Positions 1 to 50,858 of a DNA stretch of 50,858 nucleotides are shown here, one piece after another. The number at the start of each line of letters is the position of its first letter. The stretch's first letter is position 1. Location of the stretch: positions 1-50,858 of IMG/VR virus record IMGVR_UViG_3300045960_000023; one strand, written 5' to 3'. Position numbers and translations under genes: made by a program. Below the pieces are notes generated by a model, which was not told where the DNA came from, did not search any database, and was given only the letters and a program-made list of their open reading frames with translations. The DNA is from a virus.

Positions 1-154
1 TTAACCATTGCCGCTGGTTCCTTATAGGGATCGAGATCTTCGTTGTCCATACTCGCGTTGAGCATCAGCTGGGTGATATCCTCAGCCATATACTTCCACG
101 TCGGAGTGTTAACGAAGTTCTCTATCTCGCTCCTAAAGGGGACTGTTCTTGTAT
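1..154. repeat. Left copy of 154-bp terminal direct repeat
   Basis: Positions 1-154 match 50705-50858 with one difference: A at 78 versus C at 50782. The repeat lies inside a coding region (the small gene after the portal), and reading across the join restores one intact open frame. I infer that the contig is circular or circularly permuted and that the repeat is assembly overlap rather than a packaging end. The mismatch changes Asp to Glu in the encoded protein and may be a population variant or a sequencing error. Confidence 0.95.
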
Positions 155-167
155 CCTCATCCTTCAC
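1..167 (-). CDS. Small virion-operon protein, 5' part (split by contig ends)
   Basis: A GTG at 165-167 overlaps the portal stop codon (GTGA) and has GGAGGT five bases upstream, so translation is probably coupled to the portal. The frame runs off the window at position 1. On the closed circle it continues at 50704 and ends at 50587, giving a 94-residue acidic protein. The N-terminus reads VKDEDTRTVPFRSEIENF. No family is recognised. Its place between portal and scaffold suggests a head-assembly role, which is only inference. An internal Met (MAED/MAEE) could act as an alternative start, but it lacks the good ribosome-binding site. Confidence 0.75.
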   Translation of the reverse strand, partial: MKDEDTRTVPFRSEIENFVNTPTWKYMAEDITQLMLNASMDNEDLDPYKEPAAMV

Positions 168-2128
168 GCTGCACCTCCACTTGCAACGGCAGTGGGCACT
201 AAGTTGCCCTGTTGAACTTGCTTGTCAATAGCCTCGGGACTAGTGACTTGCGCCTGCACGGGCGGAGCCTGCTTGATGAACTCGTACACATCCTTGGCTC
301 CAAGCTTCCTAGCGATGTGTGTGAAGATCTTCACGATGTCCAGCTGACCCCACAGCGCAGGGTTCTGCGCCACGGTTTGGAACATCTGAGTCCACAGATC
401 ACTCTCACCACCATGCACTATCGAGCCATCTTTGATCATCAGATCATATTCGATAACCAGATCATATGGCGTCGCTTTGATCCTATTAGCGTTGGGGTAC
501 TCCTGGGCCAACACGTCAGGCCACTGGCCCACCTGCTTCACATACACATCCTGCGTCATGAGCTGCTGCGTATGGTTGGCGAAGAAGTATCCTATGTCTC
601 CCATAGCCTGTAACGATGCGATCTTGGCAGCCTTGGTGAGTCGGCTGAGGCTTGACTGATATACGTTTCCAGCCTCCTTAGCACTAACTCTTTCTCCCTC
701 TTTTCTCGCAATGCCTGACAGGCTGTCTGTTGCTGCACTGATCCGTTGGAATAGATCGACGATGTATCCCGCATCTGTGATGTGTCCTCTTGTAACGTCT
801 TGCACGTTTAGCTGGGCAACCGCCTTATCTACGCCTCGGCCCCAAGCAGCACGTCGCATCCTGATGAGCTTCCCAGGCGCGGGGTCCTTAAGATCATTAG
901 CATTAACCAGACTGGGATCGTAAATCAGCATATCATTGATCGCCTTGCGGACGTTAGTGATATGCGAGTTGAACAGCCAGTCTAACGTCTCCTGGAGGCC
1001 GTATGTGATCTCCATGCGGGAGATGGGAGTGACGCTATAACCATCGTAGTCGGGAGCGCAAACGGCAACGGGGAACTTATTATGCGCCAGGCCCAGAGGC
1101 TTTGCACAGACAACAATCTTATCAGCTGCCACGCCAAAGAGCCACTTCTCAGGTGAACTGTTACGGGACAGTCCCCACTCTGCAGGAATGAGGTTGATGT
1201 ATTGCCAGATAACATCCACCGGTCTCGTGGTAGAACCCACAACAAGGCTGCTACCTCCTGTCTTAGTGTCACGGCCAGTGCTGCTCTTGGCCTTGTTGAA
1301 GATGCTAACCCCACTGCCGCCGATGAGCTGGGACAGATACTGTACGTTGAACATCTCGCTATCGTTCTTCTCAAGGGTAAGCAGGCTGAGATAATTGCTC
1401 ATCTCGATCCAGCCTACGAACTCACCCCTCTGGGGCAGATGGATAGGAACATTGGGATCTGGCAGATATAAGTAAGGGTCAATGTTCCAAAGCTCATTCC
1501 CCTCAAACAGGGTCGCAGGCTGCATCACCCGCTGCTTCCCAAGGTCCATGAATTTAGAAAAGAAGGGCGCTACCCTATCTTGGAGGACGATCTTGCTCCC
1601 ATACTCCTTGGTCCACTTAGGAGCAACCACTCCAAATCCATAGGAAAGTGAGTCACGAAACATAGTGTGCAGCGCAAGGCCGACCTTGTTCCTCATGCAG
1701 TGCATATCGACGATAAGCTGCATCAGGGCAGCGCCCTTTATATCCTCAGGGCTCACACCTTCATAGCGGAAGTAGGGGTTCTCAAGGAAGGCCGCTACAA
1801 AGTAGGTGAGCAATGTCTCGAGGGTCGCATAGCTATAAGGGACGACGATACTGATAGGCTTCCTATCATCGTTCAACTTAACAAGACGCTCCGCATCATC
1901 TGGGCGGATATAGGCGGTGAGGGTCTGGTCGACCTTCTTCCAATACGGATATCTCTTAGACATCTGCATAGACGAGTCATTGCAGTGCATCCACACTTCC
2001 GTGATGATCTTCTTATGCAGTTCACTGTTCGGATCGAGGTCAAGACCACGAGGATATCTGTAGTCGATCTTCTGCCCTCGACTGAAGAAAGTGGGTGACT
2101 GTGGTCCTCCCATTACTATATTAGGCAT
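164..2128 (-). CDS. Portal protein
   Basis: A 654-residue protein that would form the dodecameric ring at the capsid vertex through which DNA enters and leaves. Identification rests on its size, on its place directly after the large terminase and before the scaffold, and on portal-like content. It has a mixed alpha/beta body, an N-terminal helical part that ends in an aromatic-rich region (WKKVDQTLTAYIRP), and a long helical segment near residues 440-560 (LFQRISAATDSLSG, then AKEAGNVYQSSLSRLTKAAK) that resembles the portal stem and wing helices. The C-terminus (residues 625-654) is Gln/Pro/Ala-rich. The start lies downstream of an A/G-rich stretch (AAAAGGGGATT). A copy of the dispersed palindrome lies in the short gap upstream. 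Confidence 0.85.
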   Translation of the reverse strand: MPNIVMGGPQSPTFFSRGQKIDYRYPRGLDLDPNSELHKKIITEVWMHCNDSSMQMSKRYPYWKKVDQTLTAYIRPDDAERLVKLNDDRKPISIVVPYSYATLETLLTYFVAAFLENPYFRYEGVSPEDIKGAALMQLIVDMHCMRNKVGLALHTMFRDSLSYGFGVVAPKWTKEYGSKIVLQDRVAPFFSKFMDLGKQRVMQPATLFEGNELWNIDPYLYLPDPNVPIHLPQRGEFVGWIEMSNYLSLLTLEKNDSEMFNVQYLSQLIGGSGVSIFNKAKSSTGRDTKTGGSSLVVGSTTRPVDVIWQYINLIPAEWGLSRNSSPEKWLFGVAADKIVVCAKPLGLAHNKFPVAVCAPDYDGYSVTPISRMEITYGLQETLDWLFNSHITNVRKAINDMLIYDPSLVNANDLKDPAPGKLIRMRRAAWGRGVDKAVAQLNVQDVTRGHITDAGYIVDLFQRISAATDSLSGIARKEGERVSAKEAGNVYQSSLSRLTKAAKIASLQAMGDIGYFFANHTQQLMTQDVYVKQVGQWPDVLAQEYPNANRIKATPYDLVIEYDLMIKDGSIVHGGESDLWTQMFQTVAQNPALWGQLDIVKIFTHIARKLGAKDVYEFIKQAPPVQAQVTSPEAIDKQVQQGNLVPTAVASGGAA

Positions 2129-2145
2129 ACTGCAAATCCCCTTTT

Positions 2146-2158
2146 ACCAACCATTGGT
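2146..2158. promoter_or_regulatory. Dispersed palindrome copy 1 (ACCAACCATTGGT)
   Basis: A 13-bp inverted repeat (ACCAA / TTGGT, 3-bp centre) followed on the + strand by GTTAG. It fills the gap between the large terminase stop (2160-2162) and the portal ribosome-binding region. It belongs to a set of ten such sites in this window. Binding by a phage regulator is inferred, not shown. Confidence 0.6.
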
Positions 2159-2159
2159 G

Positions 2160-3662
2160 TTAGGCGCAACGCCACCCCTGCGCTACAGGCTCATTGTCCT
2201 CGTTCTCTAGGTCCTTGTACTCGTCTTCAATCGCTTGCGGGTCGTCCTCTTTGTCATCTCCGCTAAAGTAGCGCTCACCAAGTTCGAGTAACTCGATGAT
2301 GTACGCAAAGGCGTCCATGACGTCCCACCTTTTCGACCTCGGGTAGGCGAGTAGTTGTTGCTCCAGTATTGGGCTAATCGCAGGATTGTGATAGACATAC
2401 CCCATCCTATAGAAGGGAACCAGCATGGCGATGCGCTCTTCTTTCGAAGCCCTTGCCTTAAGCTCGACAAGCTGGTAGAACTTCCTACGTTTGATCATCT
2501 CCGTGGTGAACGGATAGGTAATAAACTCATTCAGCGAGGTAACTTCGTACCCGATAGTTCTCGCGCCAATCCTATCAGCCATAGCGAAAGCAATATCGTA
2601 GATCTCATCAGGATGAAACTTGCCAGCCTGAATGTCTCTGACATAGATGGCGCTTTTCTGTGTGTCAACCCCTATCCCCACTATGGCCGAATCGGCTGAA
2701 CTGAAGTTGGTTGTCTTCGCTGGGTCGATTATCACTACATTTTCCAGCCTATTCCTCACCTTAATGAACTCATCACTCTGCTCGTCGTAGCTTTTGAAGT
2801 ACGACTGGCGAAAAGATGCAGTTTCCGTGGCAATAGGCACGCCCCGATACTCACGGGCGAACACATCTAGCTGACCTTTGTTCTTATACGACTCATAAAG
2901 CTGCTTCACGTCATCATCTGACATAAAGTCGGGCCAATTACTGCGCAAATCGTCGCTACAAAGGTCAATCTCGATGGTATGCCACTCAGGATCGGCAATA
3001 AGCTTCGCTAAGAGGCTATCTTCGTGGAGCAAAGTGCCAATAACTACGATTTTCCAGTTCTTAGAGCCCCTGTCAATAGAGTTACACACATCCGCAAAGA
3101 ACCATTCACTGAGCTTTTTGCGCTGATCTTCGCTACGTACACCCTCCGAGTCCTCGAGGTCGTCCCCGATGATGAGGTCGGGTCGACTGTTCCGGTACAA
3201 GATTCCACGAACCTGCTGCCCAGCACCTCGAGGCATAACAAGTGTGCTTCCATTAGCGACCCACATCTCCTTGCTAAAGGTGGTATCTACCTCATCCTCA
3301 CCCGTAGCATTGGTCTTAATGTCCCCAAAGAGCTTCTTAATAGTGGTGTTGGTGCGAAGCTCCATCTTCATATTCTCAGCTTGCATCACCGCTTGCGTAG
3401 CAGTGTTGCTAATTGGTACGATAAAGCGCTTGTCCCTGAAGAGGATATGGCGGCCTGGGAACGCAAAGTTGGTTATCGACGTCTTTCCCCAACCTCGCGG
3501 GGCCTTAATCACAACCCTCTGTATGCTATCGTCGTCAAGCGCTCTAAAGATCTGGTCGGTGAGCGCAGAGAAGGGCCGATGAAAGCGCTCAGGGAACAGC
3601 ACTTTCGCGGATATCTTTGTGCTCGCGCAGCACCGAGCCATGATTTCTTTAAGGTCGTTCAT
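2160..3662 (-). CDS. terL: Terminase large subunit
   Basis: The 500-residue packaging motor has an N-terminal ATPase and a C-terminal RNase H-like nuclease. The Walker A variant is APRGWGKTS (near residue 54). Walker B is LIIGDDLED (near residue 165) with the catalytic acid following. The coupling region includes VVIGTLLHEDS. The nuclease domain starts at VVIIDPAKTT (near residue 309), whose Asp is the first metal ligand, and a later DVMDAFAYIIELL gives the last acidic residue. The length is normal for the family. The start codon overlaps the end of the outer spanin gene. It is separated from the small terminase by the lysis cassette, which is unusual but seen in some podoviruses. Confidence 0.95.
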   Translation of the reverse strand: MNDLKEIMARCCASTKISAKVLFPERFHRPFSALTDQIFRALDDDSIQRVVIKAPRGWGKTSITNFAFPGRHILFRDKRFIVPISNTATQAVMQAENMKMELRTNTTIKKLFGDIKTNATGEDEVDTTFSKEMWVANGSTLVMPRGAGQQVRGILYRNSRPDLIIGDDLEDSEGVRSEDQRKKLSEWFFADVCNSIDRGSKNWKIVVIGTLLHEDSLLAKLIADPEWHTIEIDLCSDDLRSNWPDFMSDDDVKQLYESYKNKGQLDVFAREYRGVPIATETASFRQSYFKSYDEQSDEFIKVRNRLENVVIIDPAKTTNFSSADSAIVGIGVDTQKSAIYVRDIQAGKFHPDEIYDIAFAMADRIGARTIGYEVTSLNEFITYPFTTEMIKRRKFYQLVELKARASKEERIAMLVPFYRMGYVYHNPAISPILEQQLLAYPRSKRWDVMDAFAYIIELLELGERYFSGDDKEDDPQAIEDEYKDLENEDNEPVAQGWRCA

Positions 3663-3900
3663 CTCCCTCGTAGCACTCCACGGTCACGAGCAGATCACGG
3701 TATGCCTTCACCACGGCCTGATAGTTAGCGAGCAGCAGGCCCTGCGACTCCGGCCTCGCCAGCTCCTGCGGGGACACTGGGCGGGGACAGTACTTTGGTT
3801 TCTGAGTGATCACCGTTGGCGGCTGGACGTTGGACTTTCCCCCGCACGCTATTGTTAAACTGATCAGTAATATCAATAGCCATCTGCTTATACTCCGCAT
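3649..3900 (-). CDS. Outer-membrane spanin lipoprotein (Rz1-like)
   Basis: An 83-residue protein with a Lys-poor N-terminus, a hydrophobic stretch and a lipobox ending in Cys (SLTIAC, Cys near residue 19). This predicts lipidation and sorting to the outer membrane. The mature part is Pro-rich at first (QPPTVITQKPKYCPRPV), as usual for Rz1 proteins. Most of the gene lies out of frame inside the end of the inner spanin gene (start 3900, inner gene stop 3725), the classical overlapping spanin arrangement. GAGGTG precedes the ATG. The pair would fuse inner and outer membranes at the end of lysis, which implies a Gram-negative host. Confidence 0.85.
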   Translation of the reverse strand: MRSISRWLLILLISLTIACGGKSNVQPPTVITQKPKYCPRPVSPQELARPESQGLLLANYQAVVKAYRDLLVTVECYEGDERP

Positions 3901-4204
3901 TGATCACCTCACATGGCTTATCGCTCTGCTGGTTAGCCACGATCCGCCTATACATATCTGTGGTCTCAGTGGCTATGGTTTTCCACTTGGCAGCCTGCCG
4001 CTTTATATCTGCGATGTTCTGTTCGAGACCAGCTATGATCCCGTTAAGCGATGTTACGTTCCCTTGAAAGGTGACTATCTTCTGCTCTGCCACAGCCAGT
4101 TCACCTTTCAGGGTAGCGATGCTAGCTTTCTTGGCCTGCAGGTCTCCCCACATCAGGGTGAACACCACTACCACTACGGCTAGCGCTATCAGCTTTAAGT
4201 ACAT
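3725..4204 (-). CDS. Inner-membrane spanin (Rz-like)
   Basis: A 159-residue protein with one N-terminal transmembrane segment (LIALAVVVVVFTLMWG, residues 5-20) followed by a long heptad-rich helix (to about residue 95) that would lie in the periplasm. This is the standard layout of an inner spanin. The overlapping lipoprotein gene in the other frame supports the call. The last 30 residues are Pro/Ala/Gly-rich, probably because that DNA must also encode the outer spanin. The start has AGGAGCTGAAGAC upstream and lies inside the end of the holin candidate gene. Confidence 0.85.
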   Translation of the reverse strand: MYLKLIALAVVVVVFTLMWGDLQAKKASIATLKGELAVAEQKIVTFQGNVTSLNGIIAGLEQNIADIKRQAAKWKTIATETTDMYRRIVANQQSDKPCEVINAEYKQMAIDITDQFNNSVRGKVQRPAANGDHSETKVLSPPSVPAGAGEAGVAGPAAR

Positions 4205-4439
4205 CTGTCTTCAGCTCCTCTCTCTTCTCCAGGTACTTCCCACCTGTCACGGTTATGAACACTAGCGAAGCAAGCGTCACAACACCAGATGGGACATCTC
4301 CTAGCCCATCGTGCACTACATAGACAATAGCCCACGCCATGATAGGAACCGCCACGACTAGGACGGCCACTCCCACGAACACTACTCGCATGGAGGAGAG
4401 GTCGCCCTTAGCCGTGAAAAGACGGGTTGCAAAGTCCAC
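4122..4439 (-). CDS. Holin candidate (two transmembrane segments)
   Basis: A 105-residue protein with two hydrophobic segments (VVFVGVAVLVVAVPIMAWAI, near residues 18-38, and VVTLASLVFITVTGG, near 53-67) and a charged C-terminal tail. The size, topology and position between the endolysin and spanin genes fit a class II-type holin, which would make the membrane lesion that starts lysis. The GTG start is preceded by AAGGAG at good spacing. The last 83 bases overlap the inner spanin gene. The neighbouring 73-residue membrane protein could instead be the holin or an antiholin. Confidence 0.55.
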   Translation of the reverse strand: MDFATRLFTAKGDLSSMRVVFVGVAVLVVAVPIMAWAIVYVVHDGLGDVPSGVVTLASLVFITVTGGKYLEKREELKTDVLKADSASRSGSGVHPDVGRPAGQES

Positions 4440-4442
4440 TTG

Positions 4443-4664
4443 CTACTCCTTCAACAGGCCCTGCTCCTTGGCATAAGCGAGTGCCTTCTTCATGGCCTCA
4501 TTCTCTTCCGCCTTCTTCAGCGCATCCACTCCAGCTTTCTGAATAGCGGCCACTTTCGAGCTGAACCACTGCGGGCTATTCAGCACAACAGGAACCATGA
4601 TCGCTGCACCGATAAGCGCCCCAATCAAAATCCTAGGGTCAACCAGATACTCAATAACACCCAT
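4443..4664 (-). CDS. Small membrane protein in lysis cassette
   Basis: 73 residues from the ATG preceded by AGGAGGACAGG. A longer GTG start at 4706 lacks such a site. A hydrophobic segment (ILIGALIGAAIMVPVVL, residues 12-28) is followed by an amphipathic charged helix rich in Ala, Lys and Glu. It is not recognised as a family. The location suggests a lysis accessory protein (holin, antiholin or pinholin). One transmembrane segment only. Confidence 0.6.
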   Translation of the reverse strand: MGVIEYLVDPRILIGALIGAAIMVPVVLNSPQWFSSKVAAIQKAGVDALKKAEENEAMKKALAYAKEQGLLKE

Positions 4665-4717
4665 CTCCTGTCCTCCTATGATTGCTAAGATTAACGCTGC
4701 TCCCACCGCTGTAACTA

Positions 4718-5029
4718 CTAAAGCACACGCAGATTCGTGACCATCTGCGGGGGAGTAAAGTCGAAAAAACGGGTCACACTAGCAGGGTCTGCAATGTTCC
4801 CTTCCGCGTCAGAAGGAGCCACCCAGAGCGTGCCCTCCCCCTCCACAATGGCGAGTCCACCGGGCAGGTTGAACACATATTCGCTTTGCCCAGGCACTGC
4901 GGGGACTGCCACACTGGGCAGGTCGTAACTGAACGGCGCACTCCCCTGTGCATAGTAGACGAGGAAGTTAGCAACTCCTTCTCCTGCCTGCGGGTCTGTC
5001 CATGCGATGCTTTTCTGTGCAAGTTTCAT
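4718..5029 (-). CDS. Small beta-sandwich (fibronectin III-like) protein
   Basis: 103 residues without signal peptide. The pattern SIAWTDPQAGEGVANFLVYY, then a loop and YVFNLPGG, ending TPPQMVTNLRVL, resembles a fibronectin type III fold, in which an early Trp and a central Tyr are core residues. AGGAGGTATC precedes the ATG. The upstream neighbour also has a fibronectin III-like domain, so two such proteins lie side by side in the lysis region. Such domains are common on virion surfaces. The role here is unknown. Confidence 0.6.
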   Translation of the reverse strand: MKLAQKSIAWTDPQAGEGVANFLVYYAQGSAPFSYDLPSVAVPAVPGQSEYVFNLPGGLAIVEGEGTLWVAPSDAEGNIADPASVTRFFDFTPPQMVTNLRVL

Positions 5030-5037
5030 GATACCTC

Positions 5038-5454
5038 CTATCGAATAATAACTGGGGACAGTCTCCAGAACACGCCCCAGGGTTGATTCACATCTACGCC
5101 ATCCAACCTGGTGAGCCGAGCAGTCGGACCGTCACTATAAGCCCAATCGCTACAACTAGGAGTAAAAGTAGGATTGCAACTTCGCACAGCGAACCTGAAC
5201 AGTCCAGCTCGCTTTCGTGGCAGTGTAGCAGTCGTCCCTGTAACCGTAACCACCCACTCTTGAGTCGGATACTTAGCGATCGTCTTGACTTCGTAATAGG
5301 TCGCTCCTTCAACGGCATCCCACGCTACTGTGATAGTGGGATTATCCGTCTCATATATCCAGGCCTGCCAGATCGTGCTCGCTGCGCAAAGCGTTAGCCA
5401 AAGCGCAACAAGGCAACAACACGCGGCCCACGTTTTCCAACTTGCCCGTACCAT
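5038..5454 (-). CDS. Exported fibronectin III-like protein
   Basis: 138 residues starting at the ATG with GGAGAAGACAGC upstream. The N-terminus (RASWKTWAACCCLVALWLTLCAAS) is a signal peptide or signal anchor with several Cys residues, and LCAAS might be read as an imperfect lipobox. It is followed by a fibronectin III-like domain (ITVAWDAVEGATYYEVKT, then TATLPRKRAGLFRFAVRSC). The start lies inside the endolysin gene (61-bp overlap). The function is not known. It may decorate the envelope or take part in lysis. Confidence 0.6.
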   Translation of the reverse strand: MVRASWKTWAACCCLVALWLTLCAASTIWQAWIYETDNPTITVAWDAVEGATYYEVKTIAKYPTQEWVVTVTGTTATLPRKRAGLFRFAVRSCNPTFTPSCSDWAYSDGPTARLTRLDGVDVNQPWGVFWRLSPVIIR

Positions 5455-5858
5455 GCTGTCTTCTCCAGATGACTTGCTACCTGCTCCCATTCCCCTGCAT
5501 TAACGTGAGCAATCGTCGGTTGGAACTGGACATTGAGCTTAGTATAGCCCATGTTATAGACGAGATCATAGAGAGCCACTTGTCTGCTCTCAGTGAAGGA
5601 GTCAATCCTAGGGAACAACTTACGAGCATCGCTGATTGCACCAGCAAGGTCAATATCGAGCAGCTTATATACAAGCTCCTTCGACAAGCGACCGTACTGA
5701 TTAAAGTAGGCGAGGAACTCACCAGATAGTGGGCGGGCCTCGACGTTGTGCCCGATACCGATGGTAGCGATCCCCTTTGAGTCGGGGTAGATAACCTCAC
5801 TATATCCCTCCGCCCTCGCGACGTGCTTATATAGAAATGCTCTGCAAGAAGGTGTCAT
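5394..5858 (-). CDS. Endolysin, T4-lysozyme-like muramidase (GH24)
   Basis: A 154-residue enzyme expected to cleave the glycan beta-1,4 bond between N-acetylmuramic acid and N-acetylglucosamine. The catalytic Glu lies in ARAEGYSE (Glu 17). The region YPDSKGIATIGIGHN supplies the conserved Asp and Thr of the E-D-T triad and the typical TIGIGH. The later ALYDLVYNMG also fits the family. The length is that of a single-domain lysozyme without a wall-binding domain. No N-terminal signal is seen, so release through a holin is implied. It overlaps its upstream neighbour by 4 bp. Confidence 0.92.
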   Translation of the reverse strand: MTPSCRAFLYKHVARAEGYSEVIYPDSKGIATIGIGHNVEARPLSGEFLAYFNQYGRLSKELVYKLLDIDLAGAISDARKLFPRIDSFTESRQVALYDLVYNMGYTKLNVQFQPTIAHVNAGEWEQVASHLEKTAWYGQVGKRGPRVVALLRFG

Positions 5859-6238
5859 TCAAGGAACCTCTTAAGAATAGGTGGCACTTCTCTGAAAATA
5901 ACCGCCTTAACGGCGGCCCACGCGAACAGGCCAGCTCCTCCATAAATGAGGAACATGGCGAAATTATCTTGGAAATGGCGCCAAGCTGTGTTCAACGATC
6001 TGGTGAATGACTGAGGAGGATCAACTGTCTCTGGGCAGCCACTTTGCTTAGCCGCACTAACTGCCACATCGATCTTACCCGCCAAGGCACGAAGGCCATT
6101 AGCAGCCTCTTCAAGCCGTTCAACCATACCAGCTTGCACCTCTTCCATATTGTCAACCCTGGTCTCGAGTGCTGCGAGACGCTCCCCATGCTTCATCGTT
6201 GTCTGGGTGCATGAGGAGTGCTGCGAACAGACCTCCAT
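5855..6238 (-). CDS. Coiled-coil protein with C-terminal membrane anchor
   Basis: 127 residues. A heptad-type helix (ERLAALETRVDNMEEVQAGM, residues 19-38, continuing to about 62) precedes a hydrophobic segment (FAMFLIYGGAGLFAWAAV, near residues 93-110). The layout resembles XhlA-type haemolysin/lysis accessory proteins found beside holins, but identity is not certain. GGAGGATAC precedes the ATG. It is the first gene after the small terminase and couples to the endolysin through an overlapping stop/start. Confidence 0.6.
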   Translation of the reverse strand: MEVCSQHSSCTQTTMKHGERLAALETRVDNMEEVQAGMVERLEEAANGLRALAGKIDVAVSAAKQSGCPETVDPPQSFTRSLNTAWRHFQDNFAMFLIYGGAGLFAWAAVKAVIFREVPPILKRFLE

Positions 6239-6249
6239 GTATCCTCCAG

Positions 6250-6741
6250 CTATGTAGTAGCAACCTCGATGGTTCGCTCCTCTAGCATATCATTCTCGCG
6301 CGCCAACTCCTTCGCGCGGGCTTTGATCTCTGCAAGGTCCTCAGGTGTGAAGTGCATCATGCGGCCATCTACCTGCATCTTCTTCACAGCCCCATGACCT
6401 GCGCGGTCCAGAATATCGCGTGACGCACTCAGTTGGATGGCCTTGTTATCCTCTTGCTCCACCAGCTCCGCCATCTTCTCCACAGCGGACAACGCGATCT
6501 CCTGGATACGCTTCGCTATATCAATAGATTCGACGTCACGCGCAGAACGCAAAAGCTCCAATTGCCTCTTGACAATGGAGCTATTCAACGTATAGGAGAC
6601 CATCTCCGGCGTGACATTGAGGATGGCCGCTATGTCCACTTGCTTCGCCCCACAACTGGCAAGGCGAACAATCTCATGGTGCACGTCCCACATCTTACTA
6701 ATCTGGTACGTCTGCCTATCTGCCATAGGATGTCGGCCCAT
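6250..6741 (-). CDS. terS: Terminase small subunit
   Basis: 163 residues. I chose the ATG at 6741 because GGAGGG lies six bases upstream and because sequence further upstream loses protein character. An N-terminal helix-turn-helix is visible (IVRLASCGAKQVDIAAILNV, about residues 20-40, then TPEMVSYTL), followed by long helices (residues 60-125) suited to oligomerisation, and a charged tail. It would recognise the packaging site and hand DNA to the large subunit. It opens the leftward late unit, with a candidate late promoter just upstream. Confidence 0.85.
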   Translation of the reverse strand: MGRHPMADRQTYQISKMWDVHHEIVRLASCGAKQVDIAAILNVTPEMVSYTLNSSIVKRQLELLRSARDVESIDIAKRIQEIALSAVEKMAELVEQEDNKAIQLSASRDILDRAGHGAVKKMQVDGRMMHFTPEDLAEIKARAKELARENDMLEERTIEVATT

Positions 6742-6776
6742 CAGAAACCCTCCACATAGTCCCGCTTCACATGGAA

Positions 6777-6806
6777 ATGGTATCATGAGACAGGTGTAGA
6801 AGTCAA
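6777..6806 (-). promoter_or_regulatory. Candidate late promoter (leftward)
   Basis: Read on the minus strand: TTGACT (6806-6801), 18-bp spacer, TACCAT (6782-6777). The start point would fall near 6770, about 30 bases before the small terminase ATG. The spacer begins TCTACACC, close to the CTACCCC seen in two rightward promoters. The -10 match is moderate. Confidence 0.45.
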
Positions 6807-6867
6807 GACCCAAATGAATGAAATTGCACTCGCTAGCTCTTTCACAATAGCCGATACACCCGCTATC

Positions 6868-6880
6868 ACCAATCAATGGT
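6868..6880. promoter_or_regulatory. Dispersed palindrome copy 2 (ACCAATCAATGGT)
   Basis: Extended symmetry makes this the clearest operator-like copy: CTATC on the left and GATAG on the right give nine-base arms around a 5-bp centre (6863-6885). It lies about 60 bp upstream of the leftward promoter candidate and 105 bp upstream of the rightward one. Confidence 0.7.
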
Positions 6881-6984
6881 GATAGAAGCACGCACAATGT
6901 TGTGGAATATGTAGAAATTACTACGCACCCTATGACCGTCTTCCCCCTGCGTGAGGGTGGGCATTTCCCCAACTGGGGGGGTAC

Positions 6985-7013
6985 TTGACATATGGGTGCA
7001 TCTATGGGATGAT
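6985..7013 (+). promoter_or_regulatory. Candidate early promoter (rightward)
   Basis: A perfect TTGACA (6985-6990), a 17-bp spacer and GATGAT (7008-7013; four of six match TATAAT). It is the first promoter before the rightward gene cluster. Confidence 0.55.
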
Positions 7014-7119
7014 GTATCCAACAACACGGGAGGTGAACAACATGACCAACTAACATCATCATTAAAGATGACAGCCAGACAACAGCGTGTTACCATGCAC
7101 ACGGGCAAACAGCATGGCG

Positions 7120-7155
7120 TCTAATGCCCACCTTTGGGGACGGATGCACCTTGCA
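7120..7155 (+). repeat. Inverted repeat, left arm, flanking the first early gene
   Basis: Shares the core TCTAATGCCCAC...GACGGATGC with the reverse complement of 7548-7583, with roughly eight mismatches over 36 bases. The arms bracket the gene at 7180-7539. Confidence 0.75.
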
Positions 7156-7179
7156 CAACTAGCACAATGGAGGTGCATT

Positions 7180-7539
7180 ATGGAACTGCCCAAACTGATG
7201 GTGAAGTATATCAGCACAAAGGTGAATGACGAGGCCGAAGCGGTGAAGACCAAACTCACGCTTGACCTGTCCGGTTTGACCTGGCTTGACGTTCTCGAAT
7301 ATGCTATCATGGCACTGGTTGTCAAATGGCAGGGAACGGCTCGCAGGGCAAAAGGTGGCATCCCTTCCATCGCCACCTGGATTGTTCCGAAGCCCGGAAC
7401 TCGTGCCCAGGTTGACCCGCGTGAGACCGCAATCAATCAACTGATTGCCGCAGGTTACACCCGCGAGGTTGCCACTTTCATTCTTGACAATGCGGACAAG
7501 GTGAAAGTCGCGGCGGACGCTACCGAGGACGAGGAATAA
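7180..7539 (+). CDS. First early protein, unknown
   Basis: 119 residues from an ATG with GGAGGT five bases upstream. The N-terminus is basic. The middle is a predicted helix (LTWLDVLEYAIMALVVKWQG) and the C-terminus is acidic (ATEDEE). A likely helix pair at residues 80-110 includes ETAINQLIAAGYTREVATFI. No family is recognised. As the first gene of the rightward unit it may be a host-takeover protein, which is inference from position. The gene is enclosed by an imperfect inverted repeat. It is similar in size and C-terminal plan to 12108-12467 (a PG..VDP..A stretch followed by helices), possibly a remote paralogue. Confidence 0.8.
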   Translation: MELPKLMVKYISTKVNDEAEAVKTKLTLDLSGLTWLDVLEYAIMALVVKWQGTARRAKGGIPSIATWIVPKPGTRAQVDPRETAINQLIAAGYTREVATFILDNADKVKVAADATEDEE

Positions 7540-7547
7540 CATCAACT

Positions 7548-7583
7548 CGCAAAGCGCATCCGTCTCCAGAAGTGGGCATTAGA
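7548..7583 (-). repeat. Inverted repeat, right arm
   Basis: Imperfect reverse complement of 7120-7155. It begins eight bases after the stop of the enclosed gene and runs into the long hairpin that follows. Confidence 0.75.
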
Positions 7584-7800
7584 TGGGCATCTCGATGGGA
7601 AACAGGTGGGTGTGTATGTGTGTCTGTCTGTGTGCCACCCCCTCCTTCCCATCCATGATGCCACCTTATCCACTATCCCTACTATTAAAAAAATATATAG
7701 AAGAAGAATAAGGGAAGGGATAAGGGGACTGTGCATGGGGGAAGGACTGGGTGGCACACACACGCACCCACCTACCCACACAACGCCCACTTGCATCTTG
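7570..7800. repeat. Long imperfect hairpin, non-coding
   Basis: Nested complementary blocks fold the whole stretch on itself: AAGTGGGC (7570-7577) with GCCCACTT (7785-7792); the TG-rich 7607-7634 with the CA-rich 7755-7779; CCACCC..TCCTTCCC (7635-7650) with its complement near 7738-7758; CCTTATC (7664-7670) with GATAAGG (7719-7725). An AT-rich loop is centred near 7690. Open frames on both strands here are low-complexity by-products of the symmetry. It may be a structured leader RNA, a former mobile-element remnant or a replication structure. Confidence 0.65.
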
Positions 7801-7816
7801 CCAACAGGAGGCATCT

Positions 7817-7906
7817 ATGGACTGGTACGTCAAGGTTATAATTGCCATCATCTATGGGCTCTGCCTGATAGTTATGGCAGATGCGTTTCTTAACTTTCTA
7901 ACTTGA
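7817..7906 (+). CDS. Membrane micropeptide (29 residues)
   Basis: An ATG preceded by AGGAGG at five bases starts a 29-residue peptide (DWYVKVIIAIIYGLCLIVMA then DAFLNFLT) that is almost wholly one transmembrane helix. It is too small for standard gene callers, but the ribosome-binding site and tight spacing to the next gene support it. Possible role in membrane-level takeover or superinfection exclusion, by position only. Confidence 0.6.
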   Translation: MDWYVKVIIAIIYGLCLIVMADAFLNFLT

Positions 7907-7919
7907 TAGGGAGGTGTCT

Positions 7920-8111
7920 ATGAACATCGAGGCTATGCTTCAGTCTATTGAACAGGCGGATGAAGATGTGCGGAGGGCTGAGAAGGAAAGGGCAGACCTG
8001 AAGGCGCACATCATCAAGGAGATGGTGAGGGATAACGTCTATGATTTCCTCTCCATTAACATCAGCAAGATGCGCCAGGTCACGAGGCGCATGGATAGGG
8101 TGAGGAGGTAA
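7920..8111 (+). CDS. Small helical protein
   Basis: 63 residues starting at the ATG behind AGGGAGG. An in-frame GTG two codons earlier is less well spaced. The N-terminal half is a charged coiled-coil-like helix (IEQADEDVRRAEKERADLKA, residues 10-29), and the C-terminus is basic (RQVTRRMDRVRR). Not recognised. It may bind nucleic acid through the basic tail. Confidence 0.7.
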   Translation: MNIEAMLQSIEQADEDVRRAEKERADLKAHIIKEMVRDNVYDFLSINISKMRQVTRRMDRVRR

Positions 8112-8116
8112 CAGCC

Positions 8117-8296
8117 ATGCCTATTGACAATCTGCAGCCCATAGAGAAGATGCAGCGCATCAGAGGTGCCATCGCCACTATTGAGGATATGCTTGTTTGC
8201 CTATCCGCCTACGATGGGAGGCCAGTTGACAAGGTGATGCCTAGGCTCATGGAACTGAGGAAGGCAGTCGACAACTTCACCGCTGAGCACATCTAG
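8117..8296 (+). CDS. Small helical protein
   Basis: 59 residues (starts MPIDNLQPIEKMQRIRGAI). GGAGGT lies seven bases upstream, within the end of the previous gene. Predicted mostly helical, with IEDMLVCLSAYDG and VMPRLMELRKAVDNFT. No family is recognised. It sits in a run of small early genes. Confidence 0.65.
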   Translation: MPIDNLQPIEKMQRIRGAIATIEDMLVCLSAYDGRPVDKVMPRLMELRKAVDNFTAEHI

Positions 8297-8360
8297 CATT
8301 GGTCTTGCCCCTTGCTTGTCGAGGGGCAGGGCTAACCCTAGATGAGAGGAGGTGATACAA
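8297..8360. other. Short gap with GC-rich hairpin
   Basis: GCCCCT and AGGGGC (near 8306-8328) can pair around a nine-base loop, followed by AGGG/CCCT. No U-run follows, so termination is uncertain. The stretch ends in the ribosome-binding site of the next gene. Confidence 0.35.
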
Positions 8361-8513
8361 GTGGACTTTTACGACTATCTCAAGATGTTGGACAAGCCGG
8401 ATGTTGCGCTTCTTTACAGGGTGCTGAGGGACAAGATCATGGCTCAGCCGAAGGAGGCGTCTCAGCAGGACTACACAGTGCTGGGCAAGTTGAAGGTTAT
8501 TCTCAATGGCTAG
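8361..8513 (+). CDS. Small protein, GTG start
   Basis: 50 residues (begins VDFYDYLKMLDKPDVALLYR). AGGAGGTGAT precedes the GTG. Probably a compact helical protein. Not recognised. It is the last gene before the 8521-8554 palindrome. Confidence 0.6.
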   Translation: MDFYDYLKMLDKPDVALLYRVLRDKIMAQPKEASQQDYTVLGKLKVILNG

Positions 8514-8520
8514 AAACGTG

Positions 8521-8554
8521 GGCACCTATTACCAACCAATGGTGATAGGTGCCC
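8521..8554. promoter_or_regulatory. 34-bp palindrome containing dispersed site copy 3
   Basis: GGCACCTAT at the left end pairs with ATAGGTGCC at the right end, and inside them lies ACCAACCAATGGT (8531-8543). Apart from one T/G pair next to the core, the arms are perfectly symmetric. In RNA it would be a 14-bp hairpin with a 5-base loop, without a following U-run. A second, weaker ACCTA/TAGGT repeat follows at 8559-8577. The site lies about 60 bp upstream of the promoter for a ribbon-helix-helix gene and may be its operator. Confidence 0.7.
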
Positions 8555-8612
8555 TTTACCTATTTCACATGATAGGTGAATAGTGAGCACACACACCTGT
8601 GTCATTTGTGGG

Positions 8613-8641
8613 TTGACACCTACCCCAAAGTCTGATATGCT
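8613..8641 (+). promoter_or_regulatory. Sigma70-like promoter
   Basis: TTGACA (8613-8618), 17-bp spacer, TATGCT (8636-8641). The spacer starts CCTACCCCAA, nearly the same as in the promoter at 12020. It drives the ribbon-helix-helix gene that starts 27 bases downstream. Confidence 0.75.
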
Positions 8642-8667
8642 TTCTCATCAACATCAGGAGGTGTCGT

Positions 8668-9072
8668 ATGGCTAGGACAGTACCCTTTGAGGCTAGGTTG
8701 GATATCTGCAGTCTAGCAACCATCGACCGCTATTACCGAGATAGCGGTGTCAACCCTCGCTCACGCAGCGAGCTCATCTACATGGCAGTTCAAGATCTGT
8801 GTCATCTGCTCACTAAGGCGAATAAGGTAGAGCTGGTGACCAGTATCAATGACGCTGCCACTTATCTAGAAGAGGTATACGGAGGCATGGGTAAGCCTGG
8901 GCGCAACACTCGCACGCTGCTCAGCGAACGAAGGGCTGAGACACTCATCGAAGATGGCCTCGACCCTTCATATCTGCGTATAGCAACCAAAGCGCCTGTG
9001 AGTGATGAAGAGATGCGTGCCGCTGTTGCTGAGGCGGCCAAGCAACTTGGCATTAAACCTGTCAATGGTTAG
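8668..9072 (+). CDS. Ribbon-helix-helix-type DNA-binding protein candidate
   Basis: 134 residues. The first 50 fit a ribbon-helix-helix domain: a short strand (TVPFEARL), helix A (SLATIDRYYRDSG), then helix B beginning with the characteristic SRSELIYMAVQDLCHLL. The remainder is helical and acidic, with AAVAEAAKQLG near the end. AGGAGGT precedes the ATG. Such proteins dimerise and bind short palindromes. The gene has its own promoter, with a large palindrome just upstream, so autoregulation is plausible. It is a candidate reader of the dispersed ACCA-N5-TGGT sites. The fold assignment is by pattern only. Confidence 0.7.
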   Translation: MARTVPFEARLDICSLATIDRYYRDSGVNPRSRSELIYMAVQDLCHLLTKANKVELVTSINDAATYLEEVYGGMGKPGRNTRTLLSERRAETLIEDGLDPSYLRIATKAPVSDEEMRAAVAEAAKQLGIKPVNG

Positions 9073-9098
9073 TTGTGCACGCACGCTACGCTTTCTTA

Positions 9099-9127
9099 TT
9101 GACAAGATGCCCAACTAATGGTATAAT
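9099..9127 (+). promoter_or_regulatory. Consensus sigma70 promoter overlapping a palindrome-like site
   Basis: TTGACA (9099-9104), exactly 17 bp, TATAAT (9122-9127): a perfect match to the consensus. The spacer contains CCAACTAATGGT (9111-9122), one base short of the dispersed palindrome, placed against the -10 box. A protein bound there would block RNA polymerase. Confidence 0.85.
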
Positions 9128-9155
9128 GGCTTATAACAATGAGGGAGGGTTTATT

Positions 9156-9458
9156 ATGAAAGTTTATGTTGTCCACTTCACAGGTTTCACGAGCGTCTAT
9201 CAGGACCTATACCCTGAAGGACAAGGCGCAATCCGTGCGGTCTGCTCCACACTGTCTATTGCAAGGCAGGTGATGGAGCGCAAGGTGCGTAACCTCTGCC
9301 ATCATGCTCATCTCAGCGTCACCGATCTGGTGCGCCCTAACAAGAACAAGGTCGTTGTCCCCTCCACAATGCAGGGCTTCTACATCTCATCCCACACTAT
9401 TGACGCAACTGGTGCCTATACGCCTGCTGGCCGTGCGAGGAGGGGTTATGAAGTTTGA
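9156..9458 (+). CDS. Small early protein
   Basis: 100 residues from the ATG behind GAGGGAGGG, about 20 bases from the likely transcription start, so it should be strongly expressed. The sequence (MKVYVVHFTGFTSVYQDLYP) suggests an alpha/beta fold. The C-terminal third is basic. No family is recognised. Confidence 0.75.
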   Translation: MKVYVVHFTGFTSVYQDLYPEGQGAIRAVCSTLSIARQVMERKVRNLCHHAHLSVTDLVRPNKNKVVVPSTMQGFYISSHTIDATGAYTPAGRARRGYEV

Positions 9459-9606
9459 TCGTGAAGATATGAGGAATCACCTGATGCAACTGGACAGACA
9501 GGATGGTAAGGTATCATGTAGAAGGTGCGGTGTCATCTTGGCCATCTTGTTTAGTGGCTTCTGTTGGTTCATCGCTGTGAGTGCGATAGTGGGGTTCCTA
9601 TCATGA
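9448..9606 (+). CDS. Membrane protein with CxxC (52 residues)
   Basis: Starts inside the previous gene at an ATG behind GAGGAGGGG. After a polar N-terminus with SCRRCG it has one transmembrane helix (VILAILFSGFCWFIAVSAIVG). A plausible single-span inner-membrane protein, with the CxxC on the N-terminal side. Function unknown. Confidence 0.65.
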   Translation: MKFDREDMRNHLMQLDRQDGKVSCRRCGVILAILFSGFCWFIAVSAIVGFLS

Positions 9607-9863
9607 TGCCAGTTGATGTATACTTCAAACATACTGAGAAGGGTCGCCTCCACAAGGGAGGTGGCGAGGAAAGGTTACACATTCCAACTCACGCACACAA
9701 GATGAGCCGAGCTCTCAAACATGACCCTTCATACGACTGGGCCACACCTCGAGACACTGATATAGACTATGTGCCTAGGAAGATGGATGGTGTGAGGAGC
9801 AAAAGGGGGAGGAAAAGTGCTACAATCTATCATATTCAGGATAGCCTTTATTACGGGCCTTAA
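9603..9863 (+). CDS. Small basic protein
   Basis: 86 residues. The ATG overlaps the preceding stop (ATGA), which implies coupled translation. Basic and His-rich (RLHIPTHAHKMSRALKHD), with RSKRGRKSATIYH near the end. Possibly a nucleic-acid binder. No family is recognised. A small CAGCC/GGCTG hairpin lies just after the stop. Confidence 0.65.
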   Translation: MMPVDVYFKHTEKGRLHKGGGEERLHIPTHAHKMSRALKHDPSYDWATPRDTDIDYVPRKMDGVRSKRGRKSATIYHIQDSLYYGP

Positions 9864-9921
9864 CAGCCTCTGGCTGCTATGGTATCTATCACGTGTTCAA
9901 CTAATATAAGGAGGCAGAAAG

Positions 9922-10137
9922 ATGGCAAGAGTAACAGCAGATGAGTTGATGGAGCGCATGGATGCAGATGCAGCCCTTGCGAAGCGAGAACTGGATGAAC
10001 TGGTCAAAAGCGACCCCACTTCTGTCAAGTTAATGGCAGCCTGGTGGAACAAGTGGTTTCCCAAAGCTGGGCACAAACGCCTGGGGCGCATCTTGGCAAA
10101 GACAGTTGTGCCCACCCCTTACAACGACAAGCAGTAG
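9922..10137 (+). CDS. Small helical protein
   Basis: 71 residues, ATG with AAGGAGG upstream. The N-terminal half is a helix (ADELMERMDADAALAKRELD), followed by AAWWNKWFPKAGHKRLGRIL, a Trp-rich amphipathic stretch. Not recognised. Confidence 0.7.
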   Translation: MARVTADELMERMDADAALAKRELDELVKSDPTSVKLMAAWWNKWFPKAGHKRLGRILAKTVVPTPYNDKQ

Positions 10138-10155
10138 AACAAGGAGGACAGCCCA

Positions 10156-10734
10156 ATGAAAGAACAGCCCATACTCTTAATCACCCACACACCTGAACAA
10201 CCAGACCCAATGAGCGCCTTTGACCCTGATCTTGACAACGACTTCTGCCAAGGTATCGAGGAGTACGAGGAGCCAACTGTCAACGATCTCAAGAACGCAA
10301 AGGGCCAGGACAAGATCGACCTCCTCCATGCACTGATGCAGAAGATGAGCAAGTCCGACCTCGCCATCGTTGCCGCTGCCTTCACATCATCTGGGCCGAA
10401 GACACGCAAGGGCACGCCCCATGCTGGCCCAGTCCAGCAGTTCAAAGTAATTACAGTTCATGGCTTCTGCCGCAACTGTGACCACACCATCGTCTACACC
10501 ACCGAACTCAAGGAAGGTCAACACAAGTCATATGTGCGGAAGAATGGCACTGTTGGCTACGTCGAGTGTAAGAAGAACTTCGACCCCATGACTATACAAG
10601 CATGGAGCAACAGTTGTGAACTGTGCCACACTCGTATCATGAAGTGGACGAGGGAGAAGTTGGAAGAGAGGTATATGCAACTCCTGTGTCGTCTCACCTT
10701 CGATGAAACCCCTTCTACCACCAATGATTGGTGA
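10156..10734 (+). CDS. Zinc-ribbon-like early protein
   Basis: 192 residues. The acidic N-terminal half is followed by a putative zinc-binding region: FCRNCDH (CxxC, near residue 110) and CELCHT (CxxC, near residue 155), with a lone Cys between (VECKKN). The stop codon and the last four sense codons (TNDW) are provided by a copy of the dispersed palindrome. AAGGAGGA precedes the ATG. Likely binds nucleic acid or protein. No named family. Confidence 0.75.
   Translation: MKEQPILLITHTPEQPDPMSAFDPDLDNDFCQGIEEYEEPTVNDLKNAKGQDKIDLLHALMQKMSKSDLAIVAAAFTSSGPKTRKGTPHAGPVQQFKVITVHGFCRNCDHTIVYTTELKEGQHKSYVRKNGTVGYVECKKNFDPMTIQAWSNSCELCHTRIMKWTREKLEERYMQLLCRLTFDETPSTTNDW
10720..10732. promoter_or_regulatory. 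Dispersed palindrome copy 4 (ACCAATGATTGGT)
   Basis: Followed by GATAG. It overlaps the stop of the zinc-ribbon gene (TGA 10732-10734) and sits immediately before the next start codon, so its GGTGAT occupies the place of a ribosome-binding site. Confidence 0.65.
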
Positions 10735-10739
10735 TAGCG

Positions 10740-10925
10740 ATGCGTCCAAAGGTAGGTAAAACCTACATACTCTACTACGGCCCAGGTAATATCAACAATA
10801 GGCAGATACATATCTGTGCTGTTGTAGATGATGACTTCTATGTATGCAGGTCCAGGGCTATGCACTATACAGTAGAGCATGTGTCTTGGTTCGACGCTAA
10901 CGAGAAGTACTTGGAGGAGAAGTGA
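10740..10925 (+). CDS. Small protein
   Basis: 61 residues (starts MRPKVGKTYILYYGPG). Beta-rich appearance (QIHICAVVDDDFYVCRSRAM). The only upstream ribosome-binding-like sequence is GGTGAT of the palindrome, so translation may depend on it or on the upstream gene. A GTG at 10731 is an alternative start. Overlaps the next gene by one base. Function unknown. Confidence 0.6.
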   Translation: MRPKVGKTYILYYGPGNINNRQIHICAVVDDDFYVCRSRAMHYTVEHVSWFDANEKYLEEK

Positions 10926-11125
10926 TGAAGAAAGCACTAACCATCATTGCTATGGCGTTGATAGTTGGGTGCTCCACTGTCCCACAGCCTAGGGATTTCA
11001 GCCTGGGCTGTGTGACAGATATGGAGTGTGAGATGGAAGACGAAGATGACATGGACGCTGAGACCTATCAGCAAGAGCTCGATGACCTGCGTTACTGGGT
11101 CGAGACGGGAAAGGTGAGAACATGA
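10925..11125 (+). CDS. Small lipoprotein
   Basis: 66 residues with Lys-Lys, a hydrophobic core and a lipobox (LIVGC, Cys 16), so lipidation and membrane anchoring are predicted. The mature part is strongly acidic (MEDEDDMDAE). Early-expressed phage lipoproteins in Gram-negative hosts can block superinfection, but this is inference. The start overlaps the previous stop (ATGA-type). Confidence 0.7.
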   Translation: MKKALTIIAMALIVGCSTVPQPRDFSLGCVTDMECEMEDEDDMDAETYQQELDDLRYWVETGKVRT

Positions 11126-11400
11126 TGACTATTGGCGATATTCTTGATGTAGTGAAGGGGAAGAGTGCCAAGCGGATAACTGGTCATCCACCTGACAAAT
11201 GTGACCTATGTGATGAGCCTCTTGGCAACCACTATCCAGATGAAGTGCCCACTTGCTACGATGGAAGGACAGCCAGAGGCCCGTGGGCTTGGATGTGCCG
11301 AGCTTGCTTCATCTACATGGGCACTGGACTGGGAACTGGCAGAGGGCAGAAGTACGAGTACTCAATTGAAGATAAGCAGTGGTACAAAGTGGAGGGATAA
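11122..11400 (+). CDS. Zinc-finger-like protein
   Basis: 92 residues with CDLC (near residue 28) and CRAC (near residue 59) plus an intervening Cys, consistent with one zinc site. The sequence after the second pair (FIYMGTGLGTGRGQKY) recalls small phage zinc-finger proteins found in early regions. It overlaps the lipoprotein gene by four bases. The target is unknown. Confidence 0.7.
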   Translation: MMTIGDILDVVKGKSAKRITGHPPDKCDLCDEPLGNHYPDEVPTCYDGRTARGPWAWMCRACFIYMGTGLGTGRGQKYEYSIEDKQWYKVEG

Positions 11401-11401
11401 T

Positions 11402-11653
11402 ATGACACTTAGCACGTTGAGGGAAACTGCAGCGGAGAAGGCAGCGTATCTGGATGACCTCAACGCTTATATCAAACTCATTGAAGATGCGAGAAGGGCC
11501 GTGGAAGAGGCAGACCTCTTCGCTTGGCGCACTTTCGAGAAGTATGAGGACTACGTGTCTAACGAAACCAGCCCCTACAGCCTGAGCTTCATCATCAGTG
11601 AACTAGGCGCAATAGGGGCAATGCTGAACAAGAAGAAAGGAGGTGGTGAATGA
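11402..11653 (+). CDS. Helical protein
   Basis: 83 residues starting at the ATG behind GGAGGG. Long amphipathic helices (TAAEKAAYLDDLNAYIKLIE, residues 8-27) and a second helical part (SFIISELGAIGAMLNKKK). Ends in Lys and Gly. Not recognised. Confidence 0.7.
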   Translation: MTLSTLRETAAEKAAYLDDLNAYIKLIEDARRAVEEADLFAWRTFEKYEDYVSNETSPYSLSFIISELGAIGAMLNKKKGGGE

Positions 11654-11814
11654 GCTACGTCTTTGTAGTAGAGATTCCTGACGATGAGATGCGACATCTT
11701 TCGGAGGAGATAGACATCACTAAGGGCCCAGTTGATGTACTCCGTGAGAAGCTGGAGCCTCGTGACTACTATAACTCCGATACCACTATCATCATGATAA
11801 AGGAAGGGGGGTGA
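11650..11814 (+). CDS. Small protein
   Basis: 54 residues (starts MSYVFVVEIPDDEMRHL). A strong site, AAGGAGGTGGTGA, precedes the ATG, which overlaps the end of the upstream gene. Probably a small alpha/beta protein. Unknown. Confidence 0.6.
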   Translation: MSYVFVVEIPDDEMRHLSEEIDITKGPVDVLREKLEPRDYYNSDTTIIMIKEGG

Positions 11815-11820
11815 TGCAAG

Positions 11821-11901
11821 GTGACCCAACGCCAAGGCCATATTCTGGATTTACTGATAGGAGTGGCTATAGCTACGGGATTGTTGATGGTCAACGCATA
11901 G
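11821..11901 (+). CDS. Membrane micropeptide (26 residues)
   Basis: GTG start with GGGGGTGAT upstream. The peptide has a polar head (TQRQGH) and one hydrophobic helix (ILDLLIGVAIATGLLMV). A strong ribosome-binding site in a tight gene row supports it. One of at least three such peptides here. Confidence 0.45.
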   Translation: MTQRQGHILDLLIGVAIATGLLMVNA

Positions 11902-11918
11902 ACAAAGGGAGGTGATGC

Positions 11919-11987
11919 TTGGACTACGTTATGGTAGCGATCTATTGGATGGGCATGGCTTATTTCCTAGTGGGGGCATTTCACTAA
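11919..11987 (+). CDS. Membrane micropeptide (22 residues)
   Basis: A TTG start preceded by GGGAGGTGATGC encodes DYVMVAIYWMGMAYFLVGA plus FH, essentially one transmembrane helix. The start codon is rare and the peptide very short, so the call depends on the very good ribosome-binding site. Confidence 0.4.
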   Translation: MDYVMVAIYWMGMAYFLVGAFH

Positions 11988-12019
11988 GCCTCTGTGCAAA
12001 ACAACAGTCGTAAAAGTGC

Positions 12020-12048
12020 TTGACATCTACCCCAATGTGTGGTATGGT
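12020..12048 (+). promoter_or_regulatory. Sigma70-like promoter
   Basis: TTGACA (12020-12025), 17-bp spacer, TATGGT (12043-12048). The spacer TCTACCCCAATGTGTGG shares its first ten bases with the 8613 promoter except one, and CCAATGTGTGGT resembles the dispersed palindrome. The leader (about 12055-12107) contains a GGAGCGC/GCGCCC hairpin. Confidence 0.75.
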
Positions 12049-12107
12049 GTCTCACAATTTGGAGCGCTTTGCGCCCATACTACAAAACAATAGGAGGATT
12101 TGAAAAG

Positions 12108-12467
12108 ATGGCAGAAATGACTGAGATCAAGGCAACGAAGGAAATCGGGGACGTTCTCAAAGAGGCAACCATTCTGTTCGATTACGGTGCTGACTGCGCT
12201 GAGGCGGTGGCGAAGTTTGGTGCCGAGGTTGTGTTCTCCAACTTCAAGCGCAGTGCCAACATCACCGCACAGGCAGCTATGCGGCGCCTTCTCGAGGCGA
12301 ACAAGACGCAGGAAGAGATCGTGACGGCTATGGCAGGGTGGAAACCTGGTGTCTCCCTCGAGCGCACTGTTGACCCCGTCAAGGCTCTGCTTGGCAAGTT
12401 CGCTACGATGAGCAAGGAAGAGCAGGAGAAGATCATTTCCGACCTCATGGACAAGCAGGCGAAGTAA
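12108..12467 (+). CDS. Small early/middle protein, probably abundant
   Basis: 119 residues from the ATG behind AGGAGG. All-helical appearance: DYGADCAEAVAKFGAEVVFS, then ITAQAAMRRLLEANKTQEEI, then MSKEEQEKIISDLMDKQAK. Its own promoter, strong ribosome-binding site and a following structured RNA suggest high expression. Size and the PG..VDP..A stretch recall the 7180 gene. No family is recognised. Confidence 0.8.
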   Translation: MAEMTEIKATKEIGDVLKEATILFDYGADCAEAVAKFGAEVVFSNFKRSANITAQAAMRRLLEANKTQEEIVTAMAGWKPGVSLERTVDPVKALLGKFATMSKEEQEKIISDLMDKQAK

Positions 12468-12487
12468 GGCTACCTCCCTAGCCAGGT

Positions 12488-12575
12488 GGGGCGGAGCTGA
12501 TGATATAGGCCCGGGACTGCGAACACAATTGAGTGAAAGAGTCCGATGACTATGATTCAGCCCGCCCCTTCTTTT
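12488..12575 (+). ncRNA. Structured RNA candidate 1
   Basis: GGGGCGG(A)GCTGA at 12488-12500 pairs with TCAGC then CCGCCCC at 12557-12568, giving 12 bp with one bulged A. Inside, TATAG can pair with CTATG and GGACT with AGTCC. The run TTCTTTTGT follows. It could be a processed small RNA ending in a terminator, or an elaborate terminator behind the strongly promoted gene upstream. The stem is too long and the arms are wrong for a tRNA. Confidence 0.55.
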
Positions 12576-12615
12576 GTCACTATCTAACAAGCACAACAAT
12601 GTTTGGAGGCGTAAG

Positions 12616-12912
12616 ATGTCTGAACGTGGAGCTCAGTGGACAGATTTCAGGACTATCGTAGCAGGTCACATCGACAACTATACCATCCCGCAGTACGGAG
12701 ACTTCCCAGACGATGAAGTCGCTCAGCACTGGGATGCTGCGCAGTGCGTGGACGCTATTGGTAAGTATGTGACACGCTACAGGGTTATGAGGCGAGGTAG
12801 GCTGGAGACGTTGAGGGACATGGCTAAAGTGGCCCACTTCGCTTGCATGGCATTCTACATGATGAGTCCTTCACAGGATGAGATTGACAAGATACTGGAG
12901 GGGAAGGTATGA
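12616..12912 (+). CDS. Small protein, weak DUF3310-like pattern
   Basis: 98 residues, ATG behind TTGGAGGCGTAAG. The part CVDAIGKYVTRYRVMRRGRL then a helix (MAKVAHFACMAFYMM) is laid out like DUF3310-type phage proteins, in which a KY..RY motif is followed by a long helix. The match is by eye and weak. It ends overlapping the next gene (ATGA). Confidence 0.65.
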   Translation: MSERGAQWTDFRTIVAGHIDNYTIPQYGDFPDDEVAQHWDAAQCVDAIGKYVTRYRVMRRGRLETLRDMAKVAHFACMAFYMMSPSQDEIDKILEGKV

Positions 12913-13085
12913 TTGGCCACTCTGGTAAGATGAGGTTTGATATAGTCATTGACAGAGATATGGTGATGCGCGCAGGGGAGATTCTGACAGTTGAGTTCAC
13001 CCTACATGAAAGTGCGTTTGACATAATATCTGTCAAGAAGATTAAGCCTGACGAAGTCATCTACGAGAGGAAGACAGATGAGTAG
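12909..13085 (+). CDS. Small protein upstream of ligase
   Basis: 58 residues (starts MIGHSGKMRFDIVIDRDMVM). Probably beta-rich. GGAAGGT precedes the ATG, which overlaps the previous stop. Its own end overlaps the ligase start by eight bases. Unknown function. Confidence 0.65.
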   Translation: MIGHSGKMRFDIVIDRDMVMRAGEILTVEFTLHESAFDIISVKKIKPDEVIYERKTDE

Positions 13086-13944
13086 AAAAGGAATCATGCT
13101 CTGCTATCCGTTCGAGGAGAAGCGCCTCAAGACTTGGCCTGCGGCTATTGTACAGCCCAAACTTGATGGAGATCGTTGCCGTGCAATCTTCGATGGAAGT
13201 GGCAACGTGACGCTCTTAACAAGTGAGGAGAACGAGGTACAATCCGTTCCCCACATCAAGCGTGCCCTTGAGGCGCTTCACCTCACTCACGTTGAACTGG
13301 ATGGTGAGCTCTATACACATGGGATGCTTCATCAAGACATCAGGAGCATCGTGGGAAGAACAAAGACCCTGAGCATGGACTACGGCGAGATGCAATACCA
13401 CGTCTTCGACATCGTCAACCAGGGGTTCCAGCTAGAACGTCTCAAACTCGTGCAAAGCATGATGATGCAGGCTGGGCCTGAGATCGAGGTTGTTCCCTTT
13501 GAGCTAGCCCACAACGTAGAACAGATTATGCAACTGATGGCCGACTACAACGAGATGGGCTATGAAGGCGTTATCGTGAGGCATCCCTTTGGTCAGTATG
13601 TACGGAAGAGAAGCACACAGATCATGAAGTTCAAACCTCGCAAGGAAGATTTCTATACGATAGTTGGAAGCGTAGAAGAAATCAGCATCCACGGTGAGCC
13701 GAAGAACGCACTCGGTGCGCTGATTTGCCAAGATGATATGGGCACCTCCTTTCAAGTGGGCAGTGGGCCTGCCTTGACCAGAGAGGGTCGCATTGCGCTA
13801 TGGGCTGAGCGCAGTGCACTCCCTGGCAAGGTAGCCCACATTAAGTACCAACACTTGAGCAAGGACCATGTGCCTCGTTTCCCAGTACTTGTTGAAGTCA
13901 TTAGTCCCAAAGATGTGGGGCTGGCTAATACCAATGATTGGTGA
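13078..13944 (+). CDS. ATP-dependent DNA ligase
   Basis: A 288-residue nucleotidyltransferase that would seal nicks in replicated or repaired phage DNA. Motif I is PKLDGDR, with Lys 28 as the AMP acceptor. Motif III is VELDGELY and motif IIIa is YHVFDI. Motif IV is YEGVIVR and motif V is IMKFKP. A short OB-like C-terminal part follows (GSVEEISIHG to VEVISPKDVG). The length suits small phage ligases without extra domains. The stop codon and TNDW end are supplied by a palindrome copy. Confidence 0.93.
   Translation: MSRKGIMLCYPFEEKRLKTWPAAIVQPKLDGDRCRAIFDGSGNVTLLTSEENEVQSVPHIKRALEALHLTHVELDGELYTHGMLHQDIRSIVGRTKTLSMDYGEMQYHVFDIVNQGFQLERLKLVQSMMMQAGPEIEVVPFELAHNVEQIMQLMADYNEMGYEGVIVRHPFGQYVRKRSTQIMKFKPRKEDFYTIVGSVEEISIHGEPKNALGALICQDDMGTSFQVGSGPALTREGRIALWAERSALPGKVAHIKYQHLSKDHVPRFPVLVEVISPKDVGLANTNDW
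13930..13942. promoter_or_regulatory. Dispersed palindrome copy 5 (ACCAATGATTGGT)
   Basis: Followed by GAAAG. It encodes the C-terminal TNDW of the ligase and overlaps its stop (13942-13944), 15 bases before the next GTG start. Same core sequence as copies 4 and 8. Confidence 0.6.
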
Positions 13945-13956
13945 AAGGAGTCAGAC

Positions 13957-14334
13957 GTGGAACCTAGGAATAGAAAAGAAAGGAGGCGACAGGAGCGCAT
14001 GGACAACAGAATGAATAGGCAAGGACCTACCATCAGAACAGATCCCATGAGTCTGCAGATACACACCTGCGATTGTGGGAGCGATGAGTTCCTCGAGATT
14101 AGGCAGTTGCGAAGATGCCCTGCCCTGTTGAGCCCGACTGGTCAGCCCACTCTCATCATGCTCCCACACAGACTGGCGTGTGCAAGATGTGGCACCCAGC
14201 CTATGTGGAAGCTGGAGGATCAGCCGAAGATCATCACTATGAACCAGGAGAAAAGAGATGTGTCAGACCTGTCCGTGGAAGGCGACGTGCCCCCTCCACT
14301 GCCTGAGCAGAAGCCAGAGGGGGGTGAAGCGTGA
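13957..14334 (+). CDS. Basic protein with Cys pairs
   Basis: 125 residues, GTG start behind AAAGGAG. The N-terminus is very basic (PRNRKERRRQERMDNR) and shares PRNRKER with the protein at 16189. CDC (near residue 38) and CARC (near 75), with another Cys between, may bind zinc. Pro/Glu-rich tail. Unknown function, plausibly nucleic-acid binding. Confidence 0.7.
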   Translation: MEPRNRKERRRQERMDNRMNRQGPTIRTDPMSLQIHTCDCGSDEFLEIRQLRRCPALLSPTGQPTLIMLPHRLACARCGTQPMWKLEDQPKIITMNQEKRDVSDLSVEGDVPPPLPEQKPEGGEA

Positions 14335-14744
14335 ACAACAAACCACTTGTTTATATCGCAGGGCCCTATACACAGGGTCACCAAAAGATGAACGTCTACA
14401 ACGCTATGGCCGTGGGGGAGAAGGTGATACAGAAGGGTGGTCTCCCTTTGATCCCCCACTTGTCCCATTTCTGGCATGAGAAGTTTCCCAAGCCCATAGC
14501 GTGGTGGTATGCCTACGATAACGAGCTGTTGAAGAAGTGCGACTACCTCGTGCGTCTGTTTGGCCCTAGCAAGGGTGCAGATGCCGAGGTAGCGTTGGCG
14601 CTGGAACTGGGAATCAAAGTGTTCACGAGCAGTGAGGTGTGGCATGAAGATTTCATCTTCCCGTCCAAAGACGCTTTTCAAAGTAACAATGAACTGGCAA
14701 GGCGAGGTACACACAATATACAGATGGGCCTCGAGTTTGGATAA
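14331..14744 (+). CDS. Nucleoside 2-deoxyribosyltransferase-like (DUF4406-type) protein
   Basis: 137 residues. YIAGPYT near the N-terminus and the later DNELLKKCDYLVRLFG followed by SKGADAEVALALELG fit the deoxyribosyltransferase/DUF4406 superfamily, with a Rossmann-like fold and an acidic residue in the GADAE segment. Such phage proteins may handle nucleotides, and the true substrate is unknown. It overlaps neighbours at both ends. Confidence 0.75.
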   Translation: MNNKPLVYIAGPYTQGHQKMNVYNAMAVGEKVIQKGGLPLIPHLSHFWHEKFPKPIAWWYAYDNELLKKCDYLVRLFGPSKGADAEVALALELGIKVFTSSEVWHEDFIFPSKDAFQSNNELARRGTHNIQMGLEFG

Positions 14745-14988
14745 TGCTGTGCAGCTAGCGTTCATAGCGCTGGCCAAGAAACTGGGCATGAATAAGACCC
14801 ATAGAATCGCTAACTACTTCCTAAGTGGGAAGGACAATATCACTGTTAGGGAGGTGAAGCAAGATGGGAATGAACCAGTACCTGTCGCTGAAGAAGCAAA
14901 TCGCGGAACTCGAGTACGGGAACAGAAAGCTTCTCGAAAGGAACAAGGACCTAGAAGAGAGAATGGCCAAGACTCTCAAGGACATTGA
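14689..14988 (+). CDS. Overlapping protein of uncertain reality
   Basis: 99 residues (starts MNWQGEVHTIYRWASSLDNA). The first 60 residues look like real protein (AVQLAFIALAKKLGMNKTHR), fill the gap between two sure genes and are otherwise unexplained. The start is 56 bases inside the previous gene, and the last 125 bases overlap the coiled-coil gene in another frame, where its composition becomes Gln/Arg/Gly-rich. The real product may end by a mechanism I cannot see, or the overlap may be genuine. Confidence 0.45.
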   Translation: MNWQGEVHTIYRWASSLDNAVQLAFIALAKKLGMNKTHRIANYFLSGKDNITVREVKQDGNEPVPVAEEANRGTRVREQKASRKEQGPRRENGQDSQGH

Positions 14989-15043
14989 GGCTATGCAGAA
15001 GACCATCCAAGTGCTCTTCAAGACCGTGGACAAGTTGGTGTAA
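14864..15043 (+). CDS. Short coiled-coil protein
   Basis: 59 residues, ATG behind GGGAGGTGAAGCAAG. Almost entirely one heptad-patterned helix (LKKQIAELEYGNRKLLERNK, then LEERMAKTLKDIEAMQKTI). Probably dimeric. It lies directly before the nuclease gene (two-base gap) and might be its partner. Unknown family. Confidence 0.65.
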   Translation: MGMNQYLSLKKQIAELEYGNRKLLERNKDLEERMAKTLKDIEAMQKTIQVLFKTVDKLV

Positions 15044-15045
15044 CC

Positions 15046-15990
15046 ATGAGCTATCCGATACCTCAACATAAGACGTGGGATATAGTGGACAGCACTAAGC
15101 TCCAGACCTACCAAGACTGCCCTCGTCGCTATTTCTACGAGTACATCCTTGGTTGGCAGGGTGAGGCAGAGAACGTGCACCTGATCTTCGGGAGTGCGTG
15201 GCACCTTGCGATGGAACATCTGCTGCTCCACGGCTATAGCAAGGAAAGCGTGGCAGAGGCGTGGAACTTGCTCAACACTCATTACCGAAAGTACTTCGCC
15301 CCTGAAGACGACATCCTCAGGGCACCCAAGACACCAGACAATGCTCTCAACGCCCTCATCGGCTATTGCAACGAGTACCGCAACGATGAGTTTGAAGTGC
15401 TCTACACGGAAATAGCGGGCACCGTACCTATCACAGAAAAGCGTGTCATGCACTTCAGGATGGATTCTATTCTCAGACACAAGGATGGTATTGGCAGCTT
15501 GGAGCACAAGACGGGCAGCACCTTGACGCGCCAGTGGATGGATCAGTGGCTCCTGAATATGCAGACGGGCACCTACAACCACGTCCTGTTCTGCCTGTTC
15601 CCTGAAGAGCAGGTGAAGGATGCGGGTGTAGTCATCAATGGTGCTATCTTCAACAAGACCAAGACTCAATACAAGCGTGTCCCTGCGAGGCGGACAAAGA
15701 AGATGATGAACGTCTGGTACTGGAACGTCTGGCAGTGGATCGCTAACCTCGAGGAAGATATGGAGCACCTGAGCGTGTGCAAAGATAGCGAACCAGTGCT
15801 GTTCGCCTTCAAGCAGAACACCCAGTCGTGTACAAAGTACTTCGGTTGCCCTTGGACTGCCTATTGTATGAGTTGGGCCAACCCTCTGCAATATGCAGAA
15901 GAGCCCCCTCACGGTTGCACGCAGAGGTGGTGGGATCCTAGCAACATCGAAGACCAGCCTGCAAAGGTAACATTCAACCTGAAGGAGTAG
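15046..15990 (+). CDS. PD-(D/E)XK nuclease with Cys cluster (RecB/Cas4-like)
   Basis: 314 residues. DCPRRYFYEY (Cys 29) and GSAWHLAMEHLL match the N-terminal Cys and His motifs. MDSIL (Asp) and SLEHKTG (E-x-K) form the catalytic core. C-terminal cysteines (CTKYFGCPWTAYC) together with Cys 29 can hold an iron-sulphur cluster, as in Cas4 and AddB. It would act as an exonuclease in recombination or DNA processing, next to the Sak4-like ATPase. The length is typical for the phage version. Confidence 0.88.
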   Translation: MSYPIPQHKTWDIVDSTKLQTYQDCPRRYFYEYILGWQGEAENVHLIFGSAWHLAMEHLLLHGYSKESVAEAWNLLNTHYRKYFAPEDDILRAPKTPDNALNALIGYCNEYRNDEFEVLYTEIAGTVPITEKRVMHFRMDSILRHKDGIGSLEHKTGSTLTRQWMDQWLLNMQTGTYNHVLFCLFPEEQVKDAGVVINGAIFNKTKTQYKRVPARRTKKMMNVWYWNVWQWIANLEEDMEHLSVCKDSEPVLFAFKQNTQSCTKYFGCPWTAYCMSWANPLQYAEEPPHGCTQRWWDPSNIEDQPAKVTFNLKE

Positions 15991-15991
15991 C

Positions 15992-16192
15992 GTGGGAAAG
16001 CACACTGAACAAACAATAGCCACATACAGGGAGCAGAGCAAATCACTATTTGGAAAGAAGGCGAAGGCCAAATGTCCTATGTGTGAGAAGATGCACACCA
16101 TTCAGGTGGGAAGGACGCCGAACAAGTTGCTCCGCATCTTCTGCCCTGATTGCAGACAACTAGCGGAAAGGGGGTATGAGAAACAACAATGA
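15992..16192 (+). CDS. Zinc-ribbon protein
   Basis: 66 residues, GTG start behind AAGGAG. CPMC (residues 28-31) and CPDC (near 51-54) form a classical four-Cys ribbon in a basic protein. Lies between nuclease and ATPase genes. Possibly a nucleic-acid binder. Confidence 0.7.
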   Translation: MGKHTEQTIATYREQSKSLFGKKAKAKCPMCEKMHTIQVGRTPNKLLRIFCPDCRQLAERGYEKQQ

Positions 16193-16482
16193 GCTCTCGA
16201 AAGCCTAGGAATAGGAAAGAAAGAATGGAAGCAAGGGAGGCTCAGCTCAACGAGTATATGGGTGAGCTTCAACAGATGCTGCTTAACCCTGTCTCCTATG
16301 GTGAGCAGATAGACGCATGGCTCAACAAGGGCGACGGCTACCACCGTGGCCTTAAGCGCCTCGCTGAGCGTGCCATCTACAAACTGATGAAAGCTAGAGA
16401 GGAGGTGAGAGAACGTGGGTCCTGTCAAGAAACCGAAACCCTGTTAACTGAGGAGGTGATCGCAAGTGGCACTAGATATTAA
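16189..16482 (+). CDS. Basic helical protein
   Basis: 97 residues. The N-terminus RKPRNRKERMEAREAQLNEY repeats the PRNRKER motif of the 13957 protein and continues as a long helix. Overlaps both neighbours (4 and 17 bases). No family is recognised. Confidence 0.65.
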   Translation: MSSRKPRNRKERMEAREAQLNEYMGELQQMLLNPVSYGEQIDAWLNKGDGYHRGLKRLAERAIYKLMKAREEVRERGSCQETETLLTEEVIASGTRY

Positions 16483-17257
16483 AAAAGAGGTGGCTGAGCT
16501 CCAGGCTATGTACAAGGAGAGCAACACAGCCAAGACATTCAACGCTATCATCTACGGAAGCTTCGGAACGGGTAAGACGAACCTGCTGCGTACCTGCAGG
16601 CTGCCGGTCTTCATCGACAGTTTCGACCCTGGTGGGACGAAGACTATCCGAGATGCTATCGACAGGGGCGAGATCGTGGCTGATAACAGATGGGAACTGG
16701 AGGACCCCAAGAGTCCGTCTACCTTTGTGGCGTGGGACAAGGCTTATCACGAGAGGAAGAGAAGTGGCTTCTTCCAGAACTTCGGAACCTATTGCCTCGA
16801 CAGCGCAACGACCTGGAGTGACGCAGCTATGAACGTGACGCTGAAGAAAGAGGGGCGAGCTGGTGGCCATCCTTGGCAGAACGACTACAGCCCAACAATG
16901 GCTATGATCGCAGCTGCCATCAGGGATATGGTCACGCTCCCTTGCGACGTCATCCTTATCTGCCATGAAGATGTGGACAAGGATGAGGCCTCAGGGAGAA
17001 TGTTCGTCGGCCCTCTGTTCACGGGCAAGACAGCGAGAATGAAGATCCCCCTGCTCTTCGACGAGATCTACTGTGCGCAGACCAAGGAAACCAGTGGGGG
17101 CGTCAACTATCAGTTGCTAACCCGCAACACTGGCCTGTATAGGGCGCGCACACGTCTCGGCGCAGGTGGAAAGTTTGCTATGTACGAAGACCAGGACATC
17201 AAGAAGCTGCTCGCCAAGGCGGGCTATCCTACAAACGACAAACCACTGTTTAAGTAG
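16466..17257 (+). CDS. Sak4-like RecA-fold ATPase
   Basis: 263 residues, GTG start behind GAGGAGGTGAT. Walker A is YGSFGTGKT (near residues 30-38) and Walker B YCLDSAT (near residue 108). CDVILICHED matches the strand that carries a sensor residue. Phage P-loop proteins of this size (Sak4 family, often annotated as NTP-binding) promote single-strand annealing or recombination together with an SSB, and a DUF669-like gene follows two genes later. The recombination role is inferred from that context. Confidence 0.85.
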   Translation: MALDIKKEVAELQAMYKESNTAKTFNAIIYGSFGTGKTNLLRTCRLPVFIDSFDPGGTKTIRDAIDRGEIVADNRWELEDPKSPSTFVAWDKAYHERKRSGFFQNFGTYCLDSATTWSDAAMNVTLKKEGRAGGHPWQNDYSPTMAMIAAAIRDMVTLPCDVILICHEDVDKDEASGRMFVGPLFTGKTARMKIPLLFDEIYCAQTKETSGGVNYQLLTRNTGLYRARTRLGAGGKFAMYEDQDIKKLLAKAGYPTNDKPLFK

Positions 17258-17265
17258 GAGGCAAC

Positions 17266-17562
17266 ATGGCTAAGAAGGTTAGTATCGGAGGCTTTGGGCC
17301 TAAGGATAACCCAGTGCCGACTGTGGAAGAGACGTACCCTGGGATGGTTCTCAAGGATTGGGTACCTACCAAGCCCATCCCCAGTGATAACTGGAATAAA
17401 GAAACCAACAATATGCAGCGTTGCGAACTGTGTATGCACTACGCAGGTATGCGCTGCCGCAGACACGCCCCCAAGGGGCAGGAAGGGTGGCCAGCTGTGT
17501 TCCCCACAGACTGGTGCGGAGATCACAAGATGAGCAAGGCTGAAATGACCAGGCGGTCATAG
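17266..17562 (+). CDS. Cys-rich small protein
   Basis: 98 residues. The C-terminal half carries CELCMHY, a single Cys (MRCRRHAP), and DWCGDHK, a pattern that could bind a metal or an iron-sulphur cluster. The N-terminus is Pro-rich. GGAGG precedes the ATG. It lies between the ATPase and the SSB candidate, so a replication role is plausible but unproven. Confidence 0.7.
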   Translation: MAKKVSIGGFGPKDNPVPTVEETYPGMVLKDWVPTKPIPSDNWNKETNNMQRCELCMHYAGMRCRRHAPKGQEGWPAVFPTDWCGDHKMSKAEMTRRS

Positions 17563-17597
17563 GCATAACTACCACAACACAATAGGAGGTTTTAGTA

Positions 17598-17999
17598 ATG
17601 AGCGAAGGAACATTTGTCAATCTGGGTCTCGATGATGCACAGGAACTGAAGGCCGTCGCCGCTGGTGAGTACCAGGTCAGAGTGATGGAGGCGAAGGTGG
17701 CAACGAGCAAGAACACGGGCGGTCAGTACCTCCAGCTTCGCATGGAGATCTTGAACGAGCCCCTCACCAAGGACATCAGCCATGTCATGATGTTCCCTAC
17801 CGATGCTGACGATGATAAGAAGAAGAACAACCGCAAGCTCGCCATCCGCAACGCTCTTCAGGCGTTCGGAGTGGACACGTCCAAGGGCTTCAACCCCGCT
17901 GACCTCGAGGGCGCCAATGGCTGGGCCATCCTCGTCGAGGAAGACAGCGATGAGTACGGCAAGCAGAACCGTGTCAAGAAGTGGGTGACTGGGAAGTAG
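17598..17999 (+). CDS. DUF669-like single-strand-binding protein candidate
   Basis: 133 residues. The N-terminal part (AAGEYQVRVMEAKVATSKNT then GGQYLQLRMEIL) matches the DUF669 pattern: GEY, a strand, SKxTG, then LxLRxEI. The protein is rich in beta-strands with an acidic C-terminal region, as expected of an OB-fold-like ssDNA binder. TAGGAGG precedes the ATG. Its pairing with a Sak4-like ATPase is usual in phages. Confidence 0.75.
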   Translation: MSEGTFVNLGLDDAQELKAVAAGEYQVRVMEAKVATSKNTGGQYLQLRMEILNEPLTKDISHVMMFPTDADDDKKKNNRKLAIRNALQAFGVDTSKGFNPADLEGANGWAILVEEDSDEYGKQNRVKKWVTGK

Positions 18000-18006
18000 A
18001 GCGGTT

Positions 18007-18138
18007 CCCCTTGTTCCCGTTCTACCACCAGTGGAAGGGGGCGGAGACGTCTGTGAAGGGCCCCATGCTGCCACTGCTAACCCGCAGGAAGGCGGTGGAT
18101 AAGCCGCGAGAGTAGCAGATCGTCACGTCCCCTTCCAC
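18007..18138 (+). ncRNA. Structured RNA candidate 2
   Basis: Perfect 10-bp stem GTGGAAGGGG (18031-18040) with CCCCTTCCAC (18129-18138) closes an 88-base interior. Inside, CCACTGC (18071-18077) can pair with GCGGTGG (18092-18098), and GGCGG with GCCGC. Upstream CCCCTT (18007-18012) competes for AAGGGG, so two alternative folds exist. The 5' end CCAG..TGG...GGGGCGGAG is like that of candidate 1. The 165-bp gap encodes no protein. It may be a small RNA, or a regulatory leader for the ribbon-helix-helix gene that follows. Confidence 0.5.
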
Positions 18139-18149
18139 CATTCATTGGT
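18137..18149. promoter_or_regulatory. Dispersed palindrome copy 6 (ACCATTCATTGGT)
   Basis: Followed by AATAG, whose last bases run into the ribosome-binding site of the ribbon-helix-helix gene. It overlaps the closing stem of structured RNA candidate 2, so protein binding, folding and translation could interfere. Confidence 0.6.
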
Positions 18150-18164
18150 AATAGGAGAACAATC

Positions 18165-18398
18165 ATGAGTGATAAGTTTGTACCCCGCTTATCCATCGAC
18201 ATCACTCTCGAGCAACAGAAGCGTATCCAAGACCTCATCCCCTGGGGTCTACGCGGTCCCCTCTTCGCCATCATTGTAGAAGATATGCTCAACCTGATTG
18301 AAGAGCATGGGGAGAAGGTGATCGCAGTAGTGATAAGCAGGAAGCTTCGCCCGAGGGACCTGATGCTGAAGATTGAGGAGAAGAAACATGGAACTTAA
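18165..18398 (+). CDS. Second ribbon-helix-helix candidate
   Basis: 77 residues. Strand (VPRLSIDIT), helix A (LEQQKRIQDLIPWG), then helix B (RGPLFAIIVEDMLNLIEEHG) give a ribbon-helix-helix outline like that of small phage transcription regulators. The C-terminus is basic. Directly downstream of a dispersed palindrome. With the 8668 protein it is the best candidate for reading those sites. The assignment is by pattern only. Confidence 0.65.
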   Translation: MSDKFVPRLSIDITLEQQKRIQDLIPWGLRGPLFAIIVEDMLNLIEEHGEKVIAVVISRKLRPRDLMLKIEEKKHGT

Positions 18399-18615
18399 AG
18401 ACCTCAAGCAAGACATCACACAGATGCCTACGGATGAGCTGTACGCCCTCCTCAAGGATATGCGCCAGAGCAGACGGACTCCAAAGAAAGTCCATGTGGA
18501 TAAGAAGACCAAGTCCGCTAAGCCTGAGAGCAGCGGAATGAGTGTCGAACAGCTGATGAAGAGCATGAGCCCAGCAGATATGCTCGCCCTACTGTTAAAG
18601 AACAAGAAGGAGTAA
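18388..18615 (+). CDS. Small helical protein
   Basis: 75 residues, ATG behind GAGGAG inside the end of the previous gene. N-terminal helix (LKQDITQMPTDELYALLKDM), a basic linker (RRTPKKVHVDKKTKSAK), and a C-terminal helix (SVEQLMKSMSPADMLALLLK). Unknown. It lies just before the ParB-methyltransferase gene and may bind DNA through the linker. Confidence 0.65.
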   Translation: MELKDLKQDITQMPTDELYALLKDMRQSRRTPKKVHVDKKTKSAKPESSGMSVEQLMKSMSPADMLALLLKNKKE

Positions 18616-18618
18616 CGC

Positions 18619-19959
18619 ATGGCTATCGAAATGTTAACTGTCCAACGCTCCCAGATAAGTGTGGGAGCTCGCTTTCGTGAAGACTACGGTGACCTCTCTG
18701 ACCTCGCCAATAGCATGAAATCAGAAGGTATCATCCAACCACTGGCTGTGAAGGCAGACCCTCAAAATTGTGGATTTATCCTTCTAGCTGGCGGCCGGAG
18801 AATGAAGGCTGCTGAGAAGGCAGGCATTTCTGAAATTCCCGTCCGAGTGTACCCTGCAGACATCAGCGATACCCAGATGCTTCTCATCGAACTGTGCGAG
18901 AACGTCTACCGCAAGGATATGACTTGGCTCGAGCAGACCCGCCTCCGCAAGAAGATCCATGAGCTGGGCATTGCAACTGAGGGACGTAAAGTGAGCACTA
19001 GCCCCGATGCCAAGGGCTGGTCGCAACAGAAGACAGCTGATATGACTGGCGTGAACCAGCGCATGATATCTGCTGAGCTCCAGTTAGCCGAAGCAGTTGA
19101 GGCGTTCCCTATCTTGCAACAGGCTAAGACGAGAGACGAAGCGCTCAAGATGATGAAGAAGATGAGCGAAACTATGATCCGTGGAGAGCTGGCCAAGCGC
19201 ATACAGGATAAGACTGCAAGCACTCCCATGGAGAAGCAGCTAACTGATCTGTCCAATAGGTATATCGTGGCTGACTTCTTTGATCTGGCGAAACAGTTAC
19301 CCGATAAGAGCATTGACTTCTGTGAGATCGATCCCCCTTATGCCATCGACCTGATGGGGCTGAAGAAGAAGCAGGACATCTCTCAGTACAACGAAGATAC
19401 ATACAATGAGGTGGATCAACAGGACTACCTCCACTTCATCGACCGCACTGTGCGTGAGTGCTACCGTGTCATGACTGACTCGTCGTGGCTTGTGATGTGG
19501 TTCGCTATCGAGCCTTGGATCGAAGATATGTACATGATCCTCAGCAAGGCTGGCTTCTCAACACGTCGCCTCTGTGGTATGTGGATTAAGGAGACGGGCC
19601 AGACTATGAACCCAGCTATGCACCTGGCCAACCAGTACGAACCCTTCTTCTACGCACGCAAGGGCAACGCTACGCTGATGAAACAGGGGAGAGGCAATGT
19701 CTTTCAGTACAAAGCTGTCCCGCCCACAAAGAAGATCCATCCTACAGAGCGGCCTATCGAGCTCATCCAAGAAGTTATCTCTACATTCTGTTGGGAAGGA
19801 AGTCGCATCCTTGTCCCGTTTCTCGGTAGTGGCAACACTCTGTTGGCGGCGAGCAACCTTGGGCTCACAGCCTTTGGTAGTGATCTTAGTCAGGAGTACA
19901 AAGACTCCTACGTCATGAGAGTACACACTGGGAAACCTGGAGAGTACAAATCCTATTAA
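18619..19959 (+). CDS. ParB-like domain fused to DNA methyltransferase
   Basis: 446 residues. Residues 1-100 are ParB/sulfiredoxin-like (ISVGARFREDYGDLSDLANS, then LLAGGRRMKAAEKAG and ENVYRKDMTW). Residues 105-205 are helix-turn-helix-rich. Residues 210-446 are an amino-methyltransferase: CEIDPPYAID holds the DPPY catalytic motif, and FLGSGNTLLAASNLG near residue 400 is the S-adenosylmethionine motif. The order (DPPY first, FxGxG last) is of the beta class, so N6-adenine or N4-cytosine. No restriction enzyme gene is nearby, so protection of phage DNA or regulation is more likely than restriction-modification. Confidence 0.88.
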   Translation: MAIEMLTVQRSQISVGARFREDYGDLSDLANSMKSEGIIQPLAVKADPQNCGFILLAGGRRMKAAEKAGISEIPVRVYPADISDTQMLLIELCENVYRKDMTWLEQTRLRKKIHELGIATEGRKVSTSPDAKGWSQQKTADMTGVNQRMISAELQLAEAVEAFPILQQAKTRDEALKMMKKMSETMIRGELAKRIQDKTASTPMEKQLTDLSNRYIVADFFDLAKQLPDKSIDFCEIDPPYAIDLMGLKKKQDISQYNEDTYNEVDQQDYLHFIDRTVRECYRVMTDSSWLVMWFAIEPWIEDMYMILSKAGFSTRRLCGMWIKETGQTMNPAMHLANQYEPFFYARKGNATLMKQGRGNVFQYKAVPPTKKIHPTERPIELIQEVISTFCWEGSRILVPFLGSGNTLLAASNLGLTAFGSDLSQEYKDSYVMRVHTGKPGEYKSY

Positions 19960-19969
19960 GGAGTAGCCA

Positions 19970-22507
19970 ATGAACTTAGTACCTGGCGTTGGTCCTCCTG
20001 ATGCCAAGATCATGATAGTGGGCGAGAGCTGGGGCTCCAATGAAGCTGGAGCCTTTGCGCGCACTGGTCGCCACACTCCATTCTGTGGCATGGCGGGGGA
20101 GCTGATGGACAAGCTGTTACACGCTGCTGGCATCATGCGGAGCAGTGTGTATGTTACTAACGTGATAAGAGAACAACCACCTAACAACGACGCAAGCTGC
20201 TTCATCAAGTTCGGGCCGAGTGGCCCAGCCTATACCGCGGAGTACAAAGCCTATGAACGCTATCTGTTCGAAGAGATTGCAAGGATACGTCCCAATGTAC
20301 TTGTCCCCACGGGCAATATCCCTTTGTATGCTCTTACTGGCAAGACCGCCATTACTAAGAGGCGAGGGTCAATCCTTGAGGCAACTATCGATGGACAGAC
20401 ATTTAAGGTCATTCCTACGATACATCCAGCGGCCGCCCTGCGCCAGTACATATGGACGCACTTCATTGCGTTCGACTTTAAGCGCATAAGAGAGGAGAGC
20501 AACTTCCCAGACATCCGTCTGCCTGTTCGCAAGCTGCACATCAGGCCCAGCTTTCTGGACGCTATCAACTACATGAAGCGTATCCAGAACATTACGGGCT
20601 TCGACATTGAAGTGGTCAATGAAGAGGTTAGCTGCTTCAGCCTCGCACCCGACCCCTTCGACGCCATGTCTATCCCATTGAGGGAGAGAGGCGATGACTA
20701 CTTCACCGTTGAACAGGAGGCTCAGATATGGCTGGAACTCGCTCGTATATTGCAAGACCCATCCGTACTAAAGATAGGGCAAAACATCGTCTTCGATGCT
20801 ACCTTCGTGTTCAGGAAACTTGGTTTAAGGGTGGAGCCTGTAGCAGACACAATGGTTGCCTGCGCAACCGCCTATCCAGACTTTCCAAAGGGCCTCGACT
20901 TTATAACAAGCATCTGGACGCGAGAGCCATACTACAAGGATGAGGGTAAGAAGTGGTTCAAGTTCGGTGGCAGTGATGATACGTTCTGGCAGTACAACGC
21001 TAAGGATAGTGCTGTGTGCTTCGAAGCTATGCCGAAGCTGATGGAGGAACTGGACAGACAGGTGAACGGAGATACATACGCACGACAAGTAAGCATCATC
21101 CAACCTCTTGTCTATATGCAGGAGCGTGGGATAAAGGTGGACACAAAGGGGATGCAAGATGCAAGCAAAGAAGCAGAAGAAAAACTCGCCGCCCTGGAAG
21201 CCGAGCTCCACCAAGTGTGTGGCTACCCGCTCAACGCCAACTCGCCCAAACAACTCGCGAACCACTTCTACGTCAAGAAAGGTATCAAGCCCTACGTCAA
21301 CCGCAAGACTGGTGGGGTCAGTACCGATCGTGATGCTCTTAAAAGACTTGCTAGGAAAGGACTTCGAGAAGCATCTATCATGCTTGAGTCCAGAAAGCTT
21401 AGCAAGCTTAAGGGAACTTACTATGATATGCAGCTTGACACGGATGGGAGACTGCGGTGTGCTTTCAATCCAGCTGGATCTAGGAACGGCCGTCTATCAA
21501 GTAGTCAGACAATCTTTGGAACCGGAGGTAATATGCAGAATCTACCTCCCCAGATGCTTCGGTTCCTCCTCGCGGACGAAGGGTGCATGATATACAACTT
21601 CGACCTGTCGCAAGCGGAAAACAGGATCGTTGCCTATGTTAGCCCAGAGCCTGCGATGATAGCAGCCTTTGAGCGCGGAGTTGATATTCATTCACAGACT
21701 GGTTCCATGCTGAGTGGCCTCGCCCCTGATGTTGTGAGGCAGCAGGACAAAGATGGTGTGAAGTGTGCAGTAGGTGGCGCTGATTTCACCTGGAGGTTCT
21801 GGGGAAAGAAGTGCAACCACTCATTGAACTACGATCTCGGTTACAAAAGCTTTGCCATTGTGACTGAGCTAACTGAACGAGACAGTAAACTTCTCGTGGA
21901 AAGGTACCACCATGTCTACCCAGGTGTCCGTCAGTATCACGCTTGGATCAGAGCGAAGCTCGGTAAAGATCGTACGCTCGAGAACTGCATGGGTCGTAGA
22001 CGCGTCTTCCTTGACCGCTGGGGAGATGAACTCTTTAAAGAATCCTACGCCTTCATCCCTCAGAGTACTGTCGCAGACGTCATTAACGAGCGAGGACTTA
22101 ACTATATCTATTACAACCAGTCAACCTTTAGACCTGTCGATCTCTTGAACCAGATACACGACGCTATCGCGTTCCAGATGAACTACCTATTGTTCAGTTG
22201 GGAGCAACAAGCGGAGTGTCTCCTTCGCATCAGGGACTCGCTGCAGACTCCACTGAGATGGCGGAGCACTGAGTTCGTTATCCCTGCTGACCTGTCGGTT
22301 GGCCTCTCGTTAAATAAGAAGACAATGAGCGGAGTGAAAATAAATGAGTACTCGGAAACTACCGGACTGGCTCGACGGTTATCTGAAGTATACGAAGAAC
22401 AGCGAGCCTCCGACAAGCTACAAAGCGTGGGTAGCGATCTCAGTGATGGCGAGTTGTTTGAAGAGGAAAGTGCAATTGAGCTGGGGGACGCTGACCTTTT
22501 ATCCTAA
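19970..22507 (+). CDS. Uracil-DNA glycosylase / family A DNA polymerase fusion
   Basis: 845 residues. Residues 1-175 resemble family 4/5 uracil-DNA glycosylases (VGESWGSNEAGAFARTG, PTGNIPLYALTG, TIHPAAALRQ). Residues 195-365 are a 3'-5' exonuclease (GFDIE; IGQNIVFDATF; YNAKDSAV, the usual D-E-D-D pattern). Residues 380-780 are the polymerase: motif A NFDLSQAENRI, motif B KKCNHSLNYDLGY, motif C QIHDAIAFQ. The motif C Asp is kept, but the next residue is Ala rather than the usual Glu. The last 54 residues lie out of frame over the next gene. It is probably the replicative enzyme, with uracil removal or uracil sensing attached. Confidence 0.9.
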   Translation: MNLVPGVGPPDAKIMIVGESWGSNEAGAFARTGRHTPFCGMAGELMDKLLHAAGIMRSSVYVTNVIREQPPNNDASCFIKFGPSGPAYTAEYKAYERYLFEEIARIRPNVLVPTGNIPLYALTGKTAITKRRGSILEATIDGQTFKVIPTIHPAAALRQYIWTHFIAFDFKRIREESNFPDIRLPVRKLHIRPSFLDAINYMKRIQNITGFDIEVVNEEVSCFSLAPDPFDAMSIPLRERGDDYFTVEQEAQIWLELARILQDPSVLKIGQNIVFDATFVFRKLGLRVEPVADTMVACATAYPDFPKGLDFITSIWTREPYYKDEGKKWFKFGGSDDTFWQYNAKDSAVCFEAMPKLMEELDRQVNGDTYARQVSIIQPLVYMQERGIKVDTKGMQDASKEAEEKLAALEAELHQVCGYPLNANSPKQLANHFYVKKGIKPYVNRKTGGVSTDRDALKRLARKGLREASIMLESRKLSKLKGTYYDMQLDTDGRLRCAFNPAGSRNGRLSSSQTIFGTGGNMQNLPPQMLRFLLADEGCMIYNFDLSQAENRIVAYVSPEPAMIAAFERGVDIHSQTGSMLSGLAPDVVRQQDKDGVKCAVGGADFTWRFWGKKCNHSLNYDLGYKSFAIVTELTERDSKLLVERYHHVYPGVRQYHAWIRAKLGKDRTLENCMGRRRVFLDRWGDELFKESYAFIPQSTVADVINERGLNYIYYNQSTFRPVDLLNQIHDAIAFQMNYLLFSWEQQAECLLRIRDSLQTPLRWRSTEFVIPADLSVGLSLNKKTMSGVKINEYSETTGLARRLSEVYEEQRASDKLQSVGSDLSDGELFEEESAIELGDADLLS

Positions 22508-23522
22508 TATGTACATAGTCCTGGTGGGCCCTAGTGGTAAGTGTCGTAAGGGCACAGCTATGGGACCTGGCTTCAAGTTCCTCAAGGAGATGGGGATCAA
22601 GATGAGTGCCGAAGCTATAACACGGGAAGCACTCATAAGGGAGATGAAGCAGAGCAGTGATACGCAGATCGACCCATCTGGAAAGATCACTATGCACAGC
22701 AGCCTGTCAATCTATAGCCAAGAACTCACGGTGTTTCTGGGCTATAACAATCAACAGCTCATGGCAGACCTCGCAGACTGGTACGACTGTCGTGACCACT
22801 GGACGTACCGCACTAAAAACATGGGCACAGATGACATCACTGGAGTCTGGGTCAATCTTATCGGAGCTACGACTCCGGAACTATTGCAGACTACCCTTCC
22901 ACGTGACGCTATCGGTGGTGGACTTACAAGTCGAATGGTCTTCATATTCGAGCGAGAGAAAAGCAAGATTGTCGCTGCGCCTTTTCTCACTGCTGAGGAG
23001 CGAGCACTTGAAAAGGATCTACTCCTTGACCTTGAGCAGATCGCCATGCTCCAAGGAGAGTTCAAACCCACAAGCGCCTTCCTCGATAGGTGGGTAGACT
23101 GGTACACCACAAGCGGAGAGCATCCTCCCTTTGAAGATGCGAGGTTCGCAGGCTACATCGAACGTAGGCCCACACACCTGTTGAAGATGTCCACTATCCT
23201 AAGTGCAAGCAGAAGCAACAGCATGGGAGTGGATGTACAAGACTTCGAACGTGCCTTGTTTATGTTGGAGAGTGCGGAGAAGACAATGCGTAACACCTTC
23301 GGTGGTATGGGTAGAGCACCCATCGGAGACATTATCAGTCGCATCTTGGTGCTCGTGAGGAACATGAAGGAGCTGGAGTTTGGTGAAATCCTGAGGCGCT
23401 TCTACTACGACTCAGACCGAGATGAGTTGGAGCGTGCAATCACTACACTCGAAGGTATGGGCTTTGTCTCTATTGAGCATAGGGGAACCAAGAAGATAAT
23501 AAGGGATACGGGCCGTATCTAA
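22344..23522 (+). CDS. DUF3987-type primase/helicase candidate
   Basis: 392 residues. The N-terminus (LPDWLDGYLKYTKNSEPPTS, SYKAWVAISVMAS) and FYPNMYIVLVGPSGKCRKGT match the DUF3987 family, with a Walker A-like GPSGKCRKGT near residue 61. LSIYSQELTVFLG and GVWVNLIGATTPELLQ continue the family pattern, and a C-terminal winged-helix-like part (FGEILRRFYYDSDRDELERA) follows. No other helicase or primase was found, so this may fill that role. The start behind GGAGTGAAAATAA overlaps the polymerase gene by 164 bp. Confidence 0.75.
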   Translation: MSTRKLPDWLDGYLKYTKNSEPPTSYKAWVAISVMASCLKRKVQLSWGTLTFYPNMYIVLVGPSGKCRKGTAMGPGFKFLKEMGIKMSAEAITREALIREMKQSSDTQIDPSGKITMHSSLSIYSQELTVFLGYNNQQLMADLADWYDCRDHWTYRTKNMGTDDITGVWVNLIGATTPELLQTTLPRDAIGGGLTSRMVFIFEREKSKIVAAPFLTAEERALEKDLLLDLEQIAMLQGEFKPTSAFLDRWVDWYTTSGEHPPFEDARFAGYIERRPTHLLKMSTILSASRSNSMGVDVQDFERALFMLESAEKTMRNTFGGMGRAPIGDIISRILVLVRNMKELEFGEILRRFYYDSDRDELERAITTLEGMGFVSIEHRGTKKIIRDTGRI

Positions 23523-23523
23523 T

Positions 23524-23536
23524 ACCAACCATTGGT
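23524..23536. promoter_or_regulatory. Dispersed palindrome copy 7 (ACCAACCATTGGT)
   Basis: Followed by GATAG. It fills the gap between the DUF3987-type gene stop and the next ATG (23544), which it precedes by seven bases, as in copy 4. Confidence 0.65.
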
Positions 23537-23543
23537 GATAGCC

Positions 23544-23801
23544 ATGATAACACGTCTATTCATATTCGTCTGGCTGACAGGCATACTCTGCTTTATAGCG
23601 GTGGGCATCCTCGACTGTCAGATGCGGGAGAGGGCCAAGGCGCAACCTGCTGGTGGGGTTATGAGTGATGCTGAGAAGGCGCGCTTCATGCCTATCCTCA
23701 AGAAGCATGGCCTCCAGTATGACGTAACAGTTATCCACGACTGGCCTGGCCCTAACGCATACTACATCGACAAACAAGGGAGGAGGATTAAGTTCAAGTG
23801 A
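23544..23801 (+). CDS. Small membrane-anchored protein
   Basis: 85 residues. One N-terminal transmembrane segment (LFIFVWLTGILCFIAVGILD) is followed by a soluble part (SDAEKARFMPILKKHGLQYD and onward). The palindrome's GGTGATAG is the only upstream ribosome-binding-like sequence. Unknown function. Confidence 0.65.
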   Translation: MITRLFIFVWLTGILCFIAVGILDCQMRERAKAQPAGGVMSDAEKARFMPILKKHGLQYDVTVIHDWPGPNAYYIDKQGRRIKFK

Positions 23802-24280
23802 ACATCAAGGATATGACTAAAGAGAACATGGCTGCCATCCTCGAGAGCCTGATGAAGGACGGTAAGATCATGGAGGTGGACATCATAGCCACCATGAACC
23901 CTGCTCCCTCGGAAGAGATGAAGGGCATCTGTGATCTGATCCACGGCTTCCTGTGCACCAAGGCTCACGGGGATAAGCAAGGTGAGTGTGACTACTACAT
24001 TGAAGACGCGCTCTTCGAAGGGTGGTCGCTGCCTACACATAGACAGTGGCTACAAGAGATAGGAAAGCTAATGAAGACCTACGACATAGCCTCCATTAGC
24101 GATCTTACAAATGCACTCCGCGCAGTCGCAAGTCTTGTTCGAGAGCTTAGCGAGGTTCGTAGCGTAAGTGTCAATCGCTATCGTCTTGTAGCCACTGTTG
24201 TGCATGGCTATCTAACAAACGAGTTGAAAAAGATCACTGCGCAGGCTTCGGGAACTCCTCCATTATCTCTCCCCGTCTGA
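23798..24280 (+). CDS. Last rightward gene, unknown
   Basis: 160 residues, GTG start overlapping the previous stop (GTGA). Helical throughout, with ENMAAILESLMKDGKIMEVD and a segment containing HGFLCTKAHGDKQGECDYYI, whose His and Cys residues could bind a metal. The middle (HRQWLQEIGKLMK) and end are helical. The last 47 bases overlap, tail to tail, the end of the giant late gene. No terminator hairpin is evident. Confidence 0.7.
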   Translation: MNIKDMTKENMAAILESLMKDGKIMEVDIIATMNPAPSEEMKGICDLIHGFLCTKAHGDKQGECDYYIEDALFEGWSLPTHRQWLQEIGKLMKTYDIASISDLTNALRAVASLVRELSEVRSVSVNRYRLVATVVHGYLTNELKKITAQASGTPPLSLPV

Positions 24281-27200
24281 GCATCTCTGTCTGTATAATC
24301 CTCCGCGCCTCAGGAGAGAGCATACGCATCTTCATCTCTCTCCTGATGGTGGAGGATCTAATCCCAAGTGTGAACATCTCATCCCAGACGTGAGGTGGCA
24401 CAACCTCTCCCGCGTTAAGCGCATCGACAACAGCATCTGTAACGTAGGCCTTGCGCTTGCTCAGCTGTGCAGCGTGCTGCTTCTCCCTACTCTCAAACTG
24501 CTTAATGCGAGCAGCTTCGAGGGGCTCAGCTCCCATCACCACCTTCGCAATGTCTACATTCTCCAACCGATAGATCTCTCTTCCACGCTGGTCCTTGATG
24601 ATGTAGCCATTCTGTCCAGGTGTAGCCATCTTATCAATGAGCAGCTTGGGCCACGTCTTCATCAACGGACTCACCTGCTCTGCGATGGAGGTGCTGAACT
24701 CCACACCTTCCTTGAATGTGCGAGGAGCCATCTTCTCTCCTGCCATGTAGCTCTTGAGTACATTGTTATAGGTCTTCACAATATCGCTGATGAAGGGCCC
24801 AGCCCAGTCGGACATAGACTGTGGCATCTGTAAGGCAGCTGGCCCAGTAACATCAATGCCCAGCATACCACCAACTCCACGAGATGCGCGGGGATAGTTC
24901 TTATCCATCCACTGCTCTATCTCTCCCCACCATCCGAACATCGCTAAGACAGGGGCAGCCTTGAGCATGGCTACAATAGCGCGAGGCCCACCCAGTGCAG
25001 CCTGCACCATCAAGAAGCGTCCCGCCTGGGGAGCAGACAAGTGAGCCATGAACTCCAGCTGGTTAATCATGTATGTCTTGAACTGGCCCATCGTCTTACC
25101 AACAGGCGACCTCAGGATCGAGGGCAGGTTGGCTATGTTGTAGGTGGCCTGAGAGAATACGTTCTGTTGGAACGCATAGATACGAGCCTCCGCTTCTCCC
25201 ATCCCAAGGCCTCCGTTCTTCACACTATCACGGGCCATCAGGTACGGTGCAGCTAGCCCAATAGAACGGTTCGGAATCTCAGGCCTCTCGAACATACCCA
25301 TAGGCTGTGTCCACCAGGGCAAACCCTTGAACACTTCATGCCTAGGCTTCAGCGACTCTCCCTCATGGGCAAACGTCTGGCCCATGATAGGTTCCATCTC
25401 TTTGATGAACTGCTTGCCTTCCTTAGAGGCGAGGAACTTATAGCCGGCAGAGAAATACTTAGTCCCATTCTGCGTCCACACGTTCCCCTGACCACCAAGA
25501 TAGTTGAACGCTGCAGCGATGGGCCTATATGCCAGCTTCAATATACCCTCAGCAGCACGCGCATAGGCAGCACCCTTAGTGGCCGTCATGCTGGCTGTCT
25601 CCATTCGCTCAATGCCAGTCTCTCGACCAATCCATCTGATCAGATCATCAGCTGCTTTGTCCTGCCAATGGTAGCGACCCTTAGTATCCTCAATGAGGGT
25701 GCGCAGAAACTCCTGCGTGTTCGGCTGGCCTGCGTAGTCCCTATTAATGATACCTCTGGCCTCAGCAATCAGAGGATCAAGAGCTGTCTTCCTCCTCATG
25801 GTGTATGCGTAGTTGAACAGCACACTGGAGACATCCTCTTCACCCGCCAGTGTATCGAAGCGTCTCTTCTCAAACGCACTGAACTTGTAAGTAGGCTTGA
25901 TGATGAAGAGGCCACGCACTGCACGCTTCGCAGCGAGTGTCGACTCACCCTTCGCAATCCCTTCATTGATCTCCTTGAGGATCTTATCATTGCTATCAGA
26001 GAGACGCTTGAGGACAGAGAAGTACTGTCCCTGTCCTATCCCCTGAGGCATATCCTTCATGAAGTTAGTGTCCATGTACAACTCAGCACTCGGGTCAGCT
26101 TCCTTGATGCGCTGCGCTTTACGAATAGCATCAGCCTTGCTAACACCAACTGCCACTACCTTCCCACCCACTTCCTTATCTCTCAGCACAATAGAGCCAC
26201 GCTCGAAGTGGGTCATATAGTCGGGGATGTACTTGCTCTCCAATGCCCTAAAATCATCTACGAGGCCACGCAGAACATGGGCATCCTTCTCATCAAACTT
26301 AGAGAAGATAGTCTCTGGACTATACTTCTTCTCAATAACCTGCATCAGAGCCTCATACTCCTCAGGCTTAAGGTGGCTCTTGAAGTCAGCCTTAGTGGTG
26401 GCAATCTTCTCATCCCACATCATATCTAACCAGTCTCTCAACTGTCCAGCTGCTGTGGCAACCTTCTCACTCGAAGCCTTGGCCTTGTTCTCAACTACCT
26501 TCCCCAACTCTAGGCGCCCTGCTTTGTCCAGCTGGCCGAAGATAGCATTGAGCACATCCCTATCCCCACCAGCTGCAGCAAACTTATGCACTGAGCTAAG
26601 GTCAGCCATGTTCCATCTGGTCACGAAGTCGAAGGCCTTCCCACCGATCTTCTGTGCGATACGCATAGGCTGGCGCACCTCACTCTCCCACACTCTTATC
26701 GCGTCAGGATCTGGCAACCTATCATGCAGCCACTCCTTCCCATCCTTCCCAAGCAACGCCTCCTTCAACTTGTCGGAGCCGAGAGTGGTCTTCCCATCTC
26801 GAGTGCGGCGCCACAGCTTATACAACGCCTCAGTGGCCTGCTGCCCACCCATGAAGTCGAACGTCACACCTGATCCATAGGGGCTAGGCCCATCAGCAAC
26901 AGGCTTCTGCAACACCACTACATCCTCATATCCAACTGTGTTCCTTCGCTTGACCTCATGTGCAGCTGATGTGGCGAAGCCTTCCTCCACCTTATACTGC
27001 TTGACAAACTTAAAGCCCTCAGCCTCAAGTGCTTTGGTGTGCCAGTCAGTGGCCTTCATAACCCCACCTTCAACCGCAACAGTGGAGTTGGCCTTGGGTA
27101 TGCGATCTGACTTAAACCTATCCTTCATGTTCAGTACGAAGTAACCACCAGGTTCCACGACCCTGAAGGCTTCCTTGTACGCTTCCTTATGCAACGCCTC

Positions 27201-30200
27201 ATACTCAGGGCCCCAGATCATACCACCTGTGTTGCCCTCCTTAAGCTCACCACCTGCAAATGCCTGGTAGCTCTCCGTGCGGCTAGCGCCAGTCCGTGCC
27301 ATCTCGTTGCCATAAGTGGGTGACGTCATGATAGCACCAACCGACTCATTGGGTAGATCGATCTTCCTCGCATCACCTATGATCGAGACGTCAACTCCAT
27401 TCGTCTTGTGCAGATCAGTAGTGCGCACACCACCCCAAGCTGGCTCTAGCTCATTGGCGATGACCTTCCCATCATAGCCATACTCTTTGATCTTCCCAAT
27501 ACGCCCAGTGCCACCGAATATATCTAGCACTGTCTTCACCTGCAGGCCAGATGCAAGGTCACCCATCAGCTTCTGGATACCTTGTGGATATACAGCAGGA
27601 TGCAACCTGCCACGCTTAACCATATCCCTCAGACCCTCGTAGGTCTGCTGAAGGCCGAGGCTATCAAGCGTATACTCTCGCACAGGCTGCGCATGCTTAG
27701 GGTCGAACCAGACATATGTCTCAGCGCCTCCGCCCTGAGAGACGAACTTGTTCCCAGGGATACCAGCTTCGTCTCGGAGGAACTCTGACGTTGCCTTACG
27801 AGCACCAGTGGCATGGGTATCTCCGTTGCCGAAGATCTCCCACAGCTTATACTGAACGTCGTGGCCAGTCATCTTTCCCTTAGGTTCCATTATCCTAACA
27901 ACACGCTCAGTTCCTATGCCGCTAGGCGCAACCCTTACATTACTTATCCCATACTGTCGTGATAGCCCATTGGCTAGGTTCTGAGTAAGAATCTGCCCAG
28001 CCTCTGCGATGATCTTACCCTGAGTGTGGGGGCTCTCTATGTCATATGCTAATGGCAATCCTAAGCCGTCATTGTCAACAGTTACATCTGCGCCAGCTTT
28101 AGCCGTCTCTTCACTCTTAAGCACATCCCTTAGTTGTGCAACTCTACTATCTGTCTTAAATAGAAAGTCAGGACCTTGATCTTCTACAAACCGCATATAG
28201 CTTTCGATAGTCCTACGCAAAGTGATCCTCTCATATGTACTCATTCCTTTGTAGCCAGAGGCTTTCCAAAGAGGATCTGTTACATCTGCTTTGTCCCTAA
28301 GTATATCAAGAAGCTCAGTCTCTTGTTTCAGTCTATTATGTATGAACTGCTTATACTCATCGCGAGTGATAAGGCCATCTATATACTGGCTATTTCGTTT
28401 CCTAAGCTCAGGCACCAGATCAGTAGGCACATCAACAAGATCTGCTAACCAGTCCTTATCACCACCCTTGGTCTCTTTCTTAGCGATCTTGTCAAGCGCG
28501 CCCACGATAGCTGTCCGCTGCTCAGGCTTCAGCTCTGTATCGAGGTTAAGCAACTTCTCCTCAACCTCAGGCAGGTGGCGGGTCTCGTAGACGACAGCCT
28601 TATACTTAGCGCCAACCGGCTCTTTGATCTTAACCCCATTCCCTTCATACATCATCTTAGAGAACTCATTAAGGGCATCTAGCTTCGCTTGATCCTTAGC
28701 GATCTCTTTCTTATAGGCCTCCTCCCTATGGCGATTCTCTAGTCTCATAGCCTCTAGGCTCGCAGGTGTTGCTCGGCCTTCTTGTACTGCTTGCTCTCTT
28801 CCACGCTCTAGCTTCCTACCTATGTCTAAGGAGTGCTTCATACCTTCTATCTGACGTTCCAGGTATGCACCAAACTCAACGGCCTTATTAGTGAGCACAC
28901 CTTCTATCGACTTAGGGTCTTTCATCTTGAGAAGAGTGGCAACATCCCCTATGGTATAACCATAGATCTGTGTCAAGTCGCGATTGCTAAGGGGTCGATC
29001 ACCTATCATGATAGTTCTCTCCCCACTCACACCCTCACGCTCATTCGCCTTCCTCGCTAACCTCTCAGCGTAGTTACTCTCAGCAATCTCCACCTTCTTC
29101 GTGGTATAGATACCCCACCCACGATAGGCAGCACCCTCACCAGTACCTGCATACCGCAGATCATAACCAATCTCTCCACGCTCATTAGGCATGAAGAAGA
29201 CCTTGGTTCCATGATAAGTGAGAATCCCATTCTCAGTGAGGTTAGTGTGCCACGCCTTGGACTGCTCAAACAGGTCACCAATGTTCCCCTTGATAGCAGG
29301 CCAAGCTGGGCCAGCGATCTCCTCCATCCTCTTCTTAAACGCAGGGAACTCTTTTGGCCCCTCAAGGAACAAGCCACGACCTACGAGGGAGAGGGTATCC
29401 TTATTAATATCTCGCTTAAAGATGTCCCGAGCCATCTCATACATCTGCTGCAGGCCCATGAAGTCTAGCGTGAAGCCACCCCCCTCACCAGGCAGGTCAG
29501 CTCCCATGCCTTCACTTTTCAGAAGCGCCTCGAAGTCCTCAGCCGTCTTCAGTTCCACAGTGGGCTTGGTCTCAGTAGGCACATTGGGAATATCCTCTAC
29601 GACAGCGGGCTCCTTCAGATCGAGCGTTGTGTCACTAAGCCACTCCTCAATCTCCTTATCCTCTTCAGGTGTGCGCCTCTGTCTCCGAGTGGGCTCAGGC
29701 TCAGCTGGTGCCGATGCCTCAGCGTCCCGCTTAGCGAGCTTCTGCTCAATCACCTTAAGCTGAATAAGCTCCAGGCGAGAGGGTGCAAGGTCACCATCCA
29801 GCTCCAGAGCCTTAGCATCATTAAGAGTCTGCTCTGCTTTCTCGAGCCCCTTGAGACCCTTGTCAGCTGGCTTCCTCTTAGTGAGCTCTGCAATAGCATC
29901 AGCAGCATCCTTGTTCAACAACTCAGCATGCTTAGTGTGCACCTGCTCAGGGGTCATGGCAGAGATCTCTTCAACCTTCATGCCACTCTTCTTAAGCTTA
30001 TCTATCTTCGCTTCGAAGGCTCTCTTCTTATCCACAAGGATACGAGCCTGAATGTCGAGCTGAGGTGTAGTCTCAACTGGGGCGGAGCGCTGCTCAGGGG
30101 TGAGGCCTTGTCCACGCTTGGCTATCTCTGCGTCGAGTGCTTCCTCAACCAGCTCCCTATTGAGCGCATCACGCTTATCCTCAGGCTTCATCTTCTTGAG

Positions 30201-31793
30201 GTCTTCTACATCATGCCCTCTATTAGCCAGCTCACGTCTCACAGCAAGGTCAGTCATGGGCTTCTTAACGATCCCATCCACTATGCCCTGAACCTCAGCG
30301 CGTGTGGCACCTGTGTGGGCCAGGTCTATAGCAATATCGTCAGGCACATACTTCATGCCAAACTTCTTAGAGGGGTCAATAGGCTGCTCAGCCTTCGGAG
30401 CCTTGGCCGCCTTGGGCACAACAGCTGCAGGTGCAGGCTCAACGGGGATACCTGGAACCTGTGCACCTTCAATGGGCGTAGCAACAGGCGCAGGTGGCTT
30501 CGTCTGGTCAATTCCCTTAGCCTTCGCAGCTTCAACGGCCGCCTTAATGTCAGGGTTCTTGTTGAGGAAACTTTCTGGAATAGATCCAAACACACCCTGC
30601 CCAGCCTGGGCCGCTTCTGATAGCTTAGACACACGCCCCATGAGGAGTTCCTTCTCCTTTAGAGGCGTAGCAGGGTCTCTCATCTTCGCAACAAGCTCAG
30701 CGTGGAGCGCCTGCATCTCTGCCACCCTACTAGGGTTAGCGATGCCAAAGCGCATAGCATCTGCTGTACCTTTAAAATCAGGTATGGGTTCGGCACCTTT
30801 CACCAATGATTGGTCTGAGGGTGCGGGTTTCCCCGCTTCGACCACAGGCGTCTCGGTGTCCCAGCTTGCACGCCCACCAACCTTTCCAACAGGCCCAGGA
30901 GGCGGCTCACCACCAGGGATCGTTCCTTCATAGGTCTGTCCGAAGGGCTGATTCTCCCTCAGCCACTGAGCATCCTTATACTCCACATCAGTGGCCGCTT
31001 GTGCATCTCGAACCGTCTCGTACTCTTTGAGAGCATTGGCTAGGTCAGCATCTTCTAGGATTTTCTCTCTGACTCCTTCCTTCGCCAACGCAGCGTCAAT
31101 GTCAGCATTATTGCGGAATCTGGATGCGGCCTTTCCAGTCGCCATGCTGAGACCTTTAGCCAGAACCTTGAAGGCCAAGCTAAAACCAGCTGCTCCCAGA
31201 GCAAACCCTCCGGCTTCTTCAAGTGACTTCGCCCCCCTTTCCATCAGGGTAGCTCCAGGTGTAGCACCTGCAGCTCCAACCACTGCTCCAGACAAAGCTC
31301 CATGGCCTGCGACTCTAGCGGTACCTTCAATGAGGCCAGCACCTGCACGGGGCGCTACCATTGTAGCTATCTTCTCCGCTAAGGGAACTCCAACCCTACC
31401 AAGCCCCTTGAGTGCGGCTGTACCTACTCCACCACCAGCTGCATAGAGAGGCATCTGCGGGGCGAACTCAGCAAGCCCAAATGCCAGCTGGCCCGCCATA
31501 GATGTGGGCGGTGCCTCATGTACAGCTTGATAGTCCTTGAAACTCTTCGCCTCAGCCTCCCTCGCTCTGGAGAGCTTCTCTATCCCCTCCATACCAAGCA
31601 GGTTGGCGATGTTACCTGTCGTCTCGAATAGCTTCGCACCACCAGTCTGCAGGGCACCAGTCAGGTACGTGCCGAAGCTCGGCTCCTCTTTCGGTTTAGA
31701 CTGCTGTTGAATAAAGGCAGCGATCTCATCATCGCTCTTATCAGCCAGAGCATCTGGCACGTCGTAGACGTTATCGTACAGTTGTACTTTCAT
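24234..31793 (-). CDS. Giant polyvalent virion protein with ART-like and methyltransferase domains
   Basis: 2519 residues, the last gene of the late unit. The N-terminus (1-60) is followed by Gly/Ala-rich hydrophobic helices (about 95-215) and a Pro-rich, charged linker (to about 770). Near 855-920 an ADP-ribosyltransferase-like region has TYHGTKVFF and GTGEGAAYRGWGIYTT. Near 1415-1640 there is a Rossmann methyltransferase with DIFGGTGRIG and TSPTYGN (a variant of the SPPY motif). The C-terminal third is helical, and the stretch around 2170-2300 (RPEIPNRSIGLAAPY, MGQFKTYMINQLEF) resembles the LPD38-type end of polyvalent proteins. Such proteins are thought to be ejected with the DNA and to act on the host. 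A GLQQ/GGQQ-centred motif recurs three times at the domain borders. Confidence 0.85.
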   Translation of the reverse strand: MKVQLYDNVYDVPDALADKSDDEIAAFIQQQSKPKEEPSFGTYLTGALQTGGAKLFETTGNIANLLGMEGIEKLSRAREAEAKSFKDYQAVHEAPPTSMAGQLAFGLAEFAPQMPLYAAGGGVGTAALKGLGRVGVPLAEKIATMVAPRAGAGLIEGTARVAGHGALSGAVVGAAGATPGATLMERGAKSLEEAGGFALGAAGFSLAFKVLAKGLSMATGKAASRFRNNADIDAALAKEGVREKILEDADLANALKEYETVRDAQAATDVEYKDAQWLRENQPFGQTYEGTIPGGEPPPGPVGKVGGRASWDTETPVVEAGKPAPSDQSLVKGAEPIPDFKGTADAMRFGIANPSRVAEMQALHAELVAKMRDPATPLKEKELLMGRVSKLSEAAQAGQGVFGSIPESFLNKNPDIKAAVEAAKAKGIDQTKPPAPVATPIEGAQVPGIPVEPAPAAVVPKAAKAPKAEQPIDPSKKFGMKYVPDDIAIDLAHTGATRAEVQGIVDGIVKKPMTDLAVRRELANRGHDVEDLKKMKPEDKRDALNRELVEEALDAEIAKRGQGLTPEQRSAPVETTPQLDIQARILVDKKRAFEAKIDKLKKSGMKVEEISAMTPEQVHTKHAELLNKDAADAIAELTKRKPADKGLKGLEKAEQTLNDAKALELDGDLAPSRLELIQLKVIEQKLAKRDAEASAPAEPEPTRRQRRTPEEDKEIEEWLSDTTLDLKEPAVVEDIPNVPTETKPTVELKTAEDFEALLKSEGMGADLPGEGGGFTLDFMGLQQMYEMARDIFKRDINKDTLSLVGRGLFLEGPKEFPAFKKRMEEIAGPAWPAIKGNIGDLFEQSKAWHTNLTENGILTYHGTKVFFMPNERGEIGYDLRYAGTGEGAAYRGWGIYTTKKVEIAESNYAERLARKANEREGVSGERTIMIGDRPLSNRDLTQIYGYTIGDVATLLKMKDPKSIEGVLTNKAVEFGAYLERQIEGMKHSLDIGRKLERGREQAVQEGRATPASLEAMRLENRHREEAYKKEIAKDQAKLDALNEFSKMMYEGNGVKIKEPVGAKYKAVVYETRHLPEVEEKLLNLDTELKPEQRTAIVGALDKIAKKETKGGDKDWLADLVDVPTDLVPELRKRNSQYIDGLITRDEYKQFIHNRLKQETELLDILRDKADVTDPLWKASGYKGMSTYERITLRRTIESYMRFVEDQGPDFLFKTDSRVAQLRDVLKSEETAKAGADVTVDNDGLGLPLAYDIESPHTQGKIIAEAGQILTQNLANGLSRQYGISNVRVAPSGIGTERVVRIMEPKGKMTGHDVQYKLWEIFGNGDTHATGARKATSEFLRDEAGIPGNKFVSQGGGAETYVWFDPKHAQPVREYTLDSLGLQQTYEGLRDMVKRGRLHPAVYPQGIQKLMGDLASGLQVKTVLDIFGGTGRIGKIKEYGYDGKVIANELEPAWGGVRTTDLHKTNGVDVSIIGDARKIDLPNESVGAIMTSPTYGNEMARTGASRTESYQAFAGGELKEGNTGGMIWGPEYEALHKEAYKEAFRVVEPGGYFVLNMKDRFKSDRIPKANSTVAVEGGVMKATDWHTKALEAEGFKFVKQYKVEEGFATSAAHEVKRRNTVGYEDVVVLQKPVADGPSPYGSGVTFDFMGGQQATEALYKLWRRTRDGKTTLGSDKLKEALLGKDGKEWLHDRLPDPDAIRVWESEVRQPMRIAQKIGGKAFDFVTRWNMADLSSVHKFAAAGGDRDVLNAIFGQLDKAGRLELGKVVENKAKASSEKVATAAGQLRDWLDMMWDEKIATTKADFKSHLKPEEYEALMQVIEKKYSPETIFSKFDEKDAHVLRGLVDDFRALESKYIPDYMTHFERGSIVLRDKEVGGKVVAVGVSKADAIRKAQRIKEADPSAELYMDTNFMKDMPQGIGQGQYFSVLKRLSDSNDKILKEINEGIAKGESTLAAKRAVRGLFIIKPTYKFSAFEKRRFDTLAGEEDVSSVLFNYAYTMRRKTALDPLIAEARGIINRDYAGQPNTQEFLRTLIEDTKGRYHWQDKAADDLIRWIGRETGIERMETASMTATKGAAYARAAEGILKLAYRPIAAAFNYLGGQGNVWTQNGTKYFSAGYKFLASKEGKQFIKEMEPIMGQTFAHEGESLKPRHEVFKGLPWWTQPMGMFERPEIPNRSIGLAAPYLMARDSVKNGGLGMGEAEARIYAFQQNVFSQATYNIANLPSILRSPVGKTMGQFKTYMINQLEFMAHLSAPQAGRFLMVQAALGGPRAIVAMLKAAPVLAMFGWWGEIEQWMDKNYPRASRGVGGMLGIDVTGPAALQMPQSMSDWAGPFISDIVKTYNNVLKSYMAGEKMAPRTFKEGVEFSTSIAEQVSPLMKTWPKLLIDKMATPGQNGYIIKDQRGREIYRLENVDIAKVVMGAEPLEAARIKQFESREKQHAAQLSKRKAYVTDAVVDALNAGEVVPPHVWDEMFTLGIRSSTIRREMKMRMLSPEARRIIQTEMLRRGEIMEEFPKPAQ
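30802..30814. promoter_or_regulatory. Dispersed palindrome copy 8 (ACCAATGATTGGT), intragenic
   Basis: Lies inside the giant gene (near residue 328, encoding part of SDQSLVKG), in the low-complexity linker. It is followed by CTGAG, so the GATAG flank is missing here. It could be a roadblock site or chance. Confidence 0.4.
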
Positions 31794-31809
31794 TGCTAGG
31801 ACTCACCTC

Positions 31810-32754
31810 CTATGCGCCAGTGTCAGGGGGATTGGCAACAGCACCGCCAACCTCAGTGTCCCACATCTTCTTCTTCAGCCACCTAAAGGGGGCGGTGAAG
31901 TCGGTCTCCGGATTAGCCACAGCACCTGGCAGCCCTGCGCTAGCGGGTGCACCTGGAGCAGGAGCTGGGGTGGGCTTAATGACACGCGGCTTGCTCTCAT
32001 CAGCACCCTTGAGCACCTTGTAGTTCTCAGGCCCATACATCTTGATGCCAATCTGGTCTCGCATCTTAAGGGCCATCTGCAGAGCATCCTCTTGCTCCGC
32101 ACTCCTCGGCCCACTTATCCCATTAAGCATCCACGTACCAAGCTGACGCCCAGCCTGTTGGTCTCCAGCCTTCGCTGCTTTCTGCACAGCATCCCACTCC
32201 AACTGAGTAGGGATAGCTTTGAAGGAGAGGGCATCCTTATTATACTTCTCGAAGAGGCCAGCCCACTTGATCAGCTCATTCTGCTGACCCTGCTTGCCTG
32301 CCATAGCCATCGTCGACTCCCAGTGCATGGCAGCTACGATAAGCTTCTCGAGATTGTCTCGGCCATAGACCTTAGCCAACTCACCAAGATCTCCAATGCC
32401 TGTGAACCGCTTAAGCAGAGGCGGAGCTGCGACACCAGAGAATGCCTCAGCACCCTTGGTACGCATATCCTCTCTGAACTGTTCCAGCTCTTGATAAGCC
32501 TTCCCAGTTGCCTCAGGCCCAGCTTGCGCCTTAGCAATCTCATGAGCCATGAACTCAGCCGAACGCTGGAAGTCATGAAGGTTCGCAGCTGCAAACGCCT
32601 GTGCAGCCTGAGCGTTATTCTTGTTAGCCTCACTGGGCAGCATAAGCGCGGCCATCTGCTGCTTATAAACATCAACTGCACTCTTAGTGATCTCAGTGCG
32701 CTCTGCGGGAGAGAGTGCTCCAAGTGCCAACCTGTTTGCAATTCCCTGCACCAT
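31810..32754 (-). CDS. Internal virion protein candidate
   Basis: 314 residues, Ala-rich and largely helical (SPAERTEITKSAVDVYKQQM and onward), with a Pro/Ala-rich linker near residues 265-290 and a C-terminal amphipathic end (FRWLKKKMWDTEVGG). The ATG has no clear ribosome-binding site, so the true start could be a non-standard codon up to nine codons upstream, or translation may be coupled. Position just before the giant gene suggests a structural ejection protein, by analogy with podovirus internal proteins. No sequence family is recognised. Confidence 0.65.
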   Translation of the reverse strand: MVQGIANRLALGALSPAERTEITKSAVDVYKQQMAALMLPSEANKNNAQAAQAFAAANLHDFQRSAEFMAHEIAKAQAGPEATGKAYQELEQFREDMRTKGAEAFSGVAAPPLLKRFTGIGDLGELAKVYGRDNLEKLIVAAMHWESTMAMAGKQGQQNELIKWAGLFEKYNKDALSFKAIPTQLEWDAVQKAAKAGDQQAGRQLGTWMLNGISGPRSAEQEDALQMALKMRDQIGIKMYGPENYKVLKGADESKPRVIKPTPAPAPGAPASAGLPGAVANPETDFTAPFRWLKKKMWDTEVGGAVANPPDTGA

Positions 32755-32780
32755 AGCGGCAGGGGGTTCGATAGGCCCTG

Positions 32781-33350
32781 CTACTTCACCAGTAGGTCGC
32801 TGAACACTGGTCGCAGGGCCTCCCGAAAATTTGGTGTACCTACATCGTTAGGCACAGCGGTAGGCACAGTTCCTGCGGCTTGCGGGCTACTGTTTGGTGC
32901 GAAGGGAGCCGGTACATTAGTGGGAGGAATCAGCCTATCAATAAGCGCCTGGTTCGCAACACCTGCAACCGTGTTAGATCCAATCTGCCCAGCTGTCGTA
33001 CCCAGGCGGGCTTGCCAACTATTGGGCGCAGCAATCGCAGCACCCAGCTTCCCAATCATACTCGCGAAGCCACCTGCACCCTGTGGCGTGTCAAGAGCCT
33101 TGGCGAAGGCATCCCATCTACTGGGCGCTGCAGCCGTGGCCTGTGAGATTGCCTGCCCAGGAGGTGCCTGCTCAACAGAACCACCACCTGCCACTGCATC
33201 GTTCAACTTACTCACACTATTGTGAGTGTTCATGATCGCCTTGATGATCTCAGCACTGGAACCTTCGAGAAGCCCAGCACCTCCCCCAACAGTGGGGTCC
33301 ATCTGTTCCGTTAACGCTCCCTGCCACCAATTAGTGGGGTAGTCAGCCAT
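32781..33350 (-). CDS. Internal virion protein candidate, Ala/Gly/Pro-rich
   Basis: 189 residues from the ATG behind AGGAGGATATAAG. A longer start at 33368 has no such site. Low-complexity Ala/Gly/Pro composition, with a hydrophobic Ala/Gly stretch (GGFASMIGKLGAAIAAP, near residues 92-108). Placed among the ejection protein candidates. No family is recognised. Confidence 0.65.
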   Translation of the reverse strand: MADYPTNWWQGALTEQMDPTVGGGAGLLEGSSAEIIKAIMNTHNSVSKLNDAVAGGGSVEQAPPGQAISQATAAAPSRWDAFAKALDTPQGAGGFASMIGKLGAAIAAPNSWQARLGTTAGQIGSNTVAGVANQALIDRLIPPTNVPAPFAPNSSPQAAGTVPTAVPNDVGTPNFREALRPVFSDLLVK

Positions 33351-33364
33351 CTTATATCCTCCTA

Positions 33365-34252
33365 TCAACCAAATAGTCCTGCGATTCCACCAAGCACACC
33401 ACCGATAGCCGCACCATACACTCCACCATAAGCGGCTCCAGTAGACATACCAATCATAGCGCCAGCAGCTGCACCGCCCATCGCTCCACCGATAACATTC
33501 TGTGCAGTCGAGCCACCGGCAACATCCTTGTTCGTGTTAGTGGCACCCTGCAACGCTCCGAGTGCAGCCCTCTCATACTCGAGAACAGTGAAGGGCCACA
33601 GCGCTGTACGAGCAGCCATGCTGAACACCTGCTCATCCACATCATGCTTGGCGCTGTAGTAGAACTTCATCAGCTCCGCATACATCTTAATCACGCCGTT
33701 GTTCCAGTTGAGGTGCGCTGCGTACCGCTCCTGTGCGATGGGGATAAGCTTGTACCTCAGCTCCGCATCGAACTTAGCAAGGGCCTTTGTCCGCGCATCC
33801 TCAATAATAGCCTTCCCGATGATATAGCTACTAGTCATAACAGCGTTCATATCCCTCATCCCTGTCTGAAAGCGGGGCAGAAGGTTCAGCTCAATATCAT
33901 CATCCAGGAGCACAGCCTCAGCTGTCACAAGGTTACCTACCTGTGGGTTGTTAACTGTGTCCTGAAAGGTCTGCTCCCATAACACCTCGATATCAAGGCC
34001 AGCCATAAACTTCCCGAACATATCGTAGAGGGAAGGGAAGCTAGCAATGGTATAACCTGCGCTGAAGAACGCGTCCTCAACCTCTGGTGCTGTGTACGTT
34101 GTGTAGGGGGACCCAGCTGTAAGCGCCGTGTTCACGCTAGTCTGCACTAGATCCAAGAACGTGTTGTGGTGCTCTTCTACGTAGGGAGCATAGCGAATGG
34201 TTGTGGTGCTATCACCACCTCCACCTCCACCGCCTCCACCTTTTCCACCCAT
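33365..34252 (-). CDS. Internal virion protein candidate with glycine-zipper tail
   Basis: 295 residues from the ATG behind AAGGGGTGA. A poly-Gly run (nine Gly) at residues 5-13 is followed by a helical body, and the C-terminus is a glycine zipper (GGAMGGAAAGAMIGMSTGAA, then GAAIGGVLGGIAGLFG) able to insert in membranes. This matches proteins that help phage DNA cross the inner membrane. Near the middle, RFQTGMRDMNAVMTSSYIIG is a possible structural motif. Role inferred. Confidence 0.7.
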   Translation of the reverse strand: MGGKGGGGGGGGGDSTTTIRYAPYVEEHHNTFLDLVQTSVNTALTAGSPYTTYTAPEVEDAFFSAGYTIASFPSLYDMFGKFMAGLDIEVLWEQTFQDTVNNPQVGNLVTAEAVLLDDDIELNLLPRFQTGMRDMNAVMTSSYIIGKAIIEDARTKALAKFDAELRYKLIPIAQERYAAHLNWNNGVIKMYAELMKFYYSAKHDVDEQVFSMAARTALWPFTVLEYERAALGALQGATNTNKDVAGGSTAQNVIGGAMGGAAAGAMIGMSTGAAYGGVYGAAIGGVLGGIAGLFG

Positions 34253-34256
34253 AGCG

Positions 34257-34697
34257 TCACCCCTTAGGTATTCTATACGCAAAGATGCGTGTTGATTCTT
34301 TGAACCCAGCACCAAGCGCTAGTTCCCAGATGCGGGGGTTCCTACTCATGTGCCCTATGTACGAGCACCCTTCCTTCTTCGCAAACGCTATCATCAGATC
34401 TCTGAAGCCGTTCCAAGCTTCTTGGCCCAGTCGCTTCCAAGAGTAACCAGCTTGGATGTAAAGGTACTTCTCATCATACTGCGCGTTGTAAAGGATGCGT
34501 GTCACATAGATGAGAGTGAGCTCCTTATTCTCATCGAAGCGTACCCAGCACTGGGCCTTCTCACTCAGCAGGGCACAGAGCAGGTCTCGAAGATAAGCAG
34601 GCTTCTGCGCATCGTCCACTTCATCCACAGCTGCACACGCAAACTTGATAACCTCCCAATACCTCGGAACATCTTTTGAGAGTAATTGAATAAGCAT
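34257..34697 (-). CDS. GNAT-like acetyltransferase in virion operon
   Basis: 146 residues. The pattern CWVRFDENKELTLIYVTRIL, then YIQAGYSWKRLGQEAWNGFR and a later GCSYIGHMSRNPRIWELALG with GFKESTRIFAYR, fits the GNAT fold: strands 2-4, a helix at the cofactor site, and a final GF.. strand. The RLGQEAW stretch takes the place of the acetyl-CoA loop but lacks a clean Q/RxxGxG/A. Many podoviruses have such a gene among tail genes, with unknown target. Overlaps neighbours by one base at the start. Confidence 0.65.
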   Translation of the reverse strand: MLIQLLSKDVPRYWEVIKFACAAVDEVDDAQKPAYLRDLLCALLSEKAQCWVRFDENKELTLIYVTRILYNAQYDEKYLYIQAGYSWKRLGQEAWNGFRDLMIAFAKKEGCSYIGHMSRNPRIWELALGAGFKESTRIFAYRIPKG

Positions 34698-35842
34698 CAG
34701 ACCTGCCTCCCCCGCAGGAACGAATCCAAGAAGCTATAGTTATGAAGCACACCGTTGACCTTGAAATAGTCCAACTTAAAGTCGGCGTCGTATATGTACA
34801 TCTTCAGTCTGAAGCGGAACTCACGTCCCCAACAGGGGAGCACCGCTTTCCCATTAGGGTTCACACGCGTCCAGGGCGTGGTAGCAAACGCCTCGCTCTT
34901 ATCCTTCCGCCAGTCTACTGCGGCCCAGACTGGGTTCGCTGAGTAGAAGCCAAAGTCCACATCCATGATCGTCTTATCCTTCCTCGTACCCAGATCATAG
35001 ATGTCTGTGCAGATCTCGAATGGGATGTCATCTATGGCACCAGCTGACGTGACAAGATCAAGTGCGATACCTGTGATGTTCCCAGGTCCGCGCCCCAGAC
35101 TCTTATCTCGCTCACTATACACATAGCCATCCATACCATCGCAGATATACACTCGACCCAGCGTCTCATCATACGAGAGGACGATGTCTGACATAGTGCT
35201 GAGGAACTCATCGTAGCCGAGAATCTCCAGCTTCTCCATCATCCTACACAGCCTACTATGGATGTCGACGAAGTAGTGAACCGTCTCATTCCCACAGACC
35301 GCTAGCTTGCTCTGTACGCCTATGCCACTAACGGTAGCCATTCCCCAGTTATACCCACTAGGGTTCAGCAGCGCAACACCTTGCTCTCCATAGACGATGA
35401 CGCTCTTGCCCAGCTTCTTGATCGCGTAGACCCAACCTTGCCAGAACATGGGCCTCTCACCGGCCACATTATCTCGGCCGATAGTGAAGTCCAAGTTGCC
35501 AATGTTGCTCCACTTGACCCAGTTGCGTCTACTCAGCTCAGTCGAGAAGTCACCACTCAACTCCATGGTCAAGTCGATGTGGGCATCTACATTGAGCATA
35601 GCGCTCGGTGCCCAGTCAGCATCGAGCGTCAGGGTGAGCGTCAACGCTGTGAACGTAGGTGCTGTATTAAGCCAGTTTCCCAACAGCGTAAGCGTAATAG
35701 TAGGAACCAGTGCGTCATAGTAAGCACCTGGGAATGTGCCGTCAAGGTCAGGGTTACGCACACCTGGGGGCGTGTGGGTAAGCACAACCTGCTTCAGCTG
35801 TAACGCCACTACAAATGGCGTAGCTGCTACATTGATAGCCAT
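34697..35842 (-). CDS. Tail-associated structural protein
   Basis: 381 residues, beta-rich with a Thr/Leu-rich N-terminal region (PTFTALTLTLTLDADWAPSA). The middle (GKSVIVYGEQGVALL, ETVHYFVDIHSRLCRMME) has the look of propeller blades as in podovirus tail-tube/nozzle proteins. The end includes FRFRLKMYIYDADFKLDYF, a beta-sandwich-like pattern. AAGGAG precedes the ATG. Position among tail genes supports a virion role. The exact part is not known. Confidence 0.65.
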   Translation of the reverse strand: MAINVAATPFVVALQLKQVVLTHTPPGVRNPDLDGTFPGAYYDALVPTITLTLLGNWLNTAPTFTALTLTLTLDADWAPSAMLNVDAHIDLTMELSGDFSTELSRRNWVKWSNIGNLDFTIGRDNVAGERPMFWQGWVYAIKKLGKSVIVYGEQGVALLNPSGYNWGMATVSGIGVQSKLAVCGNETVHYFVDIHSRLCRMMEKLEILGYDEFLSTMSDIVLSYDETLGRVYICDGMDGYVYSERDKSLGRGPGNITGIALDLVTSAGAIDDIPFEICTDIYDLGTRKDKTIMDVDFGFYSANPVWAAVDWRKDKSEAFATTPWTRVNPNGKAVLPCWGREFRFRLKMYIYDADFKLDYFKVNGVLHNYSFLDSFLRGRQV

Positions 35843-35851
35843 AACGGCTCC

Positions 35852-36277
35852 TTATGCCAAGCGAAGTTCGATGTTACTAATCGTCGCCACTCCACCGTCA
35901 GCCTGCGTCTGGTCTCCACCGAAGTCGATGTAGCCAACAATGATGTCGCTTGCGTGAGTGTCATCGTAGATGATCGCGCCAGGTGTGGGACCAATCGCTC
36001 CACCAGATGCAGTCCAGGTCACATTGCTCCAGGTGACCTCGGCCCTATCATCCGTGTCGTCTTCCGTCACCGAGACACCTGCCAGGGTCTTGGTATCTGC
36101 GGTATAGCCAGCCCCAGTCCCCAGCTCGCTCGCACTCACATCACTATAGCCGTGATGCGTGTCCTTGTTGAACGTGAAGCCTGACTGCATCAAGATGATC
36201 TTGAAAGTGTCGCCACTAAGATCCACATGGCCAAGGGCCAATTCATACTTAAACTTGTTACTCAGCTCAGTCGCCAT
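35852..36277 (-). CDS. Small beta-rich virion protein
   Basis: 141 residues starting MATELSNKFKYELALGHVDL, with FKIILMQSGFTFNKDTH then a conserved-looking GAIGPTPGAIIYDDT. Small phage structural proteins with this plan occur beside tail fibres. AAAGGAG precedes the ATG. No enzymatic motif. Confidence 0.65.
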   Translation of the reverse strand: MATELSNKFKYELALGHVDLSGDTFKIILMQSGFTFNKDTHHGYSDVSASELGTGAGYTADTKTLAGVSVTEDDTDDRAEVTWSNVTWTASGGAIGPTPGAIIYDDTHASDIIVGYIDFGGDQTQADGGVATISNIELRLA

Positions 36278-36292
36278 TTGTCTTCTCCTTTG

Positions 36293-37555
36293 TTAGTGAG
36301 GTGCAACTCCAGTTGTCATATCATAGAAAGGCGTCTGAATAGGTGTCCACGTAACACCCCTATCAGTCGACTCCCACACAGACATCATATAGACGTCACT
36401 ATATCCAGCTAGCAGTGTACTAGCATAATAGAACGTGAACAAGAGCTTTCCATCAATAGCGGTGAAATCACTGGAGCCTTGATCAGTTGATGGGCTAACT
36501 GCAGTGTCATCTGTGAATGTCCCTACCTCGCTCCAAGACACCCCATCATCACTCCTATACACATGGCTATGTCCAGTAGTGCGACCTAGTCCATCTCTAA
36601 AATTGAATATGCAGTAATAGTAAGTTCCATCATACGCTAGAGAGGCTCCTGACTGGTATATATGGTAGAAGTTCAGCACCTCAGTCCAGTTAGTGCCATC
36701 TGTTGACCGATAGATAGAACGAGTACCAGGCTCCACCACGAACAGCGCATCGTTGAGATACTTAAAGTCTGTAGTAGAGTAGACAGGTGCACTAACAGCT
36801 ACTCCCCAAGATGCCCAAGTCGCTCCACGATCTGTAGACCTGTATATAGTCTCCTTATAGTACACATATACGTTATCAGCTGGGTCTACACAGATATACA
36901 TCTTATACGCAAATCCAGCCTTTGTTCCAATGAGCACTGGTACAAACGTAAGCCCACCATCTGTAGACCTACGATCATAGAGATAAGATGTACCAGATAG
37001 GTACTCTATAGTAAGAACATGAATAACGCCTGTTGAGTCGATAGTGATCCAATGGGAATAGTAGAACGGAATCAAAGGTACTCGCCCAGCTACCACTACT
37101 CCTATAAGCGTCTCAGATACAACCTCTCCATCATCGAGCACTAGAACATATGTACCTGCTGGATAATCAGGCGCCAGGTCAATCCGCTGAGTTCCACCAA
37201 ACACTACCAACGTCCCCTGTGTAGCCTGTGCAGACATAGGCTCCATCCACCTGTAGTCGATGTAGTCCCCAAACAGTTCCTCTTCCGCGGTAGCAGTATA
37301 AAGCACCTCCCAGCACACAGGTGTACGCGTTACTGCTGGATTGTACCTGATAACGTATAGCGTGCTTATAGGAGAGATGTGATCTGTCGTAAAGTAGTAT
37401 ATCTCCCCAGAAGCTGTGACAAGAGCAGTTGTCGGGCAGCTATACCAAGGCATCTGCAGCAAGCAAGAATCCTCAGGCGAAGGTGTAGGTGTAACCCCAC
37501 CACCTGTGAACTTGTGCCAGTGGCCACAGGGCCTATGCTTTAACAGGTGCGTCAC
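36293..37555 (-). CDS. BNR/Asp-box beta-propeller, tail spike or receptor-binding candidate
   Basis: 420 residues, GTG start behind AGGGAGAAGAA. At least five Asp-box repeats are visible: RRSTDGGLTFVPV, YRSTDRGATWASW, YRSTDGTNWTEV, YRSDDGVSWSEV and WESTDRGVTWTPI. They predict a sialidase-type propeller. The N-terminus (HWHKFTGGGVTPTPSPE) looks like an attachment linker and recalls similar His/Trp sequence in the 943-residue neighbour. Whether it is a glycosidase or only a binder cannot be told, because no sialidase Arg triad is evident. Confidence 0.75.
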   Translation of the reverse strand: MTHLLKHRPCGHWHKFTGGGVTPTPSPEDSCLLQMPWYSCPTTALVTASGEIYYFTTDHISPISTLYVIRYNPAVTRTPVCWEVLYTATAEEELFGDYIDYRWMEPMSAQATQGTLVVFGGTQRIDLAPDYPAGTYVLVLDDGEVVSETLIGVVVAGRVPLIPFYYSHWITIDSTGVIHVLTIEYLSGTSYLYDRRSTDGGLTFVPVLIGTKAGFAYKMYICVDPADNVYVYYKETIYRSTDRGATWASWGVAVSAPVYSTTDFKYLNDALFVVEPGTRSIYRSTDGTNWTEVLNFYHIYQSGASLAYDGTYYYCIFNFRDGLGRTTGHSHVYRSDDGVSWSEVGTFTDDTAVSPSTDQGSSDFTAIDGKLLFTFYYASTLLAGYSDVYMMSVWESTDRGVTWTPIQTPFYDMTTGVAPH

Positions 37556-37739
37556 TCTTCTTCTCCCTCTTATGCTCGTGCTTCATGGTAGCGTGGAAAG
37601 CGCGCCTCAGCTCCATGCGGCCCATCCTCTTATTCTCCGGCACCTTGTACCATTCATTGGTGATAGTGTCGAGATATTCTTGCACGACCGACACCATCTT
37701 CTCATCCTCATATGTCACGATAAGTCGGGTAGTTTTCAC
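37533..37739 (-). CDS. Small protein between fibre genes
   Basis: 68 residues from a GTG at 37739 that lies just after the stop of the upstream fibre gene. Longer starts would run into that gene. Contains YEDEKMVSVVQEYLDTITNE and a basic tail (KHEHKREKKSD). A palindrome copy lies inside it (encoding TNEW). Possibly a fibre chaperone, by location only. Confidence 0.5.
   Translation of the reverse strand: MKTTRLIVTYEDEKMVSVVQEYLDTITNEWYKVPENKRMGRMELRRAFHATMKHEHKREKKSDAPVKA
37649..37661. promoter_or_regulatory. Dispersed palindrome copy 9 (ACCATTCATTGGT), intragenic
   Basis: Followed by GATAG on the + strand although the gene here runs on the minus strand. Same core as copy 6. Lies in the small gene between two fibre genes. 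Confidence 0.5.
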
Positions 37740-37740
37740 G

Positions 37741-40572
37741 TCACACCTGGTATATGTACATAGTGTCACAGCTCGTTGCGTAGTTCTCAACGGACTGTGC
37801 AATCTGCGTATATGGAGCTACCTTCGAGTATACAGTTATGTGGTCATGAGGAGGCCCATTAAAGCTCGCTACGTAAATGTAGAGATCATCCACCGCTATG
37901 TTGAGCGCACCTGGTTCTGTGGCAAACTCGTCAACGAAAGCGAACGTAGCCTTATCGTATATCCTCAGCTTGTCCAGATCCCTATCCGATACATAGATGT
38001 ATGTCTCGTCACAAGCGATACCACAAGCGTTGTCCATCCAGAAGTTTGGGTCGCCTTCTGTCAACGGTGAAGTACTGGTGATAGAACCATCTGACAAGTC
38101 CATGAGCTGAATGGCCCTATTCCCATAGTCTGCTAGATAAGCTGTCCCATCCCCTACAATTGCCATCTGCTCAATGTAGCCACCTGTCGCTTCAAACGAG
38201 TCAACATAAGCCATCGTTGCCTTGTTGATGCGCCTAATGAAATCACCATCTACGATGTAGACATACGTCCCATCAACTGCCAGCCCATGAGGATTATCAG
38301 AGTAGTCCCAATCCAGATCCTCGTAATAGTCTACAATCGAGTAGTCGGCCTTGTTTAGCCTGTACACTCGAAGCGAACCAGTCACCCCACCATCCTGGTC
38401 TATGACGTAGATGTACGAAGCATCCACTGTCATACCATAGCCATAGCCGAAGATGTCTCCACTCCCGTCTATGTATGCGAAGGTGTTCTTATTGTACCTC
38501 TGCACCTGCCCATTACCTACGCCCAAGTCCATGACATAGAGGTTATCCCCATCTATGAATATGTCCTGAGGGTACACAACACTAAGCTCACTCACATATG
38601 ACAGGTCAGATATGTTCCTCTTAACCACAGTCTCATACTGCGCGGTGTACACATAGGAGCCATCTACCACCATTCTATTGGCATATGTAGCGTAGCCTTC
38701 ACTAGCCAGGCCACCATTAGGGTGCCCTATCGACACGGTCTTCACATAGTCGGTGCCAGCCTTATACATCTTATTATTAGCGCCATCACCAATGTAGAGG
38801 TTCCCACCTGCATATGCTACACCATACGGTGAAGAGGCCCAATAGCGAGAGCGTCCAAACTCCGTCACATATGCAAGCGTGGCCCGATCCAGAACGGCAA
38901 CACGATAGTTCCACGTATCCGCTACATACAGATAATCCTCATCACACGTTAGGTCGTATGCCAAATATGTATACTGCTCAACGGGATCACAGTTCAGACC
39001 TGTGATAGAGCGTATAGTGGAGAGGTCACTCTTACTAATCTCATGCAGCGCCCCATTAGTGGTGTACCATGCCACACTACCGGATGCAGTATGGATAGCT
39101 TGAACTGTTATCCCAGTTCTCTGTGTCACGAGTGAGAGGTCGCTCTTCCGTCTCTTAGTAATCTTACCCGAGCTCTTCACCGTGACATAGGTGTATGTGT
39201 TATCAACTGCAATCCCGAAGGGGCACGCAGGCTCACTCACTTCAATGATCGCTCCAAGCAGCTTAGTGTGCTTAAGCACCTCGTCACAATCGGCTCCTGC
39301 TCCCCCAAGCGGAGCATCGTGCACTATATATAGATCGTCCACTGGGGGTGGGATAGGTGGAATATAGTTCCCATCATAATCCTTCGTCCAATAGCCGCAC
39401 CAAGGGTCGTGCTTCTTAGGTGTAACAGGTGTGTTGTCCACCCTCTGGTTCGGGTTCGTCCAGACTGGGTTGACATAGCCTGGCTCACTAATCGAGGTGC
39501 CCTCATTGTAGTGGGGCTTATCAGGCTGCGGGACGAAGGGCCACACTATGGGCTCAGCTGCTGGGTTACTGTCATAGTTGACAATCGTATCTGAGTGGTC
39601 CCACTCTGGATTGTTCAGGTAGCCCCACTTATTCGCCTGTGCCACAAGGCCCCACACTGGGGTCTCAACAGGAGCTACACCTTTATGCCAATGAGGAATA
39701 GACGGGATAACTGGCGTATAGCGCATATGCACATCAGCTGTGCCACCCGCTACTGCTCCACCTGCAATCACAAAGGGCTTAGATATTCTGGTAAAAGGCG
39801 CTGTCCCACCTACGACTGCTCCACCTTCTCCGACAACTACTATCTCCGCAAAGTTGGTGCCTAGGTAAGGGGCCTCACCTCCTGCCACAGCCCCACCGCT
39901 CACCACCATATCTGCGATCTTAACAGAAGGAGCAGAGCCTCCAGCTACGGCTCCACCACTCATGGTCTCAGATACGATCTGAACAGGAATCCATGTACTG
40001 GGTGCCACGCCTCCTGCGATAGCGCCGCCAGTTGCCGTCTCAACTTTCAGGGTCAAGATAGAAGCAGAGCCACCTGCAATGGCTCCACCTGTCATCGTCT
40101 CGTACTGGACGTTGGCCAGGGCAACCCACTCAACGGGAGCCGTCCCACCTGCTACCGCACCGCCCCCTATAGTCTCAACTCTCAGAGTGGTATGAGCACC
40201 AGTGCCACCTGCGACTGCCCCTCCGCCAACTGTCTCAACACGAAGCATCTTGGCAGGAGCAGAAGCACCCGCAACTGCGCCACCACTAGCCGCCTCATTC
40301 TTCACCTGAACACAAGGAGCCGACCCACCTGCGATCGCACCTCCAGCCATCGTAACTGACTTGTTCAGGTAGCGTGTGGTAGGGGCTGTACCTCCAGCTA
40401 TCGCACCACCGCTCGCTGACATGGTGACTATGGAAACACCAAGCTCAACGTTAACAAGCGGTACGCCATACAAAGGTAGCGAACAATCGTTAGTCACTAC
40501 CTCCGTATCGCTGATGGCTACGCGAGGTACGCCATATAAAGGAAGGCTAAAATCTCTGGTATCTATCGCCAT
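37741..40572 (-). CDS. Repeat-rich fibre with NHL-type beta-propeller
   Basis: 943 residues. Two SLPLYGVP motifs at the N-terminus are followed by eleven repeats of about 20 residues built on GGAVAGG(T/S)AP (about residues 50-285). A Pro/Trp-rich linker (285-410, with YVNPVWTNPNQRVDN) leads to a C-terminal propeller (about 420-943) of NHL-like blades (YVADTWNYRVAVLD, YVYIVDGDFIRRIN, AYLADYGNRAIQLMD, YIYVSDRDLDKLRIYD). This reads as a tail fibre with an extended stalk and a binding head. The ATG overlaps the previous stop (TAATG). Confidence 0.8.
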   Translation of the reverse strand: MAIDTRDFSLPLYGVPRVAISDTEVVTNDCSLPLYGVPLVNVELGVSIVTMSASGGAIAGGTAPTTRYLNKSVTMAGGAIAGGSAPCVQVKNEAASGGAVAGASAPAKMLRVETVGGGAVAGGTGAHTTLRVETIGGGAVAGGTAPVEWVALANVQYETMTGGAIAGGSASILTLKVETATGGAIAGGVAPSTWIPVQIVSETMSGGAVAGGSAPSVKIADMVVSGGAVAGGEAPYLGTNFAEIVVVGEGGAVVGGTAPFTRISKPFVIAGGAVAGGTADVHMRYTPVIPSIPHWHKGVAPVETPVWGLVAQANKWGYLNNPEWDHSDTIVNYDSNPAAEPIVWPFVPQPDKPHYNEGTSISEPGYVNPVWTNPNQRVDNTPVTPKKHDPWCGYWTKDYDGNYIPPIPPPVDDLYIVHDAPLGGAGADCDEVLKHTKLLGAIIEVSEPACPFGIAVDNTYTYVTVKSSGKITKRRKSDLSLVTQRTGITVQAIHTASGSVAWYTTNGALHEISKSDLSTIRSITGLNCDPVEQYTYLAYDLTCDEDYLYVADTWNYRVAVLDRATLAYVTEFGRSRYWASSPYGVAYAGGNLYIGDGANNKMYKAGTDYVKTVSIGHPNGGLASEGYATYANRMVVDGSYVYTAQYETVVKRNISDLSYVSELSVVYPQDIFIDGDNLYVMDLGVGNGQVQRYNKNTFAYIDGSGDIFGYGYGMTVDASYIYVIDQDGGVTGSLRVYRLNKADYSIVDYYEDLDWDYSDNPHGLAVDGTYVYIVDGDFIRRINKATMAYVDSFEATGGYIEQMAIVGDGTAYLADYGNRAIQLMDLSDGSITSTSPLTEGDPNFWMDNACGIACDETYIYVSDRDLDKLRIYDKATFAFVDEFATEPGALNIAVDDLYIYVASFNGPPHDHITVYSKVAPYTQIAQSVENYATSCDTMYIYQV
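39730..40422 (-). repeat. Eleven-copy tandem coding repeat (GGAVAGG)
   Basis: Tandem units of about 60 bp encode the glycine-rich stalk of the fibre above. The GGA(I/V)AGG core is nearly invariant, while the linker between cores varies in length and sequence. Such repeats can expand or shrink by recombination and may also be misassembled. Confidence 0.8.
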
Positions 40573-43382
40573 TAGACCGCCACGAGGTGAATGTCGTCAA
40601 TACCTATGTCGCCAGTTGTCGATCCATCCCAGGCCATAAACTGTAGCCTCAGGTACCCAGCTTCAGACGCAGTAACTGTTGCCGAAGTGTGCTCCTCCCA
40701 GCTATCTGTCAGCGTCACGCTTTGCTCATAGATAGGTGTAATGCCACAACCTGATATGCAATACTTCAACGTGCAGTCTGCTCCAGAGCTAGTCTTCTTC
40801 ACATAAAAGTGAACCTTATAGTCATCTCCAGCTGTCACTGGTATATAGATGGGCTGCACGCACATAGGCAGATACACATAAGTTGGGCTTAAATATAAGC
40901 ATAGCCCAGATCCTCCTCGTGCCCATGCTGCGTTCTGGCCACCTGTTATCTGGTCAGAAACTGTTCCAAATGAGTAGTATGTTATATACCGCCCTGCTTG
41001 CTTGAAGCTGTCAATACAAAGTATAGGTCCATTACCACAGTAAGGTGACTCGATATAAGCTGCCCACGTTCCAGATGTCTCTATGTAGCGACCAATTCTT
41101 ATCGGGCCAATAGGTACTGAACTATTGCTTCCCCCCACAGTAGGCTGAATTCCATAAGCTATAGTCGCATCGCAATTTACCTCTCCTATCTCTGCACCTA
41201 GCGCATCTCCAACAAGCAAAGAGTTAAACGTATTATAGAAGTTGACCTTATCTATATACACATTCTCAGCAGTGGTTGCAATGCGTAGACCATCAGGACT
41301 TGCTGGGCCCCCGTAGATGTTTATAGTTCCATGATACTTAAGGTCGCCATGAATGGCAACTACACTATAGATATTCCTATTCGATGTAGCGTTAATGGTT
41401 CCTGTCCCTGTAGACCCCTGTCCTACTATGTAAGCTGGAACATATGTCTGACCACTACCAATACAATAGTGGTCGCCCTCCCACCTGTGACAATGTGTAC
41501 TTCCTGGGTACGAGCCTAACGCAACTGTAACCCCAGCTCCAGTGCTAGCTCCACAGAGGTTAGAAAACTTATGTCCCCCATAGTCGCTAGAATTGTCTAC
41601 GCTTATGACATAGCCTCTACCGACTTGTCCTACCCTATCAATGGCTATTGAATTCTTAGTGGCGCAAGTTAAGACAGCTATATTAGTTGTAGCTCCAGCT
41701 ACACCAAACATAGACATGCCAGTCGAATCCTGAGAGTCTGTAGAGAAGTCCCATCCTCCCTGGAACGTTAAGTAGTTCTGCGACCAAAGACCTGCGCCAC
41801 TAGAAAGGTTACTTATAGATGCGGAAGCATTTATCCTATAAGGCTCAATGATATAGGCGTGGACATCAGTAGCTGTAGCAAGATGATAAGGGGAAGCATT
41901 CGTAGTGGAGTGCCCATAGCCAAGACCAACAGTTAGCCCATCTGTAGACACACTACTTACACAGAACCACCATCCATCATCTCTACCAACAGCAGAGCCG
42001 TGAGCTAGATCGTTGGTAGCAAAGATATTGTCTATATAGAACGTAGGCGTTGTTGGGTCGGACACTGCATATAGAGCAATAGACCGTATACCATTAGATA
42101 GCGCAGATCCTTTGTCTAGAACGATAAGATGTGATGTACTACCTACTAGTGCAGGGAGGTTGAGCGTGTCTAGCGCAGTATCACCAGTCGCATCACTACA
42201 CAGCTTTAGCTGGATATTCCCAGCAGCTTGCGCTGTGCCTAAGAGATAGATATACATAGAGACCTTGGTGTAGCCAGATAGATTAAGCTCATTACCCGCA
42301 CCAAAGTCTACCCAAGCTATCTTCCCAGATGTAAAGGCAGATGCCACGGCAATATACGATGACTTTGATCCCTCAACGAAGTATGTAGTGTTCGTATTGA
42401 CAGTGACCGCTGCATCTGTCTTAGACCACGCAGACTCACACGCGTAGATATTGGCGGTCCTAGCATTATCCAAGACAAAGGTTGAATTACCATTCGTCCA
42501 GTCAGAGTGGCCCATATCCACCTTAGTTGACTTCTTTATATAAACTGTATCACCATTGGAAAGTGAGCCTGCAGGAAATCCAGTATCGAACGTCTTCTTT
42601 GGCACTGTGTAGACCTGGCCACTATTAGCATCAGACCCGCTAGTAGGGTCTACATACCAGTTCCCAGCCCAGTGTGCACCTGCGCCCGAGAACGTACCAG
42701 CCTTGATAGCATCTATATCAGCGTCAGATAAGAAGGAGTCCCAGAGCGTCAGCTCGTCAATCTCACCATCATGAGGGGACGTTCCAGCGCCTAGAGCACC
42801 TACGCCATAGTCGCCATCTTCTATGTTCATCTCATTAGCCAGAGCTGACCAACCACTAGTCCAGTCACCAGCTGTATCGTCCCATACCCTATAATGAAGC
42901 CTTTTCCTGTAATCTCCTTGTATACACACTGCAAAGAAGTACCACCGACCAGTAGTGATGGTCTTCATAACATGATAGGCCCAAGACCCTCCACCTGCTG
43001 CGGCCCAAGCTACTCGAAAAGAAGTAGTCCCCCCTCCGACATAGAAGCAGTACTTGGTCAATGCGTACTTACTAAAAAGACCCCAGGCCGACGGAGTAGA
43101 CTCACACATGAACCAACCTGTTACAGAGAAGTTGGTATTAGTCGTCCCATTCTTCCCAGGCCATGTGCTTGGTGCGCTAGAGTCAGATAAAATAAGGTAT
43201 TGTGTACTACTAGACTCAAAGTCAGCAGACGCAGAACCCTGCTTATAATCAGTGGTGTTAGCAACTGGATAAGCAGTTCCATTCGAAAGGGTGGCACTTC
43301 CCTTACTATCGGTGAGAAGTGCCCCATCCTCGAAATTGTACACTGACAAGCAGTGGGTTGCACTGGAGAAATCGTTCGCCAT
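40572..43382 (-). CDS. LamG-domain tail spike/fibre candidate
   Basis: 936 residues. Residues 1-225 form a LamG/concanavalin-like domain (SVYNFEDGALLTDSKGSATL, FSVTGWFMC, GEIDELTLWDSFLSDADIDA). The middle (about 245-830) looks like a beta-helix with repeated Asn/Gly/Ser turns. The C-terminus (about 835-936) is a carbohydrate-binding-module-like jelly roll (YKVHFYVKKTSSGADCTLKY, DIGIDDIHLVAV). Together these suggest surface-glycan binding, possibly with depolymerase activity. No catalytic residues can be named. TAGGAG precedes the ATG. Confidence 0.75.
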   Translation of the reverse strand: MANDFSSATHCLSVYNFEDGALLTDSKGSATLSNGTAYPVANTTDYKQGSASADFESSSTQYLILSDSSAPSTWPGKNGTTNTNFSVTGWFMCESTPSAWGLFSKYALTKYCFYVGGGTTSFRVAWAAAGGGSWAYHVMKTITTGRWYFFAVCIQGDYRKRLHYRVWDDTAGDWTSGWSALANEMNIEDGDYGVGALGAGTSPHDGEIDELTLWDSFLSDADIDAIKAGTFSGAGAHWAGNWYVDPTSGSDANSGQVYTVPKKTFDTGFPAGSLSNGDTVYIKKSTKVDMGHSDWTNGNSTFVLDNARTANIYACESAWSKTDAAVTVNTNTTYFVEGSKSSYIAVASAFTSGKIAWVDFGAGNELNLSGYTKVSMYIYLLGTAQAAGNIQLKLCSDATGDTALDTLNLPALVGSTSHLIVLDKGSALSNGIRSIALYAVSDPTTPTFYIDNIFATNDLAHGSAVGRDDGWWFCVSSVSTDGLTVGLGYGHSTTNASPYHLATATDVHAYIIEPYRINASASISNLSSGAGLWSQNYLTFQGGWDFSTDSQDSTGMSMFGVAGATTNIAVLTCATKNSIAIDRVGQVGRGYVISVDNSSDYGGHKFSNLCGASTGAGVTVALGSYPGSTHCHRWEGDHYCIGSGQTYVPAYIVGQGSTGTGTINATSNRNIYSVVAIHGDLKYHGTINIYGGPASPDGLRIATTAENVYIDKVNFYNTFNSLLVGDALGAEIGEVNCDATIAYGIQPTVGGSNSSVPIGPIRIGRYIETSGTWAAYIESPYCGNGPILCIDSFKQAGRYITYYSFGTVSDQITGGQNAAWARGGSGLCLYLSPTYVYLPMCVQPIYIPVTAGDDYKVHFYVKKTSSGADCTLKYCISGCGITPIYEQSVTLTDSWEEHTSATVTASEAGYLRLQFMAWDGSTTGDIGIDDIHLVAV

Positions 43383-43394
43383 CTTGCGCTCCTA

Positions 43395-43817
43395 TCAGCT
43401 AGGGGTACCTTTGCTCAACTGGAACGTAGGGGTAACCTTCAACTGGTCGCCGTTGTTAGCGGGGGTAAAGGTCGACGCAAACTTCTCAGCCCAGATCAAC
43501 ACGGTACCTGCGTTGTTCGTGACCAGGTAGCCGTAGATATCTGTGTTCGTGGTGAGAGGGCCGGTGAAGGTAAACGTCTGCTCAGCGTAGACCGCGTCGC
43601 TGGGATCATTTGCAGTGTCGACCGTCCAGCTATTATTGGTCAGCGTCTTGGCAGCATAGCCACCACCAACTGCCAACGTATAGTCGCCAATCACATCTGC
43701 GTCGTCAGGTGTCACGTCAGTGACGAACAATTCCAGCTTCAGATTCTGCTGCGCTGTGTTGTTGAAAAAGGTATTGAGAATAAGATCTGCGCCAACATCT
43801 ACGAGTGTAAGAGCCAT
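43395..43817 (-). CDS. Small beta-rich virion protein
   Basis: 140 residues. NLKLELFVTDVTPDDADVIG, WTVDTANDPSDAVYAEQTFT and TDIYGYLVTNNAGTVLIWAE are typical of small structural proteins found beside tail spikes. It is similar in plan to the protein at 35852-36277 but not clearly homologous by eye. AGGAGGATACA precedes the ATG. Confidence 0.65.
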   Translation of the reverse strand: MALTLVDVGADLILNTFFNNTAQQNLKLELFVTDVTPDDADVIGDYTLAVGGGYAAKTLTNNSWTVDTANDPSDAVYAEQTFTFTGPLTTNTDIYGYLVTNNAGTVLIWAEKFASTFTPANNGDQLKVTPTFQLSKGTPS

Positions 43818-43826
43818 TGTATCCTC

Positions 43827-44396
43827 CTATGAGATAGCCATGCTTCCTCTTTGCGTCATTGTAAGGGTAAGGGGATCAGCTGCGATAACCAAGCTCGTCC
43901 CCACTCCATCTGTATCAGGTCCACCGATGAGCACTTGCCCATTGTAGTTACACATAGCCACCGCTGTTGGGAGCGTGGCAGATGTGGTGTAAGCACCAGT
44001 CGCCGCACTCCGGATAACAGCAACGTGCCCATTGCTCATATACAGGTAGCTATGGAAATCAACTACATCCCACGGGCTTCCTGCCGCAGCGGCTGTGTAC
44101 ATCAGAGTCCATGAGCCTCCGATCAGCTCATATATCTTCTGAGCGCCACACGCTAGGGTCACATGGGAAAGGGCGAACAGCTGAGGATAGGGGAACGCAT
44201 CTGTGATAGGCGTGCCCAGCTTGGTAAGCGTCTCAAGCGCCTGGAGTACACCATCTTGTCCAACTGCGCCATCACAGGTGATGAGGTACTCCTCATTCCG
44301 AGGGTTCCTCAGCGACGCTCTCAGTCCCCTAGAGAGGTCTCTATCCACGGTGAAGGTGAACTTTCCACCCTTCACCACAACAGCGTACATAGCCAT
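43827..44396 (-). CDS. Tail/neck-associated beta protein
   Basis: 189 residues. The N-terminus (YAVVVKGGKFTFTVDRDLSR) and middle (FHSYLYMSNGHVAVIRSAAT, NYNGQVLIGGPDTDGVG) suggest a propeller-like beta structure, as in podovirus tail nozzle proteins. The ATG overlaps the stop of the upstream gene. Function inferred from position between neck protein and fibres. Confidence 0.6.
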   Translation of the reverse strand: MAMYAVVVKGGKFTFTVDRDLSRGLRASLRNPRNEEYLITCDGAVGQDGVLQALETLTKLGTPITDAFPYPQLFALSHVTLACGAQKIYELIGGSWTLMYTAAAAGSPWDVVDFHSYLYMSNGHVAVIRSAATGAYTTSATLPTAVAMCNYNGQVLIGGPDTDGVGTSLVIAADPLTLTMTQRGSMAIS

Positions 44397-44764
44397 TAGA
44401 TGTCTCCGTGGTTAGTGGGGCGTACCGCCTCGAGCGGCCCATCGAAGGTGCGTCTCGGCTTGCTATCCACGCCCTTCATATCCAGCGTTCCCAGAGTCTT
44501 GAGCTTCTGCTGAATCATAGGAACGGCCTTGGCCAGCTTCTCCTCATACGAGAGCAAGGGATTCTTACCATCAACCTGCTCGATCGTCGAGGCGACCACA
44601 TCCTTATGATTCGCGAATTCTGGGTGATCCTTGTAGAACGCGCTGTTCAGCTTACTGTACATGGCCTGTTGCGCCATCAAGCTACCCATCACAGTGGGCA
44701 ATGAGAGGATAGCCCTCTCCACTGCAGCGTTGATGATCTCTTCTCTCTCCTCAGGCGTTATCAT
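44396..44764 (-). CDS. Small helical virion-operon protein
   Basis: 122 residues from the ATG at 44764, four bases before which the upstream gene stops; GGGGGGA acts as ribosome-binding site. Helices: TPEEREEIINAAVERAILSL, then a middle helix and EKLAKAVPMIQQKLKTLG. Ends basic. Unknown, perhaps a head-tail connector. Confidence 0.6.
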   Translation of the reverse strand: MITPEEREEIINAAVERAILSLPTVMGSLMAQQAMYSKLNSAFYKDHPEFANHKDVVASTIEQVDGKNPLLSYEEKLAKAVPMIQQKLKTLGTLDMKGVDSKPRRTFDGPLEAVRPTNHGDI

Positions 44765-44765
44765 C

Positions 44766-45509
44766 TTATCCCCCCATCTGGCTCGTGCCAGCTGTATCGT
44801 ATTCTGCATCATCGTCGTCCAGACCTTTGAGGTCACCCTGAACAACGATCTTCATATCTGCCGCACCACTTGTGTTCATGTAGAGCCCGTGCAACTTCAT
44901 AATAGCGGCAGCAATAAGTGTATCGGGATGGTTCTCAGTCCAGTAGGATTGGACCTGAGTCCACAGGCCACCACTCAGGGTAGCAGAAAGTGTTGGACTA
45001 TAGAAGAGGCCCACGATGCTGATGAAGCAGAGCTCCGCGGGCGTAGGCATGATAATGATGCCGTTGTTCACGAAGTGGGTGCTATCAAGCAGTAGGTCTT
45101 CAATGTCCTGTTGCCCGCCACCACTCAGCATCGTATCAGGATAGGGGCGGAAGGAGACAGGCGCGTAGTCGGTAGGCGGCCCCTGAGTCTCGGACGAGAG
45201 GGCCTTTCCATAGTACTCCTTGATCTCTCCAAGGGAGCAGAGGTTCAAGGGGTAAAGTGAGGTTCCATCACTCTTAGTATACCACACTTCTTTGACAGCA
45301 CGCAGGCCTTCAACATACACCTTGAGGGTTCCAGCTGCCACAGATTGCACATTCCTAGCCGTGGCCTTCTGAAAATCGTGGCTACGATCCAAGTACCGCT
45401 GTGCAGCGTTGAGGAAGAAGTCAGCCCCATTGTCCTCATTGGTAGATGTGATGAGGTCATAACGTCCACTCACCTCCACGAACTTATCTCTAACTTCCTT
45501 GTAAGTCAT
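44766..45509 (-). CDS. Head-tail adaptor candidate
   Basis: 247 residues from the ATG at 45509. The body (NGADFFLNAAQRYLDRSHDF, then VKEVWYTKSDGTSLYPLNLC, and SYWTENHPDTLIAAAIMKLH) is like podovirus/siphovirus adaptor proteins that follow the major capsid gene: an N-terminal helical bundle, then beta segments. The position directly after the capsid gene and before tail genes supports this. A palindrome copy lies 14 bases upstream of the start. Confidence 0.7.
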   Translation of the reverse strand: MTYKEVRDKFVEVSGRYDLITSTNEDNGADFFLNAAQRYLDRSHDFQKATARNVQSVAAGTLKVYVEGLRAVKEVWYTKSDGTSLYPLNLCSLGEIKEYYGKALSSETQGPPTDYAPVSFRPYPDTMLSGGGQQDIEDLLLDSTHFVNNGIIIMPTPAELCFISIVGLFYSPTLSATLSGGLWTQVQSYWTENHPDTLIAAAIMKLHGLYMNTSGAADMKIVVQGDLKGLDDDDAEYDTAGTSQMGG

Positions 45510-45522
45510 GTGCCCACCTTTT

Positions 45523-45535
45523 ACCAATCGTTGGT
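45523..45535. promoter_or_regulatory. Dispersed palindrome copy 10 (ACCAATCGTTGGT)
   Basis: Followed by ATAAG on the + strand. Located between the capsid-gene terminator hairpin and the start of the adaptor gene. Confidence 0.55.
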
Positions 45536-45541
45536 ATAAGT

Positions 45542-45575
45542 GGGTGGGGAGAGGTCCGAGGTTCTCTCCCCACCC
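45542..45575 (-). terminator. Terminator-like hairpin behind the major capsid gene
   Basis: A perfect 12-bp GC-rich stem (GGGTGGGGAGAG with CTCTCCCCACCC) and a 10-base loop, 43 bases after the capsid stop. On the transcribed (minus) strand no strong U-run follows, so partial termination, or protection of the capsid mRNA 3' end from nucleases, is likely. Several phages place a leaky terminator at this point so that capsid protein is made in excess. Confidence 0.75.
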
Positions 45576-45617
45576 CGCCGCTTCAACTTAGAGAGGAGGA
45601 AGTGTCGACGGCGCTAC

Positions 45618-46919
45618 TTATGCATCCTGTCCAAAGCCGTTCAAGAAGCCGAACACCGTGGGGTGATGCAGCTCAAGACCAGCTTCCGTCAGATACTCCT
45701 CATCAGTGCCGTCAATGCGGTTAGCATTGTTACCCTTGCTGCTCTGCTTCGCCTCACCCTCACCATAGAACTGCGTATCATCAATGTAGCGATAGGACAG
45801 TTCCTCAGGCTCGAGGATCAGGACGGAGTTGCGCAGGGTGGCCTCCATCGAGAACAGAGGATGCGTCTTCAGGTAGATCGTCCCGAAGGGCGTGATCCAC
45901 TGGTTGAAAGACATACCATAGGCCTTGGTAGCAGGGGTGATCTCATAGTGACCACCGCTTGCAGCCAGGCGGTTGAGGCCCAGAAGAGCGCCAGAACCGC
46001 AGAAGCACAGCTTCTCCTGACGACCGTAGCGGAACATCACCTCGAGGTAGCTATTCAGCCACGCTTCGCCACCACCGTCATCGAGCCACGCCTTACCAGT
46101 GTAAGTGGCATTGGTCGTGTAGTCGTCGACGTTAGCCGGCGCATTGACTCTGAGGAAATTGAGAATACCACCAGTGGTACGCTCAGGCTTACCATTATCT
46201 CCAGTTCCCTCAGTAGGGATACCGAAGATGAAGGCTTTCTCCATCTCGAGCGAATGGAGCTCCAGGGCCTCGCGCTTCGCCTCTTTATACGCATCACCAG
46301 TGCGCAGCTTCGTCTTCCTCGCTGTGCGCGTGATGCTCAGCGGGGTACGGAAGATCTGCGTATAGTTGTACAGCTTCGTGGGGTCGTAAGCGATAGCCCC
46401 AGGCATAGCCGCACCTTCCGCGTTGATGTTACCTACGATGATAACGGTATCGCAGTTGCTCAGGTCCGTGCTAGTACCGTTGTCATCCGCTTCCAGCAGC
46501 TTCACAGCAATGTAACTGGAAGCGCCGTTGTTCGCCTTGGCAATGACCTTACCAACATGGTCGTTGGTGGAGTCAGAAGCATCGCGCATGAGCACCTGAT
46601 GGCCCACTCTGAAGTGGCCATTCTCAGCCGCACTCATCTTCAGGTAGACCACATCACCTGCGACGCCACCACTCACGTATGCAACCGAGAGCGCAGCGTC
46701 GGTGTAGACGCCAGTGACCGTCGCGCGCTGCGTGGGCAGCGTCTTCGTCCACCAGTAGAACTGAGGATCATTGACCATCTCGTTCTTCAGCTTGCTCATG
46801 ATAGCAGTCAGGGGTGCCTGTCCATTCGGGTAAAGGTAGAGGATACCTTCACGCCAACTCTTCGGGCGCTGATCGGTAGCCCAGTCACCAGTGCCCCTCA
46901 TTCCAAGAAATCCAGCCAT
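45618..46919 (-). CDS. Major capsid protein (DUF5309-type)
   Basis: 433 residues. The start GFLGMRGTGDWATDQRPKSW and the later TQIFRTPLSITRTARKTKLR with DAYKEAKREALELHSLEMEK and FIFGIPTEG match the DUF5309 major capsid family (HK97 fold). No propeptide is evident. The place downstream of portal and scaffold and upstream of an adaptor fits. GGAGAA precedes the ATG, and a strong hairpin follows the gene. Confidence 0.88.
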   Translation of the reverse strand: MAGFLGMRGTGDWATDQRPKSWREGILYLYPNGQAPLTAIMSKLKNEMVNDPQFYWWTKTLPTQRATVTGVYTDAALSVAYVSGGVAGDVVYLKMSAAENGHFRVGHQVLMRDASDSTNDHVGKVIAKANNGASSYIAVKLLEADDNGTSTDLSNCDTVIIVGNINAEGAAMPGAIAYDPTKLYNYTQIFRTPLSITRTARKTKLRTGDAYKEAKREALELHSLEMEKAFIFGIPTEGTGDNGKPERTTGGILNFLRVNAPANVDDYTTNATYTGKAWLDDGGGEAWLNSYLEVMFRYGRQEKLCFCGSGALLGLNRLAASGGHYEITPATKAYGMSFNQWITPFGTIYLKTHPLFSMEATLRNSVLILEPEELSYRYIDDTQFYGEGEAKQSSKGNNANRIDGTDEEYLTEAGLELHHPTVFGFLNGFGQDA

Positions 46920-46947
46920 CGTTATTCTCCTTCGGCCTTAGCCGCGT

Positions 46948-47532
46948 TTAGTAAACGTTGATAGGAACACGGAACCGGTACGTGAGATCGATCTCTTTCG
47001 CACCGTTCAGCGTGCCAGCGGGGAGATAGGTGCCGTACGTCTTGTTGAACGTACCAGCGTCCGCATCTCCATCGAACGTCCTGTTCAGCATCTCCTCGTA
47101 CACAGCGCCGGGGCCAGCAGGCAGGCCGAGCTTGTTGCCGACGCCGATAGCAATGGTGTCATCAGTGGTCGTAACCGTCCCACTCACCAGGGCCCACACA
47201 GCGGCCGTGACTTTGGAGAAGGCTCTAACCCCACTCATCACGGTAGTGCCGGTAATAGCGATGACATCAGAGACTGCCTCGCCGTTCTGATCGAGGCCAT
47301 AGATGGTAACCGTGCCAGCGGTGATCGACGCGTTAGCATCGACCAGATAGCACACCATGTTTCTCGGGTAGTCAGGCTCAGCCAACGCGATAGTCAGCGC
47401 GCCAGCGGTCAGGCCACTAATCGCAGCAGCGGTGACAATCGCACAGGCTCCACTATTAGCAGCCTGCACGATCGGCTCGCTGTAGGTCAGGTTATTGCAG
47501 AGGGTGATCCACCCTTTCATGCGCTCAGACAT
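46948..47532 (-). CDS. Capsid decoration / minor head protein candidate
   Basis: 194 residues, Ala/Thr/Gly-rich and beta-type (GLTAGALTIALAEPDYPRN, ASITAGTVTIYGLDQNGEAV, VTTTDDTIAIGVG). Such proteins, coded next to the major capsid gene, are usually capsid surface components. AAAGGAGG precedes the ATG. No named family. Confidence 0.7.
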   Translation of the reverse strand: MSERMKGWITLCNNLTYSEPIVQAANSGACAIVTAAAISGLTAGALTIALAEPDYPRNMVCYLVDANASITAGTVTIYGLDQNGEAVSDVIAITGTTVMSGVRAFSKVTAAVWALVSGTVTTTDDTIAIGVGNKLGLPAGPGAVYEEMLNRTFDGDADAGTFNKTYGTYLPAGTLNGAKEIDLTYRFRVPINVY

Positions 47533-47564
47533 TATAGCCTCCTTTATGAGGGTACTTAACTAGT

Positions 47565-48020
47565 TTATTTGTTACCTATTTTGGTTGCCGGAGTTCCCGC
47601 CCAAATCTCGTTCTCTGGTATATCCTTCGTCACCACAGAACCCGCTCCCACCAAAGCACCACGTCCGATCAGGACACCACACACAACTGTTACCCCTGCG
47701 CCTAGCGCTGCTCCTTTCTCGACAACAGTCCCTTTCCACGTTTCTCGTGGAGAAGGAGGAAACTTGTCGTTCGTAAAGGTGCATCGAGGTCCTATCCATG
47801 CGTCGTCCTTTATCGTCACGCCCTCCGGTATGAAGCACATAGCCCCTATCCGGACATTATCGCCTACCCAGACCTTATGTCCGATCTCCGAAAATCTTCC
47901 CACGGATACACTCTTTCCAAGATGAGCCGTCGGATACACGTTGCTTGGGTACCATACTTTCGATCCAGTTCTCCTTGTCTCGAAGTATCTCTTTATGCGA
48001 GTGAACATGGTGGTGAGCAT
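47565..48020 (-). CDS. Left-handed beta-helix (hexapeptide) acyltransferase
   Basis: 151 residues from the ATG behind AGGAAGCCCA. Repeated hexapeptides (LGKSVSVGRFSEIGHKVWVG, then VRIGAMCFIPEGVTI and LGAGVTVVCGVLIGRGALVG) build the beta-helix. FTNDKFPPSP and AGTPATKIG are typical of sugar O- or N-acyltransferases. It would act as a trimer with an acyl-CoA donor. It overlaps the glycosyltransferase gene by 146 bp in another frame. Its partner suggests modification of a sugar attached to the virion or host surface. Confidence 0.85.
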   Translation of the reverse strand: MLTTMFTRIKRYFETRRTGSKVWYPSNVYPTAHLGKSVSVGRFSEIGHKVWVGDNVRIGAMCFIPEGVTIKDDAWIGPRCTFTNDKFPPSPRETWKGTVVEKGAALGAGVTVVCGVLIGRGALVGAGSVVTKDIPENEIWAGTPATKIGNK

Positions 48021-49005
48021 TGGGCTTCCTTTCACTTAGCAGAAGATCATACAGCTCTTTCATCTGCTTGGCTGTTTCGTCTATGTCGGGTATAGGGTCT
48101 TTCACCCTTGGCTCCACGTCTCCTTTCAGAATCTGTGCCAGCTCATCAGCCAACCTACGCTGATCACCTTCGCTGACCCAGAAGTCTGCATACGGATTGC
48201 CTTCATATGAAATAGTTTTGCACTTGCAGCTTCCTGCCTCAAGGCTCATTCTATTGAAGTCGCCATAGCGCACGAGGCCGCAGTAGTAGTCAACACTGTT
48301 CAGCGCATTTCGCAGGTTCACATGATCGAACCTCGTTGCGCTGATATAGCTCGAGAAAGAAGCCCCATTCCTATTCACTAGTGGGAAGAACCACCTATGC
48401 ACGTCCTGAGGCAGGTTGGTGGCATGGAGACGAACCCCATCCACTTCCTTCTGCACCCAGGGCCATGCGATGAACAGGTCGAGAGGCCACTTGATTGAGT
48501 AGTTGTTTTCACAGGTAAGCACGCTAGGGTTGCCAACATACTTACCCTGACTCGGCACCTTGTCATTCCAGAAGAGCTTATCAATGCCCAGAGGTATACA
48601 CTTCACAATAGCCCTCTTATCACAGAGGGACTTCCAGATCTCATGGTGTCTGGGCCAGAAAGTGACCACCGCATCGCTATGTTGGAGCCAATACTGGATC
48701 AGCATCCAAGCATCACCATGCCCATAGCCACCCTTCTTCCCATCTTCCACGGCCGTCTGGAACACAACCTCAGGCGTCGCGTGAGCTACCCAAACCACAG
48801 TGACGTTCGGACGCTGCATCCAAACCTCAGCAGGAATAAAGGTATGACCCACATGGACGTCGGCGAAGATAGCGTCTTGGTAGTCCTTAGTGTCAGTCCA
48901 CGCAAGACGAGAGTCAAGGCCCATCCGCTTCTCTGCTTCGCAGATACTCTCGGCGGCCCTGTGCATCCCGCTAGTGTTTCCCCATGTCCAGTGAACGATC
49001 TTCAA
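47875..49005 (-). CDS. GT-B glycosyltransferase
   Basis: 376 residues with a rare TTG start behind AAAGGAGA. N-terminal IVHWTWGNTSGMHRAAESI is a GT4-like donor/acceptor glycine loop. AIVKCIPLGIDKLFW marks the link to the second Rossmann domain. VRYGDFNRMSLEAGSCKCKT with ISYEGNPYADFW is the E-containing donor site motif. The last ~50 residues are polar and overprinted by the acyltransferase gene. Located among head genes next to a Ser/Thr-rich virion protein, so glycosylation of the capsid is plausible. Confidence 0.85.
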   Translation of the reverse strand: MKIVHWTWGNTSGMHRAAESICEAEKRMGLDSRLAWTDTKDYQDAIFADVHVGHTFIPAEVWMQRPNVTVVWVAHATPEVVFQTAVEDGKKGGYGHGDAWMLIQYWLQHSDAVVTFWPRHHEIWKSLCDKRAIVKCIPLGIDKLFWNDKVPSQGKYVGNPSVLTCENNYSIKWPLDLFIAWPWVQKEVDGVRLHATNLPQDVHRWFFPLVNRNGASFSSYISATRFDHVNLRNALNSVDYYCGLVRYGDFNRMSLEAGSCKCKTISYEGNPYADFWVSEGDQRRLADELAQILKGDVEPRVKDPIPDIDETAKQMKELYDLLLSERKPNAHHHVHSHKEILRDKENWIESMVPKQRVSDGSSWKECIRGKIFGDRT

Positions 49006-49034
49006 ACGGCTCTCCTTTCCTTGAGCTATCGACG

Positions 49035-49667
49035 TTATAAAGAGTGTGACGTCAGCTTCGAGGAGATCGTGCTGATACGCAGATCACCAGACGTCAACTG
49101 GCTCGTTGCAACTGAGTCAACTGCTGTACCCGAGGTGACCTGGCTCTTCAGCGCAGACTCCCTCGTGTCTCCAGATGTGATCTTCGACGTCGCCGTGCTG
49201 ACCGTGGTAGAATCAGCCGTCACAGTCGACGCGACCTTACTAGTGATCACGCTATCCGTGATGTCGCCAGAAGTGACGTTGCTCGTCGCCTCACTCGCGA
49301 CATTGCTATCCGCGACCGAGATCGCATCGACACCTGACTGGGCCACTGACGTGACGGTCGAGATGTCGGTAGTAATGCCAGTCGTGCCACTCTGCACCTG
49401 GAACGACGCAGAAGCCTTGGTGCCTTCGTTGGTGTAGAGACCCTGTGAGCCAGCGCCCACATCCGTCTTAATGAACATACACCCCTTAGCGTAATCAGCT
49501 CCAGTCGGCACGGAGGTTCCGCTACAGAGGAGCACATGGCCCTCACTGTCACGCAGAAGAACGGTGACAGCAGTCGCTCCAACCGTATCAGCTTCTCCCG
49601 TGAGCTTGAGTGAAGGGGCCGCTCTTCGCTTTGCGAAGTTGTAAAGCCACTTATCAAAACCCGCCAT
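49035..49667 (-). CDS. Ser/Thr-rich virion protein (head fibre/decoration candidate)
   Basis: 210 residues. Residues 1-75 form a compact domain (LLRDSEGHVLLCSGTS, YAKGCMFIKTDVGAGSQGLY then TNEGT) of a type seen in phage head decoration proteins. Residues 85-210 are almost all Ser, Thr, Val, Asp and Ala in imperfect repeats (SKITSGDTRES, SQVTSGTAVDS, SQLTSGDLRIS) with a period near 14. This suggests a beta-helical or coiled stalk and gives many possible O-glycosylation sites beside the glycosyltransferase gene. GGAGAA precedes the ATG. Confidence 0.7.
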   Translation of the reverse strand: MAGFDKWLYNFAKRRAAPSLKLTGEADTVGATAVTVLLRDSEGHVLLCSGTSVPTGADYAKGCMFIKTDVGAGSQGLYTNEGTKASASFQVQSGTTGITTDISTVTSVAQSGVDAISVADSNVASEATSNVTSGDITDSVITSKVASTVTADSTTVSTATSKITSGDTRESALKSQVTSGTAVDSVATSQLTSGDLRISTISSKLTSHSL

Positions 49668-49678
49668 TGTTGTTCTCC

Positions 49679-50590
49679 TTAGTCTAAGATCGTGTTAGCT
49701 ATATCTTGTTGCACTTTGTCCAGAACAGGGGCGGTTCCACCACCTCCTGAACGTCCCCCAGGTGTAAACCCTGGCGATGCAGGGGGCGCCCCACCTGAGG
49801 TGACAGGCGCTGATTGCATAGGTTTCACAAGTCTGAGTCTTGACCTCACCTCCCTTTCAGTTTTATTCAAAGCTTCAACCATCGTAATCTGAGGCTCTTT
49901 AGCCGTGATCTCTTTCGCGATAACTCCGCAGAACTCCTTGAAGGGGAGCAGATCGGGGTTACTATCGTACCAGCTCTTCACCGTGCTAAGCATACTGATC
50001 TGGTCGTTAGCCACGGTCATGCTCACTTCAGGGATCATCTGTGCGGCCTGGAAGACAGCCTTCTGCGTGATGATAGGCTCAATGGCGCGCACGAAGTTAT
50101 TGAGGAACTTGTTGAACGATCCTGCATCCTTCAGCGCTGCGTCCACTTCCGCCTCATCCTTGAAGAACTGCACATCAACAGGTTCCACGGGCGTAACTGG
50201 TGCCACAGGTGCAGCTGCAACAGGCGCTGCAGCGGGGATAGGAGCAGCAGGAGGGCTAGGCGGAGGGGTTGCCATGACCCTCTTGCTGTACTCCACAATC
50301 TGCGCCCTCAGTGCCTCGATCTCCAGATCCCTTGGGTCGGGCGCAGCTGCCACGGGCGGGACAGCAGGCACGACGGGCGGAGTGGGCGGCTCACCAGTGA
50401 AATCAGTGGCCGGCGGCTCAACCAGAGCTGTCGGGGGTACTGCGGGCGGAGAGGCAGGCTCCACCGCAGGTTGCACAGCTACTGGGGGCTCTGCCGGCGC
50501 CACTGGTTCGGCCGGAGGCACTTCGGGTGCAGGAGTCACAGGTTCGATATCCAAGGTTTCCAATACTTCTTTGATTGTCTCGTCGCTCAT
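49679..50590 (-). CDS. Scaffolding / capsid assembly protein
   Basis: 303 residues. The first ~145 are extremely Pro/Ala/Val-rich (PVTPAPEVPPAEPVAPAEPP and similar), interrupted by a helix (DPRDLEIEALRAQIVEYSKR). A helical C-terminal domain (about 150-260) and a Gly-rich end (GGRSGGGG) precede a short helix (LDKVQQDIANTIL) that may bind the capsid protein. The location between portal and capsid genes fits a scaffold. The start overlaps the previous stop (ATGA). Confidence 0.75.
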   Translation of the reverse strand: MSDETIKEVLETLDIEPVTPAPEVPPAEPVAPAEPPVAVQPAVEPASPPAVPPTALVEPPATDFTGEPPTPPVVPAVPPVAAAPDPRDLEIEALRAQIVEYSKRVMATPPPSPPAAPIPAAAPVAAAPVAPVTPVEPVDVQFFKDEAEVDAALKDAGSFNKFLNNFVRAIEPIITQKAVFQAAQMIPEVSMTVANDQISMLSTVKSWYDSNPDLLPFKEFCGVIAKEITAKEPQITMVEALNKTEREVRSRLRLVKPMQSAPVTSGGAPPASPGFTPGGRSGGGGTAPVLDKVQQDIANTILD

Positions 50591-50858
50591 GTTCCTTCCT
50601 CCTCACTTTGTCTAGCGCGTTGGGCAGCCTGCTCGTCTGCTTCCTCGGCCATCTGCGCAGGCATATCGAGAATCATCTTGCCCATTGCTATTGTTCGCTG
50701 ATTCTTAACCATTGCCGCTGGTTCCTTATAGGGATCGAGATCTTCGTTGTCCATACTCGCGTTGAGCATCAGCTGGGTGATCTCCTCAGCCATATACTTC
50801 CACGTCGGAGTGTTAACGAAGTTCTCTATCTCGCTCCTAAAGGGGACTGTTCTTGTAT
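50587..50858 (-). CDS. Small virion-operon protein, 3' part (split by contig ends)
   Basis: Continuation of the reading frame that starts at 167 once the contig is closed. In this window it is open from the right edge to the TGA at 50587-50589. Sequence after the repeat is acidic and helical (MAEEITQLMLNASMDNED, then MAEEADEQAAQRARQSEEEG). Overlaps the scaffold start by four bases. Confidence 0.75.
   Translation of the reverse strand, partial: TRTVPFRSEIENFVNTPTWKYMAEEITQLMLNASMDNEDLDPYKEPAAMVKNQRTIAMGKMILDMPAQMAEEADEQAAQRARQSEEEGT
50705..50858. repeat. Right copy of 154-bp terminal direct repeat
   Basis: Same as 1-154 except C at 50782 for A at 78. Closing the circle at this overlap gives about 50,704 bp of unique sequence. 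Confidence 0.95.

Follow-up and report, generated by a model that had tools for sequence, protein, structure and literature searches.

A putative virion-borne polyvalent protein of 2519 residues and an apparent effector slot with a recurring boundary motif in a group of phages

What kind of protein is encoded by a single gene that takes up 14.9% of a viral genome, and when in infection would it act? The window (the whole stretch of DNA analysed, an IMG/VR virus record of 50.9 kb) carries such a gene, P0001, at 24234..31793 on the minus strand. It opens with ATG, runs for 2519 residues without an internal stop and covers 7560 of the 50858 bases, so the original prediction of one 2519-residue gene taking ~15% of the genome holds. 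A Shine-Dalgarno-like AGGAGGTGA can be read 5' of the start codon (31803..31811, minus strand). The ends of the record form a 154-bp direct terminal repeat, its copies 99% identical, which is consistent with a complete genome. The capsid and portal proteins are SU10-like, and the nearest named phage, Desulfofustis phage LS06-2018-MD01 (terminase 44%, capsid 51%), has the same gene plan. P0001 closes a long co-directional run of structural genes, that for the major capsid protein among them, and faces a DUF3987 gene.

The replication genes of the window include a fusion of uracil-DNA glycosylase (UDG) with DNA polymerase A and a ParB-methyltransferase protein. In the former (19970-22507, plus strand) the UDG domain is joined to the N-terminus of the polymerase, and the related locus L002 has a gene of the same fusion length in the same place. 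In the latter (18619-19959, plus strand) a ParB N-terminal domain is fused to an N6/N4 DNA methyltransferase, likewise conserved in L002. A 23-bp palindrome (about CTATCACCAATSATTGGTGATAG) also occurs ten times in the genome, where 0.06 copies would be expected by chance. The copies, 23 bp each, lie at 2141, 6863, 8526, 10715, 13925, 18132, 23519, 30797, 37644 and 45518, mostly at gene ends and once inside P0001; a search of the fetched relatives did not find the palindrome. It is a putative operator-like or parS-like site, in a phage that also encodes a ParB-domain protein.

Relatives were gathered by searching with the neighbouring DUF3987 gene, which gave 34 loci. At 20 of these the adjacent giant gene has a conserved pre-block and a likewise conserved core that we term type A (865 profile positions); the variable part that separates the two is the slot. 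Domains found across 26 syntenic giants were LPD23 (8), SLT lysozyme (3), ART-PolyVal (2) and methyltransferase (2), and three giants matched the PHROG of internal virion proteins that contain an endolysin domain. The type-A core model (pLDDT 69.6) matches in fold numerous viral proteins whose annotation is that of a large polyvalent protein; searched against the PDB, it gave nothing below E 0.1. Judged by its sequence, P0001 is itself polyvalent, joining at least two disparate domains in one chain: an ADP-ribosyltransferase (ART), an amino-methyltransferase (MTase) and a virion-type C-terminus. This architecture, in its structural-gene context, agrees with what had been predicted. The N-terminal region, residues 1-770 (29484..31793, minus strand), is glycine/alanine-rich and mildly hydrophobic at ~194-215; a search for its relatives found none.

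The ART consists of two colinear halves, residues 855-911 with H861 and Y896 and residues 1312-1373 with D1364, between which ~400 residues are inserted. Scored against the ART modules of related giants, residues 855-911 reach a profile score of 36.7, whereas non-overlapping windows elsewhere in P0001, scored by the same profiles as a control, reach at most 13. Likewise, residues 1330-1374 score 29.0 and their non-overlapping windows at most 18. As delimited here, the first half spans residues 855-930 (29004..29231, minus strand; H861, GTGEGA, Y896) and the second, residues 1312-1373 (27675..27860, minus strand), runs from TSEFLRDEAGIPGN to YVWFDP and includes D1364. The insert region, residues 931-1311 (27861..29003, minus strand), has predicted coiled helices at ~960-1048 (local pLDDT 70-85), and at residues ~1078-1105 we infer a probable ART strand. 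An insert of similar length interrupts the ART of L031. Thus an ART-like module had rightly been proposed, by profile, and its proposed limits of 780-930 were wrong, since the second half lies at ~1312-1373; the claim that 930-1370 lacks a recognisable domain fails, as that region contains this half plus inserts.

H861, Y896 and D1364 align with the ART modules of relatives and fall at the H-Y-D positions of polyvalent ARTs (strands 1, 2 and 5) described in PMC5512222. All three are intact in P0001. The Pfam family PF18760 (ART-PolyVal / Tox-ART-HYD2) does not match P0001 at E <= 1 and does match the relatives L034 and L022; we therefore term the P0001 module ART-like by profile and not a Pfam member. 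AlphaFold modelling of the region, from an alignment of two sequences, gave a pLDDT of 36, so the call rests on profile comparison and not on fold. Together these comparisons indicate that residues 855-1373 carry a putative ART of the H-Y-D type. A viral scan with the ART region returned nothing beyond L006 and L007.

Downstream lies an N6/N4 amino-MTase, residues 1388-1631 (26901..27632, minus strand), with motif I DIFGGTGRIG at 1424-1433 and motif IV SPTYGN at 1491-1496. PF01555 matches the module alone at 26.8 bits, narrowly above the cut-off of 26.7, and the whole protein at 21.3. A profile search matched the PvuII m4C MTase at 1e-6, in its C-terminal motif I region, as well as other amino-MTases; weaker matches include some tRNA methyltransferases. 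Motif I comes before motif IV, an order permuted relative to PvuII. The sole close relative found occupies the same slot of L012/L002, is 56% identical and keeps SPTYGN. Taken with the PF01555 and PvuII matches, it bears out the methyltransferase-like module of the original prediction. That prediction had also singled out SPTY in place of SPPY. The letters are there, at residues 1491-1494 (the PF01555-type motif IV pattern is [SND]PP[YFW]), but free-standing homologues of Vibrio phages eugene and helene read SPPTYGN; together with its conservation in L012 this makes SPTY a subfamily trait rather than a defect. We infer that the enzyme probably methylates DNA, to m4C or m6A. A genome scan with the MTase pair found no relatives. 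A PADLOC match to mad2 (E 3e-9) was rejected as a link to MADS defence, since the mad2 model matches 14 of 14 control genomes, and we take the hit as a general MTase match. Both Vibrio phage homologues (L003:5992-6628 and L004:3992-4627) are interrupted at the same place, exactly at the SPPTYGN motif, by a frameshift or stops, which may be either decay or a shared sequencing fault.

Such interruptions raise the question of whether P0001 serves chiefly in structure or as an ejection channel, with an ART and an MTase that are decayed, non-catalytic passengers. The ART letters are indeed degraded by alignment in three relatives (Y to N and D to N in L022, Y to H and D to N in L034, D to A in L031), and the slots of L035 and L024 are almost empty; with the interrupted Vibrio phage genes, these losses favour decay. 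P0001, in contrast, keeps all three ART letters and both MTase motifs, and its MTase is 56% identical to that of the related giant P0002, versus 43% for PolA and 46% for DUF3987 in the same two viruses, as would be seen under selection. We consider decay unlikely. Beyond the MTase module, no likeness between P0001 and P0002 could be detected.

The last ~670 residues of P0001 have counterparts only in L006 and L007 (31%), and residues 1841-2512 (24258..26273, minus strand) form a core common to these giants that we term type B. A viral scan with it found nothing beyond the same two. Profile windows gave no signal between the type-A and type-B cores, which we accordingly do not call homologous. 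Within the type-B core, residues 2167-2251 (25041..25295, minus strand) are related to positions 308-386 of the 681 in the NCBIfam model tail-700 (PLxRFG; NF032893), at 27.2 bits and E 1.3e-6, below the curated cut-off of 100 bits. The segment is matched in all three type-B giants, and the PLxRFG motif itself was sought in P0001 and is absent; by sequence, P0001 is a distant relative of this family and not a member. Pseudomonas phage H66 gp60 (3787 aa) matches tail-700 at 802 bits, and its database record notes that it is a virion part, verified by mass spectrometry. Although indirect, and covering ~80 residues only (hmmsearch E ~1e-8 vs one protein), the relation to H66 gp60 is the strongest indication that P0001 may be a virion protein. 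The ejection-type helices proposed earlier find their counterpart in this helical C-terminus, which is like that of virion giants and tail-700-related at 2167-2251. LPD38 (PF18857) does not match the window; the Desulfofustis phage and Bacillus phage Page do match it.

Were P0001 a late intracellular enzyme fusion that is absent from virions, its place at the end of the structural run would be hard to account for, as would the SLT and internal-virion-protein domains of three syntenic homologues and the tail-700 relationship to the virion-verified H66 gp60. We regard such a fusion as improbable. The explanation that we favour, and hold to be probable, is that P0001 is a polyvalent protein carried in the virion and ejected from it, with an ART and an MTase that would be active early and with modules that are exchanged in a motif-bounded slot. 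P0001 would be expressed late, together with the capsid proteins, and its helical C-terminal core would build it into the virion. It would then leave the virion with the DNA, so the attached enzymes would work early in infection. The ART, through H861, Y896 and D1364, would probably modify a host protein; the amino-MTase would probably methylate DNA, most simply the incoming phage DNA, and so blunt restriction. Homology and gene position underlie the virion half of this mechanism, and conserved catalytic letters the enzymatic half.

Slot length in the type-A giants ranges from 42 residues (L035) to ~850 (L012, L031). Slot contents include LPD23, accompanied in several giants by an HExxH-bearing, peptidase-like region, as well as ART, MTase and unknown modules. 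One module of ~500 aa is common to three giants (L012:15123-16718, L027:13842-15425, L030:9114-10541) and has distant matches in cyanophages and one Pelagibacter phage. A Pfam search gave no convincing match for it in L012 and L027, and we regard it as a candidate unknown effector. Together the comparisons indicate that related phages exchange putative effector modules in the slot that separates the N-terminal part from the core.

A short motif recurs at the module boundaries. In P0001 it precedes the ART (copy 1, residues 773-786, GFTLDFMGLQQMYE, 29436..29477), separates the ART from the MTase (copy 2, residues 1373-1386, EYTLDSLGLQQTYE, 27636..27677) and separates the MTase from the C-terminal part (copy 3, residues 1640-1655, GSGVTFDFMGGQQATE, 26829..26876), all on the minus strand. 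A pattern scan in all six frames found no further copy in the window. The original prediction had missed all three copies. We rejected a chance repeat, since two equally strong self-matches (BLOSUM >= 44 over 14 residues) occurred in 0 of 60 protein shuffles. The counterpart in relatives is LYSGIPID-like. Counted by eye, 18 of the 20 type-A giants have it at the core junction (weakly in L015 and L025) and 12 have it directly after the pre-block, and it also lies between modules in multi-module members; the two giants that lack it at the core junction have almost empty slots.

Is the motif a joint, or merely a flexible linker at which joins are permitted, with no role in recombination, docking or processing? 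In the type-A core model it falls within the low-confidence first 10 residues, as a flexible linker might. A search for gene conversion among the P0001 copies found no codon excess (12 of 19 codons the same, ~10.4 expected); the codons differ as much as expected, so the likeness in the window is at the protein level, without codon-level homogenisation, which again favours a linker. Copies are more alike within than between genes (mean BLOSUM 24.7 vs 16.3), a modest effect with a permutation p of 0.024 when the window and close pairs are left out; the statistic is indicative only, as the motif list was hand-curated. Against a mere linker stand the near-constant presence of the motif at the core junction and the breakpoints of close relatives. 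The slots of L034 and L036 differ in content; the DNA that flanks them is 87% identical on one side and 96% on the other, and identity restarts at the motif-encoding DNA. Between L017 and L018, protein identity is 80% until just past the motif, after which the two diverge. Furthermore, two motif copies of L031 have 20 nucleotides in common, and two of L034 have 15. We give the mere linker somewhat less than an even chance. The breakpoints we read as module exchange at the motif, which could reflect either recombination at motif DNA or selection that keeps only the joins made there. Our tentative proposal is that these virion-ejected giants have one effector slot in which the motif serves as a working joint for module insertion and exchange, possibly also as a docking or processing signal for packaging, threading and release.

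Phage polyvalent proteins were described by Iyer et al. 2017 (PMC5512222). Like P0001 they are very large chains that combine unrelated activities, the H-Y-D ART among them, and like the P0001 family they have LPD domains, a structural-gene context and predicted delivery with the DNA. Their MTases are mostly of the EcoKI/TaqI NPPY type and come with a helicase, whereas P0001 has a different amino-MTase, with SPTY. H66 gp60 and other PLxRFG/tail-700 giants (NF032893) resemble P0001 in coming last among the structural genes, in having an MTase domain and in the related C-terminal segment; unlike them, P0001 has no PLxRFG motif and different modules, and only ~80 residues are detectably related. 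The giant of Desulfofustis phage LS06-2018-MD01 (OP947158, 1577 aa) sits in the same genomic slot as P0001 and has a type-A core with LPD38 and a near-empty effector slot, in contrast to the type-B core of P0001. T4 Alt, an ART that is carried in the virion and modifies a host protein (PMC5512222), compares in its way of working only; it is a single enzyme of the R-S-E clade, outside the P0001 family. No description of the boundary motif was found in the literature searched, and the text of PMC5512222 mentions no linker or domain boundary. As far as these sources show, polyvalent proteins as a kind were already known, and the exchange slot with its boundary motif in one phage group is new.

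Polyvalent proteins have been defined by their domain content. A single slot, its nearly empty state and a motif make module exchange testable in this group. At least one slot module, that of ~500 aa in L012, L027 and L030, escaped Pfam recognition, and reading what lies between two motif copies may offer a simple route to unknown early effectors.
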